Part shown: one piece after another, positions 1 through 64,000 of the stretch
Layout of the letters: each line of letters starts with the position of its first letter
Position numbering within the stretch: position 1 is the first letter of the stretch
Assembly: GCA_022483015.1 (NCBI GenBank)
Contig: JAKVOB010000001.1
Location: 62,001 to 126,000, forward strand
DNA from: Atopobiaceae bacterium
GTDB taxonomy: Bacteria > Actinomycetota > Coriobacteriia > Coriobacteriales > Atopobiaceae
Length of the DNA: 64,000 bases
Direction: 5' to 3'
Notes under the pieces: model-generated
Told to the model about the DNA's origin: nothing
Databases searched by the model: none
The model's input: only the letters and a program-made list of their open reading frames with translations
Made by a program: the position numbers and the translations under genes

Positions 1-714
<714 letters not shown>

Positions 715-3519
715 CTATCCGCAGACCACCTCCGCGACGCTTCCCCCGGACTCCCTGGTGACCCGCACCTGGTTGGGGATGCGGTCCTCGAGCTCGGCCA
801 CATGGCTGATGACGCCCACCAGGCAGTCCGCCGAGGCGAGCCCCGAGAGCACGTCCATGACGGCCTCCAGCGTATCGGGGTCGAGCGTGCCGAATCCCTC
901 GTCGATGAAGACGGAGTCGATCTGGACGCCACCGGCGACGCGCTGGGCATAGTCTGACAGGCCGAGCGCGAGCGACAGCGATGCCTCGAACGACTCGCCA
1001 CCCGAGAGGGTCCCAGCGGGCCTCGAGGCCCCCGTGCGATGGTCGAGCACGTCGATGCCGAGGCCGGCCTTGGCAGAGCCCTTCTCGTCCGCCCTACGGA
1101 CCAACTCGTAGTTGCCGTCCGTCATGCGCGAGAGACGCTGGTTGGCACAGGCCAGGACCTGGTCGAAGTAGAACCCCATCACATAGCGCTCGAAGGAGAG
1201 GCGGGAGGTTCCGGAGAGCTGTCCGTTCGCGACGCCAGAGAGGCGCGAGGAGGCCGCGGACGCCCTCTCGAGCTCGATGAGGCGTGGACAGGCCCCCTTG
1301 ACCTGGCCGAGCACCTTGCGGCTGGACATCAGCAGCCCCTGCTCTGCGGACAGGGATGCCGCGGCCTCACGCTCGGAGGCGGAGGCCTCATCCATCAGGC
1401 CACGAGCCTCGTCGAGGTCGGGCGCCTGGTCCTCCTGGGAGAGTCCGAGGGCATCGCGCCGGCGCCCGCGCTCGGCGAGCGTCGAGCCGGCAGCGGCCTG
1501 AGCGGCGGCCGCGGAGAGGTCGGCCTTCCGGGCATCCTCGAGGGCATCCTCGATGGCGGCCCGATGCCTTCTGATGTCTGCGAGCTCTGACGTCGCGGAG
1601 GCCGCATCGGGAAGGGGCAGGTCACGGGCCAGAGCCGAGGCACGCTCGCCAGCCGTCGCCACGGTCGCGGAGGCCGCGGAGACGGCGTCCCTCGCGGACG
1701 AGAGCGAGTCCTGCGTCGTGGCAAGGTCCCGCTCGAGGCCACCTTGACGCCGCTCGATGCCGTCAAGCTCCTCCTTTGCCCGATCGAGCTGCTTGAGCCG
1801 CTCGTCGAGGCGACGGTAGTCCTCGGCCACCCGGTCTCGCTCCGCATGTGCCCTCGCGAGCGCGCCCCGCACGTCATCAGGGGTCACGTCGGGGAGGAGC
1901 CCGGCGGCACGGGCGAAGGCCGTGCGCGTGTGCTCGTCGAGCGTGGCCTTCTGGGAGGCCGCGTCCTGCTGCGCCTGGGACTCGGCCTCGACGGCCTCGT
2001 CGAGTGCCGTCCGCAGGGCATCGACCTCCTCGCGCGAGGGGGCGTCGGTGCGCGCCGACGCCGGGCGGGGATGCTCGCACGAGCCACAGACGGGACAGGG
2101 CTTTCCCGTGACGAGGCGCGACGCGAGGAACGAGGCGTCATCCGCCATGTAGGCGGCGAAGGCCGAGTCCGAGGCCGAGCGCGCGGTCGAGGTCGCGGCA
2201 GCAAGGCCCCTCGCCGCATCGACCGACATGGCGAGGCTCCCCCGATCGTGGTCGACGGCCTCGAGGTCATCGATGAGCGCACGGAGGTCCTTGCCCCGCT
2301 CGAGGGATGCGGCACGGTCCGTGACGCACGACTCGCGGTCCCTCACGACGGCCGGGAGCTCCTTGAGGCGCGCACGGTCACGGGCAAGCCCGTCCGCGAC
2401 CGTGGCAGCGTGCGCCTCGAGCTCCGACAGGGCGGCCTTGGCCGTGACGTGGGTGGCCTTGGCCCTCTCGAGCTCCGCACGCGCCCTTCCCAGCTCGTCA
2501 TAGCGAGGGAGGGCCTCGGCCAGCGTCTGCTCACGGCTCACGAGCGCGGCATGGCCGTCGTCGAAGGCGGCCTGCGCCTTGGCGAGTCCGTCCGCGGCGG
2601 CAGAGCGGGACACGTCCGCCGCATGAAGCGCCGCTGTGGCGTCACGGACGTCATTCAGGGCCTTCACCTGGTCCTGCGCCGTGGTGAGGGCCGCCTTTGC
2701 CCGGGAGCTCGCCACACGCGTCGCCTCTGCCGCAGCCGAGAGGCGCACCTCGGCTGCGACCTGCTCGTCGACGACGCCGGACACCGCATCCTGCCAGTCG
2801 GCGGCCACGAGCGAGGGGCGGGTGCCACCCTCCCTGAGACGGGCGACGAGGTCTGCCGCCTCGGTCGAAGCATCACCCAGGTCGAGCCCCTCGACCTGGG
2901 TGTCGAACGCCACCCGGGCGGCCTCGAGCTCACGCGCCGAGGATGCGGCCCGCGCCTTGAGCAGGTCCTGGAAGCGCATGATCCCCTGGGTGCCGAAGAT
3001 CCTGCGCATGACCTTCTCGCGTTGGCCCGGCTCCGCACAGAGCAGCTCGCGGAAGGCCCCCTGGGCGATCATGGTCACCTGGCAGAACTGGTCGTACTCG
3101 AGACCGAGCAGGTCACAGACCGCCGAGTCCATCGCCTTCTGGCTCGAGGCGAGGACGTCGTCGCCGCACTCGAGGCTCATCGTGGTCGTGTACTCGACGG
3201 CATCCGCATCGTTGCGCTTCTTGACCCTCCTGCTATGGCGTCGGGCCACGTACGTGCGGCCCGCCTGCTCGAAGGTGAAGGTGACGCCGCTCAGCGCCGA
3301 GGCATCGGCCAGCTGGCTACGGAGCGACTCGCTCGGGCGGTCGGCGCCCGAGGACCTCCCGTACAGGGCATACGTAATGGCATCGAACAGCATGGTCTTG
3401 CCAGCACCCGTGTCACCGCAGATGAGGAAGAGCCCATGGCTGCCCATGGACGAGAAGTCGATGACCTGCTCGTCCGCATAGGGGCCGAAAGCCGAGAGCA
3501 CGAGCCTGAGGGGTCTCAT
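715..3519 (-). CDS. sbcC: Exonuclease SbcC (SMC-like ATPase subunit of SbcCD)
   Basis: ATPase subunit of the SbcCD nuclease, which opens hairpins and blocked DNA ends during replication and repair. The 934-residue protein has a Walker A GDTGAGKT at residues 35-42, a long Ala/Asp/Arg-rich coiled-coil region interrupted near residue 475 by a zinc hook (PCPVCGSC), and a C-terminal ATPase half with the ABC signature LSGGESFEASL and a Walker B ending in FIDEGFG. This is the full Rad50/SbcC layout. The ATG at 3519 overlaps the sbcD stop by 4 nt (ATGA), so the two are translationally coupled with sbcD first. Confidence 0.97.
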   Translation of the reverse strand: MRPLRLVLSAFGPYADEQVIDFSSMGSHGLFLICGDTGAGKTMLFDAITYALYGRSSGADRPSESLRSQLADASALSGVTFTFEQAGRTYVARRHSRRVKKRNDADAVEYTTTMSLECGDDVLASSQKAMDSAVCDLLGLEYDQFCQVTMIAQGAFRELLCAEPGQREKVMRRIFGTQGIMRFQDLLKARAASSARELEAARVAFDTQVEGLDLGDASTEAADLVARLREGGTRPSLVAADWQDAVSGVVDEQVAAEVRLSAAAEATRVASSRAKAALTTAQDQVKALNDVRDATAALHAADVSRSAAADGLAKAQAAFDDGHAALVSREQTLAEALPRYDELGRARAELERAKATHVTAKAALSELEAHAATVADGLARDRARLKELPAVVRDRESCVTDRAASLERGKDLRALIDDLEAVDHDRGSLAMSVDAARGLAAATSTARSASDSAFAAYMADDASFLASRLVTGKPCPVCGSCEHPRPASARTDAPSREEVDALRTALDEAVEAESQAQQDAASQKATLDEHTRTAFARAAGLLPDVTPDDVRGALARAHAERDRVAEDYRRLDERLKQLDRAKEELDGIERRQGGLERDLATTQDSLSSARDAVSAASATVATAGERASALARDLPLPDAASATSELADIRRHRAAIEDALEDARKADLSAAAAQAAAGSTLAERGRRRDALGLSQEDQAPDLDEARGLMDEASASEREAAASLSAEQGLLMSSRKVLGQVKGACPRLIELERASAASSRLSGVANGQLSGTSRLSFERYVMGFYFDQVLACANQRLSRMTDGNYELVRRADEKGSAKAGLGIDVLDHRTGASRPAGTLSGGESFEASLSLALGLSDYAQRVAGGVQIDSVFIDEGFGTLDPDTLEAVMDVLSGLASADCLVGVISHVAELEDRIPNQVRVTRESGGSVAEVVCG

Positions 3520-4688
3520 CGGGCCTCGCCTCCCAGGGCCTCGTCGAGCGTGGACGCCACGACCGCCTGTTCGTCAGCCGTGAGGGGCTGGCCGGCCTGG
3601 TCCTCGTAGAACTCCGAGAAGAGCTCGGGCAGCTCGGCATCGTCGACCTCGGTCGTGGCAGCCACGGCGGCGCCTGCCGCCGCCGTACGTGCGTTGTCGA
3701 AGGTCACGCCCACCAGGTTGGCCCAGACGGACCGAAGGCGCTGCGCCACGTCGAGCGGCTCGTCGTCATCGGTGACGCAGGCGGCCACGTAGTCCTGACG
3801 GCGGTCCTCCGACTCGGCCGCGCCCCTCTCCTTGAGCTCGTCGAACGCCCCCCGCTCGACCCGGAACGCATGGAGCGGCTCCACGGGCACGCAGCGTATG
3901 CCGGGCTCCGCGCCCCGTGCCATGTCCACGACCGCGACCGACTTGGGATAGGGGACCTCCGAGGTCGAGAATGCCAGCGGGCTTCCGGCATAGCGCAGCG
4001 TCTCGCGGCCCACGCGCTGGGGCCTGTGGACATGTCCCAGGGCGACGTAGTCGAAGCCGTCGAAGACGTGCGCATCCACGTTGTCGAGCGTGCCGAGGCT
4101 CATGCGCTCGGAGTCGCTCCGGTCGGGCTCCGAGCCGCCGGCTGTCACGAACTGGTGCGCGACCAGGACGTTCCTGCAAGACTCGGCGTACTCGGGGCGT
4201 GCCCGCACGTCATCGAGCACGAGACGGACCGCATCGTCATACGAGAGGGGCCCCTCGACCTCCGACCCCCGCGCACGGCCCCAGGCGCGGACGTCCGCGG
4301 GACGGACGAAGGGCAGGAGCCAGAACGTGACGTCCTCGCATACGACGCGGGGCACGTCACCGGTGAGCTCGCCTGCCACATGGACGCCCGCATCCTTCGC
4401 AAGCCGTGCCCCATACCCGAGACGGACCCCCGAGTCATGGTTGCCCCCGATGGCCATGAGGCATACGCCCCGCTCGGCCATCCGGCACACGAAGCCGTCC
4501 CACATCGAGACTGCCGACTCGGGCGGTATCGGCGCGTCGAAGACGTCGCCTGCGACCACCAAGGCATCCGCCTGCTCGCTCATGACGAGGTCGGCGAGCC
4601 AGCCCAGGAGATGGGCCATGTCCCCCTCGAGCGAGAGACCACCCAGCCTCTTGCCTATGTGCAGGTCTGCCGTATGGATGAAGCGCAC
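3516..4688 (-). CDS. sbcD: Exonuclease SbcD (Mre11-like nuclease subunit)
   Basis: Metallophosphoesterase nuclease subunit of SbcCD, acting with the neighbouring ATPase on DNA hairpins and double-strand ends. The 390-residue protein carries the phosphoesterase motifs in order: DLHIGK at residues 8-13, GDVFD near 48, GNHDSG near 81 and GHVHRP near 218. The start is a GTG at 4688 with GGAGG six nt upstream. The stop overlaps sbcC by 4 nt. The region after about residue 290 is the usual, less conserved SbcD capping part. Confidence 0.96.
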   Translation of the reverse strand: MRFIHTADLHIGKRLGGLSLEGDMAHLLGWLADLVMSEQADALVVAGDVFDAPIPPESAVSMWDGFVCRMAERGVCLMAIGGNHDSGVRLGYGARLAKDAGVHVAGELTGDVPRVVCEDVTFWLLPFVRPADVRAWGRARGSEVEGPLSYDDAVRLVLDDVRARPEYAESCRNVLVAHQFVTAGGSEPDRSDSERMSLGTLDNVDAHVFDGFDYVALGHVHRPQRVGRETLRYAGSPLAFSTSEVPYPKSVAVVDMARGAEPGIRCVPVEPLHAFRVERGAFDELKERGAAESEDRRQDYVAACVTDDDEPLDVAQRLRSVWANLVGVTFDNARTAAAGAAVAATTEVDDAELPELFSEFYEDQAGQPLTADEQAVVASTLDEALGGEAR

Positions 4689-4785
4689 GGGCGTCCTCCT
4701 GTCCCCTTGTGTGAGCCCATGCTATCGCACGCCCGGGACATGAGTCGACGTCCTTCTCGCCAGACCGATGTCCAGGGACGAGAAA

Positions 4786-4812
4786 GCGGCCCGGCACTGG
4801 ATGCCGGGCCGC
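4786..4812 (-). terminator. Hairpin downstream of htrA
   Basis: A perfect 11-bp GC-rich inverted repeat (GCGGCCCGGCA / TGCCGGGCCGC) with a 5-nt loop begins 28 nt past the htrA stop. On the minus strand it is followed by TTTCTCG, a short T tract. It fits an intrinsic terminator for htrA and lies upstream of the sbcDC start. Confidence 0.75.
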
Positions 4813-4840
4813 CCGAGTCACGCCACATGCACGAGGACGG

Positions 4841-6376
4841 CTACGCCGAGACCTCGGAGGTATCGAGGGGCTCGATGGACGCCACGTATGATTCGGTGCC
4901 ATCTGACGAGGCCTGGTCGGACGAGCTGGACGAGGACGACCTGCTGTCCGAGCCATAGGAGCCCGTGGACCCGTTGGAGCTGCCAGAGCCGTTCGAGCTG
5001 CTGGAGCTACCCGAGTTGCCATACCCCAGACCGTTCAGGAGGTTCTCGAGCGAGTTGCTCGAGCCCGAGTTCGAGCTGCCTGAGCTCGAACTGCTCGAAC
5101 CAGAGCTGGAGCTGGAGGAGCTCTCCTCCTTCTGCAGCTCCTCGTCGGAGCCCAGGGTGACCGAGACCGTCATCTGCTGGCTGCCGCGCGTGAGCACCAC
5201 GTCCACCACGTCACCCGTCTTGTGGCTGCGCACCGCGAGGATCAGGGCGTCGGCGGACTCGACGTCATCGGATCCCAGCTTCGTGATGATGTCGCCCTTC
5301 TGGATGCCCGCCGTCGCAGCGGGGCTCCCGTCGGTGACGGAGGACACGTAGGCGCCCTGGTTCACCGAGAGGTTGTTGCTCCTGGCGTTGTAGGCGTTGA
5401 CCGTCTGCAGCGAGCAGCCCAGGTAGGCATGGGTGACGGTACCACCCGAGATGATCGTGTTGGCGACCTCCACCGCATAGTTGCCGGGGATGGCGAAGCC
5501 GACCCCCGAGCTCGAGCCGCTCTCGCTCTCGATGATGGAGTTGATGCCGACGAGCTTGCCCTCCTTGTTCACGAGCGCGCCGCCGGAGTTGCCAGGGTTG
5601 ATGGCGGCATCGGTCTGGATGAGGTTGGTGTAGATGGTGTTGCCGCTCGTGGACTTGAGCATCGTGGAGCGATAGAGCGAGCTCACGATGCCGTCAGAGA
5701 CGGACTGGTCGAGGCCGAAGGGGCTGCCGATCGACATGACCCACTCACCCACGACGAGCGAGTCGGAATCCCCGACCTCGATGGGCGTGAGCGTGGCATC
5801 GCCGGGGTCGATCTTGACGACGGCGAGGTCGCTCGACTCGTCCGAGCCCACGACGGTGCCGTCATAGCTGTTGCCGTCGACGCTCACCGAGATGGTCTGG
5901 GCGTCCTCGATCACGTGGTAGTTGGTGAGGATGTTGCCCGAGGTGTCGAGGATCACGCCGGAGCCGATGCCTGTGGAGGAGGAGGTCGTGATCGTGATGG
6001 AGACCACCGAGGGCAGGCACTTCGCCGAGACGGCCTCAGCCGTCGTGGCCTCCGTGTCCGAGGTCGTGATGTCGATGGTCTGCCCCGCCGAGCTCGACGA
6101 CGTCGAGGTCGAGGAGGAGCCGGTCTTGATCACGCCTGTGAACATGAGCACGGCCACGAGGGCAGCCGCACCCGCGATGCCGCAGATGACGCTCACCAAG
6201 ACCGTGCGCACCGTGTGGGAGCCGCCCTTCCCCTTGTGCTTGCCGCCGTCACCCGAAGGCTGGGCGACCGGCTGCTGCCAGGCCTGCGCCGTCGGCTGCT
6301 GCGCGGTGGCGTTGGGGTCCTGTGACCCTGCCATGCCCGATGGGACGGGAGGACGGTTGCCGTTGGTCGTTTCCAC
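4841..6376 (-). CDS. htrA: Membrane-anchored HtrA/DegP-family serine protease with PDZ domain and Ser-rich tail
   Basis: Envelope quality-control protease. The 511-residue protein has a Pro/Gln-rich cytoplasmic N-terminus (1-55), one membrane segment (about 57-82), a Ser/Thr linker, and a trypsin-like domain with catalytic His154 (TNYHVIED), Asp183 (SSDLAVVKID) and Ser264 (NPGNSGGAL). A single PDZ domain follows (about 318-408). The last 100 residues are almost pure Ser/Gly/Asn runs, then a short acidic end, which is unusual for the family. The start is a GTG at 6376 with AAGGGA six nt upstream. It follows the regulator gene on the same strand by 200 nt. Confidence 0.93.
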   Translation of the reverse strand: METTNGNRPPVPSGMAGSQDPNATAQQPTAQAWQQPVAQPSGDGGKHKGKGGSHTVRTVLVSVICGIAGAAALVAVLMFTGVIKTGSSSTSTSSSSAGQTIDITTSDTEATTAEAVSAKCLPSVVSITITTSSSTGIGSGVILDTSGNILTNYHVIEDAQTISVSVDGNSYDGTVVGSDESSDLAVVKIDPGDATLTPIEVGDSDSLVVGEWVMSIGSPFGLDQSVSDGIVSSLYRSTMLKSTSGNTIYTNLIQTDAAINPGNSGGALVNKEGKLVGINSIIESESGSSSGVGFAIPGNYAVEVANTIISGGTVTHAYLGCSLQTVNAYNARSNNLSVNQGAYVSSVTDGSPAATAGIQKGDIITKLGSDDVESADALILAVRSHKTGDVVDVVLTRGSQQMTVSVTLGSDEELQKEESSSSSSSGSSSSSSGSSNSGSSNSLENLLNGLGYGNSGSSSSSNGSGSSNGSTGSYGSDSRSSSSSSSDQASSDGTESYVASIEPLDTSEVSA

Positions 6377-6576
6377 GTTTGTTCCCTTCTATCGATTCCC
6401 CCGCCTGAGGCAGGGGATTCATCCTTGCGAGCGTGAGGCAGGGCTGCCCCGAGGGAACCCTCCGACCATCGTTGTACCCCTTGTGCTCCGCATGAGGCCG
6501 TCCCACACGCCATGAGCATGGGAGGGGGACAACGTTTGTATGTTTCTGAAAACTGGGGAGAAGGACGCGGCCGCAG

Positions 6577-7251
6577 CTACAGCTTGAAGAGGTAGCCCAC
6601 GCCACGTACCGTCGCGATGTGCGAGGCGACCTGAGGTCCGACCTTCGAGCGCACGCGACGGATATGCACGTCGACCGTACGCGTGCCGCCGCAGTACTCG
6701 AACCCCCACACGCGATGGAGCAGCGTCTCGCGAGAGTAGGCCCGGCTGGGATGCGTCGCCAGGAAGCTCAGGAGCGAGTACTCCATGAGCGTGAGGTCGA
6801 CGGGCTTGTCATCGATATAGACCTGGTAGGTCGCCAGGTTGATCGTCATGTCGTCGACCGTGATGATGTCGGAGGGGGCGTTCTCCTCGCCTGGCCAGAG
6901 CAGCTGGGCGCACCGTACCTCGAACTCGGACTCGCCTGCCGTGGCAAGGATGAAGTCGGAGTGGCCCTGCACCGGCATGTGGAGCGCGGGGAGCTTGTCC
7001 TCGTCGACCACGATGAGCATGGGGATGCAGCCGTTCTCGCCCACATAGGCCTCGACGGCGTCCATAAGGTCCTGCATGATACCGGCGACGTCAAGCACCA
7101 CGAGGTCGAAGTCATGACCGCTCGTGATGGCCTGGTTGAAGGTGTCGGGGGTCGCCAGCAGCACCGATACGTCCAAGGCATGCGAAAGCTCGCGCATACG
7201 TTCGTGATGCCGCGTGGTCCGAGCTATGAGCAGGATGTTCTTATGATGCAT
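6577..7251 (-). CDS. OmpR-type winged-helix regulator with degenerate receiver
   Basis: DNA-binding regulator of 224 residues. The C-terminal half is a standard OmpR winged helix (LTLMEYSLLSFLATHP, YSRETLLHRVWG, TVDVHIRRVRSK, RGVGYLFKL). The N-terminal half has the receiver layout with a possible phospho-acceptor in DLVVLDVAG, but begins KNILLIARTTRHH and so lacks the acidic pair that binds Mg2+. No histidine kinase is adjacent. I chose the ATG at 7251 because GGGGG lies nine nt upstream; an in-frame start 60 nt earlier is possible. htrA lies downstream on the same strand, so co-expression is plausible but unproven. Confidence 0.87.
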   Translation of the reverse strand: MHHKNILLIARTTRHHERMRELSHALDVSVLLATPDTFNQAITSGHDFDLVVLDVAGIMQDLMDAVEAYVGENGCIPMLIVVDEDKLPALHMPVQGHSDFILATAGESEFEVRCAQLLWPGEENAPSDIITVDDMTINLATYQVYIDDKPVDLTLMEYSLLSFLATHPSRAYSRETLLHRVWGFEYCGGTRTVDVHIRRVRSKVGPQVASHIATVRGVGYLFKL

Positions 7252-7514
7252 CCTCTGAGACCCCCATGCCTTCCGGTGTGATGAGGCTGAATCCCTCGAT
7301 ATCCACCTCATCGCAGTACCCTGAGAATAGCACAGGCAGCAGGGGCTTGGGCATCACTCGAAAACCGCCGTGCCGAATCGCCTGCGTCGTCCCTCTTCAT
7401 GACCTGCCCCTTCCCCAGACGGTCGGCCAGGGGACGAGCGATGTCCCCCAGCCGCTGCGAACGTTCGACTCATAGGGTGGCCCCCGTTTGTTACCGCCGA
7501 GAAACGATGGGGAC

Positions 7515-7532
7515 TTGTTAACACAGTTGTGA
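7515..7532 (-). promoter_or_regulatory. Conserved 18-nt element, copy 1
   Basis: TTGTTAACACAGTTGTGA on the plus strand. It matches 16 of 18 positions with a second copy at 11028-11045 in the leader of the amino-acid-binding lipoprotein gene. The common form is TTGTTAACA-NNN-TTGTGA, containing the palindrome GTTAAC. It sits 264 nt upstream of the OmpR-type regulator start. The binding factor is unknown. Confidence 0.45.
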
Positions 7533-7567
7533 TGAAACGAAGCGGTCACGCTGGCGATACGCACGCG

Positions 7568-7603
7568 GAGGGCGGCCTGGCACCAGCGTGCCGGACCGCC
7601 CTC
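7568..7603 (-). terminator. Hairpin downstream of the ABC transporter operon
   Basis: An inverted repeat with outer arms GAGGGCGG / CCGCCCTC and partly paired inner arms starts 28 nt after the ATPase stop codon. No T tract follows on the minus strand, so termination is likely but not certain. Confidence 0.55.
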
Positions 7604-7630
7604 CACAAGGTGCGGACTTCTGCGGATGCG

Positions 7631-8491
7631 CTAGATCTCCTTGATGTTGCCGATGAAGGAGGCCGTGCGGTCCTGCTGCGGATGGTCGAAGACGTCCTCG
7701 GGGAGCCCCTGCTCGACCACCACGCCGTCCTCCATGAACACGACGCGGTCGGCCACGTCGCGGGCGAACCCCATCTCGTGGGTCACCACGACCATGGTCA
7801 TGCCTCCGTTCTCGGCCAGGTCGCGCATGACGTCGAGGACGCCTCGCACGAGCTCCGGGTCGAGCGCGCTCGTGGGCTCGTCGAACAGCAGGACGTCGGG
7901 GTGCATCGCCACGGCGCGCGCGATGGCCACCCGCTGCTGCTGGCCGCCAGAGAGCTGTGCGGGCCTGTAGTCCGCGCGGTCGGAGAGGCCCACTGCGTCG
8001 AGCTGGCGCAGGGCCTCCTTCTCGGCCTCGGCCTTGTCCTTGCCCAGCACCTTGGTCTGGCCGATCATGACGTTGCCCAGGGCCGAGAGGTGCGGGAAGA
8101 GGTTGAAGCTCTGGAAGACCATCCCCAGATGCTTGCGCAGCTCGTTGACGTCGGTCTTCCTCTTGCCCGTGATCTCGGCGTCGTTGATGAGGATATGCCC
8201 TGCCGTGGGCGTCTCGAGCAGGTTGATGCACCGGAGCATCGTCGACTTGCCGGACCCCGATGGTCCCAGCACCACGACGACCTCGCCCGGCCATATGTCG
8301 AGGTTCACGTCCCTCAGGACGACGTTGTCCCCGAAGGTCTTGTTGAGGTGCTCGATACGGACGATGGGGTGCTCGCCCTCCACGAAGGCGTGCCGCGAGA
8401 GGGCCTGGTCATGCTCGAATGCCGACCTGGCAGCCTCCTCGGGGGCGAGGGGCTCGGGAATCTCGTCGAAGGTCTCCTTGCTAGCATGCAT
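7631..8491 (-). CDS. Polar amino-acid ABC transporter ATP-binding protein (GlnQ-like)
   Basis: Cytoplasmic ATPase that powers uptake of a polar amino acid with the permease and lipoprotein encoded just upstream. The 286-residue protein has Walker A GPSGSGKS (76-83), Q-loop VFQSFN, signature LSGGQ (180-184), Walker B LLFDEP (201-206) and the switch His in VVTHEMGF (His238). The first 42 residues are an extra acidic leader not usual in GlnQ. The ATG at 8491 is preferred because GGGGAGG lies eight nt upstream; a GTG at 8500 is less well placed. The gene overlaps the permease 3' end by 11 nt. Confidence 0.95.
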
Positions 8492-9977
8492 CGGAGGCAC
8501 CTCCCCTCATGCCGCCGGCAGCCGGGACGGCGTCGGCCTCGATCCTGGCGATGACCTCGTCGGCATCGTCATGCCCACCAGCCTTGAAGGGGGCCATGAG
8601 GGCGCCCCATGCGCTCGGCTTCCTGACCGAGGCCTGCACCGAGGTCGGGGCAGCGGCAGCCTCGGGAGCCTTCTGGGACGTCCCGAGACGGGCCTTGCCG
8701 GCCTTGGGCCTGGGTCCCGAGCCGGACTCGGAGCGCGCGATGTTCTTCTCGATGATGCCGACGACCTTGATGAGCGGCAGCGTCACGATGAGGTAGTAGA
8801 TGGCGGCCGCCATGTACGGCGTGATGTTGCCCGAGACCGTCGTGAGGTTCTTCGAGAACATCATGAGCTCCATGACGCCTACGCTCGAGAGGAGCGACGT
8901 GTCCTTGTACGAGGTGATGAAGTCGCTCGTCACCGTGGGGATCACGCGCCGCACCGTCTGGGGCAGGATGATCGAGACCATGGTCTGGGCCCGGTTCATG
9001 CCGAGGCTCGCCGCGGCCTCGTACTGGCCTTGGGGAATCGACTGGATGCCGGCACGGAAGATCTCAGCCAGATAGGCACTCGAGTTCACGGCCATGACGA
9101 TGACACCCAGGACGTTGTTGTTGATGTTGACGCCGACCATCGGCAGGCCGAAGAACATGATGTAGATCTGCAGGAAGAGAGGCGTGCCGCGCAGGACGTT
9201 GATGTAGGTCACGGCTATGGCGCGTACCACGCGATGCCGGGCGAGCTTCATGAACGCGAAGCACAGACCCAGCACGATGGCTATGGGATAGGCCACGACC
9301 ACGATGCCCAGGCAGACCACCCAGCCGCTGAACAGCGAGACGAACGAGGTGAGCAGGAGCTGGGGCTTGAAGAACATCCCCAGGAACTGGTTCGAGTTCC
9401 ACGCCGTCACCCAGGCCTGGCCATCGAGCCATGAGACGGCGGCCTGGAGCGGCGTGTTCGCGATCACGGAGATGGACGGGGACTCGGGCAGGGACCTCGT
9501 CTCGCCGTTCGTCTCGTACGTCCCCGTGATGGTGTAGTCACCACCGTCGGCCGGGAAGCTCATGCCCGTCACCTCGAGGCGGACGAGCGAGCCCTCGGGA
9601 ATGGCCTGGCCGAAGGTCACCACCAGGGAGGTGCCCGACGTCTCCGTGTCAGCCGAGACGTCCTGACGGTTGAGCCCCGCAAGCACGGTGACGCGCGTCG
9701 TCGAGCCGTCGAAGCTGCCCCCCTCGGGGACCGCCAAGGTCACCTTGGTGACGTCCTCGGCCGAATCGACCGTGCCCTCCCAGGTGAGACGGGTCGTCTC
9801 TCCGCCGATGACACCGTCGCCACCGTCCTCGTTGGGCCGCGCCGTAGCCTTGTCGCAGGTCAGGGCCTGAGCCTGCGTCGGATGCACCCATGTCACGGCA
9901 CCGTATGCGACGAGCGCGACGAACGCCAGCGCCACGAGGGTGCGGAGCCTCCGTATGGCTGATCCCGATCTGGACAT
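8481..9977 (-). CDS. Amino-acid ABC transporter permease with an exported N-terminal domain
   Basis: Membrane subunit of the amino-acid importer. Family permeases are usually 220-300 residues; this one is 498. It opens with a signal-like segment (about 10-37, ending AQA), then about 130 polar, beta-rich residues (41-172) predicted outside the membrane. The HisM/GlnP-type permease follows: several TM segments from about 205, LRGTPLFLQ, and an EAA loop around [15 protein letters not shown] 60-residue Ala/Pro/Lys-rich cytoplasmic tail ends it. The ATG at 9977 has AGGGAG seven nt upstream; 9983 is an alternative. The extra domain is not a solute-binding protein by length and I do not recognise it. 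Confidence 0.9.
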
Positions 9978-10035
9978 GCCCATGCTCCCTTCCAATCCGC
10001 CCCTTGAGGTGGGGCAGCCCCGAGGTGGTCGACGC

Positions 10036-10911
10036 CTAGAGCGTGGTGCCGAACCACTTCGTCTGCAGCGAGGCCATCGTCCCGTCGTCCTCGATCTGCT
10101 TGAGCGCGTCGTTCAGCGCCGCCGTGAGACCGGGCTGGTCCTTCGACACGACGATGCCGTACTGCTCGCCCGTCGGGATCTCGAGGATGACCTTGAGGTC
10201 GGTGTATGAGTTCTTGCACATGTAGTCCATGACGGGCAGGTCGGCCACGCAGGCGTCGTAGAGGCCCGTCTGGACACCGGTCATGGCCTGGATGGCATCG
10301 TCGAGCGGGACGCAGGTCGCCTGCGGCATGTTCTCCTGGACCCACTCCTCGCCCGTCGTGCCCGACTGCACGGCGACCTTGTGGTCCGAGGAGTTGAGGC
10401 TGTCCTTGTCGAGGGTCGTCCCGACCTGTGCGACCATGGCCTGGTTCGAGTCCATGTAGGAGTCGGTGAAGTCGATCTCCTCCTTGCGGTCATCGGTGAT
10501 CGTGAAGCTCGAGACGCCCACGTCGGCCTTCCCGCCCTGCTTGATGAGGGGGACGATGGTGTCGAACTTCTGGGCCGGGAGGTACTCGCAGGTGAGCCCC
10601 AGCTTCCCGCAGATCGCGTTCATCATGTCGACGTCGAAGCCCTCCGGGTTCGTGCCGCCGTCAGGCACGGACTCCATGGGCGGGTAGGCGAGGTCGGAGG
10701 CGACGATGAGCTTGCCCGACTCGACCGTCGTGTAGCCTGACGTGTCTGCGGCCGTCGTGGATGCCGCCGTCGTGGTCGCGCTGCTCGAGCTGCCCGAGCA
10801 GCCGGCCAGGATGCCCGCGCCACCCAGGCCGAGCACGACCGCAGCCGCGCCCTGGATGAAGCCCCTGCGACTCATCGAGCCGCCCCGCATGCCTGTGCTG
10901 TCACCGTTCAT
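10036..10911 (-). CDS. Amino-acid-binding lipoprotein of the ABC transporter
   Basis: Extracytoplasmic solute-binding protein (family 3) that delivers the substrate to the adjacent permease. The 291-residue product begins with a twin-arginine-like lipoprotein signal: SRRGFIQG, a hydrophobic stretch, then lipobox LAGC with Cys38 as lipid anchor and a Ser/Ala/Thr linker. The mature part has the family pattern (LIVASDLAYPPMES, GFDVDMMNAICGKLG, KADVGVSSFTITDDRKEEIDF, VQSGTTGEEW). The ATG at 10911 is preceded by GGAGGGGGAG. A small GC hairpin in the 58-nt gap to the permease (9999-10015) may raise expression of this gene relative to the rest of the operon. Confidence 0.94.
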   Translation of the reverse strand: MNGDSTGMRGGSMSRRGFIQGAAAVVLGLGGAGILAGCSGSSSSATTTAASTTAADTSGYTTVESGKLIVASDLAYPPMESVPDGGTNPEGFDVDMMNAICGKLGLTCEYLPAQKFDTIVPLIKQGGKADVGVSSFTITDDRKEEIDFTDSYMDSNQAMVAQVGTTLDKDSLNSSDHKVAVQSGTTGEEWVQENMPQATCVPLDDAIQAMTGVQTGLYDACVADLPVMDYMCKNSYTDLKVILEIPTGEQYGIVVSKDQPGLTAALNDALKQIEDDGTMASLQTKWFGTTL

Positions 10912-11027
10912 TGCGCTCCCCCTCCGTCTGGTCCAAGGTATCGGCGGGAATGCCCTCATGGACATGCCCCTCCCGCCGTAGGTACCACTTTCGCCCCTCC
11001 AGGCGGGACCACGGATGGGATGCCGTC

Positions 11028-11045
11028 TTGTTAACAGACTTGTGA
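11028..11045 (-). promoter_or_regulatory. Conserved 18-nt element, copy 2
   Basis: TTGTTAACAGACTTGTGA on the plus strand, matching copy 1 at 7515-7532 except at two central positions. It lies between the predicted promoter (11072-11101) and the lipoprotein start at 10911, roughly 20-37 nt after the expected transcription start. A repressor or leader-element role would fit that position. Confidence 0.5.
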
Positions 11046-11071
11046 CACGTGGTGCTGCATGAATCCGAAAT

Positions 11072-11101
11072 TCTATACAGATTGTTCGCTATCTGATACA
11101 A
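11072..11101 (-). promoter_or_regulatory. Predicted promoter of the amino-acid ABC operon
   Basis: On the minus strand, TTGTAT (11096-11101) and TATAGA (11072-11077) are separated by 18 nt, close to the sigma-70 consensus. The expected start near 11065 gives a leader of about 150 nt before the lipoprotein gene, containing the conserved 18-nt element. Confidence 0.6.
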
Positions 11102-11107
11102 AACGAA

Positions 11108-11133
11108 ACCACGCCACCCGAAGGCGGCGTGGT
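11108..11133 (-). terminator. Intrinsic terminator of the glutamine synthetase gene
   Basis: Arms ACCACGCC / GGCGTGGT (8 bp) with a 10-nt loop, followed on the minus strand by TTTCGTTTTGT. It starts 33 nt past the stop at 11166. Confidence 0.85.
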
Positions 11134-11165
11134 CCTCGTCAGATATGCGAGCGGACGCGTGGGGC

Positions 11166-12485
11166 CTAGAAGCCGGCGTAGCTCCGACCGCGCTCCCACT
11201 CCGTGACCGTGCTCGAGAACTCGTCCCACTCCTCGCCCTTGTGCTCCACGAGGAAGTCGAAGATGTGGTCGCCGAGGGTCTCGCGCATGAGCGAGCTGGC
11301 GGAGAAGGCCTCGACCGCCTCACCGAGGTTCCCGGGCAGACGGGTGGCATCGACCACGCTGGGATCGCTCCCGGGGCACTCGTCCGGAAGCTCGAGCCCG
11401 TCCTGGATCCCGCGCATGCCGGCGGCGAGCGTCACCGCCATCGCGAGGTAGGGATTGCACGAGGCGTCGGGCAGGCGGAGCTCGACGCGGCAGGAGGCCT
11501 GCTTGCCCGGCTTGTACAACGGGACGCGCACCAGGGCCGAACGGTTGCGGCGGCCCCAGGTGGTGTAGCAGGGAACCTCGCCATTGTCCACGAGGCGCTT
11601 GTAGGAGTTCACGGTCGGGTTGGTCACGAGGGCATACTCGGGCGCATAGGCGAGCAGGCCAGCCACGTAGTGGCGGGCGACGTCAGAGAGGTGGCTCCCG
11701 TCCTCGGTGTCCTCGCCCCAGAAGACGTTGTTGCCCTCGTGGTCGAACAACGACTGGTGCATGAAGAGGGCGGACCCTGCCGCATCTGCGAACGGCTTGG
11801 GCATGAACGAGGCGAACATGTCGTGCGAGAAGGCGACCTGCTTGACCACGAGTCGCGACGTCATGATGTTGTCTGCCGAGCTCAGCGCCTCAGCATGACG
11901 GAGCGAGAGCCCGTTCTGCGACGGCGCGATGTCATGATAGGAATACTCGACGGGGATCGACATCTGCTCGAGGGTGAGCACGGTGTCGCGGCGCAGGTCA
12001 CGTGCCGAGTCCGTGGGCGTGAGGTCGAAGTAGCCGGCCCCGTCGAGCGGCTTGGCCAGATGGTCGTCGGCGAAGTAGAAGTACTCGAGCTCGGGGCCCA
12101 CCACCGAGATGTAGCCCTGCTCGTCGGCCGCGCGGAAGACCCGCTCGAGGCAGGCGCGGGGGTCGCCGGCGAAGGGCTCGCAAGCCGGCGTCTTGATGTC
12201 GCAGAAGATGCGGGCGACGCCCGACTCCTCGGGACGCCACGGCAGGATCTGGAACGTGTCGGGGTCGGGGAAGGCCAGCATGTCCGACTCCTCCTGCGGG
12301 GCGAAGCCGTCCACGGAGGACCCGTCGAACCCGATGCCCTCCTCGAAGGCCTCCTCGAGGTCCTCGGGCGAGATGGAGAACGACTTGAGGTTCCCAAGGA
12401 CATCGGTGAACCAGAGCCGCACGAAGCGTATGTCGCGCTCTTCGACGGTACGTAGTACGAAGTCGATGTTCTGCTCGTTGGTCAT
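11166..12485 (-). CDS. Divergent class-I glutamine synthetase-like protein
   Basis: By fold this is a type I glutamine synthetase (439 residues): FDGSS (53-57), GPELEYF (Glu132, Glu134), SYKR, GRRNRS, Glu303 and CRVELRLPD (Glu335) are all present. Several residues nearly invariant in the family are not. The metal-ligand Glu of the GQxE motif is Gly192 (PSQNGL). The ammonium/glutamate-site NGSGMH block reads AGSALF, replacing the metal-ligand His by Phe241 and the Asn by Ala236. Another ligand Glu is Asp185. Canonical activity is therefore doubtful; a related gamma-glutamyl ligase or a regulatory role is possible. It lies upstream of the amino-acid importer with its own terminator. RBS GAGG precedes the ATG at 12485. 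Confidence 0.85.
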   Translation of the reverse strand: MTNEQNIDFVLRTVEERDIRFVRLWFTDVLGNLKSFSISPEDLEEAFEEGIGFDGSSVDGFAPQEESDMLAFPDPDTFQILPWRPEESGVARIFCDIKTPACEPFAGDPRACLERVFRAADEQGYISVVGPELEYFYFADDHLAKPLDGAGYFDLTPTDSARDLRRDTVLTLEQMSIPVEYSYHDIAPSQNGLSLRHAEALSSADNIMTSRLVVKQVAFSHDMFASFMPKPFADAAGSALFMHQSLFDHEGNNVFWGEDTEDGSHLSDVARHYVAGLLAYAPEYALVTNPTVNSYKRLVDNGEVPCYTTWGRRNRSALVRVPLYKPGKQASCRVELRLPDASCNPYLAMAVTLAAGMRGIQDGLELPDECPGSDPSVVDATRLPGNLGEAVEAFSASSLMRETLGDHIFDFLVEHKGEEWDEFSSTVTEWERGRSYAGF

Positions 12486-12666
12486 GAGGCTGCCTCACAG
12501 GTCAGAATCGAATGGGAGCCAACGCTCCGCCTAGCGTCGACACTTTCCCACATACGTGTTACATCGATGTTTCGGCCCGACCGCGAACGGTATGGCAGGC
12601 CACCTGGAGGGAGGGCATGCCACGGCTCCTCCATGGACGGGCGGGACCGCAAGGCGAGAGGGACCC

Positions 12667-12900
12667 CTATCTCGGGCCCTCCTCGACCCCGCCATCGAAG
12701 TGCTCCATCCCGGCCGAGAGGTCGTCCACCATGCGCTGGCCACAGGGGCACTCGCCCACCCCCGTACGTGCCGAGGCGCACGAGCCGGCCTGGCCGCACC
12801 CGGCACAGCCCCCGTCGGAACGGGCACGCAGGAGATGCCGCACGCACAGGATGACTGCGATGGCGACGGCGGCGAGGATGATGCCGTCCAGAAGCCCCAT
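12667..12900 (-). CDS. Small FeoB-associated Cys-rich membrane protein
   Basis: A 77-residue protein with one N-terminal membrane helix (about 4-22, ending CVRHLLRAR) and a Cys-rich cytoplasmic part with Cys32, Cys35, Cys41, Cys51 and Cys53, the last two as CPCG. This matches the small FeoB-associated Cys-rich family normally found beside ferrous-iron transporter genes, but no feoA or feoB lies within the window. AAAGGGGGAG precedes the ATG at 12900. A -10-like TATAGT and an inverted repeat lie 37-56 nt upstream, suggesting metal control. Confidence 0.75.
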   Translation of the reverse strand: MGLLDGIILAAVAIAVILCVRHLLRARSDGGCAGCGQAGSCASARTGVGECPCGQRMVDDLSAGMEHFDGGVEEGPR

Positions 12901-12936
12901 GTCTCCCCCTTTGACGGTTCGAGGTCCCTCACGAAT

Positions 12937-12956
12937 GTTAACCTTGGCTAACTATA
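12937..12956 (-). promoter_or_regulatory. Promoter -10 with overlapping metalloregulator-like inverted repeat
   Basis: An imperfect inverted repeat (GTTAGCC-AA-GGTTAAC on the minus strand, 12937-12952) overlaps a TATAGT hexamer (12951-12956) just upstream of the Cys-rich protein gene. TTAGCC/GGTTAA arms resemble DtxR/MntR-family operators loosely. Assigning iron control rests on the downstream gene family. Confidence 0.4.
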
Positions 12957-13137
12957 GCAGACGACTTGCCCTTTCGGAAGGGCGCACAGTGGATGGTAGT
13001 GCGGCCCTCACGCTGCCGTCCATGTCTGATATACGTCCATTCATGCTGGTCTCGCTTGCCAACTCACTAATATGCCATACTCTATCCACAGGTCATCGCG
13101 CGCACGGAGGTGCGCGCCCAGCAGAGGGCAGGTCTTC

Positions 13138-13935
13138 ATGGCGAGCACCAAGACAGGGTCATTGGGCCGCACGGGAGTCGTGGCGTCTGACTGCATGCAG
13201 GTCATACCTCGGATCGACGGCGAGTCTGGGTCCTCGTACTCCTACCGGGTCCTCTATTACAACATCCTCATGCTCTACATGCCCCCTGGATCCTGGATTC
13301 GCGAGAGTGCCATCGCCCAGAAGCTCGGCCTGTCACGCACGCCGGTCCATGAGGCCGTGGCCCTGCTCAACGACCGCCACCTCGTCGACGTCGCGCCCCA
13401 GAGCGCCACGCACGTCTCGTGCATAGACATCTCGATGCTGCGACAGGGATGCTTCCTCCGCTCGTCCATAGAGCCGCTCGTCTTCAAGCAGGTCGCCGTG
13501 TCGATCTCGAACGAGTACCGCACCGCCCTCTCGAAGAACCTCGAGGCGCAGAGGGAGATTCCCGCAGGCAACCGCCCGGAGGACGAGTACCTCTACCTCG
13601 ACAACATCTTCCACCGCCTCGTCTACCAGGCAGCGGGCAAGGACTTCATCTGGGAGCAGCTCAGAAGGGCGAGCGCCCCCTATGACCGGGTGCGCTACAT
13701 GGGCCTGCTCTTCGGCTACGACCACCCCTCGATCGAGGACCACGAGTTCCTCTTCAGGTACCTCACGCTCGGAGGCATACCCGACGAGGAGGTCCTGGAC
13801 CTCATCCACGCGCACCTCGCCCGGTACGTGAGCTTCTTCGACCGGCTTGCCACCGACTTCCCCGAGTACTTCGTGTTCGACGAGGAGCAGCCCGACCCCA
13901 TCTCGTCCGAGGAGCCCATGTCCCTCATCGTATGA
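13138..13935 (+). CDS. GntR-family (FadR/FCD) transcriptional regulator
   Basis: A 266-residue regulator. Residues about 35-97 form the GntR winged helix (MPPGSWIRESAIAQKLGLSR then TPVHEAVALLNDR); residues about 100-245 are an all-helical FCD effector domain with the metal-site pattern DNIFHRLVYQAAG and SIEDHEFLF. FCD members bind small carboxylates, often sugar acids. It is convergent with the GH105 operon and shares a terminator with it. The nearby uronate genes make a sugar-acid effector plausible but unproven. The ATG at 13138 has AGG five nt upstream; earlier in-frame starts exist. Confidence 0.85.
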   Translation: MASTKTGSLGRTGVVASDCMQVIPRIDGESGSSYSYRVLYYNILMLYMPPGSWIRESAIAQKLGLSRTPVHEAVALLNDRHLVDVAPQSATHVSCIDISMLRQGCFLRSSIEPLVFKQVAVSISNEYRTALSKNLEAQREIPAGNRPEDEYLYLDNIFHRLVYQAAGKDFIWEQLRRASAPYDRVRYMGLLFGYDHPSIEDHEFLFRYLTLGGIPDEEVLDLIHAHLARYVSFFDRLATDFPEYFVFDEEQPDPISSEEPMSLIV

Positions 13936-13961
13936 CGAGAGCCCGTCACATTGCATCGCCA

Positions 13962-13999
13962 AGAGGAGGGGCCCGCTCGGTCGAGCGGGCCCCTCCTCT
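13962..13999. terminator. Bidirectional terminator between the GntR gene and the GH105 operon
   Basis: A perfect 18-bp inverted repeat (AGAGGAGGGGCCCGCTCG and its complement) around a 2-nt centre, located 26 nt after the plus-strand stop and 21 nt after the minus-strand stop of two convergent genes. Confidence 0.85.
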
Positions 14000-14020
14000 G
14001 ACTCGGACCGGGTGATCGGC

Positions 14021-14896
14021 CTAGAGACGCTCCAGGTACTCCCTGGACGCGACGGCCGTCTCGGGCGTGCTGTTCTCGACCACGGCCTGGAGATGGGGCT
14101 TCGTGCGGTCGGCCCACGCCACGATGGGTGCGAGGTCGAAGCAGCCCGTGGTGCCGGCGCCGTGGCAGACGAGTCGGCCGGCCTCGTCCACGGCACCAGC
14201 CATGTCAGGTACGTCCGCAGGCACGACCTCGCAGTCCTTGGCGTGGAGCACCTGTATCTCGCGGCCGCAGAGGTCGAGCATGCGTCCCACCTCGTCCTGG
14301 GCCTGGGGCAGGATGGACGCGTGGAGCAGCGCCACCGGATCATAGATGACGCCGAGGTTGGGGCTCGCCACCGCATCGAGCACCCCACGGCAGCGCTCAG
14401 GCGTGCAGACGACCTCGTTGTAGCCAGGCTCGATGGCGAGCGTCACGCCGAAGTGGGCGCAGGGCCCCACCGCACGGGTGAGAGCGGCGACGAAGGCCGC
14501 GAGGGCCTTGTCGCCGAAGCGGTCGGGATTGACCTCGTTGTTGGCAGAGGGCCTTCCCGTCTCGGTGCCCACGATGCCGCAACCCATCCACGCCGCGAAG
14601 CGGGCACATGACTCGTACTCGGCAAGGTAGTTGTCGAGCTGCGACGAGAAGGGCGTGGCGAGGTTCTTGTAGCAGCCGAAGACCGCGCAGTCGAGGTGGT
14701 TCCGGTCGAGCTCGCGGCGCAGGTGCGCGGCCAGCCCCGGGGTGAGACCGAACCGGTCGATGCCGTACTCGGCATAGACTACCTTGCTCGCCAGGTGCAC
14801 GCAGGTGAACCCCTGCTCATGGGCCATCTCGAGGCGACGCTCGAGCGATGCTGGCTCCATGTCGTGAAGACGTATGCCCACCGAGAGCCTGCTCAT
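14021..14896 (-). CDS. Sugar phosphate isomerase/epimerase-like TIM-barrel protein
   Basis: A 291-residue AP-endonuclease-2-type TIM barrel, the fold of xylose-isomerase-like sugar epimerases. Visible blocks are MSRLSVGIRLHD, GFTCVHLASK, GIVGTETG, LAIEPGYNEVVCTPER, LGVIYDPVALLH, HAKDCEVV and CHGAGTTGCFDL, with metal ligands expected at the Glu/Asp/His of these strands. It is 13 nt downstream of the GH105 gene, so it probably processes a sugar released by that enzyme. The exact reaction cannot be read from the sequence. The ATG at 14896 has GGAAGGA six nt upstream. Confidence 0.82.
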   Translation of the reverse strand: MSRLSVGIRLHDMEPASLERRLEMAHEQGFTCVHLASKVVYAEYGIDRFGLTPGLAAHLRRELDRNHLDCAVFGCYKNLATPFSSQLDNYLAEYESCARFAAWMGCGIVGTETGRPSANNEVNPDRFGDKALAAFVAALTRAVGPCAHFGVTLAIEPGYNEVVCTPERCRGVLDAVASPNLGVIYDPVALLHASILPQAQDEVGRMLDLCGREIQVLHAKDCEVVPADVPDMAGAVDEAGRLVCHGAGTTGCFDLAPIVAWADRTKPHLQAVVENSTPETAVASREYLERL

Positions 14897-14909
14897 GGCA
14901 CGTCCTTCC

Positions 14910-16097
14910 CTAGTCGGCGGCGCCGAAGTCGACGCCGCACTCACCTTCGAGCCCATCATGCCTGATGACCTCGATGTAGGCAAGGATGAGCGGGGCCACG
15001 CCCTTGGCGTCGTTCTTCACGACCGGCTCGCGCATGTAGTAGTCGAACGTCCCCTCGCGATAGGCGAAGCGCCCGCCGCCGTCGCCCATGCCTGCCTGCA
15101 GACAGATGCCATCGAGCTGCAGCTCGCCGTCGACCTCGGTGAGCTCGCGCTCGCAGATGCCGTCGAAGGCGCGACGGCCGTACGGGTAGTAGGCGTCCTC
15201 GAGCACGCCAAGGCGCACGCCCTTCATGATGGCGTTGGCGAAGATGGCCGATCCGCTCGTCTCGAGGTAGTTGGGCTTGCACTTGGGCATGTTGATGACC
15301 TGGTGCCACATGCCCGTCTCGGCATCCTGGTAGGGAAGCATCGAGTCGATGAGGTCCTTGAACATGGAGCGCAGCTCGTCACGCTCGGCGGACATGCTGG
15401 GGGGCATGATCTCCCAGGTGTCCACGAGCGCCATGGCGAACCAGCCCTCGGCGCGGAGCCAGAAGTTGGTGGACAGCCCCGTCACGGGGTCGCACCAGAA
15501 GTCGGAGCGCGACGAGTCGTACACGTGGTAGTAGAGCCCGTTGCGGTCGTCGCGCATGAGCTTCCTGACGTTCTCGAACTGGTGGAAGCTGTCGGAGCAG
15601 GCATGGCCGTCGTGGAACGACAGCTCGTACTGCATGTAGAACGGCTGGGCCATGTAGAGGCCGTCGAGCCAGACCTGGTTGGGATAGATGAGCTTGTGCC
15701 AGAAGTTGCCCTCCTTGGTGCGGGGTTGGTGCTCGAGCTGGCCATAGATCGTGTCCATGGCGCGACGGTACTTCTCCTTCTTGGTGTAGGCATAGAGGAT
15801 GTAGAGGGTCTTGCCGGCGTTGACGTTGTCCAGGTTGTACTCGAGCGGGTCGTAGTGCCTGATCGAGCCGTCCTCCTGCACGAAGTAGTCGATGTACTGG
15901 TCGGCGAAGATGAGGTACGAGTTGTCGGCGGTGATGTCATAGAACTCGAGGAGGGCCTTGATCATGCAGCCGTCGATGTAGTTCCAGGTGTTCTCCTTGC
16001 CGCTGCGCATCTTCTCGATGTTCCATGCCGGGGCCTGGGGGGTGGAGTTCTCCATCAGCTGTTGGATGTACCTGTCAAGAATGCTCGAGCAACCCAT
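14910..16097 (-). CDS. GH105/GH88 unsaturated uronyl hydrolase
   Basis: Removes the unsaturated uronic acid from the non-reducing end of oligosaccharides made by pectin or rhamnogalacturonan lyases. The 395-residue protein is the length of an alpha6/alpha6 GH105 enzyme. It has WNYIDGCMIKALLEFY near the start and NQVWLDGLYMAQPF, where Asp145 is the likely catalytic acid. There is no signal peptide, so the substrate must be imported. The ATG at 16097 follows GGGAGG. Two GTAAAC-type operators in the divergent promoter region link it to kduD and the LacI regulator. Confidence 0.9.
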   Translation of the reverse strand: MGCSSILDRYIQQLMENSTPQAPAWNIEKMRSGKENTWNYIDGCMIKALLEFYDITADNSYLIFADQYIDYFVQEDGSIRHYDPLEYNLDNVNAGKTLYILYAYTKKEKYRRAMDTIYGQLEHQPRTKEGNFWHKLIYPNQVWLDGLYMAQPFYMQYELSFHDGHACSDSFHQFENVRKLMRDDRNGLYYHVYDSSRSDFWCDPVTGLSTNFWLRAEGWFAMALVDTWEIMPPSMSAERDELRSMFKDLIDSMLPYQDAETGMWHQVINMPKCKPNYLETSGSAIFANAIMKGVRLGVLEDAYYPYGRRAFDGICERELTEVDGELQLDGICLQAGMGDGGGRFAYREGTFDYYMREPVVKNDAKGVAPLILAYIEVIRHDGLEGECGVDFGAAD

Positions 16098-16163
16098 GTG
16101 GGCCTCCCTGGTCGCGCGGCACCGTGGGTGCCGTCCCTGCCAGCCCACCACGCCCTCTATGCG

Positions 16164-16177
16164 GTAAACTGGTTTAC
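16164..16177. promoter_or_regulatory. LacI-type operator (GH105/kduD divergent promoter region, site A)
   Basis: GTAAACTGGTTTAC is symmetric except for its central TG. The identical 14-mer occurs at 27140-27153 in front of GH28. It lies 67 nt upstream of the GH105 start. The likely ligand is the LacI protein at 18069-19094. Confidence 0.75.
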
Positions 16178-16289
16178 TATGATGTCATCCATTCTGTATC
16201 AGCGTGCTGCCATGTCAAGGGAACCCCTCTGGGAAAACCGCGAAGGGACGGAAAACGGATGTGAGCGTTGTTCTTGTAACGATGCTTGA

Positions 16290-16303
16290 CAAAACCGGTT
16301 TAC
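16290..16303. promoter_or_regulatory. LacI-type operator (GH105/kduD divergent promoter region, site B)
   Basis: CAAAACCGGTTTAC overlaps a TTGACA-like -35 hexamer (16286-16291) pointing at kduD. Its centre is 126 nt from site A, about twelve helical turns, so one regulator could bridge both sites and control both directions. Confidence 0.65.
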
Positions 16304-16386
16304 TAGACTTGACTGTCAGGGAAGGCACATCATGTGCCCGCGCGCCCGCACCGTCGCGCGGGCCACGGCAACCCAGGAGGTTCCAC

Positions 16387-17196
16387 ATGGACGGAGACGT
16401 TCTCGACACGTTCAGGCTCGATGGGAAGGTGGCGCTCGTCACGGGCGCCGCCTACGGCATCGGCTTCGCCATAGCGCAGGCACTCGCCGGGGCCGGCGCT
16501 CGCATCGCGTTCAACTGCCGCGGGCAGGAGCACATGGACAAGGCACTCGCGGCCTATCACGAGGCTGGCATCGAGGCGCACGGCTACCTCTGCGACTGCA
16601 CCGACGAGGCCCAGGTCACCAAGATGGTGGGCGACATCGAGCACGACCTCGGCACCATCGACATCCTCGTGAACAACGCCGGCATCATCAAGCGCATCCC
16701 CATGTGCGACATGTCCGTCGAGGACTTCCGCGCAGTGGTCGACATCGACCTCAACGCCCCCTTCATCGTGTCGAAGGCCGTCATCCCGGCCATGGTCGAG
16801 AAGGGCCACGGCAAGATCATCAACATCTGCTCGATGATGAGCGAGCTCGGGCGCGAGACCGTCTCGGCCTACGCGGCAGCCAAGGGCGGGCTCAAGATGC
16901 TCACCCGCAACATCTGCTCCGAGTACGGCGCGGCCAACATCCAGTGCAACGGCATCGGACCCGGCTACATCGCCACGCCGCAGACCGCTCCCCTGCGCGA
17001 GCGCCAGGCCGACGGCAGCAGGCAGCCGTTCGACAGCTTCATCATCTCGAAGACCCCGGCGGCCCGCTGGGGGACGCCCGAGGACCTCATGGGTCCCGCG
17101 GTGTTCCTCGCCTCGGATGCCTCGGACTTCGTCAACGGCCACATCCTCTACGTCGACGGCGGCATCCTCGCCTACATCGGCAAGCAGCCCGAGTAG
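16387..17196 (+). CDS. kduD: 2-dehydro-3-deoxy-D-gluconate 5-dehydrogenase (SDR family)
   Basis: NAD(P)H-dependent reduction of the 5-keto-uronate intermediate to KDG in unsaturated uronate catabolism. The 269-residue short-chain dehydrogenase has the cofactor loop TGAAYGIG (19-26), NNAG near residue 97, and the catalytic Ser...Tyr-x-x-x-Lys (SMMSELGRETVSAYAAAKGG). The substrate-side ATPQTAPLR loop is typical of KduD/gluconate 5-dehydrogenases. It starts at an ATG six nt after AGGAGG. The RpiB-type isomerase follows 74 nt later. Confidence 0.87.
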   Translation: MDGDVLDTFRLDGKVALVTGAAYGIGFAIAQALAGAGARIAFNCRGQEHMDKALAAYHEAGIEAHGYLCDCTDEAQVTKMVGDIEHDLGTIDILVNNAGIIKRIPMCDMSVEDFRAVVDIDLNAPFIVSKAVIPAMVEKGHGKIINICSMMSELGRETVSAYAAAKGGLKMLTRNICSEYGAANIQCNGIGPGYIATPQTAPLRERQADGSRQPFDSFIISKTPAARWGTPEDLMGPAVFLASDASDFVNGHILYVDGGILAYIGKQPE

Positions 17197-17270
17197 CCCC
17201 ACACTTGCAGTCCCCGTGCAGCCCACGTCATAGTCCAGGCCGTCATGCGGCCCCAACGCTAGGAGAGATC

Positions 17271-17909
17271 ATGAGAATCGCCCTCATCAACGAGAACAGC
17301 CAGGCCGCCAAGAACGGCGTCATCGAGAAGGCCCTCACCACCGTCGTGGAGCCCATGGGCCACACCGTCGACAACTACGGCATGTATGCCGCAGACGACG
17401 CCGCACAGCTCACCTACGTGCAGAACGGCATCCTCGCCGCGACCCTGCTGAACTCCGGCGCCGCCGACTACGTCATCACCGGCTGTGGCACGGGCGAGGG
17501 CGCCATGCTCGGCCTCAACGCCTGGCCCGGTGTCATCTGCGGGCACGTGGAGGACCCCCTCGACGCCTACACCTTCGCGCAGATCAACGACGGCAACGCC
17601 ATCGCCATCCCCTTCGCCAAGGGCTTCGGCTGGGGTGGCGACCTCAACCTCGAGTACATCTTCGAGAAGCTCTTCTGCGAGGAGTCCGGCCAGGGTTACC
17701 CCCGCGAGCGCGCCGTGCCCGAGAAGGCCAACAAGAAGATCCTCGACCAGGTCCGCGACATCACCATGGGCGACTTCCTGACCTCGCTCAAGTCCGTCGA
17801 CCGCGGACTCGTCCGCGGGGCCTTCGCCGGCGAGCGCTTCGAGGAGCTCTTCTTCGCCAGCTGCAAGGACGAGGCCATCGCCGAGGCCGTCCGCGAGATC
17901 CGCGCCTAG
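17271..17909 (+). CDS. RpiB/LacAB-family isomerase, probably DhuI-type uronate isomerase
   Basis: A 212-residue sugar isomerase of the RpiB/LacA/LacB superfamily (MRIALINENSQAAKN, DYVITGCGTGEGAMLGLN, WPGVICGHVEDPLDA, NDGNAIAIPFAKGFGWGG). Streptococcal DhuI, which converts 4-deoxy-5-ketouronate before a KduD/DhuD dehydrogenase, belongs to this superfamily. No KduI is seen in the window. Position directly after kduD and beside the GH105 operon supports the same step here. A LacAB- or RpiB-type activity on another sugar phosphate is the alternative. AGGAGAG precedes the ATG. Confidence 0.8.
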   Translation: MRIALINENSQAAKNGVIEKALTTVVEPMGHTVDNYGMYAADDAAQLTYVQNGILAATLLNSGAADYVITGCGTGEGAMLGLNAWPGVICGHVEDPLDAYTFAQINDGNAIAIPFAKGFGWGGDLNLEYIFEKLFCEESGQGYPRERAVPEKANKKILDQVRDITMGDFLTSLKSVDRGLVRGAFAGERFEELFFASCKDEAIAEAVREIRA

Positions 17910-17940
17910 CGCGGAAGTCATCCCTCTCGCCTGTCATGCC

Positions 17941-17993
17941 AGGGGCCCGGGCTTCGATGCCCTGGGCCCCTGCCCTTCTCGAGGGCAGGGCCC
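17941..17993 (+). terminator. Overlapping hairpins after the kduD operon
   Basis: AGGGGCCCGGGC...GCCCTGGGCCCCT (17941-17971) forms one hairpin. GGGCCCCTGCCCT (17964-17976) can instead pair with AGGGCAGGGCCC (17982-17993). The two structures exclude each other. No T tract is evident. It probably ends the kduD-isomerase transcript. Confidence 0.6.
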
Positions 17994-18017
17994 GCTCACC
18001 GAACATTCCGCCGCATG

Positions 18018-18035
18018 GTAAACAGCGTAGTAAAC
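18018..18035 (+). promoter_or_regulatory. Paired GTAAAC half-sites upstream of the lacI gene
   Basis: Two direct GTAAAC half-sites (18018-18023 and 18030-18035), 12 nt apart, lie 34-51 nt before the LacI start. They match the half-site of the operators at GH105/kduD and GH28, suggesting weak autoregulation. Confidence 0.5.
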
Positions 18036-18068
18036 TGATGGGGTTCGCAACCGTCGCGAGGAGCGCCC

Positions 18069-19094
18069 ATGGCCACGACCGAGACACAGCACGTCACCAT
18101 CCGTGACATCGCCCAGATGGCCGGCACGTCCAAGACCACCGTCTCGTTCTACATCAACGGCAAGACCGACAAGATGAGCACGGCCACGCAGGAGCGCATC
18201 AAGGCCGCCATCGAGAAGACCGGCTACGCCCCCAACCCCCTGGCCCGGAGCCTCAACGCCAAGAGGAGCTTCCTGCTGGGCGTGGTCATCGGGGACATCA
18301 CCAACACGTTCTCCAACCGCATCGTGAAGGGCATCGGGTCGGTGGCCAAGACCGACGGGTATCGCATGCTCGTGAGCAGCTCGAACTACGACCGGGCCGA
18401 CGAGAGGGCCTACATCGAGCGGCTCCTCTCGGTGGGCGTGGACGGCTTCATCGTGCAGCCCACCGGCGAGTTCAAGGCCGTGACCGAGGCCATCGAGAAG
18501 GCCGGCAAGCCGCTCGTCTTCTTCGACTCGAAGCTGTACGACTTCTCGAGCTCCTGGGTCAAGACCGACAACTACGAGGCGACCTACAAGGCCACCGAGG
18601 CGGTGGTCAACCAGGGCTACGAGAGGTTCGTGATCATCTCGGCCGAGCCCAAGCTGCTCTCGACCAGGATCGAGCGCTACTCGGGGTTCGTGGACGCCCT
18701 CGATGCCCATGACCAGGCCTTCGAGCAGCTCATCATCGACCCGGACACCCTCTCGCCCGACCTCGTGGAGGGCTTCCTCCGCGAGCATGTCGACGGCGAG
18801 GTCCCCACGCTCGTCTTCGCCCCCAACTGCTGGGCGCTCCCCGACATATATGTGGGCATGCGCCCGTTCTACCCGCTCATGCCCGAGAAGGTGGGCCTCC
18901 TGGGCTTCGACAACGTGGAATGGACGAGCGTGGCCTGCCCCTCGGTCTCGTGCATCGAGCAACCCGCCTTCGAGGAGGGCCACGAGGCGGCCCGCATCCT
19001 CATCGACCTCATCGACGGCAAGGAGTCGGTCGACCGCCATAAGGTCCTCGACTGCGCCGTGGCATGGCGGGGGTCCACCCGCGAGGTCCACTAG
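18069..19094 (+). CDS. LacI-family regulator of the unsaturated uronate genes (LacI-1)
   Basis: A 341-residue LacI/GalR repressor: N-terminal HTH (VTIRDIAQMAGTSKTTVSFY), hinge helix PNPLARSLNAKRS, then a periplasmic-binding-protein-like effector domain (LGVVIGDITNTFSNRIVKGI, DGFIVQPTG, FDNVEWTSVACPSVSCIEQP). It sits directly after the kduD operon and has GTAAAC half-sites upstream, so I assign it to the GTAAAC-type operators. The effector is probably a KDG-pathway intermediate (inference). GAGGAG precedes the ATG. Confidence 0.9.
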   Translation: MATTETQHVTIRDIAQMAGTSKTTVSFYINGKTDKMSTATQERIKAAIEKTGYAPNPLARSLNAKRSFLLGVVIGDITNTFSNRIVKGIGSVAKTDGYRMLVSSSNYDRADERAYIERLLSVGVDGFIVQPTGEFKAVTEAIEKAGKPLVFFDSKLYDFSSSWVKTDNYEATYKATEAVVNQGYERFVIISAEPKLLSTRIERYSGFVDALDAHDQAFEQLIIDPDTLSPDLVEGFLREHVDGEVPTLVFAPNCWALPDIYVGMRPFYPLMPEKVGLLGFDNVEWTSVACPSVSCIEQPAFEEGHEAARILIDLIDGKESVDRHKVLDCAVAWRGSTREVH

Positions 19095-19138
19095 GCAGAC
19101 AGGCCTCGCAGAGGGGGCCGGGGGACCATGCCTGCGCC

Positions 19139-19164
19139 CGCTTCCCCGCCGTAGCCTGGAAGCG
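19139..19164. terminator. Hairpin between convergent lacI and nucleoside operon
   Basis: CGCTTCC / GGAAGCG (7 bp) with a 12-nt loop in the 89-nt convergent gap. There is no clear T tract, so the role is inferred from position. Confidence 0.45.
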
Positions 19165-19183
19165 AGGTCGTGCACCCGTGCCG

Positions 19184-20584
19184 CTACCAGACGAAGAGAC
19201 CGACCATGCCGGCCGAGAGCAGCGAGACGAGGATGCCGGCCACGAGCATGCGCCACACGTTGGATGCGATGAGCCGGTTCTTCTCGGCACCCACCATGCC
19301 CTTGAAGCAGCCGATGACCATGCCGATCGTCCCGAGGTTGGCGAACGACGTGAGGAACACCGTGAGGACCGCCTGGTAGTGAGGGGCGTAGCTGGCGATG
19401 TCGGCGGTGACCCTTCCCATGGCCACGAACTCGTTGGTGATGACCTTGAGGCCCATGAGCTGGGACATGTCCCAGGCGGTAGCTCCGTCGAGACCCAACA
19501 GGCGCGCCGGGACGTACATGACGACCCCGAGGATGGACTCGAGCGAGAGTGGCTGCCAGATGGCCCCGAGGAGCTCGTCGACCAGCGCCGCCAGCGCCAC
19601 GAAGGCGATGACGTTGGCGATGATGATGAGGACCAGCTTGCCCGCACCCAGGATCGAGTCGCCCAGGAACGAGAAGTACGGCTCCCGCTCCCGGCGCCTG
19701 CCCGCATGGCCGATCATGCCCCTCGCATAGGCGAGGATGCCCTCGGCCTTGGCCACGGTCTGCCTCGGCGTGTCCGCGGAGACGCCCTCGTCAAAGGCCT
19801 CGGTGAGGACACCCTCCTCCGCCACCGAGGTCCTCACCCCCAGGGGCCGCGCGTCCCCCACGGACCCGTCGGACGCGTCAGCCTCACGGTCGGTGTCGCC
19901 GAGGGTGTAGATGACGTCCTCCTCGGGGGTGACCCTCACCGGATAGAGCATGTTGCTCACGATGAGGGCGTTGATGCAGTTGAGCGGTATGGCCGTGAGC
20001 ACGAACTCGCCGGGCACCATCTGCGAGTAGGCGGCGACGATCGACGCGGTGACGCAGCTCATGGACATCATGGCGAGCGTCATGCAACGCTCGGGCCTCA
20101 TCCTCGTGATCTGGAGCTTCGAGACGGCGAGGGCCTCCGTGTTGCCCAGGAACATCATCTCGACCGAGAAGAACGTCTCGAAGCGGGGCTGGCGGGTCAC
20201 GAACGAGAGGCCCCGTCCGACCCATTTGATGGCCCAGGGAAGCAGGCCGATGTAGGTGAGGGTGTCGAACAGGGGCACCACGAGCAGGATGGGCAGCAGG
20301 GCGCTGCAGACGAAGTTGACCTCTCCGCTCGGCGAGGTCGCCCACCACCCGAGGACGAAGCTGATGCCCTCGTCGGCCACCGAGACGAGGGCGGCGAAGC
20401 CAGCCGCGCATGCGTTGACGAGGGCGACGCCCCACGAGAAGCTCGTGAGCACGAAGGCGATGAGGACGTTGAGCCCCACCATGATTCCGACGGACCTCCA
20501 GTCGATGGCCGCCCGGTCGCTCGAGAGCAGCCAACCGATGGCCAGGAACACCACGAGGCCTGCGATGTTGAGTGCGAGATACAT
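19184..20584 (-). CDS. Concentrative nucleoside transporter (CNT/NupC family)
   Basis: Cation-coupled nucleoside uptake. The 466-residue membrane protein has the CNT pattern: an N-terminal helix set, GWWATSPSGEVNFVCSALLPILLV, the substrate-region block FETFFSVEMMFLGNTEAL, and the C-terminal KVITNEFVAMGR and FANLGTIGMVIGCFKGMV. A hydrophilic loop of about 80 residues (VIYTLGDTDREAD to YARGMIG) is inserted mid-protein. It is the last gene of an operon with two nucleoside hydrolases and ribokinase. The ATG at 20584 follows AGGAGGGGG. Confidence 0.92.
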   Translation of the reverse strand: MYLALNIAGLVVFLAIGWLLSSDRAAIDWRSVGIMVGLNVLIAFVLTSFSWGVALVNACAAGFAALVSVADEGISFVLGWWATSPSGEVNFVCSALLPILLVVPLFDTLTYIGLLPWAIKWVGRGLSFVTRQPRFETFFSVEMMFLGNTEALAVSKLQITRMRPERCMTLAMMSMSCVTASIVAAYSQMVPGEFVLTAIPLNCINALIVSNMLYPVRVTPEEDVIYTLGDTDREADASDGSVGDARPLGVRTSVAEEGVLTEAFDEGVSADTPRQTVAKAEGILAYARGMIGHAGRRREREPYFSFLGDSILGAGKLVLIIIANVIAFVALAALVDELLGAIWQPLSLESILGVVMYVPARLLGLDGATAWDMSQLMGLKVITNEFVAMGRVTADIASYAPHYQAVLTVFLTSFANLGTIGMVIGCFKGMVGAEKNRLIASNVWRMLVAGILVSLLSAGMVGLFVW

Positions 20585-20597
20585 GTCCTTCCCCCTC

Positions 20598-21533
20598 CTA
20601 GCCGATGCGACGGAGCGCGTCGGCGACGAGACCCCAGAAGCCATCGAAGTCGAGCTCGGTCCCCACCCGGGTGTTGCAGCCACCAGGAGCCTGGGCGCGC
20701 AGGTCAGCCACCGTCATGCCACGGGTGAGCGTCCCGGCGAGCTCCACGTCGAGCGGGCAGGCCACCGTCCTCACGACCGATGGGTCGATCACATAGGCCA
20801 CGGCACACGGGTCGTGGGTGGGAGGGTCGGGGAAGGCCTGCCGGTCATGGTAGGTCGAGCGGAAGAAGTCCATGAGGCCGTTCACGGCCGGGGCCAGCCG
20901 GTGGTTGGCGGCAGCGAGCCTTGCCTGGACCTCGTGGGTGCAGAGCGCCTGGTGCGTGACGTCGAGCCCCACCATCGTGAGCGGCCACGGCTCGTCCAGG
21001 ACGATATGCGCCGCCTCGGGGTCGCACGCCACGTTGAACTCGGCGACGGGGGTGCGGTTGCCCACATGGCATCCCCCGCCCATGATCACGACCTCGTGCA
21101 CACGTCCCACGATCCTCGGCTCCAGGCGCAGGGCCAGGGCGATGTTGGTGAGCGGCGCCGTGGCCACGAGCGTCACCGAGTCAGGCTCGGACGCCATGAT
21201 GGTGTCGACGATCCAGGTCGCGGCATGGCCCTCGTCAAGAGGTCGGCTAGGAGCGGGGAGGTCGACCCCGTCGAGGCCCGTCTCGCCGTGCATGTAGGCC
21301 CCATCCGTGAGGGCGGCGACGAGCGGTCGGGCACATCCGGCATGGACCGGGACGTCGGACGCACCGACGAGCTCGAGCACGGCACGGGCGTTATAGGTCA
21401 CCTTGTCGAGGCTCTGGTTGCCACCGACGGTCGTGACGCCCAGCAGGTCGATGTCGGGACTTCCCACCGCGAGCATGATGGCGACCGCGTCGTCATGCCC
21501 TGGGTCGCTGTCGAGGATGATGCTTCGTGCCAT
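20598..21533 (-). CDS. Nucleoside hydrolase (first of two)
   Basis: Hydrolyses N-glycosidic bonds of ribonucleosides to base and ribose in the cytoplasm. The 311-residue protein has the Ca-binding N-terminal motif DSDPGHDDA, the VATAPLTNIALAL and MGGGCHVGNRTPVAEFNVACDPEAA blocks and a C-terminal HDPCAVAYVIDP containing the last metal-ligand Asp. It lies 13 nt upstream of the transporter. Its sequence differs clearly from the adjacent paralogue, suggesting different base preferences. AAGGGAG precedes the ATG at 21533. Confidence 0.93.
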   Translation of the reverse strand: MARSIILDSDPGHDDAVAIMLAVGSPDIDLLGVTTVGGNQSLDKVTYNARAVLELVGASDVPVHAGCARPLVAALTDGAYMHGETGLDGVDLPAPSRPLDEGHAATWIVDTIMASEPDSVTLVATAPLTNIALALRLEPRIVGRVHEVVIMGGGCHVGNRTPVAEFNVACDPEAAHIVLDEPWPLTMVGLDVTHQALCTHEVQARLAAANHRLAPAVNGLMDFFRSTYHDRQAFPDPPTHDPCAVAYVIDPSVVRTVACPLDVELAGTLTRGMTVADLRAQAPGGCNTRVGTELDFDGFWGLVADALRRIG

Positions 21534-21606
21534 GGTGGCTCCCTTGTTCCGGGGTTGGACGTGCATGCTCGTGGTCGCACCGCCGCAAGCGGCTATGACC
21601 TGGTCG

Positions 21607-22560
21607 TCACGCGCACGGGACGGCCGCGCGACCGACCCGGTCCATGAACTCGCGGAGGAAGCGGGGGACGTCCACGCCGACCGCGACCCTCATGTCCTTC
21701 TCGGGATCGTTCAGACGCTCCTCGTCGACGATGGTACGCCCGCGCGTGGGCCCCTCGAGGTCCACCTTCATGTTGGCGTCGATGGCGGTGACGAGCGTCG
21801 GGTCGATGGCCACGGCCACGGCGAGCGGGTCGTGCAGGCCGCATCCGCCCAGATGCGGTGCCGTGGTCTCGTAGGCCTTGATGTAGAAGTCGGACATGTC
21901 TGCCAGGAATTCCCCCGCCGCGGTGCCGAGGTCGCGCCACCTCTGGGTGTCCTGATAGGTGAGCAGGGTCTGCAGGGTCACGTCGAGCCCGACCATGGTG
22001 GCCGGTGCCCCCGAGCGGAAGAGCACGTCCGCGGCATCGGGATCCTGCGAGATGTTGGCCTCCATCCACGGCGTGACGTTGCCGGGGACGGTGAGGGCAC
22101 CGCCCATGAGGACGATGCGGCCGATCCCGCCCACGATCTCGGGCGCGCGGGCGATCGCCGCGGCGATGTTGGTCATGGGACCGGTGGGAACGTAGACGAG
22201 GTCGGTGCCGTAGGTCTTGACGGCATCGATGATGAAGTCGACGGCCGGCTCGTCGGCGACCTCGCGCGCGGAGTCAGGGATCGTGACGTCCCCTATGCCG
22301 TTGTCCCCATGGATGAAGGCCGAGATGGGCATGACCTCGAAGGAGTCCTTGGTGCTGGCATGAGGGAGGCCCTGATAGACCTCCACCTCGGGATGCCCCA
22401 GCAGGTCCGTGATGGCGAGGTCGTTGCGCACGCCCTGCTCCACGAGGACGTTGCCGTAGGTGGCAGTGATGCCGATGAGGTCGGCCTCGGGGCTTCCGAG
22501 CGCATAGGCGATCGCCAGGGCGTCGTCCACCCCGGTGTCGAGGTCGAGAATGAGCTTCAT
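21607..22560 (-). CDS. Nucleoside hydrolase (second of two)
   Basis: A second IunH/Rih-family nucleoside hydrolase, 317 residues. Motifs are DLDTGVDDA (6-14), VPTGPMTNIAAAI, MGGALTVPGNVTPWMEANISQDPDAA and LHDPLAVAVAIDP. The WMEANI form at the substrate pocket differs from AEFNVA in the neighbouring gene. It is separated from that gene by 73 nt and from ribokinase by 26 nt in one operon. Substrate (purine or pyrimidine) cannot be told from the sequence. AAAGGA precedes the ATG at 22560. Confidence 0.93.
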   Translation of the reverse strand: MKLILDLDTGVDDALAIAYALGSPEADLIGITATYGNVLVEQGVRNDLAITDLLGHPEVEVYQGLPHASTKDSFEVMPISAFIHGDNGIGDVTIPDSAREVADEPAVDFIIDAVKTYGTDLVYVPTGPMTNIAAAIARAPEIVGGIGRIVLMGGALTVPGNVTPWMEANISQDPDAADVLFRSGAPATMVGLDVTLQTLLTYQDTQRWRDLGTAAGEFLADMSDFYIKAYETTAPHLGGCGLHDPLAVAVAIDPTLVTAIDANMKVDLEGPTRGRTIVDEERLNDPEKDMRVAVGVDVPRFLREFMDRVGRAAVPCA

Positions 22561-22586
22561 GTCAGGCGTCCTTTCATCTGGCTGGT

Positions 22587-23534
22587 TCACGCGGAGAGGA
22601 TCGTGCGAGGTCGTGGGCGCACGTCATCGAAGAGCCGGTCGACCTCCACAAGCGACGGGATGGAACGCTGGGCCCCCAGACGAGAGACCGCGATGGAGGA
22701 CGCGCAGGTGGCCCTTCCCATGGCCTCGGCCAGGTCGATGCCAGCGAGGTGGGACGCGACCAACGACCCGAGGAAGGTGTCCCCCGCACAGGTCGTGTCG
22801 ACCACCTCTGCGGGAAGGGCCGGCATGGCGAGGGCCTGCGAGGCATCGCGTGCGAAGGCACCATGCGACCCGAGGGTCACGACCACCGTCGTGGCGCCCT
22901 GGCCCATCAGGGCATCAGACGCAGCCAGGCACGTCTCGTCATCGGTCGGGAGGACCCCGCAGATGGTATGGCACTCGGTCTCGTTCACGCAGACGAGGTC
23001 GACGCAACCCAGGAGGCCCTCGGGGAGGACCTGTGCGGGGGCGGGGTTCACGATGGTGTAGAGGCCCCGTCCATGGGCCTCCCGGATGGCCGCGAAGGTG
23101 GTCTCGGGGTCGCACTCGAGCTGGGTGAGGAACACGTCACCGTACTCGGCAAGGTCGTCGAGCGCCGCCGAGACGTCGGCTGCGACGAGGGCATGGTTCG
23201 CCCCGGGGCTCAGGATGATGCGGTTGTCCCCCGAAGTGCGGATGATGGTGGCGATACCCGTGGCGGACCCGTCCACAGGGCACACGCCCGCGCAGCCGAC
23301 ACCGGCGTCCGCCAGCTGCGAGATGAGCTCGTCGCCGAACGCGTCACGTCCCACGGCCGCGACCATGTGGGTCTCGGCACCCATGCGTGCCGCCGCGACG
23401 GCCTGGTTGGCGCCCTTGCCGCCCGCGTTCGACAAGAACCCGCGTCCCTCGATGGTCTCACCCGCGCGGGGCATCCTGTCGCACTCGACCGTGAGGTCCA
23501 TGTTCATGCTGCCGAAGACGATGACGCGACCCAT
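22587..23534 (-). CDS. rbsK: Ribokinase
   Basis: Phosphorylates ribose released by the two downstream nucleoside hydrolases to ribose 5-phosphate. The 315-residue PfkB-family kinase shows FGSMNMDLTVECDRMPRAGE, the first signature NAGGKGANQAVAAARMG and the C-terminal signature VVDTTCAGDTFLGSLVA with the catalytic Asp of AGDTF. It is the first gene of the nucleoside salvage operon (rbsK, two hydrolases, transporter). GGGGAGAGGGG precedes the ATG at 23534. No GTAAAC- or TGAAACCG-type operator is visible upstream, so this operon seems outside the uronate regulons. Confidence 0.92.
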   Translation of the reverse strand: MGRVIVFGSMNMDLTVECDRMPRAGETIEGRGFLSNAGGKGANQAVAAARMGAETHMVAAVGRDAFGDELISQLADAGVGCAGVCPVDGSATGIATIIRTSGDNRIILSPGANHALVAADVSAALDDLAEYGDVFLTQLECDPETTFAAIREAHGRGLYTIVNPAPAQVLPEGLLGCVDLVCVNETECHTICGVLPTDDETCLAASDALMGQGATTVVVTLGSHGAFARDASQALAMPALPAEVVDTTCAGDTFLGSLVASHLAGIDLAEAMGRATCASSIAVSRLGAQRSIPSLVEVDRLFDDVRPRPRTILSA

Positions 23535-23648
23535 GTCCGCCCCTCTCCCCGTGTCCGGTACCCTACGATGCCCTTGATGGTAGACCAGTTCCTCTCCCTT
23601 CTCGCCTTGCCGGAGGGCAAAAGGCGCGGGCCGCGCCCGAGGCATGAC

Positions 23649-23689
23649 GCGAAGACGCCGGCACCCAGTGAGGGCACCGACGTCTTCGC
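23649..23689 (-). terminator. Hairpin downstream of the GPH transporter gene
   Basis: GCGAAGACG / CGTCTTCGC (9 bp) with further inner pairing (CGG/CCG, CCC/GGG) in the 251-nt gap between the GPH stop and rbsK. No strong T tract follows. The rest of this gap shows nothing clear beyond the rbsK leader. Confidence 0.5.
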
Positions 23690-23785
23690 GGTGGTTTGTC
23701 CCGTCGGCCATGCGGCCGGCTGGGAAAGGAGGTGCCTGCCCCCCACCCCAAGGTCCAGGGCGAGGGGCAGACGGATGGCACGGAC

Positions 23786-25432
23786 CTACTTGGCGGCCTT
23801 GGTCTTGCCGGCCTCCGGATGGGCGGCCTGCCACTCCTTGAGCTCGGCCCGCTCCTCGGGGGTGTGGTAGCCGAACCCGTTGTGGCCGAAGCAGATGTCA
23901 TAGGGGACGCCCGTGAGCCGCTCGCAGGTCCTCTTGACCTCGGGGTCGACGTCCTCCATCCTGCCGCCCTGGCGCAGCACGCGCTCGGACTCGGCGATGA
24001 GGACCTGGTCGGTCTCCTTGTCGAGCTGCATGCGCTTGGCGAAGTAGGCGCCCAGGATCGAGAGGCCCACCACGCCGATGAGCATGATCCAGAGGACCGC
24101 GCTCGTGACGCTCGCGGGCTGCACCACGTCGGTGCCCTTCACGTAGCCGGCGAGCGCGAGCGTCGTACCGAGGATGGCGACCACGGAGGCGTTCATGAGC
24201 TTGCCGCAGAGCGTCATGGCTGCCGCATAGGTGCCCTCGCGCCTGCGGCCGGTGACGATCTCGTCAGCGTCCGGCACGAAGATGTATGCCTGCCACGGGA
24301 TGTAGTAGACGGCTCCCGTACCAAGGCCGAAGAAGACGACGATGCCGGTGACGAGCGCGATGGTGGCCATGGTCGCCGGGTTGTCGACCGTGAACCCGCC
24401 GGTGAAGCCGATGGCCACGTAGCAGAGCACCGAGGCGATGACGACGGTCTCGGCCACCATGTACGGCTTGCGGAAGCCCTTCTTGGCGACGATGCCCATG
24501 ACGACGATGGTGGAGATGAGCTGCATGATCGGGCTCAGCGACTGCCAGAACGAGGACTGCGTCTTAGGCAGGAACAGCACGTACATGACGAAGTAGACGA
24601 ACGTGGAGTTATAGAGCCACTCGGCGCCGAAGCCGAAGAGGTACATGCCGAGCAGGTGACGGAAGGTGCGGAGACGGAACGTCGAGGTGATGTCGATGAA
24701 GAGCTTCTTCATGCCCTCGCCGATGCTCTCGACCTTCTCGGTGACCTCCTCGCTCACGGGGCGCTCCCATGTGGTGAGGTAGACGAAGAGCATCGAGGCG
24801 GCCATGATCACACCGAAGCAGATGCCCATGACCACGAACGCGGTCTCGCTCTTCTCGCCGTAGATCAGGAAGAAGACGCCGGGCAGGGCATTGACGAGGA
24901 AGTTCGCGACCTTGCCGAAGATGGCCTTGAGGCCGCCCAGGTAGGTGCGCTCCTCGAAGTCCGTGGTCATCTCTGCAGGAAGCGAGTTGTACGGCACCAT
25001 GACGAAGGTGTAGACGATGTTGTAGCAGATGTAGATCGCGAAGTAGTACCAGAAGGCACCCTCGACGACATGCCAGAGCAGCACGTTCAGGAGGAACAGC
25101 AGGGGCACCGCAAGCAGGATGAAGAAGCGCCTGCGACCGAACTTGCGCCCGAGCTTGGTGTTGTTGAACGAGTCGGAGATGAAGCCGGCGAGCGGGTTGA
25201 TGATCACATCGACGAGCAGGGCGAACGACGTGACGACCGTCGCCTGCGACTGCTCGAGCCCGCAGTACGAGGTCAGGAAGATCATCAGCCACGCGGATGC
25301 CAGCGCCAGGGCGCCCGACCCCACGAGGTTGCCGCTGCCGAAGCCGATACGGTTGATCAGCTTGACCTTTCGCCCCTTCGGATTCTTGTCCGGCCCCTTG
25401 GCCGGCTCCGCTGCCACTGCAGTATCTGCCAT
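23786..25432 (-). CDS. GPH-family sugar:cation symporter (oligogalacturonide/uronate uptake)
   Basis: A 548-residue MFS transporter of the glycoside-pentoside-hexuronide family. It has about 12 TM segments starting NRIGFGSGNLVGSGALALAS, the family motif GFISDSFNNTKLGRKFGRRR, and VPYNSLPAEMTTDFEERT. The C-terminus is a soluble extension of about 70 residues. It is 93 nt downstream of the GH28 gene on the same strand, so it most likely imports the oligogalacturonide that GH28 then cuts. The substrate is inferred from context. GAGGAGAGG precedes the ATG. Confidence 0.9.
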   Translation of the reverse strand: MADTAVAAEPAKGPDKNPKGRKVKLINRIGFGSGNLVGSGALALASAWLMIFLTSYCGLEQSQATVVTSFALLVDVIINPLAGFISDSFNNTKLGRKFGRRRFFILLAVPLLFLLNVLLWHVVEGAFWYYFAIYICYNIVYTFVMVPYNSLPAEMTTDFEERTYLGGLKAIFGKVANFLVNALPGVFFLIYGEKSETAFVVMGICFGVIMAASMLFVYLTTWERPVSEEVTEKVESIGEGMKKLFIDITSTFRLRTFRHLLGMYLFGFGAEWLYNSTFVYFVMYVLFLPKTQSSFWQSLSPIMQLISTIVVMGIVAKKGFRKPYMVAETVVIASVLCYVAIGFTGGFTVDNPATMATIALVTGIVVFFGLGTGAVYYIPWQAYIFVPDADEIVTGRRREGTYAAAMTLCGKLMNASVVAILGTTLALAGYVKGTDVVQPASVTSAVLWIMLIGVVGLSILGAYFAKRMQLDKETDQVLIAESERVLRQGGRMEDVDPEVKRTCERLTGVPYDICFGHNGFGYHTPEERAELKEWQAAHPEAGKTKAAK

Positions 25433-25525
25433 AGTCCTCTCCTCTTCCTTGGCCCTGAGTATTCCCCAAGGCGTATGACCGCAATCTCTATGTCTACCGG
25501 GACCGGTCCGGCCCCGAGGGACTCC

Positions 25526-27094
25526 CTAGCGCCTCTCGACCTCGTCGACGTCCTGGAGCAGGAGCTCGTCACCCTCCTGGCCTTCCACGTGCACGTCGTC
25601 GAGCACGAGGCGGCTCACGTTCTGGGCCACGATGCCGACCCGGCACATCTCGTCGACGCCCGAGGCCATGGCCGGTACCGCAGGGATCGCCTCAGGCGAG
25701 AAGGACACGCGCACGCGATGGAACTCGAGCGTCGAGATCTTCCGCTCGGGGAGGCCAGTGAGCCAGGCCGCCGCCGCATGGCAGTTGGTGGCCCGGACGT
25801 CCTGGAAGCACAGCGAGCGGACCTCGGGGGTACGTTCGTCCGCGGGAAGGGCGTCACGGCTCTGGACGTAGTCCGTCTTGCCGTCGACGTCGCAGAAGTA
25901 GAAGGAGTTCACCACGAACGGGGTCTTGACCTCGTCCATCTGGATCCCGTCGAAGACCACGCCCTCGACGACGGCGTCCTTGCCGCGTCCGCGGCGCGTC
26001 TTCACGCGAAGGCCCCGGTCCGTGCGCTCGAAGCGGCACTGGCGGGTCGTGAGGCCCGAGATGCCACCGGCCATCTCGCTGCCCAGCACCACGGCACCAT
26101 GCCCGTCATGCATGAGGCACTGCTCGATCGTGATGTCGCGGCACGGGGGACGCAGCTCGGCAGGCATCGAGAGCCTTCCGCTCTTGATGGCGATGTCGTC
26201 GTCGCCCACCGAGAACCGGCACCCCATGATGCTCACGTCCTCGCATGACTCGGGATTGAGCCCGTCGGTGTTGGGCGAGTCCTTGGGCCCCTGGATGTCG
26301 AGGCACCAGAAGCCGAGGTGCCGTGAGAGGTACGGGTGGATGGTCCAGCTGGGGCTGTTGCGTACCGTGATGCCAGCCAGGTCCACGCGCTCGCACCGGT
26401 TGAGGAAGACGAGGCGAGGACGGCACGCCACGCGGATGGTCTTGGGGTCGAGCCACCAGTCCTTGTCGGAGGCGTTGCCATCGATGGTGCCACGGCCATA
26501 GACGCGCACGTCATGCACGCCCATGCCGCAGAGGATGCCCGAGAAGGCCTTGCGACTCTCGCCCTCCCAGGTGCCGAGGGGGAGGTAGTCGCCACCGTCG
26601 AAGCCCTTGTGACCCGTGCCCTCGATGCGTCCGGGGAGGATGGGGAACTCGGTGCGGTCCGTGCGGGCCTTGAGGGTGGCACCTTCGGCGAGCTCGAGCG
26701 AGACTCCGCTCGCGAGGAAGACGCTCGTGATGGAGTAGGTCCCCGCGGGGACCAGGACCCGCCCGTCGTCGGGGCAGCTCAGGATGGCGGCCTGGATGGA
26801 CCCGGTGTCATCGCGCACCCCGTCACCGGCGGCCCCGAACTCACGCACGTCGAGGGTGAAGCTCTCGGCTGGGGTGACCACCTCGGTGGTGGCCGAGACC
26901 CCATCGCGCTCGAGGCGGATGCGATAGTAGGTGGCGGGCTCGAGGCCGTCCACATAGGTGAGGACGCGGTCGGTGGTGCCCTGCGGCCGCTCGTTCACGT
27001 AGACGTCCCAGGGCTCGTCGAAGGAGAAGGTGCTGCCGTCGTCCATGCGGACCACGAGGGCACGGGCGCACTTCCATGTGATGCCAAGCCTCAT
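25526..27094 (-). CDS. GH28 polygalacturonase-type glycoside hydrolase, cytoplasmic
   Basis: Hydrolyses alpha-galacturonosyl links in pectin fragments. Of 522 residues the first 80 form a fibronectin-III-like module (TYVDGLEPATYYRIRLERDG), followed by a right-handed beta-helix beginning VREFGAAGDGVRDDTGSIQAA. Catalytic GH28 signatures are visible: NTDG near residue 276, GDDD near 298, GHGAVVLGSEM near 328 and the RVK triplet near 356. There is no signal peptide, so it acts inside the cell, probably as an exo-enzyme on short oligomers. The ATG at 27094 has GAGGGAG five nt upstream. A GTAAAC operator lies 46 nt before it. Confidence 0.92.
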   Translation of the reverse strand: MRLGITWKCARALVVRMDDGSTFSFDEPWDVYVNERPQGTTDRVLTYVDGLEPATYYRIRLERDGVSATTEVVTPAESFTLDVREFGAAGDGVRDDTGSIQAAILSCPDDGRVLVPAGTYSITSVFLASGVSLELAEGATLKARTDRTEFPILPGRIEGTGHKGFDGGDYLPLGTWEGESRKAFSGILCGMGVHDVRVYGRGTIDGNASDKDWWLDPKTIRVACRPRLVFLNRCERVDLAGITVRNSPSWTIHPYLSRHLGFWCLDIQGPKDSPNTDGLNPESCEDVSIMGCRFSVGDDDIAIKSGRLSMPAELRPPCRDITIEQCLMHDGHGAVVLGSEMAGGISGLTTRQCRFERTDRGLRVKTRRGRGKDAVVEGVVFDGIQMDEVKTPFVVNSFYFCDVDGKTDYVQSRDALPADERTPEVRSLCFQDVRATNCHAAAAWLTGLPERKISTLEFHRVRVSFSPEAIPAVPAMASGVDEMCRVGIVAQNVSRLVLDDVHVEGQEGDELLLQDVDEVERR

Positions 27095-27139
27095 GTCCAC
27101 TCCCTCATGGCTTCCGTCCCGGTTCGGACGTCGTGGTTA

Positions 27140-27153
27140 GTAAACTGGTTTAC
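27140..27153. promoter_or_regulatory. LacI-type operator upstream of GH28, proximal
   Basis: GTAAACTGGTTTAC, identical to site A at 16164-16177. It is positioned just downstream of the predicted promoter, where binding would block transcription. Confidence 0.75.
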
Positions 27154-27164
27154 TTACAAGGAAG

Positions 27165-27192
27165 ATTTTACGCCGCATATAGGGGAACGCAA
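27165..27192 (-). promoter_or_regulatory. Predicted promoter of the GH28-GPH operon
   Basis: TTGCGT (27187-27192) and TAAAAT (27165-27170), 16 nt apart on the minus strand, with the proximal operator 12-25 nt beyond the -10. Confidence 0.55.
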
Positions 27193-27250
27193 CCACGAAC
27201 GGCACATCTAGGCGAATTAGACCGCTTGCGGAGGAATCACAACCACTCAC

Positions 27251-27264
27251 AAAAACCGGTTTAC
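27251..27264. promoter_or_regulatory. LacI-type operator upstream of GH28, distal
   Basis: AAAAACCGGTTTAC matches site B at 16290-16303 in 13 of 14 positions. Its centre is 111 nt from the proximal operator. The same pairing of one GTAAAC-TG site and one AAAACCGG site occurs at GH105/kduD. Confidence 0.65.
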
Positions 27265-27329
27265 TATCGAGGAGAGATACGCCGTTCCGAACGAGAGGAA
27301 CGCCCCGATTCCAAACCGGAGACGTCCCG

Positions 27330-27470
27330 TACAGGAGGGCCGTCCTAAAGGAGGACGGCTCCCGGTCCTTACAGGAGGGCCGTCCTAGGTGAGGACGGCT
27401 CCCTGTCCTTACAGGACCACGCCGTCCTAGGTGAGGACGGCTCCCTGTCCTTACAGGACCACGCCGTCCT
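27330..27470 (-). repeat. Tandem 40-42 nt repeat of nested hairpins at the end of uxaA
   Basis: Units start at 27330, 27370 and 27410 (40, 40 and 42 nt), with a partial fourth at 27452-27470 that is the last codons and stop of uxaA. Each full unit carries GCCGTCCT-(5 nt)-AGGACGGC, and most also GTCCT-TAC-AGGAC. The array looks like repeated duplication of the gene end and probably acts as stacked terminators or transcript stabilisers. The rest of the 356-nt gap (27095-27450) holds the GH28 promoter and operators. Confidence 0.85.
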
Positions 27471-28938
27471 TCCAGATCGAGATGCTGCGATAGCCGTGGC
27501 GCTCGGATGCCGTGAGGTGGCCGCCGGCCGTGTCGAGGACGAGCTGCCACAGGTCGGCCGCCGCCTCGTCTATGGTCTGCTCGCCATCGGCCACCACGCC
27601 GGCATCGAAGTCCATCCATCCTGGCTTGGCCCGTGCGAGCCTCGTGTTGGTGAACACCTTGACCGTGGGAACGGGTGCCCCGAAGGGCGTGCCACGACCG
27701 GTGGAGAAGAGCACCAGATGCGCCCCTGCGGCCGTGAGCGCCGTCGTGCTCACGAGGTCGTTTCCCGGCGAGCACACGAGGTTGAGGCCGTGGGCCTTGA
27801 CCGGGTCGGCATAGCCCAGCACGCCGGAGATGGGAGCGGTGCCGCCCTTCTGGACGCAGCCGCAGCTCTTGTCCTCGAGCGTGGTGATGCCACCGGCCTT
27901 GTTGCCGGGGCTGGGGTTGTCATACACGACCTCATGGTGCTCGATGAAGTAGTCCTTGAAGCCGTTGAGCATCGCCGCCGCCGCATCGAATGTCGCACGG
28001 TCGCGGCATCGCCCCAGGAGGAAGCCCTCGGCACCGAACATCTCGGGGACCTCGGTCTGGAGGGCCGTGCCCCCGCGCGAGACGAGCAGGTCCGAGACGC
28101 GACCGATGGTGGGGTTCGCCGTGATGCCGGAGAGGCCGTCGGAGCCGCCACACTTGAGGCCCACCACGAGCTCGCTCGCGGGGATAGGCTCGCGTACGGA
28201 GCTGGCGGCGTAGTCGACCAGCCCACGAAGGAGCTCGCGGCCGCTCTCGAGCTCGTCGGACACGTCCTGGCAGGTCAGGAACTTGACACGGTTCTCGTCA
28301 TAGGGCCCGAGCTCGTCCAGGAACTGCTCGTGCGTGAGGTTCTCGCACCCCAGCGAGAGCACCAGGACGCCGCCCGCGTTGGGGTGACGCACGAGGTCCG
28401 CCAGGAGCCTCCTCGTGGTGGCATGATCCGTACCCGTCTGGGAGCAGCCGAAGGGATGGCAGAAGCAGTGGATGCCGTCGACGCTCCCATGCACCAGGTC
28501 GGCATTGCCCTCCACGAGGGCTCGCGCCACGTCGTTCACGCAACCCACCGTGGGAATTACCCAGACCTCGTTGCGGATGCCCACCGAACCATCGGCGCGA
28601 CGAAAGCCCTGGAAGGTCTCGGGCTCGATTGCCGGCAGCTCGCACCCGCGAGGACGATACTCATAGGCGACCTCGCCAGAGAGGTTGGTCCTGACGTTAT
28701 GGGTATGGAGCCACGTACCTGGCCTCACGTCCTCGGTGACATGCCCGATGGGCAGGCCGTACTTGATGACGTCGCCACCCTTGGTGATCGGCTCGACCGC
28801 CATCTTGTGGCCCTGGGGCACGTCGTCCAAGGCACGCACCTGCCGGCCGTCGGCCAGCGCGACCTCCGAGCCAGCCCCGATGGGCCCGAGGGCCACGACG
28901 ACATTGTCATGCGGGTCGATCTGGACGACGCGTGCCAT
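27451..28938 (-). CDS. uxaA: Altronate dehydratase
   Basis: Dehydrates D-altronate to KDG in galacturonate catabolism. The 495-residue protein has both halves of UxaA: an N-terminal SAF-like domain (MARVVQIDPHDNVVVAL, GHKMAVEPITKGGDVIKYG, THNVRTN) and a C-terminal iron-dependent domain (GFRRADGSVGIRNEVWVIPTVGC, HPFGCSQTG, GLKCGGSDGLSGITANP, DKSCGCVQKGG, FSTGRGTPFGAPVPTVKVFTN). It is the last gene of uxaC-uxaB-kdgK-eda-uxaA, 9 nt after eda. Its stop codon is embedded in the tandem repeat. GGGGAGAG precedes the ATG. Confidence 0.95.
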   Translation of the reverse strand: MARVVQIDPHDNVVVALGPIGAGSEVALADGRQVRALDDVPQGHKMAVEPITKGGDVIKYGLPIGHVTEDVRPGTWLHTHNVRTNLSGEVAYEYRPRGCELPAIEPETFQGFRRADGSVGIRNEVWVIPTVGCVNDVARALVEGNADLVHGSVDGIHCFCHPFGCSQTGTDHATTRRLLADLVRHPNAGGVLVLSLGCENLTHEQFLDELGPYDENRVKFLTCQDVSDELESGRELLRGLVDYAASSVREPIPASELVVGLKCGGSDGLSGITANPTIGRVSDLLVSRGGTALQTEVPEMFGAEGFLLGRCRDRATFDAAAAMLNGFKDYFIEHHEVVYDNPSPGNKAGGITTLEDKSCGCVQKGGTAPISGVLGYADPVKAHGLNLVCSPGNDLVSTTALTAAGAHLVLFSTGRGTPFGAPVPTVKVFTNTRLARAKPGWMDFDAGVVADGEQTIDEAAADLWQLVLDTAGGHLTASERHGYRSISIWKDGVVL

Positions 28939-28947
28939 GGCTCTCCC

Positions 28948-29592
28948 CTATCCGCGGATGCGCTTGACCGTGTCCGCAGCCTCGCGGCACATCTGCTCAA
29001 TCTTGTCATACTCGCCGTTGTGGATGAGGTCGGCCTTGACCATCCAGGTTCCGCCCACGGCGATGATGTTGGGGCAGGCGAGGTAGTCAGCGAGATTGTC
29101 CAGGTTCACGCCACCGGTAGGCATGAAGCGATGGCCGACGAAGGGTGCCGAGAGGCTCTTGATGGTGGCAAGCCCACCGTACTGGGCCGCCGGGAAGAAC
29201 TTGGTCACGTGCAGACCCAGCTTCAGGGCCTGGATGATCTCGGTCGGGGTGACGCAGGCAGGCATGACCGGCACCTGGATGTCGATGCAGTGCTGGACGA
29301 CCTCGGCATCGAAGCCGGGGCTCACGATGAACTCGGCACCGGCCGCGACGGCATCGTCGACCTGCTCGACCGTGAGCACCGTGCCCGCGCCCACGCACAT
29401 CTCGGGGTGAGCGGCGCACATGGTCCTGATGGAGTCGGCAGCGGCGTCGGTGCGGAAGGTGACCTCGGCGGCCGGAAGCCCTCCGGCCACAAGGGCGTCG
29501 GCCAGGGGCTCGGCGTCGAAGGCATCGTCGAGCACGACCACGGGGATGACGCCGATCTTCTCGGCCTTGGCATAGAAGTCGTCCATGTACAT
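28948..29592 (-). CDS. eda: KDPG aldolase
   Basis: Cleaves 2-keto-3-deoxy-6-phosphogluconate to pyruvate and glyceraldehyde 3-phosphate, the last step of the uronate route. The 214-residue TIM barrel has the catalytic Glu43 (AAEVTFRTDAA), GAGTVLT (68-74), SPGFD and the Schiff-base Lys131 in THKFF-type context (HVTKFFPAAQYGG). GGAGGG lies six nt before the ATG at 29592; a second ATG two codons in is possible. It sits between kdgK and uxaA in one operon. Confidence 0.95.
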   Translation of the reverse strand: MYMDDFYAKAEKIGVIPVVVLDDAFDAEPLADALVAGGLPAAEVTFRTDAAADSIRTMCAAHPEMCVGAGTVLTVEQVDDAVAAGAEFIVSPGFDAEVVQHCIDIQVPVMPACVTPTEIIQALKLGLHVTKFFPAAQYGGLATIKSLSAPFVGHRFMPTGGVNLDNLADYLACPNIIAVGGTWMVKADLIHNGEYDKIEQMCREAADTVKRIRG

Positions 29593-29647
29593 GGTGTTCC
29601 CTCCTGTAGGAGCTTGCTTGTGATGACGTAGGTCAACGTGCCTGCTG

Positions 29648-30679
29648 CTAGCGTGCCACTCGTTGTGCGCCGATGCCACCGGCAAGGGCCGCGATCTCAT
29701 CGGCGGTGCAGAGGTTCGAGTCGCCGCGGATCGTGAGCTTGAGCACCGATGCCGCGATGGCGTAGTCGATGGTGTCCTGCGGGCCGAAGCCGTGGGACAT
29801 GGCATGGATGAGTCCCGCCCCGAAGGCGTCGCCCGAGGCCACGCCCTCGAGCACGTGCATGTGATGCTCGGGGCTGAACCAATGCGAGCCATCCTCGTAG
29901 AGGAGGCCCATCCAGGTGGACTCCTCGACCGACTCGATGTTGCGCACCACGGAGGCCACGGCCTTGCAGCCGTAGGCCTCGCAGATGTCATGGGCGATCT
30001 CGACGTAGGCGTCCTTCTCGTCGATGCCGCAGGCGAGGCTGCAGCTGCCATGGGAGATGCCGAGCGAGGAGGCCGAGTCCTCGTCGTTGGCGACACAGAC
30101 GTCCACGAGGGGCATGAGCCGGCGCATCGTGGCCTGGGCCTCGTCAGGGGTCCACATCTTGCCACGGTAGTTGAGGTCGCAGACCGTCGTGATGCCACGC
30201 GCGCGGCACTCCTCGAGCGCATCCTCGCAGGCGGTAGCCATGGCCGGTGAGACGGCGGCCGTCACGCCCGAGAAGTAGAACGTCGAGATGCCCTCGAGCA
30301 GAGCCGACCAGTCGAAGACGTCGGCCGTGGCGAGCGAGAGTGCCGAGTACTTCCGGTCGTAGACGCAGGAGTTCCCCCGTACGGATGCGCCCAGCTCGAA
30401 GATGTAGGAACCGAGACGGTCGCCGGCACGGACGACCCGCGAGGTGTCGACCCCATAGGTCGAGAGGCTCCTGAGGGCGCAGTCGCCGATGCGGTTGGCA
30501 GGCACGACCGAGACGTAGGCGGCAGGGTCGCCCTGGTAGGCGAGCGAGAGGGCCACGTTCGCCTCGGCACCGCCGTAGTGGACGTCGAAGGAGGAGGCCT
30601 GCTCGAGACGGAGGTGGTCAGGGGGCGAGAGGCGCATCATGATCTCGCCGAACGTGAGGGCGGTGCCATGCAGTTCCAT
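29648..30679 (-). CDS. kdgK: 2-keto-3-deoxygluconate kinase (PfkB family)
   Basis: Phosphorylates KDG to KDPG for the adjacent aldolase. The 343-residue PfkB kinase has FGEIMMRLSPPDHLRLEQA, HYGGAEANVALSLA and VCDLNYRGKMW, typical of KDG kinases. The C-terminal signature is GVASGDAFGAGLIH, where the usual GAGD is ASGD, with the catalytic Asp kept. It is 27 nt after uxaB and 55 nt before eda in the same operon. KDG from both the UxaABC branch and the KduD branch must pass through it. GAGGAAAGG precedes the ATG. Confidence 0.92.
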   Translation of the reverse strand: MELHGTALTFGEIMMRLSPPDHLRLEQASSFDVHYGGAEANVALSLAYQGDPAAYVSVVPANRIGDCALRSLSTYGVDTSRVVRAGDRLGSYIFELGASVRGNSCVYDRKYSALSLATADVFDWSALLEGISTFYFSGVTAAVSPAMATACEDALEECRARGITTVCDLNYRGKMWTPDEAQATMRRLMPLVDVCVANDEDSASSLGISHGSCSLACGIDEKDAYVEIAHDICEAYGCKAVASVVRNIESVEESTWMGLLYEDGSHWFSPEHHMHVLEGVASGDAFGAGLIHAMSHGFGPQDTIDYAIAASVLKLTIRGDSNLCTADEIAALAGGIGAQRVAR

Positions 30680-30706
30680 TGTGATGCCTTTCCTCTTGGT
30701 GGGTCG

Positions 30707-32224
30707 CTAGTCGGTCTGGGTGCAGGCCACGAGCGCGGCCTTGGGTCCATCCGTGCGGATGGCCGTGAGGTCTGCCGCCACGAGGTCGGCGAGACCGGGG
30801 ATGTCCGTGAGGTCCGTGTCCCAGAGGCCCTCGTCGCCGAGGACGGCCTGGACCAGTCCGGGCACCTCGTCTGTTGCATGGGCGTGCAGGAGCTCGAGGA
30901 TGTCGCGGTTGTCGGTGGCCACGTAGGCATCGCCGTCCTCACGCGTGAGATGGATGCCGTCCTCCTCGAGCGTGCCGCCCGGCCTGGTATAGAAGGCGAT
31001 GAGGGCCGCGAGCGAGAAGGTCAGGCGGCGCGGGAGGTCGTGCCTCCCCTCGACGTAGTCAAGCAGCGTCGGCAGGTCGCGGGCCTTCCACTTCGACACC
31101 GAGTTGAGGCAGATCGAGAGGAGCTGATGGTCGATGAAGGGGTTGTCGAAGCGGTCCGCCACGGCTGCGGCGAACGCCTCGCAGTCGGACTGCTCGAGCG
31201 CCGGGACCAGCGTGGGGATGACCTCCTCCTGGAGCATCCCGTCCATGAAGGTGCGAATGGCCTCGTCGTGCATGCAGTCGCGCACGATGTCGAAGCCGGC
31301 AAGGTAGGAGCAGGGCACGAAGGCCGTGTGCGCCCCGTTCAGGATGCGGACCTTGCGACGCTTGTAGGGAGAGACGTCCTTCGTGACGAACACGGTGTCC
31401 AGCCCGGCCGCCTTGAAGGGCAGGCGGTCCTCGAGGTCAGCCGTGCCCTCGATGCCCCAGAGGTCGAACGGCTCGCGCACGTCTGCCAGGGCATCGTGGA
31501 AGCCGGCGCGCTCGTCGAGCGCGGCAGCCTGGTCCGGGTCGCGCACGGCACCGGGGACGATGCTGTCGACCAGGGTGGTGCAGAAGGTGCAGTCGACGTC
31601 GAGCCAGCGCTCGAAGCCGGCATCCCACCCCCATTGGCGCGCGTACCTGCCCACGCACTCGCGCAGCTTCGCGCCGTTATGGTCGATGAGCTCGCACGAC
31701 AGCACGATGACGCCGGGGAGGTTGGCACGCCAGCGGGCATAGAGCACCTGGGTGAGACGGGCCGGGAAGCTTGCCGGCGGCTCGTCATAGGGCTCGCAGG
31801 AGTCGTCATAGACGATGCCTGCCTCGGTGGTGTTCGAGATGACGAGCTCGAGGTCACTCGAGCAGGCGACCTCCATGAGGTAGAGGTAGTCGCCGGTACG
31901 ATACGGGTTGATGCAACGGCTCACGCATGAGATCACGCGCATCTCGTCGACCTTGGCACCGTTCGCGGTGCCGCGCGTATGGACCGTATAGAGGCCGTCC
32001 TGCTCGTTCAGGGCATCGGCCCGCGCGGCCGCGCGCTCATGGGCCTGCACCATCACGACCTTGCCGTTCCATCCCGTGCGCTCGTTCGCGCGGTCGACAT
32101 AGCCCTCCACGAAGGCACGCAGGAAGTTGCCGTCACCGAACTGGAGGACCTTCTCGGGGGCATGCTCGAGCAGATAGCCCTGGTAACCGATGTCGTTCAG
32201 GGTCTTGTAGCTAAGGTTCCTCAT
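30707..32224 (-). CDS. uxaB: Tagaturonate reductase
   Basis: NADH-dependent reduction of tagaturonate to altronate. The 505-residue protein belongs to the mannitol-dehydrogenase-like long-chain family: VLQFGDGNFLRAFVEGYVDRAN at the nucleotide-binding end and the signature KVRILNGAHTAFVP with the catalytic Lys region. Length and motifs match UxaB rather than fructuronate reductase, and the neighbours uxaC and uxaA complete the galacturonate branch. Only 9 nt separate it from uxaC. AGGAG lies within the uxaC 3' end before the ATG at 32224. Confidence 0.93.
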   Translation of the reverse strand: MRNLSYKTLNDIGYQGYLLEHAPEKVLQFGDGNFLRAFVEGYVDRANERTGWNGKVVMVQAHERAAARADALNEQDGLYTVHTRGTANGAKVDEMRVISCVSRCINPYRTGDYLYLMEVACSSDLELVISNTTEAGIVYDDSCEPYDEPPASFPARLTQVLYARWRANLPGVIVLSCELIDHNGAKLRECVGRYARQWGWDAGFERWLDVDCTFCTTLVDSIVPGAVRDPDQAAALDERAGFHDALADVREPFDLWGIEGTADLEDRLPFKAAGLDTVFVTKDVSPYKRRKVRILNGAHTAFVPCSYLAGFDIVRDCMHDEAIRTFMDGMLQEEVIPTLVPALEQSDCEAFAAAVADRFDNPFIDHQLLSICLNSVSKWKARDLPTLLDYVEGRHDLPRRLTFSLAALIAFYTRPGGTLEEDGIHLTREDGDAYVATDNRDILELLHAHATDEVPGLVQAVLGDEGLWDTDLTDIPGLADLVAADLTAIRTDGPKAALVACTQTD

Positions 32225-32233
32225 CGTTTTGCC

Positions 32234-33652
32234 CTACTCCTCGTCGAGCGGGAAGCCAAAGTAGCGCACCGCGTTGTTGTAGGAGATGTCGCGCACCATC
32301 CTGCCGAGTGCCTCGCGGTCGTCCGGGTACATGCCCCGCTCGACCCACTCGCCCATGAGGCCGCAGAGCACGCGGCGGAAGTACTCGTGGCGGGGGTATG
32401 ACAGGAAGCTCCTCGAGTCGGTGAGCATGCCCACGAAGTTGCCGAGGACGCCCTCGTTGGCCAGCGTGGAGAGCTGGGCGCGCATGCCGTCCTCCGAGTC
32501 GTTGAACCACCAGGCGCTGCCGTGCTGGACCTTGCCGACGGCGGGACCCTCCTGGAAGCAGCCCATGATGGTGTCGATGACGGCGTTGTCGTTGGGGTTC
32601 AGGCTGTAGAGGATCGTCTTGGGAAGTCCGCCCGCCTGCATGAGGCCATCGAGGAAGTCAGCGAGCTGGTCTGCGGGGGTATGGTTGCTGATGCAGTCGA
32701 AGCCGGTGTCAGGACCGAGGCGCTTGAACATCTTGGTGTTGTTGTCGCGCTTGCAGCCATAGTGGAGTTGCATGACCCACCCCAGACGCACGTACTCGCC
32801 GGCAGCGAACCTCATGAAGGCAGTCTTGTACTTGAGGATGTCCTGCTCGCTCACCGGCTTGCCCGCCACGCGGGCCTCGAAGATGGCCTCGACCTCCTCG
32901 GGGGTCGCGTCGACGTTCATCACGTAGTCGAGGGCGTGGTCCGCGGCCTTGCAGCCCATCGTGGCGAAGAAGTCGAAGCGCCGGGAGAGCGCGGACTTGA
33001 AGTCCTCGAACGTCTCGACCTCGCGACCGCAGACCTTGGCGAGCGATGTCACATAGTCGCCGAAGCCAGGCTTCTCGATGCCGAGCGCATGGTCCGGGCG
33101 CATGGCCGGGACGACCTTCACGTCGAAGGTCGGGTCGGCCGCGATCTTGGCATGCCACTCGAGGGAGTCGGCAGGGTCGTCCGTGGTACAGATGAGACGG
33201 ACGTCAGACTGCCTGATGAGACCGCGACAGGACATGTCAGGCTCGGCGAGCCTCTTGTTGGCAAGGTCCCAGACCTCCTGGGCGGTCCGTCCGTTGAGTG
33301 CGCCCTCATAGCCGAAGAAGCGCTTGAGCTCGAGATGGCTCCATTGGTAGACGGGATTGCCGATGCAGCGCTCGAGGGTCTCGGCCCACTTCTGGAACTT
33401 CTCGCGCGGGTCGGCGTCGCCCGTGACATAGGCCTCGTCCACACCGTTGGCGCGCATCAGGCGCCACTTGTAGTGGTCGCCGCCAAGCCAGACATCGGTG
33501 ATGGTGTCGTAGCGCTTGTCCTCGAAGATCTCCCGCGGGGAGATGTGGCAGTGGTAGTCCACGATGGGCATGCCCTCGGCATAGGTGTGGAACAGCTCCT
33601 CGCCCGTGGTCGTGCTGATCAGGAAGTCCTTGTCGTCCATGAAGCTCTTCAT
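32234..33652 (-). CDS. uxaC: Uronate isomerase
   Basis: Isomerises galacturonate to tagaturonate (and glucuronate to fructuronate). The 472-residue amidohydrolase-fold protein has the metal His pair in PIVDYHCHISPREIF, TDDPADSLEWH, VVPAMRPDHAL, MQLHYGCKRDNN and a C-terminal MLTDSRSFLSYPRHEYFRRVL block. It is the first gene of uxaC-uxaB-kdgK-eda-uxaA. A TGAAACCG-type operator lies 32 nt upstream. GGAGG precedes the ATG at 33652 by nine nt. Confidence 0.95.
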   Translation of the reverse strand: MKSFMDDKDFLISTTTGEELFHTYAEGMPIVDYHCHISPREIFEDKRYDTITDVWLGGDHYKWRLMRANGVDEAYVTGDADPREKFQKWAETLERCIGNPVYQWSHLELKRFFGYEGALNGRTAQEVWDLANKRLAEPDMSCRGLIRQSDVRLICTTDDPADSLEWHAKIAADPTFDVKVVPAMRPDHALGIEKPGFGDYVTSLAKVCGREVETFEDFKSALSRRFDFFATMGCKAADHALDYVMNVDATPEEVEAIFEARVAGKPVSEQDILKYKTAFMRFAAGEYVRLGWVMQLHYGCKRDNNTKMFKRLGPDTGFDCISNHTPADQLADFLDGLMQAGGLPKTILYSLNPNDNAVIDTIMGCFQEGPAVGKVQHGSAWWFNDSEDGMRAQLSTLANEGVLGNFVGMLTDSRSFLSYPRHEYFRRVLCGLMGEWVERGMYPDDREALGRMVRDISYNNAVRYFGFPLDEE

Positions 33653-33683
33653 CGCACGCTACCTCCGTGGCTGTTGGCTGCTC

Positions 33684-33697
33684 TGAAACCGGTTACA
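33684..33697. promoter_or_regulatory. LacI-type operator at the uxaC promoter
   Basis: TGAAACCGGTTACA, a near-perfect palindrome, directly downstream of a -10-like TATCAT (33697-33702, minus). The 367-nt divergent gap (33653-34019) holds this site, the site at 33863 and a half-site at 33991-33998. It contains no gene I can support. Confidence 0.7.
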
Positions 33698-33862
33698 TGA
33701 TACGGCGTAGTTCTTTTTCTTGATAGGATGAGATTCCTTGCCAGAATCCATGCTCGTCTCAGCACACGTCATTATTTGCCCAGGTATTTGATATTGTTTC
33801 TCGCCTACATCTGTCTCGTGAATAGTAGGATGATGAGGTGATTTCTCCCTGCGAGCGGTATA

Positions 33863-33876
33863 TGGAACCGTTTTCA
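33863..33876. promoter_or_regulatory. LacI-type operator in the uxaC/lacI-2 divergent region
   Basis: TGGAACCGTTTTCA, related to the site at 33684 (TGnAACCGnTTnCA). A third half-site TGAAACCG occurs at 33991-33998, just before the LacI-2 start. Together they suggest control of uxaC and autoregulation. Confidence 0.55.
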
Positions 33877-34019
33877 TCGTTACAGAGCACACGAATCGTG
33901 CACAGATCGGTGTGTCCTTGCCACCCCACATCTGCGCACAGGGGTCAACCGCATATGCGCTCCCTCGTTTCGCCCTATACTTGGCAGCAATGAAACCGTG
34001 CCCACGCCGGGAGGTTCCC

Positions 34020-35075
34020 ATGGACGAGAAGAAGACGACCATCAACGACATCGCCACTGCCGCCGGCGTCTCGAAGACCACGGTGTCGCGCTACATCAAC
34101 GGCCGGACCGACCTCATCAGCAAGGAGACCTGCACCCGCATCGAGATGGCCATCAAGCTCTCGGGCTACCGTCCCAACGCCATCGCCCGCGGCCTCAAGA
34201 CCCAGCAGTCGTTCCTCATCGGCGTCATGGTGGCCGACATCACGAGTCCCTTCTCGGCGGCGTTGGTGAGCGGCATCAGCCATGGGCTCGTCGATGATGG
34301 CTACGTACCGGTCTTCGCCAACTCCGAGAACTCGGGCGAGCGTGAGGCGGCCTTCGTCAACTCCCTGCTCGCGCACCAGGTGGACGGCCTCATCGTGAAT
34401 GCCACCACGGCCGACCAGCCCAACCTCATCTCGCTCGCGGCCTCGGGATTCCCCGTGGTCCTCTGCGACCGCTCGATTGCCGACTACAACTTCGACATCG
34501 CGCTCGGCGAGTACCGCGCCCCGGTGCTCGACCTCGTCCGCCACCTCCACGACGAGGGGTTCGGCAGGGTCGTGCTCGTGAGCCAGCCCTACGAGCAGAC
34601 GTCCCCACGTCGCACGCGCCACGACGCGTTCGTCGAGGGAGCCCGCTCCGTCTTCGGGGTCGAGGACCCCGAGAAGGACGTCTTCCTCATAGACCCGCGC
34701 TTCCCCAAGGACATCATCCGTGCGGTCCGCACCATCGTCGAGACCACGCCCGAGGGTGTCACCCCTGCCGTCATCGGCGTGAACTCCGTCACGATGGTCG
34801 GAATCCTCAACGCGGTGGAGCAGCTGGGGCTCTCCATGCCAGGCGACATCGGCATCTGCGGCCCCGACGACTGGGGTTGGGCACGACAGATGGGCTGGGA
34901 CTGGTCCGAGGTCATGGGAGGCGGCATCACCACCTTCAAGGTCGACCCCTTCGACATCGGCGAGGCCGCAGCCCATCTCATGGCAGGACGCATCGCCGAC
35001 CCCGCGCGCGACAAGGAGACGATCACGATTCCCTCGAGCATCACCGTGCGCAGCTCGACCTCACGCAAGGCATAG
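34020..35075 (+). CDS. LacI-family regulator of the hexuronate operon (LacI-2)
   Basis: A 351-residue LacI/GalR regulator divergent from uxaC. HTH: TTINDIATAAGVSKTTVSRY; hinge: PNAIARGLKTQQS; effector domain: IGVMVADITSPFSAALVSGI, VNATTADQPN and GICGPDDWGWARQMGWDWSE. It differs from LacI-1 in the recognition-helix end (SRYINGR against SFYINGK) and in the hinge, matching the different operator type in its own promoter region. The effector is likely a uronate or KDG-type intermediate (inference). GGGAGG precedes the ATG at 34020. Confidence 0.9.
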   Translation: MDEKKTTINDIATAAGVSKTTVSRYINGRTDLISKETCTRIEMAIKLSGYRPNAIARGLKTQQSFLIGVMVADITSPFSAALVSGISHGLVDDGYVPVFANSENSGEREAAFVNSLLAHQVDGLIVNATTADQPNLISLAASGFPVVLCDRSIADYNFDIALGEYRAPVLDLVRHLHDEGFGRVVLVSQPYEQTSPRRTRHDAFVEGARSVFGVEDPEKDVFLIDPRFPKDIIRAVRTIVETTPEGVTPAVIGVNSVTMVGILNAVEQLGLSMPGDIGICGPDDWGWARQMGWDWSEVMGGGITTFKVDPFDIGEAAAHLMAGRIADPARDKETITIPSSITVRSSTSRKA

Positions 35076-35135
35076 CCAGCCGTCACGCCGCGAGCGCAGG
35101 ACAGGGGCGCGGCATGTCAGATGACCTCGACAAGG

Positions 35136-35168
35136 GACGGGCCGGCCACCAGAGGTGACCGGCCCGTC
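35136..35168. terminator. Bidirectional terminator between lacI-2 and ppc
   Basis: GACGGGCCGG / CCGGCCCGTC (10 bp), one mismatch, then CACC/GGTG around a 3-nt loop, between convergent stops at 35075 and 35193. Confidence 0.75.
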
Positions 35169-35192
35169 GGACTCGGACGTATGGGACGTGCA

Positions 35193-37961
35193 TCAACCCG
35201 TGTTCTGAAGGCCCGCGGAGACTCCGGTCACGGTCGAGAGAATGAGCTTGATGTAGAGCTCGTGCTCCTCGGCAGTGAGCTCCTCCTCCTTCTCGCGGAC
35301 CTTGGCAAGCGCACGGACCTGCGAGAGCGAGAGGGCATCCACGTAGGGGTTGCGCAGGCGCACGGCCTGCCCGAGGACGCGACGGTGCTGCAGCGGCCAT
35401 TCGTCGCCCACGATGGCAAGCGTCCACTTGCGCGTGAGCGCCATCTCGTCGAGGACCTTCTTGGTAAGGTCGTCACGGTTGCCCAGACCGAGGTACATGC
35501 GGGCGAAGCGACCATCCGTCTTGGCGATGGACATCTCGATGTTGTCGATGAAGGTGGTGAACAGCGGCCACTCGGCATAGGCCTGCTTGAGCAGGGGAAG
35601 GTCATTGAGCGTCTCACAGGCGGTTCCGAGGCCATACCATGCGGCCAGGTTGATGCGTGCCTGCGACCACGAGAAGACCCAGGGGATGGTGCGCAGGTCG
35701 TCGAGCGAGGTGGCTCCCAGGCCGCGCTTTGCCGGGCGACTGCCGATGGGCAGCAGGCCGATCTCGGCCAGCGGCGTCACCGTGGAGAACCACGGCGTGA
35801 AGTCGTCGGTGCCAAGCAGGTCGAGGTAGCGGGCATGCGATGCCTTCTCGAGCCGGGAGGCCATGTCAGCGTACTTCTGCGTCATGGTCGTGTTGATGTG
35901 CTCGATGGAAGGTGCCGACTGCTCCAGGGTGGCACCGGCGATGCTCTCGAGGTGACGCTGTGCGAGCACCGGGTTGCCATAGCGGGCGAAGATGACCTCG
36001 CCTTGCTCGGTGAGCTTGAACCTGCAGTTGACGGAGCCCTTAGGCTGCGCGAGGACCGCCTTGTTGGCAGGTCCGCCACCGCGCCCGACGGCGCCGCCGC
36101 GGCCGTGCATGAGGGTCAGGTCGATGTCGTTCTTCTCGGCCCACTGGGCGATGCGCTCCTGGGCGCTGTGGAGCGCGAGCGTGGCGGTGGTAGGACCGGC
36201 GTCCTTGGAGGAGTCGGAGTATCCGAGCATGACCTCCATCTTGCGGCCGGTCTGGGCGAGCCTGCGCTGGACGTCGGGGAGCTCGAGCATGTCGTCAAGG
36301 ACGCCGACGCAGCCCTCGAGGTCCTCGAGCTGCTCGAACAGCGGGATGACGTCGATCGTGGGAACGTCGGCCTGGTGCGCGAAGGCAAGGCGCGCCAGCT
36401 CGTAGACGTCGGCCACGTTCTGGGCTGACTTGGTGAACGAGATGATGTAGCGACGCGCCATCTTGATGCCATAGCGCTTCTGGATGGAGCCCAGCGCGCG
36501 GAAGGTGTCGAGCACCTCATGGGTCATGGGGTCGAGCGCACCGCGCTCGCCGTTGCGCCCGTGCTCGCGGATGTCGGCCAGCGCGCGTGAGTGGACCAGC
36601 GAGTGCTGACGGAACTCCATCTCGACCATATGGAACCCGAAGGTCTCGACCTGCCAGATGAGGGTCTGGACGGGACCGTAGGCAGCACGTGCCGAGCCGC
36701 CGGCCGCGAGCGAGCGCTGGACGATGCGCAGGTCGGCGAGGAACTCGTCGGCCGAATGGTACATCGTGTCGCTGTTGCGCGTGATGGTGGCCGTGAGGCG
36801 GTCGGCCATCACGAGCATGACGGCACGATGCGGCTCGGACTCGGAGATGAGCTGCGCGCGACCCGTGAGGACCTCGCTCATCTCGACCTGGTGGTTCCAG
36901 AGGTTCACGAGCTCGGCCGTAGGCTTGGTGCGCGTCGAGTCGAGCGTGAGGTTACGACCGATGTGATAGCACTTGTCGTGCAGCGTCGAGACCATGTGCG
37001 TGAAGTACTTCGCGGCGACCTGACGGCTCACCTTGGCGGTGACGTTGGGGTTGCCGTCGCGGTCGGAGCCGATCCACGAACCGGGATGGAAGAAGGCCGG
37101 GCAGACCGGAGCCACGCGACCGGCATCCTCGCCCAGGGCCCAGTCGTCGAAGCGACGGTAGACCTCGGGGATGGTGTCGAAGAGGGTGTTGTCGAAGATG
37201 TCGATGATGGTGTCGGCCTCTTCGACGGGGGTCGGCTTCTTGATCGCGATGGGAGAGGTGCGCAGGAGCGCGTCGATCTCCTGGAGCATATGGCGCTCGT
37301 TCTCGGCAAGGTCGGACCCGCCGAGGCGGGGATGCTCGTCGAGCAGGCAGGCCAGGCGGCGGATCTTGCCCTCGGTCGCCTTGCGGCGGGCCTCGGTGGG
37401 ATGCGCCGTGAACACCGGGTGGAACTCGAGCTTGCCCAGGAGCTCACGGGCCCGCTCGGGGTCGGTCTCCTGCTCGAGCTGGTGGTAGGCGACGACGAGC
37501 TCGTTCGATGTGTCGACGTCGGTGTCGAGCGAGATGGCTGCCTCGCGCTCGTGGAGGGTCCGCACGCGATAGTTCTCCTCGGCCAGGTTGGCGAGGTGGA
37601 AGTACGTGGTGAGCGCACGGGTGAGCACGGTCTGCTGCTCGACGGACAGGCCGTCGACCAGGCTGACGGCCTTCGCGAATGCCTCGTCGTCTGGCGAGGC
37701 GCCCGCAGCGCTCACGGACCCACGCTCGTCGGCGGCGATGAGGTCCGCCAGCAGGTCGTCGAAGGTCGTGCGCAGGGCGGGGTCGTACTCGGTCAGGACC
37801 TGGCGCAGCAGGCGAAGGAGCAGCTCCATGTCATCGAGCAGGCTCTTGGGCACCTTCATGCCCGAGAAGGTCCTTGCGGCCTCGGCACGCGCACGCTCAC
37901 GCGCGACGCGGATGGCCTCGTGGCGAGCCTTGAGGCCCTTGCGATTGGCATCATCTAGCAC
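35193..37961 (-). CDS. ppc: Phosphoenolpyruvate carboxylase
   Basis: Carboxylates PEP to oxaloacetate, feeding fermentative C4-acid and amino-acid synthesis. The 922-residue protein has the FHPVFTAHPTEARRK block, GSDRDGNPNVTAKV, LGYSDSSKDAG, the active-site HGRGGAVGRGGGPA and the conserved C-terminal end GLQNTG. The start is a GTG at 37961 with AAGGAG eight nt upstream; no in-frame ATG is near. The gene stands alone on its strand with a terminator shared with lacI-2. No PEP carboxykinase is visible nearby. Confidence 0.96.
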   Translation of the reverse strand: MLDDANRKGLKARHEAIRVARERARAEAARTFSGMKVPKSLLDDMELLLRLLRQVLTEYDPALRTTFDDLLADLIAADERGSVSAAGASPDDEAFAKAVSLVDGLSVEQQTVLTRALTTYFHLANLAEENYRVRTLHEREAAISLDTDVDTSNELVVAYHQLEQETDPERARELLGKLEFHPVFTAHPTEARRKATEGKIRRLACLLDEHPRLGGSDLAENERHMLQEIDALLRTSPIAIKKPTPVEEADTIIDIFDNTLFDTIPEVYRRFDDWALGEDAGRVAPVCPAFFHPGSWIGSDRDGNPNVTAKVSRQVAAKYFTHMVSTLHDKCYHIGRNLTLDSTRTKPTAELVNLWNHQVEMSEVLTGRAQLISESEPHRAVMLVMADRLTATITRNSDTMYHSADEFLADLRIVQRSLAAGGSARAAYGPVQTLIWQVETFGFHMVEMEFRQHSLVHSRALADIREHGRNGERGALDPMTHEVLDTFRALGSIQKRYGIKMARRYIISFTKSAQNVADVYELARLAFAHQADVPTIDVIPLFEQLEDLEGCVGVLDDMLELPDVQRRLAQTGRKMEVMLGYSDSSKDAGPTTATLALHSAQERIAQWAEKNDIDLTLMHGRGGAVGRGGGPANKAVLAQPKGSVNCRFKLTEQGEVIFARYGNPVLAQRHLESIAGATLEQSAPSIEHINTTMTQKYADMASRLEKASHARYLDLLGTDDFTPWFSTVTPLAEIGLLPIGSRPAKRGLGATSLDDLRTIPWVFSWSQARINLAAWYGLGTACETLNDLPLLKQAYAEWPLFTTFIDNIEMSIAKTDGRFARMYLGLGNRDDLTKKVLDEMALTRKWTLAIVGDEWPLQHRRVLGQAVRLRNPYVDALSLSQVRALAKVREKEEELTAEEHELYIKLILSTVTGVSAGLQNTG

Positions 37962-38123
37962 GTATGTGTCTCCTTGTTATCGGCATGAACAAGGTCGCCC
38001 GGCGGCTGACGCCGTCGAGTCCGATGTCCTATGGTAGCCACCTTTGCCCATCTGACGCAAACCTCTGCAAACACGTAACCGTTTAGAAAACCAAGGTCGC
38101 CCTGCGGACACAGACCGATCTCC

Positions 38124-38531
38124 CTATGCGACCAGGAACTTCGAGAGCCGCAGGCCCACGACCACGGCGAGGCAGCACAGCCCGACGTTGAGGGCGACGT
38201 TCAAGGCGACGCCACCCCAGCTGCCCGCCTCGGCGAGCTGGACCGTCTCGCTCGAGAAGGTCGAGAAGGTCGAGAGGCCGCCGCATATGCCTACGGCCAG
38301 CAGGAGCCTGAGGTTCGCCGGCAGCGGGCTCGCGAGGTCCATGCCGGTCACGAGACCGATGATGAGGCCGGCTGCGAGGTTGGCCACGAGGGTGCCAGCG
38401 GGAAGCCCGGGTAGCCACGCCCTCATCACGAGTCCCACGAGGTAGCGGCCGACGCTTCCGACGAATCCTCCCACGCCGACGGCGGCGACCTGCTGGAGGA
38501 GCTCCGCCCACTCCCCTACATCATGTGGCAT
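38124..38531 (-). CDS. crcB: Fluoride exporter CrcB/Fluc
   Basis: Small dual-topology fluoride channel that protects against cytoplasmic F-. The 135-residue, four-helix protein has GGFVGSVGRYLVGL, PAGTLVANLAAGLIIG, and ICGGLSTFSTFSSE, the conserved pore motif. The ATG at 38531 has AAGGGA six nt upstream; 38537 is possible. Only one copy is present, fitting a homodimer. A fluoride riboswitch precedes it, which confirms the substrate. Confidence 0.93.
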   Translation of the reverse strand: MPHDVGEWAELLQQVAAVGVGGFVGSVGRYLVGLVMRAWLPGLPAGTLVANLAAGLIIGLVTGMDLASPLPANLRLLLAVGICGGLSTFSTFSSETVQLAEAGSWGGVALNVALNVGLCCLAVVVGLRLSKFLVA

Positions 38532-38570
38532 AGCCATTCCCTTCTGATCAGCGACAGGCCCAGAACGCAA

Positions 38571-38610
38571 GATGGTCCCTGCCCGTCCCTTCGGACAAGC
38601 AGGAACCATC
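38571..38610 (-). terminator. Riboswitch expression-platform hairpin
   Basis: On the minus strand, an 18-nt arm starting GATGGTTCCTGC pairs with GCAGGGACCATC across a GAAG loop, with three G-U pairs. The 5' arm is the 3' strand of the fluoride aptamer, so this hairpin and the ligand-bound aptamer exclude each other. Fluoride binding should prevent the hairpin and allow crcB expression. Confidence 0.7.
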
Positions 38611-38660
38611 AGCCGTTGTGGCGGTTTTGCCTTCTGGCCGGGGAGCGTCCCATTCCCCGT
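38596..38660 (-). promoter_or_regulatory. Fluoride riboswitch (crcB motif) aptamer
   Basis: On the minus strand the leader shows GGGGAATGGGACGCTCCCC, an AAAACCGCC joining segment and CGGCTGATGGTTCCTGC. This is the order and near-sequence of the crcB-motif aptamer, including the characteristic GGCTGATG...CCT 3' strand. A TATACT -10 lies at 38675-38680, so transcription should start just before the aptamer. The downstream gene is crcB, as known for this class. Confidence 0.8.
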
Positions 38661-38674
38661 CGTGTCGTTTTGCC

Positions 38675-38680
38675 AGTATA
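38675..38680 (-). promoter_or_regulatory. -10 hexamer of the crcB promoter
   Basis: TATACT on the minus strand, about 7 nt before the expected start of the riboswitch RNA. No good -35 match is seen. Confidence 0.5.
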
Positions 38681-38772
38681 GCCGTCATCCCGCCACCGTC
38701 TAACCGCTAGAATGCATGGAGGGTCCCGACGAGGCACATCGGGTGCCCCCAACCCCAAGAAGAAGGGCTCCC

Positions 38773-39492
38773 ATGCGCGTTCCGAAGTACCTCTCCATAG
38801 AGGAGGACCTGCGCAAGCAGATCGTGTCAGGCACGTTCGAGAGCGGCGACCGGTTCTACAGCGAGTCCGAGCTCTCCCGCATGTATGACGCGAGCTCCAT
38901 CACCGTCATCCATGCCATCAAGGACCTCGTGAGCCAGGGATACCTCGTACGCTACCAGGGCAAGGGCACGTTCGTCTCTCGCGCGCGCAAGCACAAGCTC
39001 GTGGAGTTCACCGACGTGGAGGTCTTCGCCGACGTCTCTGACGAGGAGGTCGTGCGGGTGGTGTCGATGGAGCATCAGGATGACACCGTCATCCGCGACA
39101 TCCTGCGCCTCGCCCCCCAGGAGGGCTACGTCCGCTTCGTGCGCGTGCGCTCCGTCCAGGGAACGCCGTACATCCTGCAGTACTCCTACATCCCCGACCG
39201 CTATGTCCGCGATGACGTGGAGCCCTCGTACTACGAGTCCATCTACACCCGACTTCGCGAGGACCACGGCCTCCACCTCAACGACGAGCAGGCCGACGAG
39301 ACCGACGAGATCGTGATGCCGGCACCCGACGAGGCCCGCGACCTCCTCGGCATCGGAACGGACGTGCCCTGCGTGCTCCAGCACAAGACCACCACGCTTG
39401 CCGACGGTCGTGTGGCCGAGCATGTGACGAGCTACAAGCGCTGGGACTTCTACAAGATCGAGTTCTCGACCTATCAGCGCCCCACCGCGTGA
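38773..39492 (+). CDS. GntR-family regulator with UTRA domain
   Basis: A 239-residue HutC/UTRA-type repressor. The winged helix (YLSIEEDLRKQIVSGTFESGDR, YSESELSRMYDASSITVIHAIKDL) is followed by the GKGTFVSRARKHK linker and a UTRA ligand domain (VRFVRVRSVQGTPYILQYSYIPDRY). It is convergent with the GH35-PTS operon. Pneumococci have a comparable arrangement of a GntR gene beside bgaC and a mannose-type PTS, so this is the likely regulator. The ligand would be a sugar phosphate. The ATG at 38773 follows GAAGGG. Confidence 0.88.
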   Translation: MRVPKYLSIEEDLRKQIVSGTFESGDRFYSESELSRMYDASSITVIHAIKDLVSQGYLVRYQGKGTFVSRARKHKLVEFTDVEVFADVSDEEVVRVVSMEHQDDTVIRDILRLAPQEGYVRFVRVRSVQGTPYILQYSYIPDRYVRDDVEPSYYESIYTRLREDHGLHLNDEQADETDEIVMPAPDEARDLLGIGTDVPCVLQHKTTTLADGRVAEHVTSYKRWDFYKIEFSTYQRPTA

Positions 39493-39503
39493 GGAACGCG
39501 AGA

Positions 39504-39533
39504 CGGGCCGCGCACCCGAAGGTGAGCGGCCCG
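39504..39533. terminator. Bidirectional terminator between gntR and the PTS operon
   Basis: CGGGCCGC / GCGGCCCG (8 bp), a mismatch, then CACC/GGTG around CGAA, located between convergent stops at 39492 and 39559. Confidence 0.75.
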
Positions 39534-39558
39534 CCGAGGAAAGGGGCTCTTCTATCGC

Positions 39559-40434
39559 TCAGCCCTTGGCGATGATGCCGAACGAGGCAAGCACGATGCA
39601 GACGACGATGACGATGAAGATGGCCTTGGTCGAGGTCATGTTCTTCTTGCCGAGCATCCAGTAGATCACGCCCACGATGCATGCCGGCAGGAGACGCGGC
39701 AGGATCATGTCGAAGGTGTTCTGCAGGTCGAGCGTCACGCCCATGATCTCGGGCGACCACGCGAACACGACGTTGACCATGGTCGCGACCAGCGCGCCGA
39801 CCATGAAGACGCCGAGGACCGAGGCCGCCTCGGTGAGAGCCGACAGGCGTCCCTGCATCGTGGTGACGAGCGACATGCCGGCCTTGTAGGCACCCTTGAG
39901 CTGCTTCCAGCGGAAGACCATCACGGCAAGGGAGGCCGCGATCCAGATGACCACGCCGAAGGCGTTGCCGGCGATGGCCATGTTGGCCGCGAGGGCACCG
40001 AAGACGGTGGGGAGGAGTGCGCCGAAGATCGAGTCGCCGATGGCCGCGAAGGGGCTCATGAGACCGGTCTTGATGCCGGCGACGGTCTCCTCGGACTCGA
40101 TGCCCTCCTTCTCCTCGATGGCGAGGTCGATGCCGATGATCACGTTGTTGAAGAAGTTGGACGTGTTGATGAACTGGGAATGGGTCCGCATCATCTGCTT
40201 GAGCTCCGGCGTGTCGTCGCCATAGATCTTGCGGAGCTGCGGGAGGATCGTCCACAGGTAGCCGGACCCCTGCATGCGCTCGTAGTTCCAGCCCATCTGG
40301 TAGCCGAACAGGCTCCTCTTGCAGATCTGGTTGAAGTCCTCGTCCGTGAGCTGGTAGCCAGTGGTACCGGGAGCCTTCCCGGCAGTCTCGGTGCCCTCGA
40401 CCGAGAGGTCCTTCTCGTCCTTAGAGCTCGTCAT
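39559..40434 (-). CDS. PTS mannose-family transporter subunit IID
   Basis: Membrane subunit of a mannose/galactosamine-type PTS. The 291-residue protein has a soluble N-terminus with YQMGWNYERMQGSGYLW, then EEKEGIESEETVAGIKTGLMSPFAAIGDSIFGALLP, the standard IID signature, and C-terminal TM segments. It is the last gene of GH35-IIB-IIC-IID and overlaps IIC by 14 nt. No IIA gene follows; the terminator comes next. GGGAGAG precedes the ATG at 40434. Confidence 0.93.
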   Translation of the reverse strand: MTSSKDEKDLSVEGTETAGKAPGTTGYQLTDEDFNQICKRSLFGYQMGWNYERMQGSGYLWTILPQLRKIYGDDTPELKQMMRTHSQFINTSNFFNNVIIGIDLAIEEKEGIESEETVAGIKTGLMSPFAAIGDSIFGALLPTVFGALAANMAIAGNAFGVVIWIAASLAVMVFRWKQLKGAYKAGMSLVTTMQGRLSALTEAASVLGVFMVGALVATMVNVVFAWSPEIMGVTLDLQNTFDMILPRLLPACIVGVIYWMLGKKNMTSTKAIFIVIVVCIVLASFGIIAKG

Positions 40435-41353
40435 CTTCGATCTCTCCCTTCTGGTCCGCGACGGGTGCCGAGACGCTCTTGCGTGCCTCGGTGGAAGTGG
40501 TCTCCGCCTCTGCGGCAACGGCGGGCGCACCCGACTGGGTCGAGTTCTTGTAGTGCATCATCGCGAGTGCCAGGCCGATGAGGGCGATGGCAAGCATGGG
40601 CAGGCTGTTGAAGGTGCCCGCGAAGTCGGTCGAGACGGCGGCGATGCCCTTGCCCAGGAGCTTGTCAGCCCCGAAGAGCGTCGTGAAGAGGGCTGCGATG
40701 GTGAAGCCCAGGATGAGGTACGGGAGGTGCTTCTTGACGGGCAGGTACCTCAGCAGGATGGCGAAGCCGACCGCAGGGAGCACCGCACCGGCGACCGTGA
40801 GGCCGTCGCCCAGCCACTTGAGGTCGCCTGCAAGGAGCGCCACGACCTGCTCGACGAGGCCGCTGCCGAAGGCCAGGGCGAGGAACACCGGGATCATGCG
40901 AGAGAGCGCCCACGAGACGGACCCCAGCAGGTAATCTCGGTTGATACCCTTGTAGTCGAACTTCTCGATGTCGGCATCCACCCTGTGGGCGAAGAAGGTG
41001 TTGGCGTAGCGACCGAGGATGTCGGTGTAGATGAGCAGGCTCGCCACGGGTACCGCGATGGCCGCGATGGCCTGCTCGGGATCCATTCCCAGACCCACCG
41101 AGAACGCCACCGCGATGAGCGTCCCCGAGTTCGCGTCTATCTTCGACGCCCCGCCGAAGGTCCCCACGCCCAGGACCGTGAGCTGCATGCTGCCGCCGAT
41201 GAGCAGGCCGGCGCCTACGTTACCCATCACGAGCCCTGCGAAGAGACCTGCGAAGACCGGCTGTGCCAGGCTCGACCACGCGTTCAGGTCGTCCAGGATC
41301 TGGTAGCCCGCGTACAGCGTCAGCAGCAGGATCTGCCACCATGCGATTGCCAT
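40421..41353 (-). CDS. PTS mannose-family transporter subunit IIC
   Basis: Channel-forming subunit that transports the sugar together with IID. The 310-residue protein shows the IIC pattern: QPVFAGLFAGLVMGNVGAGLLIGGSMQLTVLGVGTFGGASKID-like region (glycine-rich helix), ANSGTLIAVAFSVGLGMDPEQA, and a later block of hydrophobic helices. The last 40 residues are a polar tail. GGAGGAG precedes the ATG at 41353. It lies 58 nt after IIB and overlaps IID. Confidence 0.9.
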   Translation of the reverse strand: MAIAWWQILLLTLYAGYQILDDLNAWSSLAQPVFAGLFAGLVMGNVGAGLLIGGSMQLTVLGVGTFGGASKIDANSGTLIAVAFSVGLGMDPEQAIAAIAVPVASLLIYTDILGRYANTFFAHRVDADIEKFDYKGINRDYLLGSVSWALSRMIPVFLALAFGSGLVEQVVALLAGDLKWLGDGLTVAGAVLPAVGFAILLRYLPVKKHLPYLILGFTIAALFTTLFGADKLLGKGIAAVSTDFAGTFNSLPMLAIALIGLALAMMHYKNSTQSGAPAVAAEAETTSTEARKSVSAPVADQKGEIEDDEL

Positions 41354-41411
41354 TGTTCACTCCTCCATCTGTCTGTGCTGCCTTATTCGTTTCCTATACG
41401 TGCTACCGGAA

Positions 41412-41891
41412 CTAGGCCTTGCGAAGCAGGGTCATGAAGTCCTCGGCCTTGTCCTGGGGAACCATGCGAGAGACGAGACGAACGCCCAGGCCCTCGAGCT
41501 CCTCGAAGTCAGCCACGTCCGCATCGTTGACGGCCACGGAACGCGTGACCTGGACGGCCGGCTGGGGACGTGCGATGTTGCCTACGATGACCTCGCCGAG
41601 GTCGACGCCGGCCTTTGCCAGGCCTACGAGCGCATGGGGGTCTCGGACGAGCACGAGGAGGCGCTGCGAGTCATAACGGCCCTCGAGGATGTTGGTGGCG
41701 GCGCGCTCCACGGGCAGGACGCTCAGGCGCGTCCCCGCCGGGCAGGCAAGCTTGAGGATCTGCTTGTCGGTGTCGCTCTCGGCGGCCTTCCCGTCGACCA
41801 CCATGATGCGCGTGATGTTCAGCGCGTTGGTCCAGAGGTTGGCCACCTGCCCATGGATGAGCCGGGCATCGATACGTGTTGCTGCGATCAT
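41412..41891 (-). CDS. PTS mannose-family subunit IIB
   Basis: Phospho-carrier that passes phosphate from a IIA protein to the incoming sugar. The 159-residue protein has the phosphorylation His13 in RIDARLIHGQV, followed by KQILKLACPAGTRLSVL. Specificity inside the mannose family cannot be read, but the GH35 partner suggests a galacto-configured disaccharide or galactosamine-type sugar. GGAGGA precedes the ATG at 41891, which overlaps the GH35 stop by 4 nt. Confidence 0.92.
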   Translation of the reverse strand: MIAATRIDARLIHGQVANLWTNALNITRIMVVDGKAAESDTDKQILKLACPAGTRLSVLPVERAATNILEGRYDSQRLLVLVRDPHALVGLAKAGVDLGEVIVGNIARPQPAVQVTRSVAVNDADVADFEELEGLGVRLVSRMVPQDKAEDFMTLLRKA

Positions 41892-43684
41892 GCTTCCTCC
41901 TTGTCCTGCTCCCCGGGGGCGTCTGCGACCGGCCCCTCGGAGAGACGTATGACGTCCTGGTACGTTCCCTCGGTCTCGAAGACCACGATCGTGTTCGTGC
42001 CTGCATGGAGCAGGCCGTGGGGCACATAGAGCGACCTCACGGGGCCACGGCTCCAGAAGCGTCCCACATTGGTGCCGTTCACGAGCACGCATCCCTTCCC
42101 GAACCCCGTCAGGTCGACGAAGGTGTCGGCGGGTCGCCCAAGGTCGAGCTCATAGCGATAGAAGGCCGGCTGGCCTTGCTGCCAGCTCCCCGAGAAGTCG
42201 ATGCCGTCAGCACTTGCGAGCGTCAGGGACCAGGCCTTCCATCCGCACATGAAGTGGAGGTCGGCACAGACCCCCGTACGGATGCCCTTGTGCTGCGTGT
42301 CGGCCAGGAGCTTGTGGCCATAGTTCACTCGTCCCATGTTCTCGACGAGGATGTCGAGCTCGTTCATGCCAGGCCGCGGCCTGACGTCGATGTCCTCGCC
42401 GACCTCCTCCTGGTACTGCGTGGCCACGACCGTGCCGTTGAGAAGCACCTGTACGCGGTCGCTCGCATCGATGACGCGGAGGCGCTCCTCGGCCGCGTCG
42501 CGCTCGAAGGTCGTGCGGTAGAGTACGTAGCCATAGGCTTGGCCCATCTGCTCCATGGGCACGGGATAGGTCCCCTCCCAGGCGTCCGAGATGCCCTCGA
42601 GCGTCGAGGCGAGCGCCACCTTGCCCGTAAGGGGGACCTCACGTGCCGGGAGGCTCCCCTTCACGAGCGGCTCCGCCTGGGGGAGGTCAGGCATGAGGTC
42701 ATGGACCATCGCCTTCAGGGCGAAGTACTTCGGCGTGGGGTTGCCCTGCTCGTCGAGGGGGGCGTCATAGTCGTACGAGGTCACCTGATGGAGGTCATGG
42801 CGTCCACGGGCCGAGCAGCCGTTCATGAACCCGAAGTTGGTGCCACCATGGAACATGTAGAGGTTCACGCTGCCGAGCTCCAGTGCCTCGCGGACGGAGT
42901 CGGCCAGCTCCTGGGGGTCACGACGCACGACGGGTTCGCCCCATCGGTTGAACCAGCCGTCCCAGAACTCCATGCACATGAGCGGCCATGTATGACCGTG
43001 CTCCTCGTTGAAGGACTTGAGCTCCGAGAAGTTCTCACGCGCGTGGCTTCCGAAGTTGCCCGTCGCGAGGATGCCGTCGTCGGCCAGCGAGCCGGCACGC
43101 AGGCATGCGCGCCAGGGGCCGTCGGAGGTGCAGAGCTCCACGTCGACGCCGCGTCCGCGCATGAGGTCGACGAGGGCACGCAGGTAGGGCTTCTCCTCGC
43201 CATAGGACCCATACTCGTTCTCGACCTGCATCATGATCACGTTGCCGCCGTGGGTGAGCTGATGGGGCACGAGGCGCGCCATGAGCTCGTCGTAGTAGGC
43301 GGCGACCTTGTCCAGGAAACGGGGATCCGCCGAGCGCGGACGCATCGTCCGGTCCGTCAGGAGCCAGGCGGGGAGACCGCCGAGCTCCCACTCGGCGCAG
43401 ATGAACGGAGAGGGGCGGACGATCGCGTAGAGGCCGAGGTCGGCTGCGATGTCGAGGAAGCGACCGAGGTCGAGGCCAGCCTCGAAGTCGAAGGTCCCCT
43501 CCTTGGGCTCATGGAGGTTCCACGGCACGTAGGTCTCGACCGTGTTGAAGCCCAGAGCCTTGAGGTTGTAGAGGGAGTGGTACCAGTCATCCGGATGGAC
43601 GCGGAAGTAGTGGATGGCGCCACTCATGATCTTGAATGGCTTGCCGTCCAGGTAGAAGTCGTCCTTGACCTCAAAGCTCTGCAC
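41888..43684 (-). CDS. GH35 beta-galactosidase (BgaC-like)
   Basis: Removes terminal beta-galactose, in BgaC-type enzymes usually from beta-1,3-linked acceptors. The 598-residue protein has no signal peptide. The TIM barrel has acid/base Glu157 (MQVENEYGSYG) and nucleophile Glu239 (MCMEFWDGWFNRWGE), and two beta-sandwich jelly-roll parts follow. The start is a GTG at 43684 with GGGGAG six nt upstream, giving a family-typical length. It is the first gene of the operon, coupled to IIB, so a PTS-imported disaccharide phosphate or oligosaccharide is probably its substrate. Confidence 0.93.
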   Translation of the reverse strand: MQSFEVKDDFYLDGKPFKIMSGAIHYFRVHPDDWYHSLYNLKALGFNTVETYVPWNLHEPKEGTFDFEAGLDLGRFLDIAADLGLYAIVRPSPFICAEWELGGLPAWLLTDRTMRPRSADPRFLDKVAAYYDELMARLVPHQLTHGGNVIMMQVENEYGSYGEEKPYLRALVDLMRGRGVDVELCTSDGPWRACLRAGSLADDGILATGNFGSHARENFSELKSFNEEHGHTWPLMCMEFWDGWFNRWGEPVVRRDPQELADSVREALELGSVNLYMFHGGTNFGFMNGCSARGRHDLHQVTSYDYDAPLDEQGNPTPKYFALKAMVHDLMPDLPQAEPLVKGSLPAREVPLTGKVALASTLEGISDAWEGTYPVPMEQMGQAYGYVLYRTTFERDAAEERLRVIDASDRVQVLLNGTVVATQYQEEVGEDIDVRPRPGMNELDILVENMGRVNYGHKLLADTQHKGIRTGVCADLHFMCGWKAWSLTLASADGIDFSGSWQQGQPAFYRYELDLGRPADTFVDLTGFGKGCVLVNGTNVGRFWSRGPVRSLYVPHGLLHAGTNTIVVFETEGTYQDVIRLSEGPVADAPGEQDKEEA

Positions 43685-43720
43685 GCGTCTCTCCCCTGCT
43701 CGTCGTCTCTTCTCACATGA

Positions 43721-43734
43721 CTTAATATAATAAG
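43721..43734. promoter_or_regulatory. AT-rich palindrome at the GH35 promoter
   Basis: CTTAATATAATAAG, a near-perfect 14-nt palindrome in an AT-rich patch rare in this window, 37 nt before the GH35 GTG. It could be part of the promoter and the operator of the GntR/UTRA regulator. Confidence 0.45.
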
Positions 43735-43811
43735 ATGATAAGTGGCGCGTGACGAGAATCGGAAAGTCGCGACAGACGGTAGGCAATCAGCTGTGAGCGG
43801 CTGCAGAACAG

Positions 43812-43845
43812 AGCGAGGGGCCCGCCCGATGGCAGGTCCCTCGCT
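43812..43845 (-). terminator. Terminator of aspS
   Basis: A 15-nt arm (AGCGAGGGGCCCGCC) pairs with GGCAGGTCCCTCGCT across CGAT with two weak positions. On the minus strand TCTGTTCTG follows. It is 28 nt past the aspS stop. Confidence 0.7.
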
Positions 43846-43873
43846 TCATACGTATGGTTCTACCTGCAGTGAC

Positions 43874-45643
43874 TTACAGCACCCTCAGGCTCACGTCCTT
43901 GAGCTGGCGGGTCGAGACCTCGGAGGGAGCGGCGCTCATGAGGTCGCTGCCCGAGCTGGTCTTCGGGAAGGCCATGACGTCGCGGATGGAGTCGGCACCC
44001 ACGAGCAGCATGCACACGCGGTCGAGGCCGAGCGCGAAGCCGCCCATCGGGGGCGCACCGAAGCCGAGGGCCTCCATGAGGAAGCCGAACTGGGCCTTCG
44101 CGCGGTCCTCGTCGAAGCCCAGACGCCTGAGCACGCGCATCTGCAGGTCGGCGTTGTGGATACGCATGCCGCCACCGCCGGCCTCGAAGCCGTCCATGAC
44201 GAAGTCATAGGTATAGGAGCCCACGGAGAGCGGGTCGGTCTCGATCTTGTCGATGTCCTCGACGACCGGCTGCGTGAACGGGTGGTGCTCGGCGCCATAG
44301 CGCTTCTCGTCCTCGTCGTACTTGAACATCGGGAAGTCCACGACCCACAGGAAGTCATGGCCCGGACGGTCGATGTCGAGGGCGTCGGCCATGTGGGAGC
44401 GCATGCCGCCCAGGATCTCGTCGGAGACGCGACGGGGACCCGCCGCGAACATCACGAGGTCACCGGGCTCCACCTCGCACTCGCCCCTGAGGGCGGCCAT
44501 CTCGTCGTCCGAGAAGAACTTCACGATGGGGCTGTTCACGGAGCCGTCCTCGCGGAAGGCGATCCAGGCCAGGCCCTTGGCACCGAAGGTCGCGGCAACG
44601 TCCGCGAGCTTGTCGATCTCTCCGCGGCTCCAGGTGCCGGCACCCTTGGCGTTGATGCACTTGACGACGGAGCCCTCGGTGTTGGCCGCACTCGAGAAGA
44701 CCTTGAACTTGGAGCTCTTGAAAATGTCGGTCACGTCATGGAGCAGCATGCCGTAGCGCGTGTCGGGCTTGTCGGAGCCATAGGTGTCCATGGCCTCCCA
44801 GAACGGGATGCGACGCAGGGGCCTCGGAAGGTCGACGCCCACCTTGGAGAAGGCATCCCCGAGCACGTCCTCGACCTCGGACATGACGTCCTCCTGGTCG
44901 ACGAAGCTCATCTCGATGTCCACCTGCGTGAACTCGGGCTGGCGGTCGGCGCGGAGGTCCTCGTCACGGAAGCACTTGGCCACCTGGTAGTAGCGCTCGA
45001 CGCCAGAGACCATGAGCAGCTGCTTCAGGAGCTGCGGCGACTGTGGGAGGGCATAGAAGTTGCCCGGCTGCGTACGAGAGGGGACGATGAAGTCACGGGC
45101 GCCCTCGGGCGTGGACTTGAACAGGATCGGGGTCTCGACCTCGGTGAAGGTACGGCCGTGGAGCGCCTCGCGGATGGCGAAGGTGAAGTCGGAGCGCAGC
45201 TGCATGTTATGCATGAGCTCGGGCCTGCGGATGTCGAGGTAGCGATAGCGCAGACGCACGTCCTCGGCCGTATCGATGCCATCCTCGATCTGGAACGGCG
45301 GGGTCTTGCTCGTGTTGAGCACGTCGATGTGGCTCACGAGCACCTCGACCTCGCCGGTCGGGAGCTTGGTGTTGGCGGTGTCCTCGGGGCGCTCGCGGAC
45401 GGTGCCGGTCACGAGGACGGGCCACTCGGGACGGATCGTCTCGGCGGTATGGAAGGCGGTGCCGCCAGAGTGCTCGGGGTCGAACGTGCACTGCGTCACG
45501 CCCGCACGGTCGCGGAGGTCCACGAAGATGAGGCCACCGTGGTCGCGGCGACGCCAGACCCACCCCGTGAGGGTGACGGTCTCGCCGATGTTGCCGGCGC
45601 GGAGCTCGCCGCAGTCGTGCGTGTGCATGCTGTGCTTGGTCAT
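43874..45643 (-). CDS. aspS: Aspartyl-tRNA synthetase
   Basis: Charges tRNA-Asp. The 589-residue class II synthetase has an N-terminal OB-fold anticodon-binding domain (GWVWRRRDHGGLIFVDLRDR), motif 2 (QVAKCFRDEDLRADRQPEFTQVDIEMSF), a bacterial GAD insertion (about 280-420), and motif 3 (GGFALGLDRVCMLL). The ATG at 45643 follows GAGAGGA. The gene is transcribed alone from a leader with a TACAAT -10 and a 5'-proximal hairpin. Whether it is discriminating or also charges tRNA-Asn cannot be decided here. Confidence 0.97.
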   Translation of the reverse strand: MTKHSMHTHDCGELRAGNIGETVTLTGWVWRRRDHGGLIFVDLRDRAGVTQCTFDPEHSGGTAFHTAETIRPEWPVLVTGTVRERPEDTANTKLPTGEVEVLVSHIDVLNTSKTPPFQIEDGIDTAEDVRLRYRYLDIRRPELMHNMQLRSDFTFAIREALHGRTFTEVETPILFKSTPEGARDFIVPSRTQPGNFYALPQSPQLLKQLLMVSGVERYYQVAKCFRDEDLRADRQPEFTQVDIEMSFVDQEDVMSEVEDVLGDAFSKVGVDLPRPLRRIPFWEAMDTYGSDKPDTRYGMLLHDVTDIFKSSKFKVFSSAANTEGSVVKCINAKGAGTWSRGEIDKLADVAATFGAKGLAWIAFREDGSVNSPIVKFFSDDEMAALRGECEVEPGDLVMFAAGPRRVSDEILGGMRSHMADALDIDRPGHDFLWVVDFPMFKYDEDEKRYGAEHHPFTQPVVEDIDKIETDPLSVGSYTYDFVMDGFEAGGGGMRIHNADLQMRVLRRLGFDEDRAKAQFGFLMEALGFGAPPMGGFALGLDRVCMLLVGADSIRDVMAFPKTSSGSDLMSAAPSEVSTRQLKDVSLRVL

Positions 45644-45701
45644 TGCATGGTTCCTCTCGTCTGCACCACCCCGTGTCGGTACGGGCGGCGTCTGGCAGAT
45701 G

Positions 45702-45749
45702 GCGCGGGTTACGGAGACAGCGCACCCGCGCACGCAAGACGGCATTGTA
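45702..45749 (-). promoter_or_regulatory. aspS promoter -10 and leader hairpin
   Basis: TACAAT on the minus strand (45744-45749) gives a start near 45737. An 8-bp hairpin (GCGCGGGT / ACCCGCGC, 45702-45731) lies at the very 5' end of the leader. The ilvE leader is built the same way. No T-box sequence was found. Confidence 0.45.
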
Positions 45750-45828
45750 CTACGCAGGGACCCATGGCGCGGCAGGATGGGCGGTCTCCATGCGCTAGGC
45801 TGGATGCGAACCTGACGAGAGGAGCCCC

Positions 45829-46479
45829 ATGCGCTACACGGCAGCACTGTTCGACATGGACGGGACGGTCCTCGACACCCTCGAGGACCTGCACCTCGCA
45901 CTGGACCACGCGCTGGAAAGCCAGGGCCTGCCCACGCGAAGCCTCGAGGAGTGCCGACGATTCGTGGGCAACGGCATCGCCAACCTCGTGCGTCGCGGTG
46001 TTCCGGAGGGCACGGACGAGGCGACCACCCAGGCGGCCTTCGAGGAGTTCAACCGCTGGTACAAGGTGCACTGTGCCGACCACACCCACCCCTACCCCGG
46101 CATCGTCGGGCTCCTCCGAGACCTCGCAGGGGCAGGCGTGCCGGCCGCCGTCGTCTCGAACAAGAGTGACTATGCCGTCCAGGAGCTGGCAGGCCAGTAC
46201 TTCCCTGGCCTGCTGACGACCTCGATGGGCGTCCATGAGGGATGCCCCAAGAAGCCTGACCCAACCATGTGCCAGGCCGTGATGGGCACCATGGGTGCGG
46301 ACCCCTCCTCCACCTGCTACATCGGCGACTCCGAGGTCGACGTGGCCACGGCGGCCAACGCGGGGCTCCCCGGCATCATCTGCCTCTGGGGGTTCCGCAC
46401 GCGAGAGGAGCTCGAGCCCACCGGTGCCACGACGTTCGTCAGGGACGTGGACGAGCTCAGGGGCCTGCTGCTGGGATAG
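45829..46479 (+). CDS. HAD-family phosphatase, phosphoglycolate phosphatase-like
   Basis: A 216-residue HAD hydrolase with the nucleophile Asp9 and acid Asp11 in FDMDGTVLDT, motif II Ser/Asn in VVSNKSD, motif III Lys in CPKKPDP and motif IV IGDSEVDVATAANAG. The alpha-helical cap inserted after motif I marks the Gph/beta-phosphoglucomutase branch. Its substrate is uncertain; phosphoglycolate is the usual annotation. It is divergent from aspS and convergent with the CapA gene. GAGAGGAG precedes the ATG. Confidence 0.87.
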   Translation: MRYTAALFDMDGTVLDTLEDLHLALDHALESQGLPTRSLEECRRFVGNGIANLVRRGVPEGTDEATTQAAFEEFNRWYKVHCADHTHPYPGIVGLLRDLAGAGVPAAVVSNKSDYAVQELAGQYFPGLLTTSMGVHEGCPKKPDPTMCQAVMGTMGADPSSTCYIGDSEVDVATAANAGLPGIICLWGFRTREELEPTGATTFVRDVDELRGLLLG

Positions 46480-46533
46480 ACAGGCCTGTCGGGCAGTGTC
46501 GCACGCGATACGCCGACACGTATGCCTCTGCCG

Positions 46534-47778
46534 TCAGACCGTGCCCTTGAGGACGCACGCCTCCGCGTCGAACCCGCTTCCCAACACCTGCGCACAGAGG
46601 TCCTTGCAGTACTGCAGCGAGAAGGTCGGATCTTGGCTGAGGATTCCGTTCTGCGACGCGAGCTCGTCGGTGTACTCGGCAAGGTGATAGGTGGTCATGG
46701 CCGCGGTCCCCGAGACCTTCTGGTCCACCAGGGGGTCGAACTCGTAGGACGAGACGCGGGCACCTGACGAGTCCTTGACCATGCTCACCTTGGCCATGCC
46801 GCCCACCATGCGGGCGGCCTCGGCCTGGCATGAGACGAAGTTGCCGAGCGACCAGAAGACCAGCATCTTGTGACCGTCCGCTCCGGCCATGACCTCCACG
46901 GGCTCGATCACGTGGGGATGCGTCCCGATGACGACGTCGACCCCCGCGTCGCACAGGGTCTGGGCCCATCCCCGTTGGTAGTCATCGCTCCCGAGGTCGT
47001 ACTCGGTCCCCCAGTGGGGCATGAGCACGACGAGGTCCGCCTGCTCGCGAGCATCAGCGACGCCCTGGGTGACGGTAGGCTCGTCGAGGATGTCGCAGCA
47101 CCAGGGTGCCTCCGAGGGCAGCGAGCCCACGTTCGTCCCATACGTGTAGTTGAGGAGGGCCACCTTGAAGCCGTCCTTCTCGAAGACGGTGATGGCGTCG
47201 TGCGCCTCCTGGGACTCCGCGATGCCGAGAGGCGTCACCTCGGGATGCGAGGCGTGCCAGAAGTCGAGCTCGCTCTGGATTCCCGCATAGCCCATGTCGA
47301 GGCAATGGTTGCTGGCACAGGTCACATGCGTGATGCCGATGGCAGCCTCTGCATCCCCTATCTCCTGGGGGCTGTTGAAGCTGGGGTAGGTCGAGAGCCC
47401 CATCTGGGTGCCCCCGAGGATGGTCTCCTGGTTCACCAGGGCGATGTCGGCTGCGGCAGCGTCATCGGCCATGTGGGCGAAGAGGTGGTCGAAGTTATAG
47501 CTTCCGTCGCCCTGGAGCCCCGATTGCCATACCCCCTGGTGGACGAGGACGTCACCCACCATCATGAGGTCGATCGAGGTCGAGGTCGAGGTGACCGCAG
47601 GCTGTACCGCGTCATAGACCGTCTCACGGCCCGGGGAGGCCGCGGGCACAGACGATGCGGTGCTCGCACATCCAGCCGACGCCAGGCCCAGGAGACCTGC
47701 GGCCGTCGCAGCAAGGAAACCCCGTCGCGTGACGGGAGCCCTGCACCCCCCAGACAGGCCTGCGTGGTCGTGCGGCAT
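46534..47778 (-). CDS. Tat-exported CapA-family lipoprotein
   Basis: A 414-residue protein of the CapA/PgsA metallophosphatase-like family, related to the poly-gamma-glutamate capsule protein but common in genomes without capB/capC. It has a twin-arginine signal (TRRGFLAATAAGLLGLASAGC) with lipobox Cys37, so it is anchored outside the membrane. Family blocks are LMMVGDVLVHQG, CASNHCLDMGYAGI, ADLVVLMPHWGTEY, DVVIGTHPHVIEPVEV and FWSLGNFVS. No PGA synthesis genes are nearby. It lies 12 nt after the hydrogenase and may be co-transcribed. GAGGAGG precedes the ATG. Confidence 0.87.
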   Translation of the reverse strand: MPHDHAGLSGGCRAPVTRRGFLAATAAGLLGLASAGCASTASSVPAASPGRETVYDAVQPAVTSTSTSIDLMMVGDVLVHQGVWQSGLQGDGSYNFDHLFAHMADDAAAADIALVNQETILGGTQMGLSTYPSFNSPQEIGDAEAAIGITHVTCASNHCLDMGYAGIQSELDFWHASHPEVTPLGIAESQEAHDAITVFEKDGFKVALLNYTYGTNVGSLPSEAPWCCDILDEPTVTQGVADAREQADLVVLMPHWGTEYDLGSDDYQRGWAQTLCDAGVDVVIGTHPHVIEPVEVMAGADGHKMLVFWSLGNFVSCQAEAARMVGGMAKVSMVKDSSGARVSSYEFDPLVDQKVSGTAAMTTYHLAEYTDELASQNGILSQDPTFSLQYCKDLCAQVLGSGFDAEACVLKGTV

Positions 47779-47790
47779 CGGTCCTCCTCG

Positions 47791-49419
47791 CTATGCGTCC
47801 GCCGATGGGCCCTCTTCGACATCTGGGCCTGCGGCCTTGTCGGCCGTGATGTCCGCCGCGTGCACGTCGGCCGCGCCCCGCTCGTTCTCGGCAACGAGGG
47901 CACGGACCGTGGTGCGATAGGCGTCGTCGGTGGCGTTCTTGTGCTTGGCACGCTTCTTGTACATGTTGACCATGACCGTGGACTTCACGATGGACTGGAG
48001 CGTGCCGGCACCCGCCACGCACCCGCCGGGGCAGGCCATGCCCTCGAGGAGGTAACCGTCGAGCTTGCCCTTGCAGGCGTCCTTCATCATCTTCCGGCAG
48101 TCGTCGAGTCCCTCGGCTGACATGACCTTGACCTCACGGTCGGGATACTTGCGATGGATGGCGTTGACCACGGCGGACGCGACGCCACCAGAGACGGCGA
48201 ACCCGCGCCCGTCGGCGCTCGCGTTGGCGAAGTCGGACTTGTCCTCGGGATCGAGCGCGAGGTAGTCGATGTCCTTCGCGTCGAGCATGGCCGCGACCTC
48301 CTCGAACGTGAGGACGAAGTCCACCTCGGAGCGCACGGTCTTTCGCATGGCCTCGAGCTTCTTGGCGGCGCACGGCCCCACGAAGACGATCTTGGCATCG
48401 GGGTGCAGCTCGCGGATGAGACGTGCGGTGAGCGTCATGGGTGTGAGCGCCATCGATATGCAGTCCGCCTGCTCGGGGAACTCCTTCTTGGCCATGACCG
48501 ACCAGGCCGGACAGCACGAGGTGCCCATGAACGGCTGCTTGGAAGGCACCTCGTCCATGAAGTCCTCGGCCTCCTGGATGGTGCAGAGGTCGGCACCCAC
48601 GGCGACCTCCTCCACGCCGGCGAATCCCAGTGCCTTGAAGGCGGCCTTGAGGTTGCCCACGTCGCCCTTGCCGCCGTACTGGCCCACGAAGGCCGGCGCC
48701 ACGGCAGCGATGACCTCGTCGCCCGCCTGGATGGCCTTGATGACCTGGAAGAGCTGGCTCTTGTCGGCGATGGCACCGAAGGGACAGTTCACGAGGCACA
48801 TGCCGCAGCTCACGCACTTGTCGTAGTCGATCTCGGCACGGCCCTGCTCGTCGGAGGTGATGGCATGCATGCCGCAGGCCGCGGCGCAGGGGCGCTGCCG
48901 GTGCATGATGGCACCGTAGGGGCACACCTTGGCGCACTTGCCGCACTTGATGCACTCCTCGTGGTGGATGTGGGCCTTCTTGTCGATGAACTCGATGGCC
49001 CCACGAGGGCAGCTCTCGCGGCAGGGGTGGGCAAGGCACCCCTGGCACTGGTCGGTCACGACGTAGGAGTTGTCCTCGCAGGCGTTGCAGGCGAACTTGA
49101 TGATGTTGATGAGGGGCGGCTGGTAGTAGGTCTCGGGCTTGGCGGCCTCGGCGATGCCGTCCGAGAGCTTCTGCGGCTTGTCGACGCCCTGGAGGGGAAG
49201 GCCCATGGCAAGGCGGACGCGCTCGCCCACGATGGCTCGCTCGAGGAAGACGCTCTCGCGATAGGTGGCGACGTCACCGGGGATGATCTGATAGGGCAGC
49301 TCGTCGACCCAGGAGTAGTCGTCGCCCTCGTTCGAGTAGGCGAGACGCGCGACCTCGCGGAAGACCTGCCTCCTGATGCGGGTCAGGTTGGTATAGACGC
49401 CACGCATGGTATCGCTCAT
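47791..49419 (-). CDS. Monomeric [FeFe] hydrogenase with ferredoxin-like domains
   Basis: Reduces protons or oxidises H2 with an H-cluster. The 542-residue protein has an N-terminal region with several 4Fe-4S motifs (CNACEDNSYVVTDQCQGC, CIKCGKCAKVC and CVSCGMCLVNC). The catalytic domain carries the three H-cluster motifs: TSCCPAWS near residue 302, GPCAAKKLEAM near 350 and MACPGGCVAGAG near 464. The order and the PCAAKK form suggest a group B-type enzyme; the physiological direction is unknown. No maturases are in the window. The ATG at 49419 follows GGGGGAC. CapA follows 12 nt later. Confidence 0.9.
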   Translation of the reverse strand: MSDTMRGVYTNLTRIRRQVFREVARLAYSNEGDDYSWVDELPYQIIPGDVATYRESVFLERAIVGERVRLAMGLPLQGVDKPQKLSDGIAEAAKPETYYQPPLINIIKFACNACEDNSYVVTDQCQGCLAHPCRESCPRGAIEFIDKKAHIHHEECIKCGKCAKVCPYGAIMHRQRPCAAACGMHAITSDEQGRAEIDYDKCVSCGMCLVNCPFGAIADKSQLFQVIKAIQAGDEVIAAVAPAFVGQYGGKGDVGNLKAAFKALGFAGVEEVAVGADLCTIQEAEDFMDEVPSKQPFMGTSCCPAWSVMAKKEFPEQADCISMALTPMTLTARLIRELHPDAKIVFVGPCAAKKLEAMRKTVRSEVDFVLTFEEVAAMLDAKDIDYLALDPEDKSDFANASADGRGFAVSGGVASAVVNAIHRKYPDREVKVMSAEGLDDCRKMMKDACKGKLDGYLLEGMACPGGCVAGAGTLQSIVKSTVMVNMYKKRAKHKNATDDAYRTTVRALVAENERGAADVHAADITADKAAGPDVEEGPSADA

Positions 49420-49594
49420 GAGATGTCCCCCACTCGATACTTCAGTTCTTGTCACTTGCATGGTACCAGCACAGGGGTCCCATCAATTCAAGTTCCGCCA
49501 TCGAACACGACAACCTCCGTAAGGACGCACGTCGACAGTCGGGTACAAGTCCCTTGGTCATCCATCACGTCACCTCGACCCCTCGGGAGGTACC

Positions 49595-50998
49595 ATGGCT
49601 CGCTTCCAATGCCCCATGTGCGGTTACGTCTTCGACGAGGAGAAGGAGGGCACGGCCTTCGACCCGGCGGCTTATAGCTGCGTCATGTGTGGCACGCCAG
49701 GCGAGAAGTTCATCCGGCTCGACGACGAGCCTGAACCTGCCGAGGCCCCCGCGCGTTCGCAAGCCCCTGACGACCCGCTGGCCTACCCCGCAGACACCTT
49801 CCGCCAAGACCCCACGCTCCCCCACATGGACCAGATCCACGAGATGGCCCTCACGGGAAGGCCCATCAGCGCCGCCATGGGCACACGGCTACCCCTCCCC
49901 TCCTGGGATGACATCCTCGTCCTGGGAGCCCAGCTCGACCCCATGCCACTTGCCGATGACGCCGAGGTCGACTGCACCACCGTCATCGGGCCGAACGCCA
50001 GGCAGCCCATGGTGCTCGCCAACCCCCTGCTCGTCTCGCATATGAGCTTCGGTGCCCTCTCGCGCGAGACCAAGCATGCCCTCGCACGCGGGGCGGCCAA
50101 GGCCCGCTGCGGGACCGAGAGCGGCGAGGGCGGCGTCCTCCCCGAGGAGCAGGCCGCCGCCTATCGTTACGTCTTCGAGTACGTGCCCAACCGCTACAGC
50201 GTGACCGACGACAACCTCCGCGCAGCAGACGCCATCGAGGTCAAGGTCGGCCAAGGCACCAAGCCTGGCATGGGAGGGCATCTCCCCGGCGAGAAGTGCA
50301 CGGCCGACATCGCCCGCTTCCGCGGGGTCGAGGTGGGCACGACCGTCCAGTCGCCCTCGCGCTTCCCGGGCATCGAGGACCGCGACGACCTCGCCCGGCT
50401 CATCGACGACCTCCGGCGGCGCAGCGAGGGACGCCCCATCGGCATCAAGCTCGCAGCCGGCCACATCGAGGACGACCTCGCCTTCGCCCTCGACGGCAGG
50501 CCTGACTTCGTCACCTTCGACGGACGAGGCGGTGCCACGGGCTCGAGCCCCGTGATGCTGCGCGACGCCGCGAGCGTCCCCACCATCTTCGCGCTCGCAC
50601 GTGCGAGGGCCTACCTCGACAAGCACGCACCCCAGACGAGCCTCATCATCACAGGCGGCCTGCGCGTCTCGTCCGACTTCGTGAAGGCGCTCGCGATGGG
50701 GGCCGACGCCGTGGCCGTGGCAAGCGCCGTCCTCATGGCCGCCGGCTGCCAGCAGTACCGCATCTGTGGGAGCGGCATGTGCCCTGCGGGCATCGCCACG
50801 CAGGACGAGGGGCTGCGTCGCCGCCTCGACGTGGACGCTGCCGCGACCCGTGTGGCCAACTTCCTTGGTGCGAGCTGCGAGGAGCTCCGCATGTTCGGCC
50901 GTGTGACGGGTCACGCCGACATCCATGACCTCTCGCGCAAGGACCTCGTCACCGTGGACCGCGAGATCGCCAAGCGCTGCCACATCAAGCGGGCATAG
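49595..50998 (+). CDS. FMN glutamate synthase-like protein with short rubredoxin-type ribbon
   Basis: A 467-residue protein. Residues 1-40 form a Cys ribbon, CPMCGY...CVMCG (Cys6, 9, 29, 32), with closer pairs than in true rubredoxins. The rest is the FMN-binding glutamate synthase-type barrel: NPLLVSHMSFGALSRETKHAL, GTESGEGGVLPEE, KVGQGTKPGMGGHLPGEK, FVTFDGRGGATGSSP, and an Fe-S type loop YRICGSGMCPAGIATQ. There is no glutaminase domain, so an electron-carrier-dependent oxidoreductase is likely. It is divergent from the [FeFe] hydrogenase with a 175-nt gap. GGGAGG precedes the ATG. Confidence 0.85.
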   Translation: MARFQCPMCGYVFDEEKEGTAFDPAAYSCVMCGTPGEKFIRLDDEPEPAEAPARSQAPDDPLAYPADTFRQDPTLPHMDQIHEMALTGRPISAAMGTRLPLPSWDDILVLGAQLDPMPLADDAEVDCTTVIGPNARQPMVLANPLLVSHMSFGALSRETKHALARGAAKARCGTESGEGGVLPEEQAAAYRYVFEYVPNRYSVTDDNLRAADAIEVKVGQGTKPGMGGHLPGEKCTADIARFRGVEVGTTVQSPSRFPGIEDRDDLARLIDDLRRRSEGRPIGIKLAAGHIEDDLAFALDGRPDFVTFDGRGGATGSSPVMLRDAASVPTIFALARARAYLDKHAPQTSLIITGGLRVSSDFVKALAMGADAVAVASAVLMAAGCQQYRICGSGMCPAGIATQDEGLRRRLDVDAAATRVANFLGASCEELRMFGRVTGHADIHDLSRKDLVTVDREIAKRCHIKRA

Positions 50999-51010
50999 GC
51001 CTCTCGCAGG

Positions 51011-51727
51011 TCAATCGGCCGCCACGTCACCCTCGCCGAACCACCGGTCGAAACGGTGCGGCCACGGCGCGCGGACGACCAGGTGCTCGCCCGTCACGGG
51101 ATGGTCGAACTCCTCCTCCAAGGCATGCAACATGAGGCCATCGTCACTGCGCTCGCCCCCATAGAGGACGTCGCCCACGATCGGATGGCCATCCGTCGAG
51201 AGGTGCACACGAATCTGATGGCGCCGACCGGTCCTGAGCTCGACCAGCAGCAGGGAGTGGACGCTCGCTCCCCCACGGGTCCTCCCCGCCGAGGTCCGCG
51301 CCTTGCAGACGGCCCTGGTCTCGGCGGGCTTGCCACCCTCGCCGACACGCATGCGTCGGGCGTCGTGACGGTCACGGGCGATCGGGCCATCGAAGCGCTG
51401 GCACTCCCAGGAGACGTCCCCTGACACCACGGCGAGGTAGCGCTTGTGCATGCCGTGGCCCGCCACCAGCGCGTCGAGCTTGGGCTGCACGTCCTTGTCC
51501 AGCGAGAAGCACACGACACCCGTGGTCTCGCGGTCGAGGCGCTGCACGGCCTGGAGGTCGCTCGCATCGCGCCCCTCGGCCTCGAGATGGGACCGCACGA
51601 GGTCGGTCAACGTGGCGGCTCCCGTGCCGTCGCCATGGACGATGATGCCCGCCGGCTTGTCCACCGCGACCAGCCACTCGTCCTCGTAGAGGGTGGCGAG
51701 GCCCTCGTCCCTCTCGGTATCGTCCAT
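51011..51727 (-). CDS. RluA-family pseudouridine synthase
   Basis: Converts uridine to pseudouridine in rRNA or tRNA. The 238-residue protein has the catalytic Asp65 in VQRLDRETTGVV, plus LVAVDKPAGIIVHGDG, RYLAVVSGDV and ELRTGRRHQIRVHLSTDGHPIVGDVLYGG. No S4 domain is present, so it is a short RluA-type enzyme; the target site is not readable. It is convergent with the FMN protein (12-nt gap). GGGGGGAG precedes the ATG at 51727. Confidence 0.92.
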   Translation of the reverse strand: MDDTERDEGLATLYEDEWLVAVDKPAGIIVHGDGTGAATLTDLVRSHLEAEGRDASDLQAVQRLDRETTGVVCFSLDKDVQPKLDALVAGHGMHKRYLAVVSGDVSWECQRFDGPIARDRHDARRMRVGEGGKPAETRAVCKARTSAGRTRGGASVHSLLLVELRTGRRHQIRVHLSTDGHPIVGDVLYGGERSDDGLMLHALEEEFDHPVTGEHLVVRAPWPHRFDRWFGEGDVAAD

Positions 51728-51803
51728 TGCCCGCTCCCCCCGTCCGGCCCGTATGACCCCAGTATGGACCACGGGCTACAATGGCCACGTGGAAAGGGAC
51801 CGC

Positions 51804-52322
51804 ATGGAGGTACTGCAGGGATATCTCGTCATCGTCGCGAGCACGGCCGTGGTCTACCTGTTCGTGGTGATCGCGCTCAAGGTCTTCGGCAAGACCGAGA
51901 TCGCGCAGCTCTCGGTCGTGGACCTCGTCTTCATCATGCTCCTGGGCAACGCCGTGCAGAACGCCATGGTGGGAAGCGACACCACGCTCGCAGGTGGCCT
52001 CGTGGCCGCGACCACGCTGTTCGTCATGAACCTCGCCTTCAAGCAGCTCCTCTACTATGTCCCAGGCTTTGCTCGCCTCGTCTCGGGAGGCCCCATCACG
52101 CTCGTACGGGACGGCGTCGTGAACGAGCGCAACCTCAAGAGGTCGCTGCTCACCCATGACGAGCTCGACGAGTCCCTCCGCGAGCACGGGATCGAGCATG
52201 TCGAGGACGTCGACTACGCCATCCTCGAGACCGACGGCAACATCTCCGTGATGTCCAAGCAGTTCGAGGCCACGACCTCACGGTCGAGGCGCGTTCCCCG
52301 CAGGAGGACCCGGAAGGACTAG
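51804..52322 (+). CDS. YetF/DUF421-type membrane protein
   Basis: A 172-residue protein with two to three N-terminal membrane segments (VIVASTAVVYLFVVIALKVFG, LVFIMLLGNAVQNAMVG, LVAATTLFVMNLAFKQLL) and a soluble YetF domain (PITLVRDGVVNERNLKRSLLTHDELDESL, HVEDVDYAILETDGNISVM). The family is found in Bacillus YetF, YkjA and others; the function is not settled. The ATG at 51804 follows AAGGGAC. It ends two nt from the convergent hydrolase gene. Confidence 0.85.
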   Translation: MEVLQGYLVIVASTAVVYLFVVIALKVFGKTEIAQLSVVDLVFIMLLGNAVQNAMVGSDTTLAGGLVAATTLFVMNLAFKQLLYYVPGFARLVSGGPITLVRDGVVNERNLKRSLLTHDELDESLREHGIEHVEDVDYAILETDGNISVMSKQFEATTSRSRRVPRRRTRKD

Positions 52323-52324
52323 GC

Positions 52325-53128
52325 TCATCCAGGGATAGGGGCATCGCCGTCCTGGGAAGCGACAGGGCTGATGCCAGCCTCGCCCAACAGCTCGGCAAGC
52401 ATCCCCGCATAAAGGTCGGGATGGCGAAGCGACAGCTCGCCGTGGCCCATGCCTTCCAAGACCCGTAGCTCGGCATGAGGCACAGCCGCAGCGATGAGCT
52501 CGGCAGATTCGCGCATTGGACGAGGCTCCTTGCTCCCCACGCAGACGAACATAGGTGCCGTCGCCTGGGAGAATCCTGGCTTGAGCGAATAGCTCCCATT
52601 AGCTCGCACCACGGCCGAGAGCGTGGCGGGCCTCATGCGACGGCTGTCCTCGAAGTAGAGGTCGAACTCATCGTCAGGGAGCGCGAGCGACTTGGCCTGC
52701 GCCCGGGCGAACCACTCGTGCTGGGCCAGCCCAGCGACCGCTCCGCTGACCGTAGCCATCGCCCCCGTACCCGACAGAGACACCACGCAGGCACTCTCGA
52801 TGAGAGCCGCATCAGCAATGTCAGGATCCTGACTCAGGGCCTCGACAACAATCTGCGCCCCGATGGAAAGCCCCGCCACCACAGCCACGTGGCCTGCGCA
52901 CTCCTCACGCACGTAGGAGACCAGATTCGAGGCTGAGTCCTCGATCGATACGAAGGGCGTCTCCGCATCGGCGCCGTGCCCGTCGATGATGGGGAGGACG
53001 AAGCAAAGGGGACCGAGACGTCGCTGGACCTGCACCATCACGGGCTTCCATGACCAGCTTGACAGGCCTCCGCCATGGACGAGGATCATGCAAGGTCGAT
53101 CGAGGGGACCTTCCACCTCAAAACGCAT
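52325..53128 (-). CDS. Alpha/beta-hydrolase fold protein
   Basis: A 267-residue cytoplasmic hydrolase. The oxyanion region HGGG (18-21), nucleophile elbow GLSIG (Ser88) and late catalytic His in EGMGHGELS are present; the acid is probably in the strand before. A helical lid fits residues 120-190. The substrate is unknown; related proteins include esterases, lipases and MenH-like hydrolases. The ATG at 53128 follows GGGAGG. It is divergent from the surface protein gene. Confidence 0.85.
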   Translation of the reverse strand: MRFEVEGPLDRPCMILVHGGGLSSWSWKPVMVQVQRRLGPLCFVLPIIDGHGADAETPFVSIEDSASNLVSYVREECAGHVAVVAGLSIGAQIVVEALSQDPDIADAALIESACVVSLSGTGAMATVSGAVAGLAQHEWFARAQAKSLALPDDEFDLYFEDSRRMRPATLSAVVRANGSYSLKPGFSQATAPMFVCVGSKEPRPMRESAELIAAAVPHAELRVLEGMGHGELSLRHPDLYAGMLAELLGEAGISPVASQDGDAPIPG

Positions 53129-53334
53129 GAGAACCTCCCTGGTCGCTCCCCGCCAAAGGGATGCTTGGCTCTGCAATGGTTACTACCCATTCATCGACAG
53201 CGATGCGTTGTACCAGCTCACAGCGTGGGTTCGTATAAGTGAACCTTGTCTGAAGGCCCTTCTCTGCCATATGGTCCCCATGATGGGCGCAAAGCCCAAC
53301 AAAGAGTACCCGCGCGCGACGGATGGGGGACATC

Positions 53335-56300
53335 ATGAAGAGGCTCTGGAACATGTCGCAGACGACGAAGGTGATTCTCTGCTCGATCTTCGTCCTTGTG
53401 TTGGTCATCGAGCCGAACCTGTCGCTCGCAGCCCCCTGGTTCACCTCCCAGAAGGCCTATGGCGAGACGGCCGTCGCCGCGCAGGAGGCTGCGGCCACGG
53501 AAGGGCAGGCAGCCACGCCCGAGGCAACCGTGGCGGAGGAGCCTGTCGCCGCTGAGGAGCCTGCGGTCGAGGAGCAGGAGCCTGTCGCCGTCGAGGAAGG
53601 GCCTTCGGCCGAGGCACCTGCCGCTGAGGAGCCTGCAACCGAGGAGCAGACCGCTGACGAGGCCGTGGAGCCCACACCCGCCGAGAGCCCGGTTGCAGTC
53701 GAGGCCACATCGCCCGTCACCACCCCCACAGCCGAGGTCGCCTCGACCACATCTGCGACCAGCGCACCGTCCTCCAGCACCTCGACGCCCGCACAGGACA
53801 CGCTCGTACCCATGGCCGCCACGGATGTGGCCGTCAGCTATGACGGTGGGTCCGTCAGTGTGGACAGCGGCACGTTCTCATTCGGTACCTCGGGCGTCAG
53901 CATGGGCGTCCTGATTGAGGGCACGCGCTATGACGGCACGAGCAGCACCTTGTCCCTGACCGACGGCGAAAGCGTCACACTCGAGCTCTCGTTCCCCGAA
54001 GGGCAGGACAAGTCCGCGACCGTCACGCTCGGCCAGGGCAACTCAAAGACCATCCTCTCGGGCGACGCCGACAAGAACTTCTCGTTCACCATGAGCTCCG
54101 ACATCACCCAGATAGCCATCAGCATCCAGGACCTCTCCTCGGCCGAACTCTCCTATGAGAACAACAAGGTCGTGCCGAGCGCCGGCACCTTCACGTTTGG
54201 GAGCACGGGCGTCACTGCCAAGGCCACGGTCGGTGGCGTGGACTACACGGGCGACTCCGGGGACATCATCGGTGTCATCGGGAGCCAGGTGGTCCTCACG
54301 TTCGACGGCATCCCCTCCGACAAGGTGGTGACCGTCGAGAAGGACGGCTCCAAGACCACCATCGACCCTACCGCCTCGGACAAGACCTTTACGTTCGCAT
54401 TGGGTACCTCATCCACTCAAGTGAACATCTCGGTCGATGACGTCACCACCACGTCGATCATGTACCAGAGCGAGAAGCTCACCCCGACCGATGGCAGCTT
54501 CGCATTCACCCCCACGGGCATAGCCTGCACGGTCAAGGTGGGCGGGACGGGATATCAGGGCAGTTCCGCCGACATCCCCGCACCCATCGGCAGCACCGTC
54601 GAGATCACGTTCACCGGCATCCCCGCAGGCGGCAAGGCCGACGTCAGCGTGGGTGGTCAGCAGAGGCAAGTCACCTCGGCCAATCCCACGGTCTCGTTCA
54701 CCATGGACCAGAGCACGAACCAGATCCAGGTCGACCTTCCGTCCACGACGATCGTCTGGTCAGGCGGAACACCTACGGTCCAAGGAGGCACCTTCACCTT
54801 TGGCACCATAGGGTTGACCATGACGGCAAAGGTAGGGGGAAGCAGCTACACCGGAAGCTCGGTACAGATCCCAGCGCTCTCGGGCGAGACGGTCGCACTC
54901 GACTTCGACGTCCCAACAGGCAAGTCCGTGCTTGTCGAGGTGCAGACCGCAGGCGGTCCTCAGAGCAAGACGCTGACCTCGAGCGACCACGCCTTCTCGT
55001 TCACCATGGACGAGAACTCGGGGACGGTCACCGTAGGCACCTCGACCACCCTCAGCCTGAGCTCCACGTATGATGCCACCTACCAGTCGACCTATGCCAG
55101 CATCCAGTACCGCGTGAACGGGGGTGTCTGGACCGACCTCGCCACGAACACCACGGCGGGCACAGGTCAGTCCCAGCAAGGAACCACCTATACCTACACC
55201 CTGCCGAGCGGCACGGCAGACGTCAGGATCATCCAGCCCACCGATGGCACCGGAAAGCTCACCACCAACGGGGGCAAAGGCTGGATGGGGTCGTTCCAGA
55301 GCCCCTCGGGCACGGGCGTCCTACAGCCCTATCCCAGCGAGTTCAACGCCAACACCGGCTATGAGATAGACGGCTATGGCGTAGGCTCGTACACCATCGG
55401 CTTCACGCCCGCGTTCTGGTCGCTGTTCTGGGACAGCAAGACCGGTGGGTCCGTCCGCGATCAGGACGTGCTCACCAACGGCACCTGTCTCATCCAGGAC
55501 TTCACCACCAACCCAGCCATCGTGCAGCAGGCCTCCCACCAGCAGGCCGATGGCACCGAGGGCTACGTGATGCTCAACAGCAACACCGCGACCATCACGG
55601 CCACGCTCACCCCCGCCCGTGGCTACCAGGTCCTCTCGACCAACATCAAGGACTCTGGCGGCAGCCAGATAGCCCTCACGGCAGACGCCAACAATGCCTG
55701 CACGTTCACGTTCAACGTCGCCAACAACGCGAACACGGCCATCACCGGTGCCTTCACCAAGGTCGATGACTCCGCCGAGGAGACGAGCGGCAGCCTCACA
55801 TCCGCCAGCGTCTCCGACACGAACTCGGTCATCGACTCCGGCAACCTGGACATGAAGGTCGCTGATGCCGCCACCGACACGGCAGCCACCACAGTCACGG
55901 ACGGCGGCACCGCGGTGGCCACCTACGACGTGAACCTCGACCAGTATTGGAACCAAGGCACGAGCTCGGCCCGCTGGACGAAGAACCTCACCGACCTTGG
56001 CGACACGGTGACGTTCACGCTCCAGCTCGCCGACGGCCTCCAGCTCGCCGACGGCGAGACCTACCAGGTCGTGCGCACCCACAATGGTGTGGATACGGTC
56101 GTGGACTCCACCTATGACGCCGCGACCAACTCGCTCACCGTCTCGTCCGACAAGTTCTCCGAGTTCACACTCGTGAAGAGCGCCGAGGCTGTCGTGACCC
56201 CCACCACGCCAGCTGCGACGACCACGGCCGCCGCGTCGGGCACGGCGTCCACACCCACCATCGCCGCGGTGTCGACCACGTCCTCCACGACCTCGACCCC

Positions 56301-56421
56301 CAAGACCGCGGACCCGCTGCCGACCACCCTCCTGGCAGGGTTTGCGACCTGCGGCATCGTGGCCCTTGGCATCGGTCTCGCACGCAGGGGACGGACTCGT
56401 CGGGACGAGGACGGCCGCTAG
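53335..56421 (+). CDS. Large repeat-containing surface protein with C-terminal sorting-like signal
   Basis: A 1028-residue predicted adhesin. It has an N-terminal signal sequence (about 1-37), an extended Glu/Ala/Pro-rich segment (about 45-150) and four tandem beta-rich repeats of 100-105 residues beginning near 163, 268, 371 and 471. Each repeat has a GTFTFG-type strand and ends FSFTM or similar. Two further beta domains follow (570-830 and 830-960). The end reads TPKTADPLPTT, a hydrophobic helix, then RRGRTRR: a cell-wall sorting layout but with TPKTA instead of LPxTG. It may be a sortase variant substrate or a simple membrane anchor. GGGGGAC precedes the ATG at 53335. Confidence 0.85.
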   Translation: MKRLWNMSQTTKVILCSIFVLVLVIEPNLSLAAPWFTSQKAYGETAVAAQEAAATEGQAATPEATVAEEPVAAEEPAVEEQEPVAVEEGPSAEAPAAEEPATEEQTADEAVEPTPAESPVAVEATSPVTTPTAEVASTTSATSAPSSSTSTPAQDTLVPMAATDVAVSYDGGSVSVDSGTFSFGTSGVSMGVLIEGTRYDGTSSTLSLTDGESVTLELSFPEGQDKSATVTLGQGNSKTILSGDADKNFSFTMSSDITQIAISIQDLSSAELSYENNKVVPSAGTFTFGSTGVTAKATVGGVDYTGDSGDIIGVIGSQVVLTFDGIPSDKVVTVEKDGSKTTIDPTASDKTFTFALGTSSTQVNISVDDVTTTSIMYQSEKLTPTDGSFAFTPTGIACTVKVGGTGYQGSSADIPAPIGSTVEITFTGIPAGGKADVSVGGQQRQVTSANPTVSFTMDQSTNQIQVDLPSTTIVWSGGTPTVQGGTFTFGTIGLTMTAKVGGSSYTGSSVQIPALSGETVALDFDVPTGKSVLVEVQTAGGPQSKTLTSSDHAFSFTMDENSGTVTVGTSTTLSLSSTYDATYQSTYASIQYRVNGGVWTDLATNTTAGTGQSQQGTTYTYTLPSGTADVRIIQPTDGTGKLTTNGGKGWMGSFQSPSGTGVLQPYPSEFNANTGYEIDGYGVGSYTIGFTPAFWSLFWDSKTGGSVRDQDVLTNGTCLIQDFTTNPAIVQQASHQQADGTEGYVMLNSNTATITATLTPARGYQVLSTNIKDSGGSQIALTADANNACTFTFNVANNANTAITGAFTKVDDSAEETSGSLTSASVSDTNSVIDSGNLDMKVADAATDTAATTVTDGGTAVATYDVNLDQYWNQGTSSARWTKNLTDLGDTVTFTLQLADGLQLADGETYQVVRTHNGVDTVVDSTYDAATNSLTVSSDKFSEFTLVKSAEAVVTPTTPAATTTAAASGTASTPTIAAVSTTSSTTSTPKTADPLPTTLLAGFATCGIVALGIGLARRGRTRRDEDGR

Positions 56422-56425
56422 GCTG

Positions 56426-57832
56426 CTAGTCCTCCCAGAACCGCTTCGAGAGACCGGCGCGCGTCTGCGTGCCGGTCTTCTCGTATACCGAGGAGAGGTG
56501 CCTCTGCACCATGCGAAGGGATATCCCGAGGTCGATCGCCACCTGCTTGAGGGGCGCCTCGGTGGTGACGACCGGCTCCAGGACCTCGCGCTCGCGGGGC
56601 GTGAGGTGGTAGGTCTCCTGGAAGAGGCCCATGCGCTCGTCGAGACTGAGGGCAGGGGTCGGCGTGGGCCCGTCAGACACCGGCGTGAGCCAGGTCGAGG
56701 CCTCAGACATGACCAGGAACAGCGACAGCGCGATGCCCACGAAGAGCACCAGGTCGACGATGAAGATCAGGATGATGTCGCCCGACTGCACGAGCGCGAG
56801 CGACGGGATGGCGATGGCAAGCGCCACGGCGTTGTTGAGCGCACGCCCCATACCAGCCCAGAGCGACGGACGCTTGGTGAGCGGCGCGAGGATGAGGAAC
56901 GACGAGGTGAGGTAGACCGCGTAGAACCCAGACGAGAGGAAGAAGATGACGGCACAGAGCCAGGCGCTCCCACCCTCCTCGAGCACGAGCACCGCGATGG
57001 TCGAGAGCATGGCCATGCAGAACATCACGATCGGCATGGGACGACGGTCCTTGAGGTCGAACGTACAGCCGGCAAGCAGGGCGCTCGCCGCCAGGAGGAG
57101 CCGTGGCCATGAGGCGAGCTGCACGTCCCCACGGGCATTGGCCATGGTGACGATGTTGTCGAGCGTCCCGAAGAGGCAGGTCATGAGCACGATCGCGACG
57201 ACCATGCCGACAAGCTCACGACGGAGGCCACGGGCGGCACCCCCGTCAAGGTCTGGCGCGGCCTTCGCCTCCACGTCATCGGCGGCAGGGAGATGGACCT
57301 CCCCACCAGCACGTCCGAGGCAGAGGATGAGACCTACGCCTGCGACCGCAAGGAGGCAGAGCTCGAGGGGCATCGACCCCAACAGGTTGTTCACCAGGAA
57401 CTGCAGGAGCAGCCCGGCCGCGTACGAGACCGCCACGAGCCGGGACAGATAGGGCCCGGCGAACGAGACCGACGCCACCCGATGCGCCGCTGCCCCGGCG
57501 ATGCCGAGGACGACGAACGCCACGCAGCCGACGGCCTGGACGGCAGAGGCATCCCCGAGCAGGAAGACGACCACGAACGAGACGGCGAGGACCGCCGCGC
57601 CGACGGCCTGCGAGAGGGACCTCCGCTCGTGAAGCACACGCTCGAGCGGGGCATAGGCGACGAAGCCGACGACGCTCGCTCCCAGCACGAGACCTTGGGC
57701 CAAGACGACCGACTCCGAGCCGACCAGCCCGCCCATGACGGTGTCGAAGCAGAACTCCCCCGTGAGGAAGACGAAGAAGAACAGGGCGAGGGCGGCCACG
57801 GAGGTCGCGGCATCCCGTATCGCGCGCAGCAT
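56426..57832 (-). CDS. LuxR-type regulator with 12-TM membrane domain
   Basis: A 468-residue protein whose first 390 residues are about 12 hydrophobic helices in an MFS-like arrangement. Its C-terminus (about 410-468) is a LuxR/NarL HTH (YHLTPREREVLEPVVTTEAPLKQVAIDLGIS, then RMVQRHLSSVYEKTGTQTRAGL). This family is common in Coriobacteriia. The membrane part presumably senses a ligand or membrane state. It starts 11 nt after hisS and ends four nt from the surface protein stop, so the neighbouring adhesin is a candidate target. GGAGG precedes the ATG. Confidence 0.9.
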   Translation of the reverse strand: MLRAIRDAATSVAALALFFFVFLTGEFCFDTVMGGLVGSESVVLAQGLVLGASVVGFVAYAPLERVLHERRSLSQAVGAAVLAVSFVVVFLLGDASAVQAVGCVAFVVLGIAGAAAHRVASVSFAGPYLSRLVAVSYAAGLLLQFLVNNLLGSMPLELCLLAVAGVGLILCLGRAGGEVHLPAADDVEAKAAPDLDGGAARGLRRELVGMVVAIVLMTCLFGTLDNIVTMANARGDVQLASWPRLLLAASALLAGCTFDLKDRRPMPIVMFCMAMLSTIAVLVLEEGGSAWLCAVIFFLSSGFYAVYLTSSFLILAPLTKRPSLWAGMGRALNNAVALAIAIPSLALVQSGDIILIFIVDLVLFVGIALSLFLVMSEASTWLTPVSDGPTPTPALSLDERMGLFQETYHLTPREREVLEPVVTTEAPLKQVAIDLGISLRMVQRHLSSVYEKTGTQTRAGLSKRFWED

Positions 57833-57843
57833 CCCCAGCCTCC

Positions 57844-59160
57844 TTACCCCAGGAGCTCTTGGACCTTCTCGACCAGCTGGGCCTGCGGCACCGTGACCTG
57901 CTCGTGCGTGGCCATGTCACGAAGGGTCGCCGTCTGGGCGGCCACCTCGTCGGGACCGAGCACCACGCAGACGCGCGCATGGTGCTTGTCGGCCTGCTTG
58001 AACTGGCTCTTGAGCGAGCGGCCCTGGTAGTCGGCCTCGCAGCGGATACCGGCCTGGCGCAGGGCGAGCGTCAGCGGGAAGACCTTCTCGCGGAGGTCTG
58101 CCTCGGTGTTCGCCACATAGACGCAGGAGGGGTCCTCACCCGCAAGGTCCACCCCAGCGTCCTCGAGCGCGAGCACGATGCGCTCGAAGCCCACGGCGAA
58201 CCCGATGCCTGGGGTGGGCTTGCCGCCCTCGAGCTCCATGAGGCCGTCGTAGCGACCGCCGCCACCGATGGCACCGATGTTGGCATCACCCGCATACTCG
58301 ACCTCGAAGACGGTCCGGGTGTAGTAGTCGAGGCCACGCACGAGCGTCGGGTCCTCGTCATAGGCGATGCCTGCCTCGTCGAGGTAGCGCTTGACCTGCG
58401 CATAGTGGGCCGCGCAGTCGTCGCAGAGCGAGTCGGGCAGCTTGGGTGCGCCCTCCATCACCTCGTTGCAGTGCGGGTTCTTGCAGTCGAACGCACGCAG
58501 GGGGTTGATCTGGGCGCGCTCGATGCAGTCCTCGCACATCTCGTCGGCGTGGTCGAGGATGAAGGCGCGGACCTTGTCGCGGTAGGCGGGGCGACAGGCC
58601 GCATCGCCCATCGAGTTGATCATGAGGTGGAGCTTGGAGGCATCGAGCCCGAGGCGCTTGTAGAACTCCATGAGGATGATGATGCACTCGGCGTCGGCCG
58701 CAGGGTCAGGTGCCCCGAGCCACTCCATGCCCACCTGGTGGAACTGGCGGAGGCGCCCCTTCTGCGGACGCTCGCCGCGGAACATCGGCTCGGCGTACCA
58801 GAGCTTCACCGGCGCCCCGCCCTGCGGGACGAGGTTGTTCTCCACGGCCGAGCGCACCACGCCGGCCGTCCCCTCCGGACGCAGCGCCAGACGCTGGCGA
58901 GGCTTGAGATGCGACTCCCCGCCGGCCGAGAACACGCCTTCGAGCAGCGCACCCGAGAAGACGCGGAACATCTCCTTGCGCACCACGTCGGTCGACTCGC
59001 CGATGCCATGGACGAAGGTGTCGACCTGCTCCATGGCAGGGGTCTCCATGAGGTCGAAGCCGTAGGCATCGAAGAGGTCGCGGGCCACGTCCTGCATGCG
59101 CTGCCAGGCACGCATGTACCCTCCGATAAGGTCCTCGGTACCCTGTGCCTTCTGTGCCAT
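57844..59160 (-). CDS. hisS: Histidyl-tRNA synthetase
   Basis: Charges tRNA-His. The 438-residue class II synthetase has GTEDLIGGYMRAW at the start, motif 2 region PMFRGERPQKGRLRQFHQVGMEWLG, the His-specific signatures LVRGLDYYTRTVFEV and GGGGRYDGLM, motif 3 GIGFAVGFERIVLAL and a C-terminal anticodon domain. A Cys-rich stretch (CEDCIERAQ, CKNPHCNE, CDDCAAH) replaces the usual insertion and may bind zinc. The ATG at 59160 has GAAGGGA upstream. Only 11 nt separate it from the LuxR regulator. Confidence 0.97.
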   Translation of the reverse strand: MAQKAQGTEDLIGGYMRAWQRMQDVARDLFDAYGFDLMETPAMEQVDTFVHGIGESTDVVRKEMFRVFSGALLEGVFSAGGESHLKPRQRLALRPEGTAGVVRSAVENNLVPQGGAPVKLWYAEPMFRGERPQKGRLRQFHQVGMEWLGAPDPAADAECIIILMEFYKRLGLDASKLHLMINSMGDAACRPAYRDKVRAFILDHADEMCEDCIERAQINPLRAFDCKNPHCNEVMEGAPKLPDSLCDDCAAHYAQVKRYLDEAGIAYDEDPTLVRGLDYYTRTVFEVEYAGDANIGAIGGGGRYDGLMELEGGKPTPGIGFAVGFERIVLALEDAGVDLAGEDPSCVYVANTEADLREKVFPLTLALRQAGIRCEADYQGRSLKSQFKQADKHHARVCVVLGPDEVAAQTATLRDMATHEQVTVPQAQLVEKVQELLG

Positions 59161-59368
59161 GAGCGGTGTCCCTTCACGTGTGGCCGCGGCGCGGCCCGAT
59201 ACAGCGTGGTCAAGTATAGAGCAAGGTCGCACGAGGACCGCGAGCTCGGCCCCCGCGGAGCAGTGACCTCGCGCGCGGGCTTGCTCCCAGAAGCGGAAGG
59301 ACGGCGTGCCTCGCGCCTGAACCCCATCGAGGCACTACGGCACCGATTGGGTCTCCCGACATATAGGG

Positions 59369-59400
59369 AAAGGGGCCCGGCCATGACAGCCGAGCCCCTT
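59369..59400 (-). terminator. Terminator of ilvE
   Basis: AAGGGGCTCGGC / GCCGGGCCCCTT across a 7-nt loop, followed on the minus strand by TTCCC, 25 nt past the ilvE stop. The rest of the 264-nt gap to hisS contains only a -10-like TATACT (59213-59218) and a short GGCCGC palindrome. Confidence 0.75.
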
Positions 59401-59424
59401 CTGCGCCATCGGACGAAGCCGGCA

Positions 59425-60462
59425 CTAGCAGATCTTGTAGATCCAGCTGTCGGGATCGGCGATCTTGCCCGACTGGATGCCCGTGAGGGTCTCGCGGAGC
59501 TTGGTCATGACCGGGCCAGGCTTCTCCATGCCGGCACCGATGACGGTGGTGTCACCGTGGTCGTCGATCTCACCCACCGGGGAGATGACGGCAGCGGTGC
59601 CGCAGAGGCCCGCCTCCACGAACTTGCCGTCCTTGACCTCCTGGAACTTGACCGGACGCTCGTCGACCTTCATGCCCAGGATGTTCTGGGCCACATAGAC
59701 GAGACTGCGACGGGTGATGGAGGGCAGGATCGAGTCCGTGAAGGACTTGGGCACCACGAGCGTGCCGTCCTTGTCGACGAACAGGATGTTCGCGCCACCG
59801 GTCTCCTCCACGTAGGTATGGGTCTCGGGGTCGAGGTAGAGGTTGTCGTTGAAGCCGGCCTCGTGTGCGAGCTCGTAGGGGTACAGGCTCATCGCGTAGT
59901 TGAGGCCCGCCTTGATGTTGCCGGTGCCATGGGGCGCGGCACGGTCGTAGTCGGGGATACGGATGGCGATGGGCACGGCGCCACCCTTGAAGTAGGGGCC
60001 GACCGGCGTGACCAGGATGCGGAACTGGTAGGAGTCGGCAGGCTTGACACCGATGACCTCGCCCGTCGCGAACATGAGCGGACGCACGTAGAGCGTGGCG
60101 CCGGAGCCGAAGGGCGGCACCCAGGCGGCATTGGCCTTGACGACCTGCTTGACGGCCTCGACGAACTTGTCCTCGGGGAACTGCGGCATGACGAGGCGAG
60201 CCTCGGAGTCGGCCATGCGCTTGGCGTTGAGGTTGGGACGGAAGCAGACGATGTCACCGTTCTCGGTGGTGTAGGCCTTGAGACCCTCGAAGCACTCCTG
60301 GCAGTAGTGGAGGATGCCGGAGCACTCGGAGAGCGTGACGGTGTGGTCGGTGGTTAGACCGCCTTCCTCCCATGCGCCGTCATGGTAGTTGCAGACATAG
60401 CTGTAGTCGGTCTTCTGGTACGCGAAGGTCAGGCTACCCCAGTCCAGGTTCTTCTTCTCCAT
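59425..60462 (-). CDS. ilvE: Branched-chain amino-acid aminotransferase
   Basis: PLP-dependent transamination between leucine, isoleucine or valine and 2-oxoglutarate. The 345-residue fold-type IV enzyme has LHYCQECFEGLKAY, RPNLNAKRM, the PLP-binding Lys184 in GTGNIKAGLNYA, and EETGGANILF. Length and motifs match the longer BCAT-2 subgroup. GGAGGAG precedes the ATG at 60462. It is transcribed alone, with a TACAAT promoter and a leader hairpin upstream and its own terminator. Confidence 0.94.
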   Translation of the reverse strand: MEKKNLDWGSLTFAYQKTDYSYVCNYHDGAWEEGGLTTDHTVTLSECSGILHYCQECFEGLKAYTTENGDIVCFRPNLNAKRMADSEARLVMPQFPEDKFVEAVKQVVKANAAWVPPFGSGATLYVRPLMFATGEVIGVKPADSYQFRILVTPVGPYFKGGAVPIAIRIPDYDRAAPHGTGNIKAGLNYAMSLYPYELAHEAGFNDNLYLDPETHTYVEETGGANILFVDKDGTLVVPKSFTDSILPSITRRSLVYVAQNILGMKVDERPVKFQEVKDGKFVEAGLCGTAAVISPVGEIDDHGDTTVIGAGMEKPGPVMTKLRETLTGIQSGKIADPDSWIYKIC

Positions 60463-60487
60463 GCTGTGCTCCTCCACTGCTTGGGAC

Positions 60488-60523
60488 ACCCGCAACGACG
60501 CTGCGGGTTAGCGAAGAATTGTA
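60488..60523 (-). promoter_or_regulatory. ilvE promoter -10 and leader hairpin
   Basis: TACAAT on the minus strand (60518-60523) and a 7-bp hairpin (ACCCGCA / TGCGGGT, 60488-60508) starting at about the first transcribed base. No clear -35 was seen. The layout resembles the aspS leader. Confidence 0.45.
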
Positions 60524-60654
60524 CCTCGCGACACAGGGGCCACGCCGTCCTGTAGCACATCGGAAACAGAAGCGGGCAGCGTACGGGCCCCATGCCGCCC
60601 ATGAGCCCGTACCGCTAGAATGTCCTGGACGACCCAGCGAGACAGGAGCATCGC

Positions 60655-61686
60655 ATGCGCATGTTCGACAACGACTATTCCGAGGGGGCGGCGCCCCAGG
60701 TGCTGCAGGCCCTCATCGCCACCAACGCCGAGCAGTGCCCGGGCTATACCGAGGGAGACCCCCACTGCGACCATGCGCGCGAGCTCATACGCGAGGCCTG
60801 CGCCGCACCTGGTGCCGACGTCGAGTTCTGCATCGGCGGCACCTCGGCCAACCTCGTCGGCGTCACGGGCATGCTCCGCGACTTCGAGGGCGTCGTCTGC
60901 ACCAAGGACGCCCACATCGTGGTGCACGAGACCGGTGCCATCGCCGCCTGCGGACGGAGCGTCCTACCCACCCAGGACGCGGACGGGTTCCTCTCGCCCG
61001 CCGAGGCCGAGCGCGTCTGGCATGCCCAGACCTCGTGCGGCAGGCACATGACCCGTCCGGCCGTGGTCTACATCTCAGACACCACCGAGCTCGGCGGCGT
61101 GTGGACCCGCGCGCGCTTCGATGCCGTCTGCGACTGGGCGGACTCCCATGACCTCAAGGTCTACCTCGACGGGGCGCGCCTGGGCTGTGCCCTCACCGCC
61201 GAGAGCTCCGACCTCGACCTCACGCACATCGCGCGGCGCTGCGCCGCCTTCACCATCGGGGGGACCAAGAACGGGGCCCTCTTCGGGGAGGCCATGGTCA
61301 TCAACGACCCGATGCTCAAGCGCTCCTTCCCCTACCTCGTGAAGGAGCGTGGCGGCCTCATGGCCAAGGGACGCCTGCTGGGCGTGCAGTTCGAGACCCT
61401 CATGCAGGACGGCCTCTACTGGCAGCTTGCCGAGCACTCCAACGGGTGCGCCTGCGCCCTGCGCGACGGCCTGGTGGCCGCCGGCCTCAAGCCCTACGTC
61501 GCAAGCGACTCCAACCAGCAGTTCTTCGTGGTCACCAACGAGCAGGCTGCACGTCTCTGTGAGGCCTGCAGCTGCGAGAGCTTCTTCTGGCCTGACGCCG
61601 AGCACACCGTGGTCCGCTTCACCTGCTCATGGGCGACCTCGGCAGCCGACGTGGCCGAGCTCGTCGAGTTCGCCGGGAACCTCTAG
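60655..61686 (+). CDS. Threonine aldolase-like PLP enzyme
   Basis: A 343-residue fold-type I PLP enzyme of the beta-eliminating lyase/low-specificity L-threonine aldolase family, which cleaves threonine to glycine and acetaldehyde. Visible are DNDYSEGAAPQVLQAL, the phosphate-binding IGGTSANLVGV, HIVVHETGAIA, the PLP-contact Asp172 in YLDGARLG and Lys205 in IGGTKNGALFGEA. The overall pattern is somewhat removed from LtaE, so another beta-hydroxy amino acid may be the substrate. AGGAG is six nt before the ATG. The EamA transporter follows two nt later. Confidence 0.87.
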   Translation: MRMFDNDYSEGAAPQVLQALIATNAEQCPGYTEGDPHCDHARELIREACAAPGADVEFCIGGTSANLVGVTGMLRDFEGVVCTKDAHIVVHETGAIAACGRSVLPTQDADGFLSPAEAERVWHAQTSCGRHMTRPAVVYISDTTELGGVWTRARFDAVCDWADSHDLKVYLDGARLGCALTAESSDLDLTHIARRCAAFTIGGTKNGALFGEAMVINDPMLKRSFPYLVKERGGLMAKGRLLGVQFETLMQDGLYWQLAEHSNGCACALRDGLVAAGLKPYVASDSNQQFFVVTNEQAARLCEACSCESFFWPDAEHTVVRFTCSWATSAADVAELVEFAGNL

Positions 61687-61688
61687 GC

Positions 61689-62660
61689 ATGGCGGAACGC
61701 GTGACGCCCGAGGCTGCGGCCCACACCACCCATGACCCCCTCTCCCGCCCGCTCGTGGTGGCCGCGCTCGCCTGCCTGGCATGCCTGCTCTGGGGGTCGG
61801 CCGTCCCGGTGACGCGTATCGGCTTCGGGCTCTTCGGCATCGACTCGGACCAGACGGGCAACCAGCTGCTCTTCGCGGGGATCCGCTTCATGCTCTCGGG
61901 CACCTGCGTCACCATCGCATGGGCGCTTCTCGCCCGCAGGCATGGCACGCTCGCACGCCCACGTGCCCTCGACCTGCGCCATGCGGCCGTGGTGGGCCTG
62001 TTCCAGACGTTCGGCCAGTACCTGCTCTATTACGTGGGGCTCGCCCACGCCACGGGCGTCACCGGATCGCTCGTGCAGGGGCTGGGCGTGTTCGTCTCGC
62101 TCCTGGCGGCATGCCTGCTCTTCCGCATGGAACGCCTCACGGAGCGCAAGGTGCTGGGCTGCGTCGTGGGCTTCGCCGGGCTCGTGGTGGCAGACTACGG
62201 CAGCCTCTCGAACGGCATCGGCTTCACCTTCCTCGGGGAGGGGCTCATCATGCTCTCGTCCGTGGCGACGGCCCTGGCCGGCCCCTTCGTGCGGCGCTAC
62301 TCCACCGAGACGGACCCCATCCTCATGTGCGGCCTGCAGTTCGTGATGGGAGGGGCGGCCCTCACGTGCATAGGGGTGGCCCTCGGCGGGAGCTTCTCGG
62401 TGAGCACGCTCCCGCAGGCGGGCACGCTCGCCTGGCTCGTGATGGTCTCGGCCGTGGCCTACGGCACCTGGAGCGTGCTGCTCGCCCACAACGACGTGAG
62501 CCATGTGACCGTCTATGGGTTCATGACGCCCGTCTTCGGGGTGCTGCTCTCGCTGCTGCTCCTGGGTGACGAGGGCAATCCCGTGACGGTCCTCACCTTC
62601 GTGGCGCTGGCACTCGTGTGCGCCGGCATCATCACGGTGAACTCCGGCAAGGAGGGGTGA
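61689..62660 (+). CDS. EamA/DMT-family transporter
   Basis: A 323-residue membrane protein with ten predicted helices in two EamA halves (LACLACLLWGSAVPVTRIGFG; then TLAWLVMVSAVAYGTWSVLLAHN and VYGFMTPVFGVLLSLLLLGDE). Most DMT members export metabolites or amino acids. It begins two nt after the threonine aldolase-like gene with no strong RBS, so translation is probably coupled and export of a related amino acid is plausible. Confidence 0.88.
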   Translation: MAERVTPEAAAHTTHDPLSRPLVVAALACLACLLWGSAVPVTRIGFGLFGIDSDQTGNQLLFAGIRFMLSGTCVTIAWALLARRHGTLARPRALDLRHAAVVGLFQTFGQYLLYYVGLAHATGVTGSLVQGLGVFVSLLAACLLFRMERLTERKVLGCVVGFAGLVVADYGSLSNGIGFTFLGEGLIMLSSVATALAGPFVRRYSTETDPILMCGLQFVMGGAALTCIGVALGGSFSVSTLPQAGTLAWLVMVSAVAYGTWSVLLAHNDVSHVTVYGFMTPVFGVLLSLLLLGDEGNPVTVLTFVALALVCAGIITVNSGKEG

Positions 62661-62689
62661 GCTCCCCCGCTCGGCCTCGTTCCCTCGCG

Positions 62690-63613
62690 CTACCCCTGTG
62701 CCCTGCCGCGCCTTCCCGGTAGCGCCTCCACGATGGCAGGCCCCGCCTCCGAGAACGCGATGGCGCAGAAGATGAGGGCGAAGCCCGCCACGAGCCTCGG
62801 CGTCAGCGCCTCGCCGGCGAACGCCACCGAGAAGGCCACGCCGCTCGGGCTCTCGAGCGACGAGAGGAGCGCCCCTGCCGTGGGATCGACCTTGGTGAAG
62901 GCATGGTTCATGGCTGCCAGGCAGCCGAACGAGCAGACCACCGCCAGGAACGCCAGCACGCAGATGTTGCTCGCGCTCCAGACGGAGGCCGGGGGTGCCT
63001 GCTCGGTCGCGAGCGAGCAGGCGACCGAAGCCACGCCCATGACCACGAACTGCCAGAACGTGATGGCCCAGACGTCGTGCGACTGTCCCCAGCGGTTCAC
63101 GGCGACCATCTGGAAGGCATAGAACACGGCGCCCACCAGGGTGAGCAGGTCGCCCAGGTTGAGGGGGAGGCCGCCGTCGAGCGCCACGAGGCCCAGGCCG
63201 CAGAGGCAGACGAAGGCCGCGATCACGTTGTGGCGCTCGGGCCTGCCGAGGTGCGCGGCCCACATGCAGAACGGCACGAGCACGCAGTAGCATCCCGTGA
63301 GGAAGGCGTTCTTGCCCGGCGTGGTGAGCGTGAGGCCGAAGGTCTGGAAGGCATAGCCCGCCCACGAGAACACACCGATGACGAGACCTGCCACGACCGT
63401 CTGCCTGTCGAGGTGCGCACGGATCCGACGCCGGAAGACCACGAGCATGATGAGGGCCGCCGAGACGAAGCGCGTCGAGAGCAGGAGGAACACCGGGAAC
63501 TGGCTCACGGCGTCCTTCATCACGAAGAACGAGAACCCCCAGGTGAGCGCACAGCCGACCAGAAGGAGCTTACAGAAGGACGATGAGTCCGCGAGCCGCC
63601 TGACCTTCTCCAT
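62690..63613 (-). CDS. Second EamA/DMT-family transporter
   Basis: A 307-residue ten-helix EamA transporter (LLVGCALTWGFSFFVMKDAV, LTTPGKNAFLTGCYCVLVPF, FTKVDPTAGALLSSLESPSGVAF). It is convergent with the other EamA gene and only distantly similar to it. Its ATG at 63613 overlaps the upstream HAD stop by one nt (TGATG), so the pair is co-translated. Substrate unknown. Confidence 0.88.
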   Translation of the reverse strand: MEKVRRLADSSSFCKLLLVGCALTWGFSFFVMKDAVSQFPVFLLLSTRFVSAALIMLVVFRRRIRAHLDRQTVVAGLVIGVFSWAGYAFQTFGLTLTTPGKNAFLTGCYCVLVPFCMWAAHLGRPERHNVIAAFVCLCGLGLVALDGGLPLNLGDLLTLVGAVFYAFQMVAVNRWGQSHDVWAITFWQFVVMGVASVACSLATEQAPPASVWSASNICVLAFLAVVCSFGCLAAMNHAFTKVDPTAGALLSSLESPSGVAFSVAFAGEALTPRLVAGFALIFCAIAFSEAGPAIVEALPGRRGRAQG

Positions 63614-64000
63614 CAGCGCCCCGCGAGCGAGAATCCCTCGAAGGTATCGATCGACTCGTCGGCGGCGGACGTGTCCTGCACGACCGAGCCCGCCTTGACC
63701 CCGATGACATAGGCACCGGCCGCGTTGGCGGCGGCGATCCCACTCGGCGAGTCCTCGAAGACGACGGTCGCGGAGCCCATGGCCCCGAGGTTGTCCATCG
63801 ACGCCAGGTAGCAGGCAGGGTCAGGCTTGCAGGCATCGACCATGTCTCCGCACACCACCGAGTCGAAGAGGTCGGCCATATGCAGGCGGTCGAGCGCGAA
63901 GAGGATGTCTGAGGCCTTCGTGGTGGAGACGAGCCCCACCGGGATGTTGGAGCGGCGGAGCGAGCGGACCAGGCGCACGACGCCAGGGATGGGAGCGAGC
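63613..64000 (-). CDS. HAD-family phosphatase (C-terminal part, cut by window edge)
   Basis: An open frame enters from the right edge and encodes 129 visible residues. HAD motif II (GLVSTTKASD), motif III Lys (CKPDP) and motif IV (FEDSPSGIAAANAAGAYVIGV) are present, the pattern of beta-phosphoglucomutase-like phosphatases. The nucleophile DxD and cap are outside the window. A GTG at 63978 is in frame, but homology-like text upstream (IPGVVRLVRSL) shows the protein starts earlier. Confidence 0.85.
   Translation of the reverse strand, partial: LAPIPGVVRLVRSLRRSNIPVGLVSTTKASDILFALDRLHMADLFDSVVCGDMVDACKPDPACYLASMDNLGAMGSATVVFEDSPSGIAAANAAGAYVIGVKAGSVVQDTSAADESIDTFEGFSLAGR

What the first reader, a model, noticed from the sequence alone, without database searches (positions are those of the whole stretch)
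11166..12485. Glutamine synthetase homologue missing canonical metal and substrate residues
The fold motifs are intact (DGSS, the ExE pair, NRS and a late Glu). But the GQxE ligand Glu is Gly192, the ligand His of GSGMHxH is Phe241, its flanking Asn and Gly are Ala236 and Ala239, and another ligand Glu is Asp185. In the GS family these positions bind the catalytic metals and glutamate. The gene sits beside an amino-acid importer. It may be a ligase with another substrate, a moonlighting sensor, or an inactive paralogue. If it is the only GS of the genome the question becomes sharper.
Basis: partly seen in the sequence, partly recalled or inferred. Interest (0 to 1): 0.62.

Follow-up and report, generated by a model that had tools for sequence, protein, structure and literature searches.

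The report
Dead glutamine synthetase paired with regulator
In two sister families of actinobacteria a glutamine synthetase has lost the residues that hold its catalytic metals, yet nearly every genome keeps it beside, and loses it together with, a GlnR-like nitrogen regulator, which suggests that the dead enzyme now works as a nitrogen sensor.

Summary
The window protein has a type I glutamine synthetase (GS) fold but lacks metal ligands E212, E220 and H269 (E. coli numbering). All three are missing from all 82 distinct relatives read in its family (Atopobiaceae) and one sister family, and all three are present in 68 of 69 relatives outside them. It is not a decaying copy: 99 of 101 good family genomes keep it, and median dN/dS is 0.08. 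It is not the only GS: an intact type III GS is present here, and its N-terminal domain is found in 192 of 199 genomes of the order. The gene is linked to a GlnR-like orphan regulator, with an amino-acid importer between them in most of the family. The two genes are lost together, and GlnR-box-like repeats lie at the gene's promoter. Similar pairs with an intact GS occur elsewhere in Actinomycetota. Residues of the archaeal 2-oxoglutarate site are kept. Best reading: a GS that lost catalysis and is retained as the signal-sensing partner of a GlnR-type regulator. Loss of metal ligands and genetic linkage are shown; protein contact and ligand are inferred.

The parts
11166..12485 (-). GS-like gene without the catalytic metal ligands (pseudo-GS), 439 aa
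11763..11933 (-). codons from D185 (E212 position) through G192 (E220) to F241 (H269): the lost metal ligands
   Evidence: alignment to E. coli GlnA and relatives
11940..12425 (-). codons that span F21, R23, R84, R165, R166 and S182, equivalent to the 2-oxoglutarate allosteric site of M. mazei GS (F24, R26, R87, R172, R173, S189)
12549..12573 (-). GlnR-box-like repeat GAAAC-n6-GTAAC with n5-TGTG, 88 bp upstream of the GS start; the only match of the long form in this genome
10036..10965 (-). amino-acid ABC importer, substrate-binding lipoprotein (SBP_bac_3)
   Evidence: synteny
8481..9995 (-). amino-acid ABC importer, permease with about 200 extra N-terminal residues
   Evidence: synteny
7631..8500 (-). 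amino-acid ABC importer, ATPase (best named match GlnQ, below its cut-off)
   Evidence: synteny
6577..7251 (-). GlnR-like orphan OmpR-type regulator; start taken at the conserved MHHK (the longest ORF begins at 7311)
7490..7505 (+). loose GlnR-box-like repeat between the importer and the regulator gene
   Evidence: not general in the family
7534..7549 (+). second loose GlnR-box-like repeat between the importer and the regulator gene
   Evidence: not general in the family

Best explanation
The gene encodes a type I GS that has lost the metal sites needed for ATP-dependent ligation and is kept as the signal-sensing partner of the GlnR-like regulator encoded in the same cluster. Proposed mechanism: the protein still assembles like GS and changes state with a nitrogen-status metabolite. 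2-oxoglutarate, through the retained inter-subunit allosteric site, is the first candidate; glutamine, glutamate or a nucleotide, through the retained Arg/Glu side of the pocket, is the second. In one state it binds or releases the regulator, whose receiver domain lacks a phosphorylation pocket, and so sets transcription of its own operon (GlnR-box promoter) and, in this family, of the amino-acid importer. Ammonium assimilation itself is left to the type III GS. Shown here: loss of metal ligands, purifying selection, a single origin of the loss, gene linkage, co-loss, promoter repeats, and older pairs with an intact GS. Inferred: physical contact with the regulator, identity and sign of the ligand, control of the importer.
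For: E212, E220 and H269 absent in 82/82 clade members while all are present in 68/69 outside; the clade has one origin with support 100. Purifying selection: median dN/dS 0.077 in the family. Retained in 99 of 101 good family genomes. Regulator co-retained in 99 of 101, both missing in the same two genomes; across the order 17/18 v 0/15. GS and regulator adjacent in other families of the order and adjacent without the importer in some family loci. Regulator closest to GlnR by sequence and fold, with a degenerate receiver pocket. GlnR-box-like repeat at the GS promoter in 40/57 and 20/25 sequences against under 0.5 expected in each set; the long form occurs once per genome and only there in 17 of 27 genomes. 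Regulator beside type III GS in f5. Older pairs with intact GS in seven other families of the phylum. 2-oxoglutarate-site residues kept, all six in 70/82. Intact type III GS as the real enzyme.
Against: No physical interaction, ligand binding or expression data. Retention of the 2-oxoglutarate residues is not specific, because other conserved Arg columns are kept too. One genome (G145) has the GS without a detected regulator. No strict GlnR box was found before type III GS in the loci checked, so control beyond the cluster is not shown. The long box is absent in 10 of 27 genomes. Co-loss counts are not phylogenetically independent. The window protein keeps Asp185, E132, E134 and E335, so weak metal binding is not excluded.
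Confidence: 0.66

Rival explanations
1. It is a catalytically dead partner that modulates another protein, such as the type III GS or the importer, and does not act on the regulator; linkage to the regulator gene reflects co-regulation only.
For: The importer lies in the same gene run in most of the family; type III GS is present in nearly all genomes of the order.
Against: The sister family keeps the pair without the importer. Type III GS persists in genomes that lost the pair, for example G016, G143 and G164. Adjacency and co-loss are with the regulator.
Confidence: 0.15
2. It is a ligase for another substrate, with a rebuilt active site that no longer needs the usual metal ligands.
For: The Arg/Glu side of the pocket (E131, R321, R339, R344, R355, E357, R359) is conserved, and other GS-like proteins use amines in place of ammonia (PMC5403932, PMC6529630).
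Against: The substitutions at E212, E220, H271 and E129 vary among clade members instead of settling on a new set, and E129 is Lys or Arg in 41 of 57. GS-like ligases with solved structures are more distant (GmaS, naphthylamine GS).
Confidence: 0.1
3. It is a non-functional relic drifting towards loss.
For: Focal loss of catalytic residues; one genome (G043) carries broken extra copies.
Against: Median dN/dS 0.077-0.123, similar to relatives with intact ligands; retained in 99 of 101 good genomes; mean column entropy similar to the active group.
Confidence: 0.03
4. It is an ordinary active GS and the substitutions are an artefact of local misalignment.
For: Overall identity to relatives with intact ligands reaches 58%.
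Against: The motifs align in register without gaps; the model matches active GS at 1.5 A; 82 sequences agree.
Confidence: 0.02

Closest known systems
Bacillus-type GS with GlnR/TnrA (PMC9249791)
   Same: A GS acts as nitrogen sensor for a transcription regulator, and gene linkage of GS with the regulator is conserved.
   Different: There the GS is active and signals through glutamine feedback inhibition, and the regulators are MerR-type. Here metal ligands and the glutamine-feedback Arg (R62) are lost, and the regulator is OmpR/GlnR-type.
Actinobacterial GlnR, orphan OmpR-type nitrogen regulator (PMC10704036)
   Same: The window regulator has GlnR as nearest solved relative, a degenerate receiver pocket, and a box of the published form at a nitrogen-related promoter.
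   Different: Its match to Pfam GlnR_1st is below cut-off and it forms its own clade beside GlnR. It is paired with a GS gene, whereas GlnR is described as an orphan without a linked sensor gene.
2-oxoglutarate-responsive GSI-alpha of methanogens (PMC11957540, PMC10799026)
   Same: Closest solved fold (8tfk, 8s59), and the six residues of the allosteric site are conserved.
   Different: Those enzymes are active GS; this protein lacks the metal ligands.
Lengsin (vertebrate GS-domain protein, PDB 2j9i)
   Same: From general knowledge: a GS-fold protein described as without GS activity.
   Different: Distant in sequence (E 6e-12), vertebrate, and not linked to a transcription regulator.
Fusarium fujikuroi GS (PMC3829961)
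   Same: Reports that sensing and catalytic roles of a GS can be separated by mutation.
   Different: Engineered mutants of an active eukaryotic GS, not a naturally dead paralogue.

Membership tests
Type I glutamine synthetase (GlnA) as an enzyme | GS fold with both GS domains | tested here: met
   Pfam domains over cut-off; Z 56 to 8tfk
Type I glutamine synthetase (GlnA) as an enzyme | Metal ligands E212, E220 and H269 present | tested here: not met
   D185, G192, F241; absent in 82/82 of the clade
Type I glutamine synthetase (GlnA) as an enzyme | NCBIfam GlnA equivalog cut-off (TIGR00653) | tested here: not met
   389.6 bits against 429.15
Type I glutamine synthetase (GlnA) as an enzyme | Glutamine-forming activity | not testable with these tools
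   Needs an assay
Actinobacterial GlnR (for the regulator at 6577-7251) | OmpR-type DNA-binding domain closest to GlnR | tested here: met
   Trans_reg_C over cut-off; best PDB matches 8hig and 8hih by sequence, 8hih by fold
Actinobacterial GlnR (for the regulator at 6577-7251) | GlnR N-terminal domain (PF21695) | tested here: inconclusive
   21.1 bits against a cut-off of 27; 21 of 40 relatives match at E 0.01 or better
Actinobacterial GlnR (for the regulator at 6577-7251) | Receiver domain without a phosphorylation pocket | tested here: met
   No acid pair and no Lys at the usual places in the alignment
Actinobacterial GlnR (for the regulator at 6577-7251) | Binds GlnR boxes | tested here: inconclusive
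   Boxes of the published form lie at the linked promoter; binding itself not testable here
Actinobacterial GlnR (for the regulator at 6577-7251) | Groups inside the GlnR clade | tested here: inconclusive
   Own clade beside GlnR, support 87
Bacillus GS-GlnR/TnrA circuit | MerR-type regulator linked to GS | tested here: not met
   The linked regulator is OmpR-type
Bacillus GS-GlnR/TnrA circuit | Arg62 of glutamine feedback inhibition | tested here: not met
   P63 in the window; Arg in only 4 of 82 of the clade
Bacillus GS-GlnR/TnrA circuit | GS binds the regulator | not testable with these tools
   Needs a binding assay or a structure of the complex
2-oxoglutarate-responsive GSI-alpha | Six residues of the allosteric site | tested here: met
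   F21, R23, R84, R165, R166, S182; all six in 70/82 of the clade
2-oxoglutarate-responsive GSI-alpha | Binding of 2-oxoglutarate | not testable with these tools
   Needs calorimetry or a structure

The most novel reading that the evidence does not exclude
Atopobiaceae and a sister family carry a dedicated pseudo-GS sensor: a GS-shaped oligomer without catalysis that reads 2-oxoglutarate and directly gates a GlnR-type regulator. The older pairs with intact GS would then make GS the signal input of this branch of GlnR-like orphan regulators.
Probability: 0.35. Interest if true: 0.9.

Novelty: new variant of a known kind. Interest (0 to 1): 0.76.

Why it matters
How actinobacterial GlnR regulators learn the nitrogen state of the cell is not settled: they lack a phosphorylation pocket and a linked sensor gene (PMC10704036). 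Here the neighbouring GS has kept its linkage, promoter box and co-inheritance with a GlnR-like regulator while losing its metal ligands. This separates enzyme from sensor in nature and gives a clean protein pair for testing whether GS is the signal input. It also warns that a gene annotated as glutamine synthetase in these genera may not make glutamine; metabolic models should use the type III GS.

Tried and rejected
Local misalignment of the metal motifs: rejected. Only GS of the genome: rejected. Relic gene: rejected by selection and retention. Importer as the primary conserved partner: rejected, because the sister family and several family loci have GS and regulator without it. Glutamine feedback of the Bacillus kind: R62 lost. 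Strict box before type III GS: not seen in the loci checked except single loose matches. Box before the regulator gene: 4 of 33 family loci and 0 of 25 sister-family loci, so not general. The first genome pattern, GWAAC-n6-GAAAC, found nothing in this genome because its repeat has the order GAAAC-n6-GTAAC. The half-site pattern alone is not specific genome-wide; counts are near the reversed control in several genomes. Prior reports: no paper on a bacterial pseudo-GS or on this pairing was found in the open library, which misses most subscription journals.

Full report
OBSERVATION. The ORF at 11166-12485 (-) encodes 439 aa with both GS domains over Pfam's cut-offs, but scores 389.6 bits against the GlnA equivalog cut-off of 429. 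Aligned with E. coli GlnA and about 150 relatives, D185, G192 and F241 stand at E212, E220 and H269, and A236 and A239 at N264 and G267. The AlphaFold model (pLDDT 90.8, pTM 0.92) superposes on M. mazei GS over 429 residues at 1.5 A, Z 56.

EXTENT. 129 of 140 genomes of the family have an orthologue, nearly always a single copy, and 99 of 101 good genomes do. The family is Atopobiaceae by the title of L003, whose contig has the same length as G020:C2. In 57 distinct family sequences and 25 of a sister family (f10; probably Coriobacteriaceae, which the tool does not name) E212, E220 and H269 are never present. In 69 sequences outside (35 of f2, 14 of f3-f9, 20 from other taxa) all three are present in 68. 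E129 is Lys or Arg in 41 of 57 family sequences. E131, R321, R339, R344, R355, E357 and R359 are kept almost everywhere. Asp at the E212 position is unique to the window's genome among those read.

ONE LOSS, THEN SELECTION. The two families form one clade with support 100 on a stem of 0.44 changes per column. Median dN/dS among close pairs is 0.077 (f1) and 0.123 (f10), against 0.130 in f2 with intact ligands (simple pairwise estimates, pairs share branches). Columns conserved in the active group and relaxed here are 131, 180, 182, 185, 192-194, 203, 215, 243 and 349, mostly around the metal site, while mean column entropy is similar (1.07 against 1.17). f2 already shows erosion of N264 and R62, so the decline may have been stepwise (inference).

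NOT THE ONLY GS. The genome has one more GS-domain gene, a type III GS with the motifs NEVAPCQHE and NGSGKH intact. The type III N-terminal domain is found in 192 of 199 genomes of the order.

THE PARTNER. Downstream on the same strand lie an amino-acid importer and then an OmpR-type regulator. The regulator's nearest solved relatives are actinobacterial GlnR: 8hig and 8hih by sequence, 8hih by fold. It lacks the acid pair and the Lys of a phosphorylation pocket. Its match to Pfam GlnR_1st is below cut-off, and a quick tree puts it beside the GlnR clade with support 87. In the family the usual order is GS, binding protein, permease, ATPase, regulator; in several genomes without the importer the regulator follows the GS directly. 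In most loci read from f10, f2, f4, f6, f8 and f9 it follows directly.

CO-LOSS. Within the family the regulator is found in 128 of 140 genomes and in 99 of 101 good ones; the two good genomes without it (G016, G029) are the two without the GS. In 33 genomes picked across the order, 17 of 18 with the GS have the regulator at 291 bits or more, and none of 15 without the GS has a hit above 149 bits (Fisher 1.5e-8). The lineages are not independent, the sample was picked for absences, and the threshold was read off the gap; the 149-bit hit in G159 may be a diverged remnant. The absences cover 12 genera in three families. In f5 the regulator is the divergent neighbour of the type III GS in 4 of 4 loci, and in f9 locus L140 the type III GS is divergent from the GS-regulator pair, which ties the regulator to nitrogen assimilation.

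PROMOTER. A direct repeat of the form of the published GlnR box (gTnAc-n6-GaAAc; PMC10704036) lies 68-131 bp upstream of the GS start in 40 of 57 family and 20 of 25 sister-family sequences on the coding strand; 0.44 and 0.24 are expected from shuffles counting either strand. The longer form GWAAC-n6-GWAAC-n5-TRTG occurs exactly once in each of 17 of 27 genomes, each time at this promoter by coordinates, with none for the reversed control. In the window three loose matches occur in 64 kb, all in this cluster (0.6 expected). The patterns were built from these promoters, so the counts measure specificity and are not an independent discovery test.

DEEPER PAIRING. With the regulator profile run over 119 genomes of the phylum, 12 of the 20 best loci read outside the order, from seven families, have a type I GS directly upstream on the same strand, all with E212, E220 and H269 present. 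The pairing is therefore not confined to the clade that lost the ligands and is probably older than the loss.

LIGAND. In M. mazei GS, 2-oxoglutarate binds an inter-subunit site made of F24, R26, R87, R172', R173' and S189' (PMC11957540), with a similar site in Methanothermococcus GS (PMC10799026). The window has F21, R23, R84, R165, R166 and S182, and 70 of 82 clade members have all six, allowing Tyr and Thr. This is consistent with a 2-oxoglutarate sensor, but other conserved Arg columns of the fold are kept as well, so it is not specific evidence.

MECHANISM. The most likely reading is a dead GS kept as the sensing partner of the GlnR-like regulator. Loss of ligands, selection, linkage, co-loss and promoter repeats are shown; contact, ligand, sign of the effect and control of the importer are inferred. 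It would work like the Bacillus GS-GlnR/TnrA circuit (PMC9249791) but is not a member of it: the regulator is of another family, and R62 and the metal ligands are lost. In M. smegmatis overexpression of GlnR bypasses the need for the GS paralogue glnA2 (PMC6142876), and in Fusarium sensing and catalytic roles of GS can be separated (PMC3829961); both are compatible leads and not tests of this case.

LIMITS. All results come from sequence and from single-chain models. The literature search covered an open library only.

Noticed in passing
window 8481-9995 (-): The importer permease carries about 200 extra residues before its membrane domain, with a weak match to DUF2808 (22.9 bits, below cut-off).
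   Followed up: no
L070 (G043:C1:800000-815000) and G043:C16:1092-2120: One family genome has a truncated tandem copy of the pseudo-GS directly upstream and a further copy with two in-frame stops.
   Followed up: no
L095 (G079:C24), L160, L162, L164: A second, shorter type I GS-like paralogue (about 405-412 aa, 38% identity to the window protein) with intact GPGQNE and H269-equivalent motifs occurs in a few genomes of the order but not here.
   Followed up: partly
L277-L280 and L140: In family f5 the regulator gene is divergent from the type III GS gene, and in one f9 locus the type III GS is divergent from the GS-regulator pair.
   Followed up: partly
GS of family f2, e.g. L141, L147, L149: These keep the metal ligands but have Cys at S53, Pro at N264 and often no Arg at R62, so they may be partly impaired already.
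   Followed up: partly
window 13072-17909: By eye the flank holds GntR-like regulator, sugar isomerase-like, glycoside hydrolase-like, short-chain dehydrogenase and RpiB-like ORFs, perhaps a uronate or pectin utilisation cluster (no family search run).
   Followed up: no
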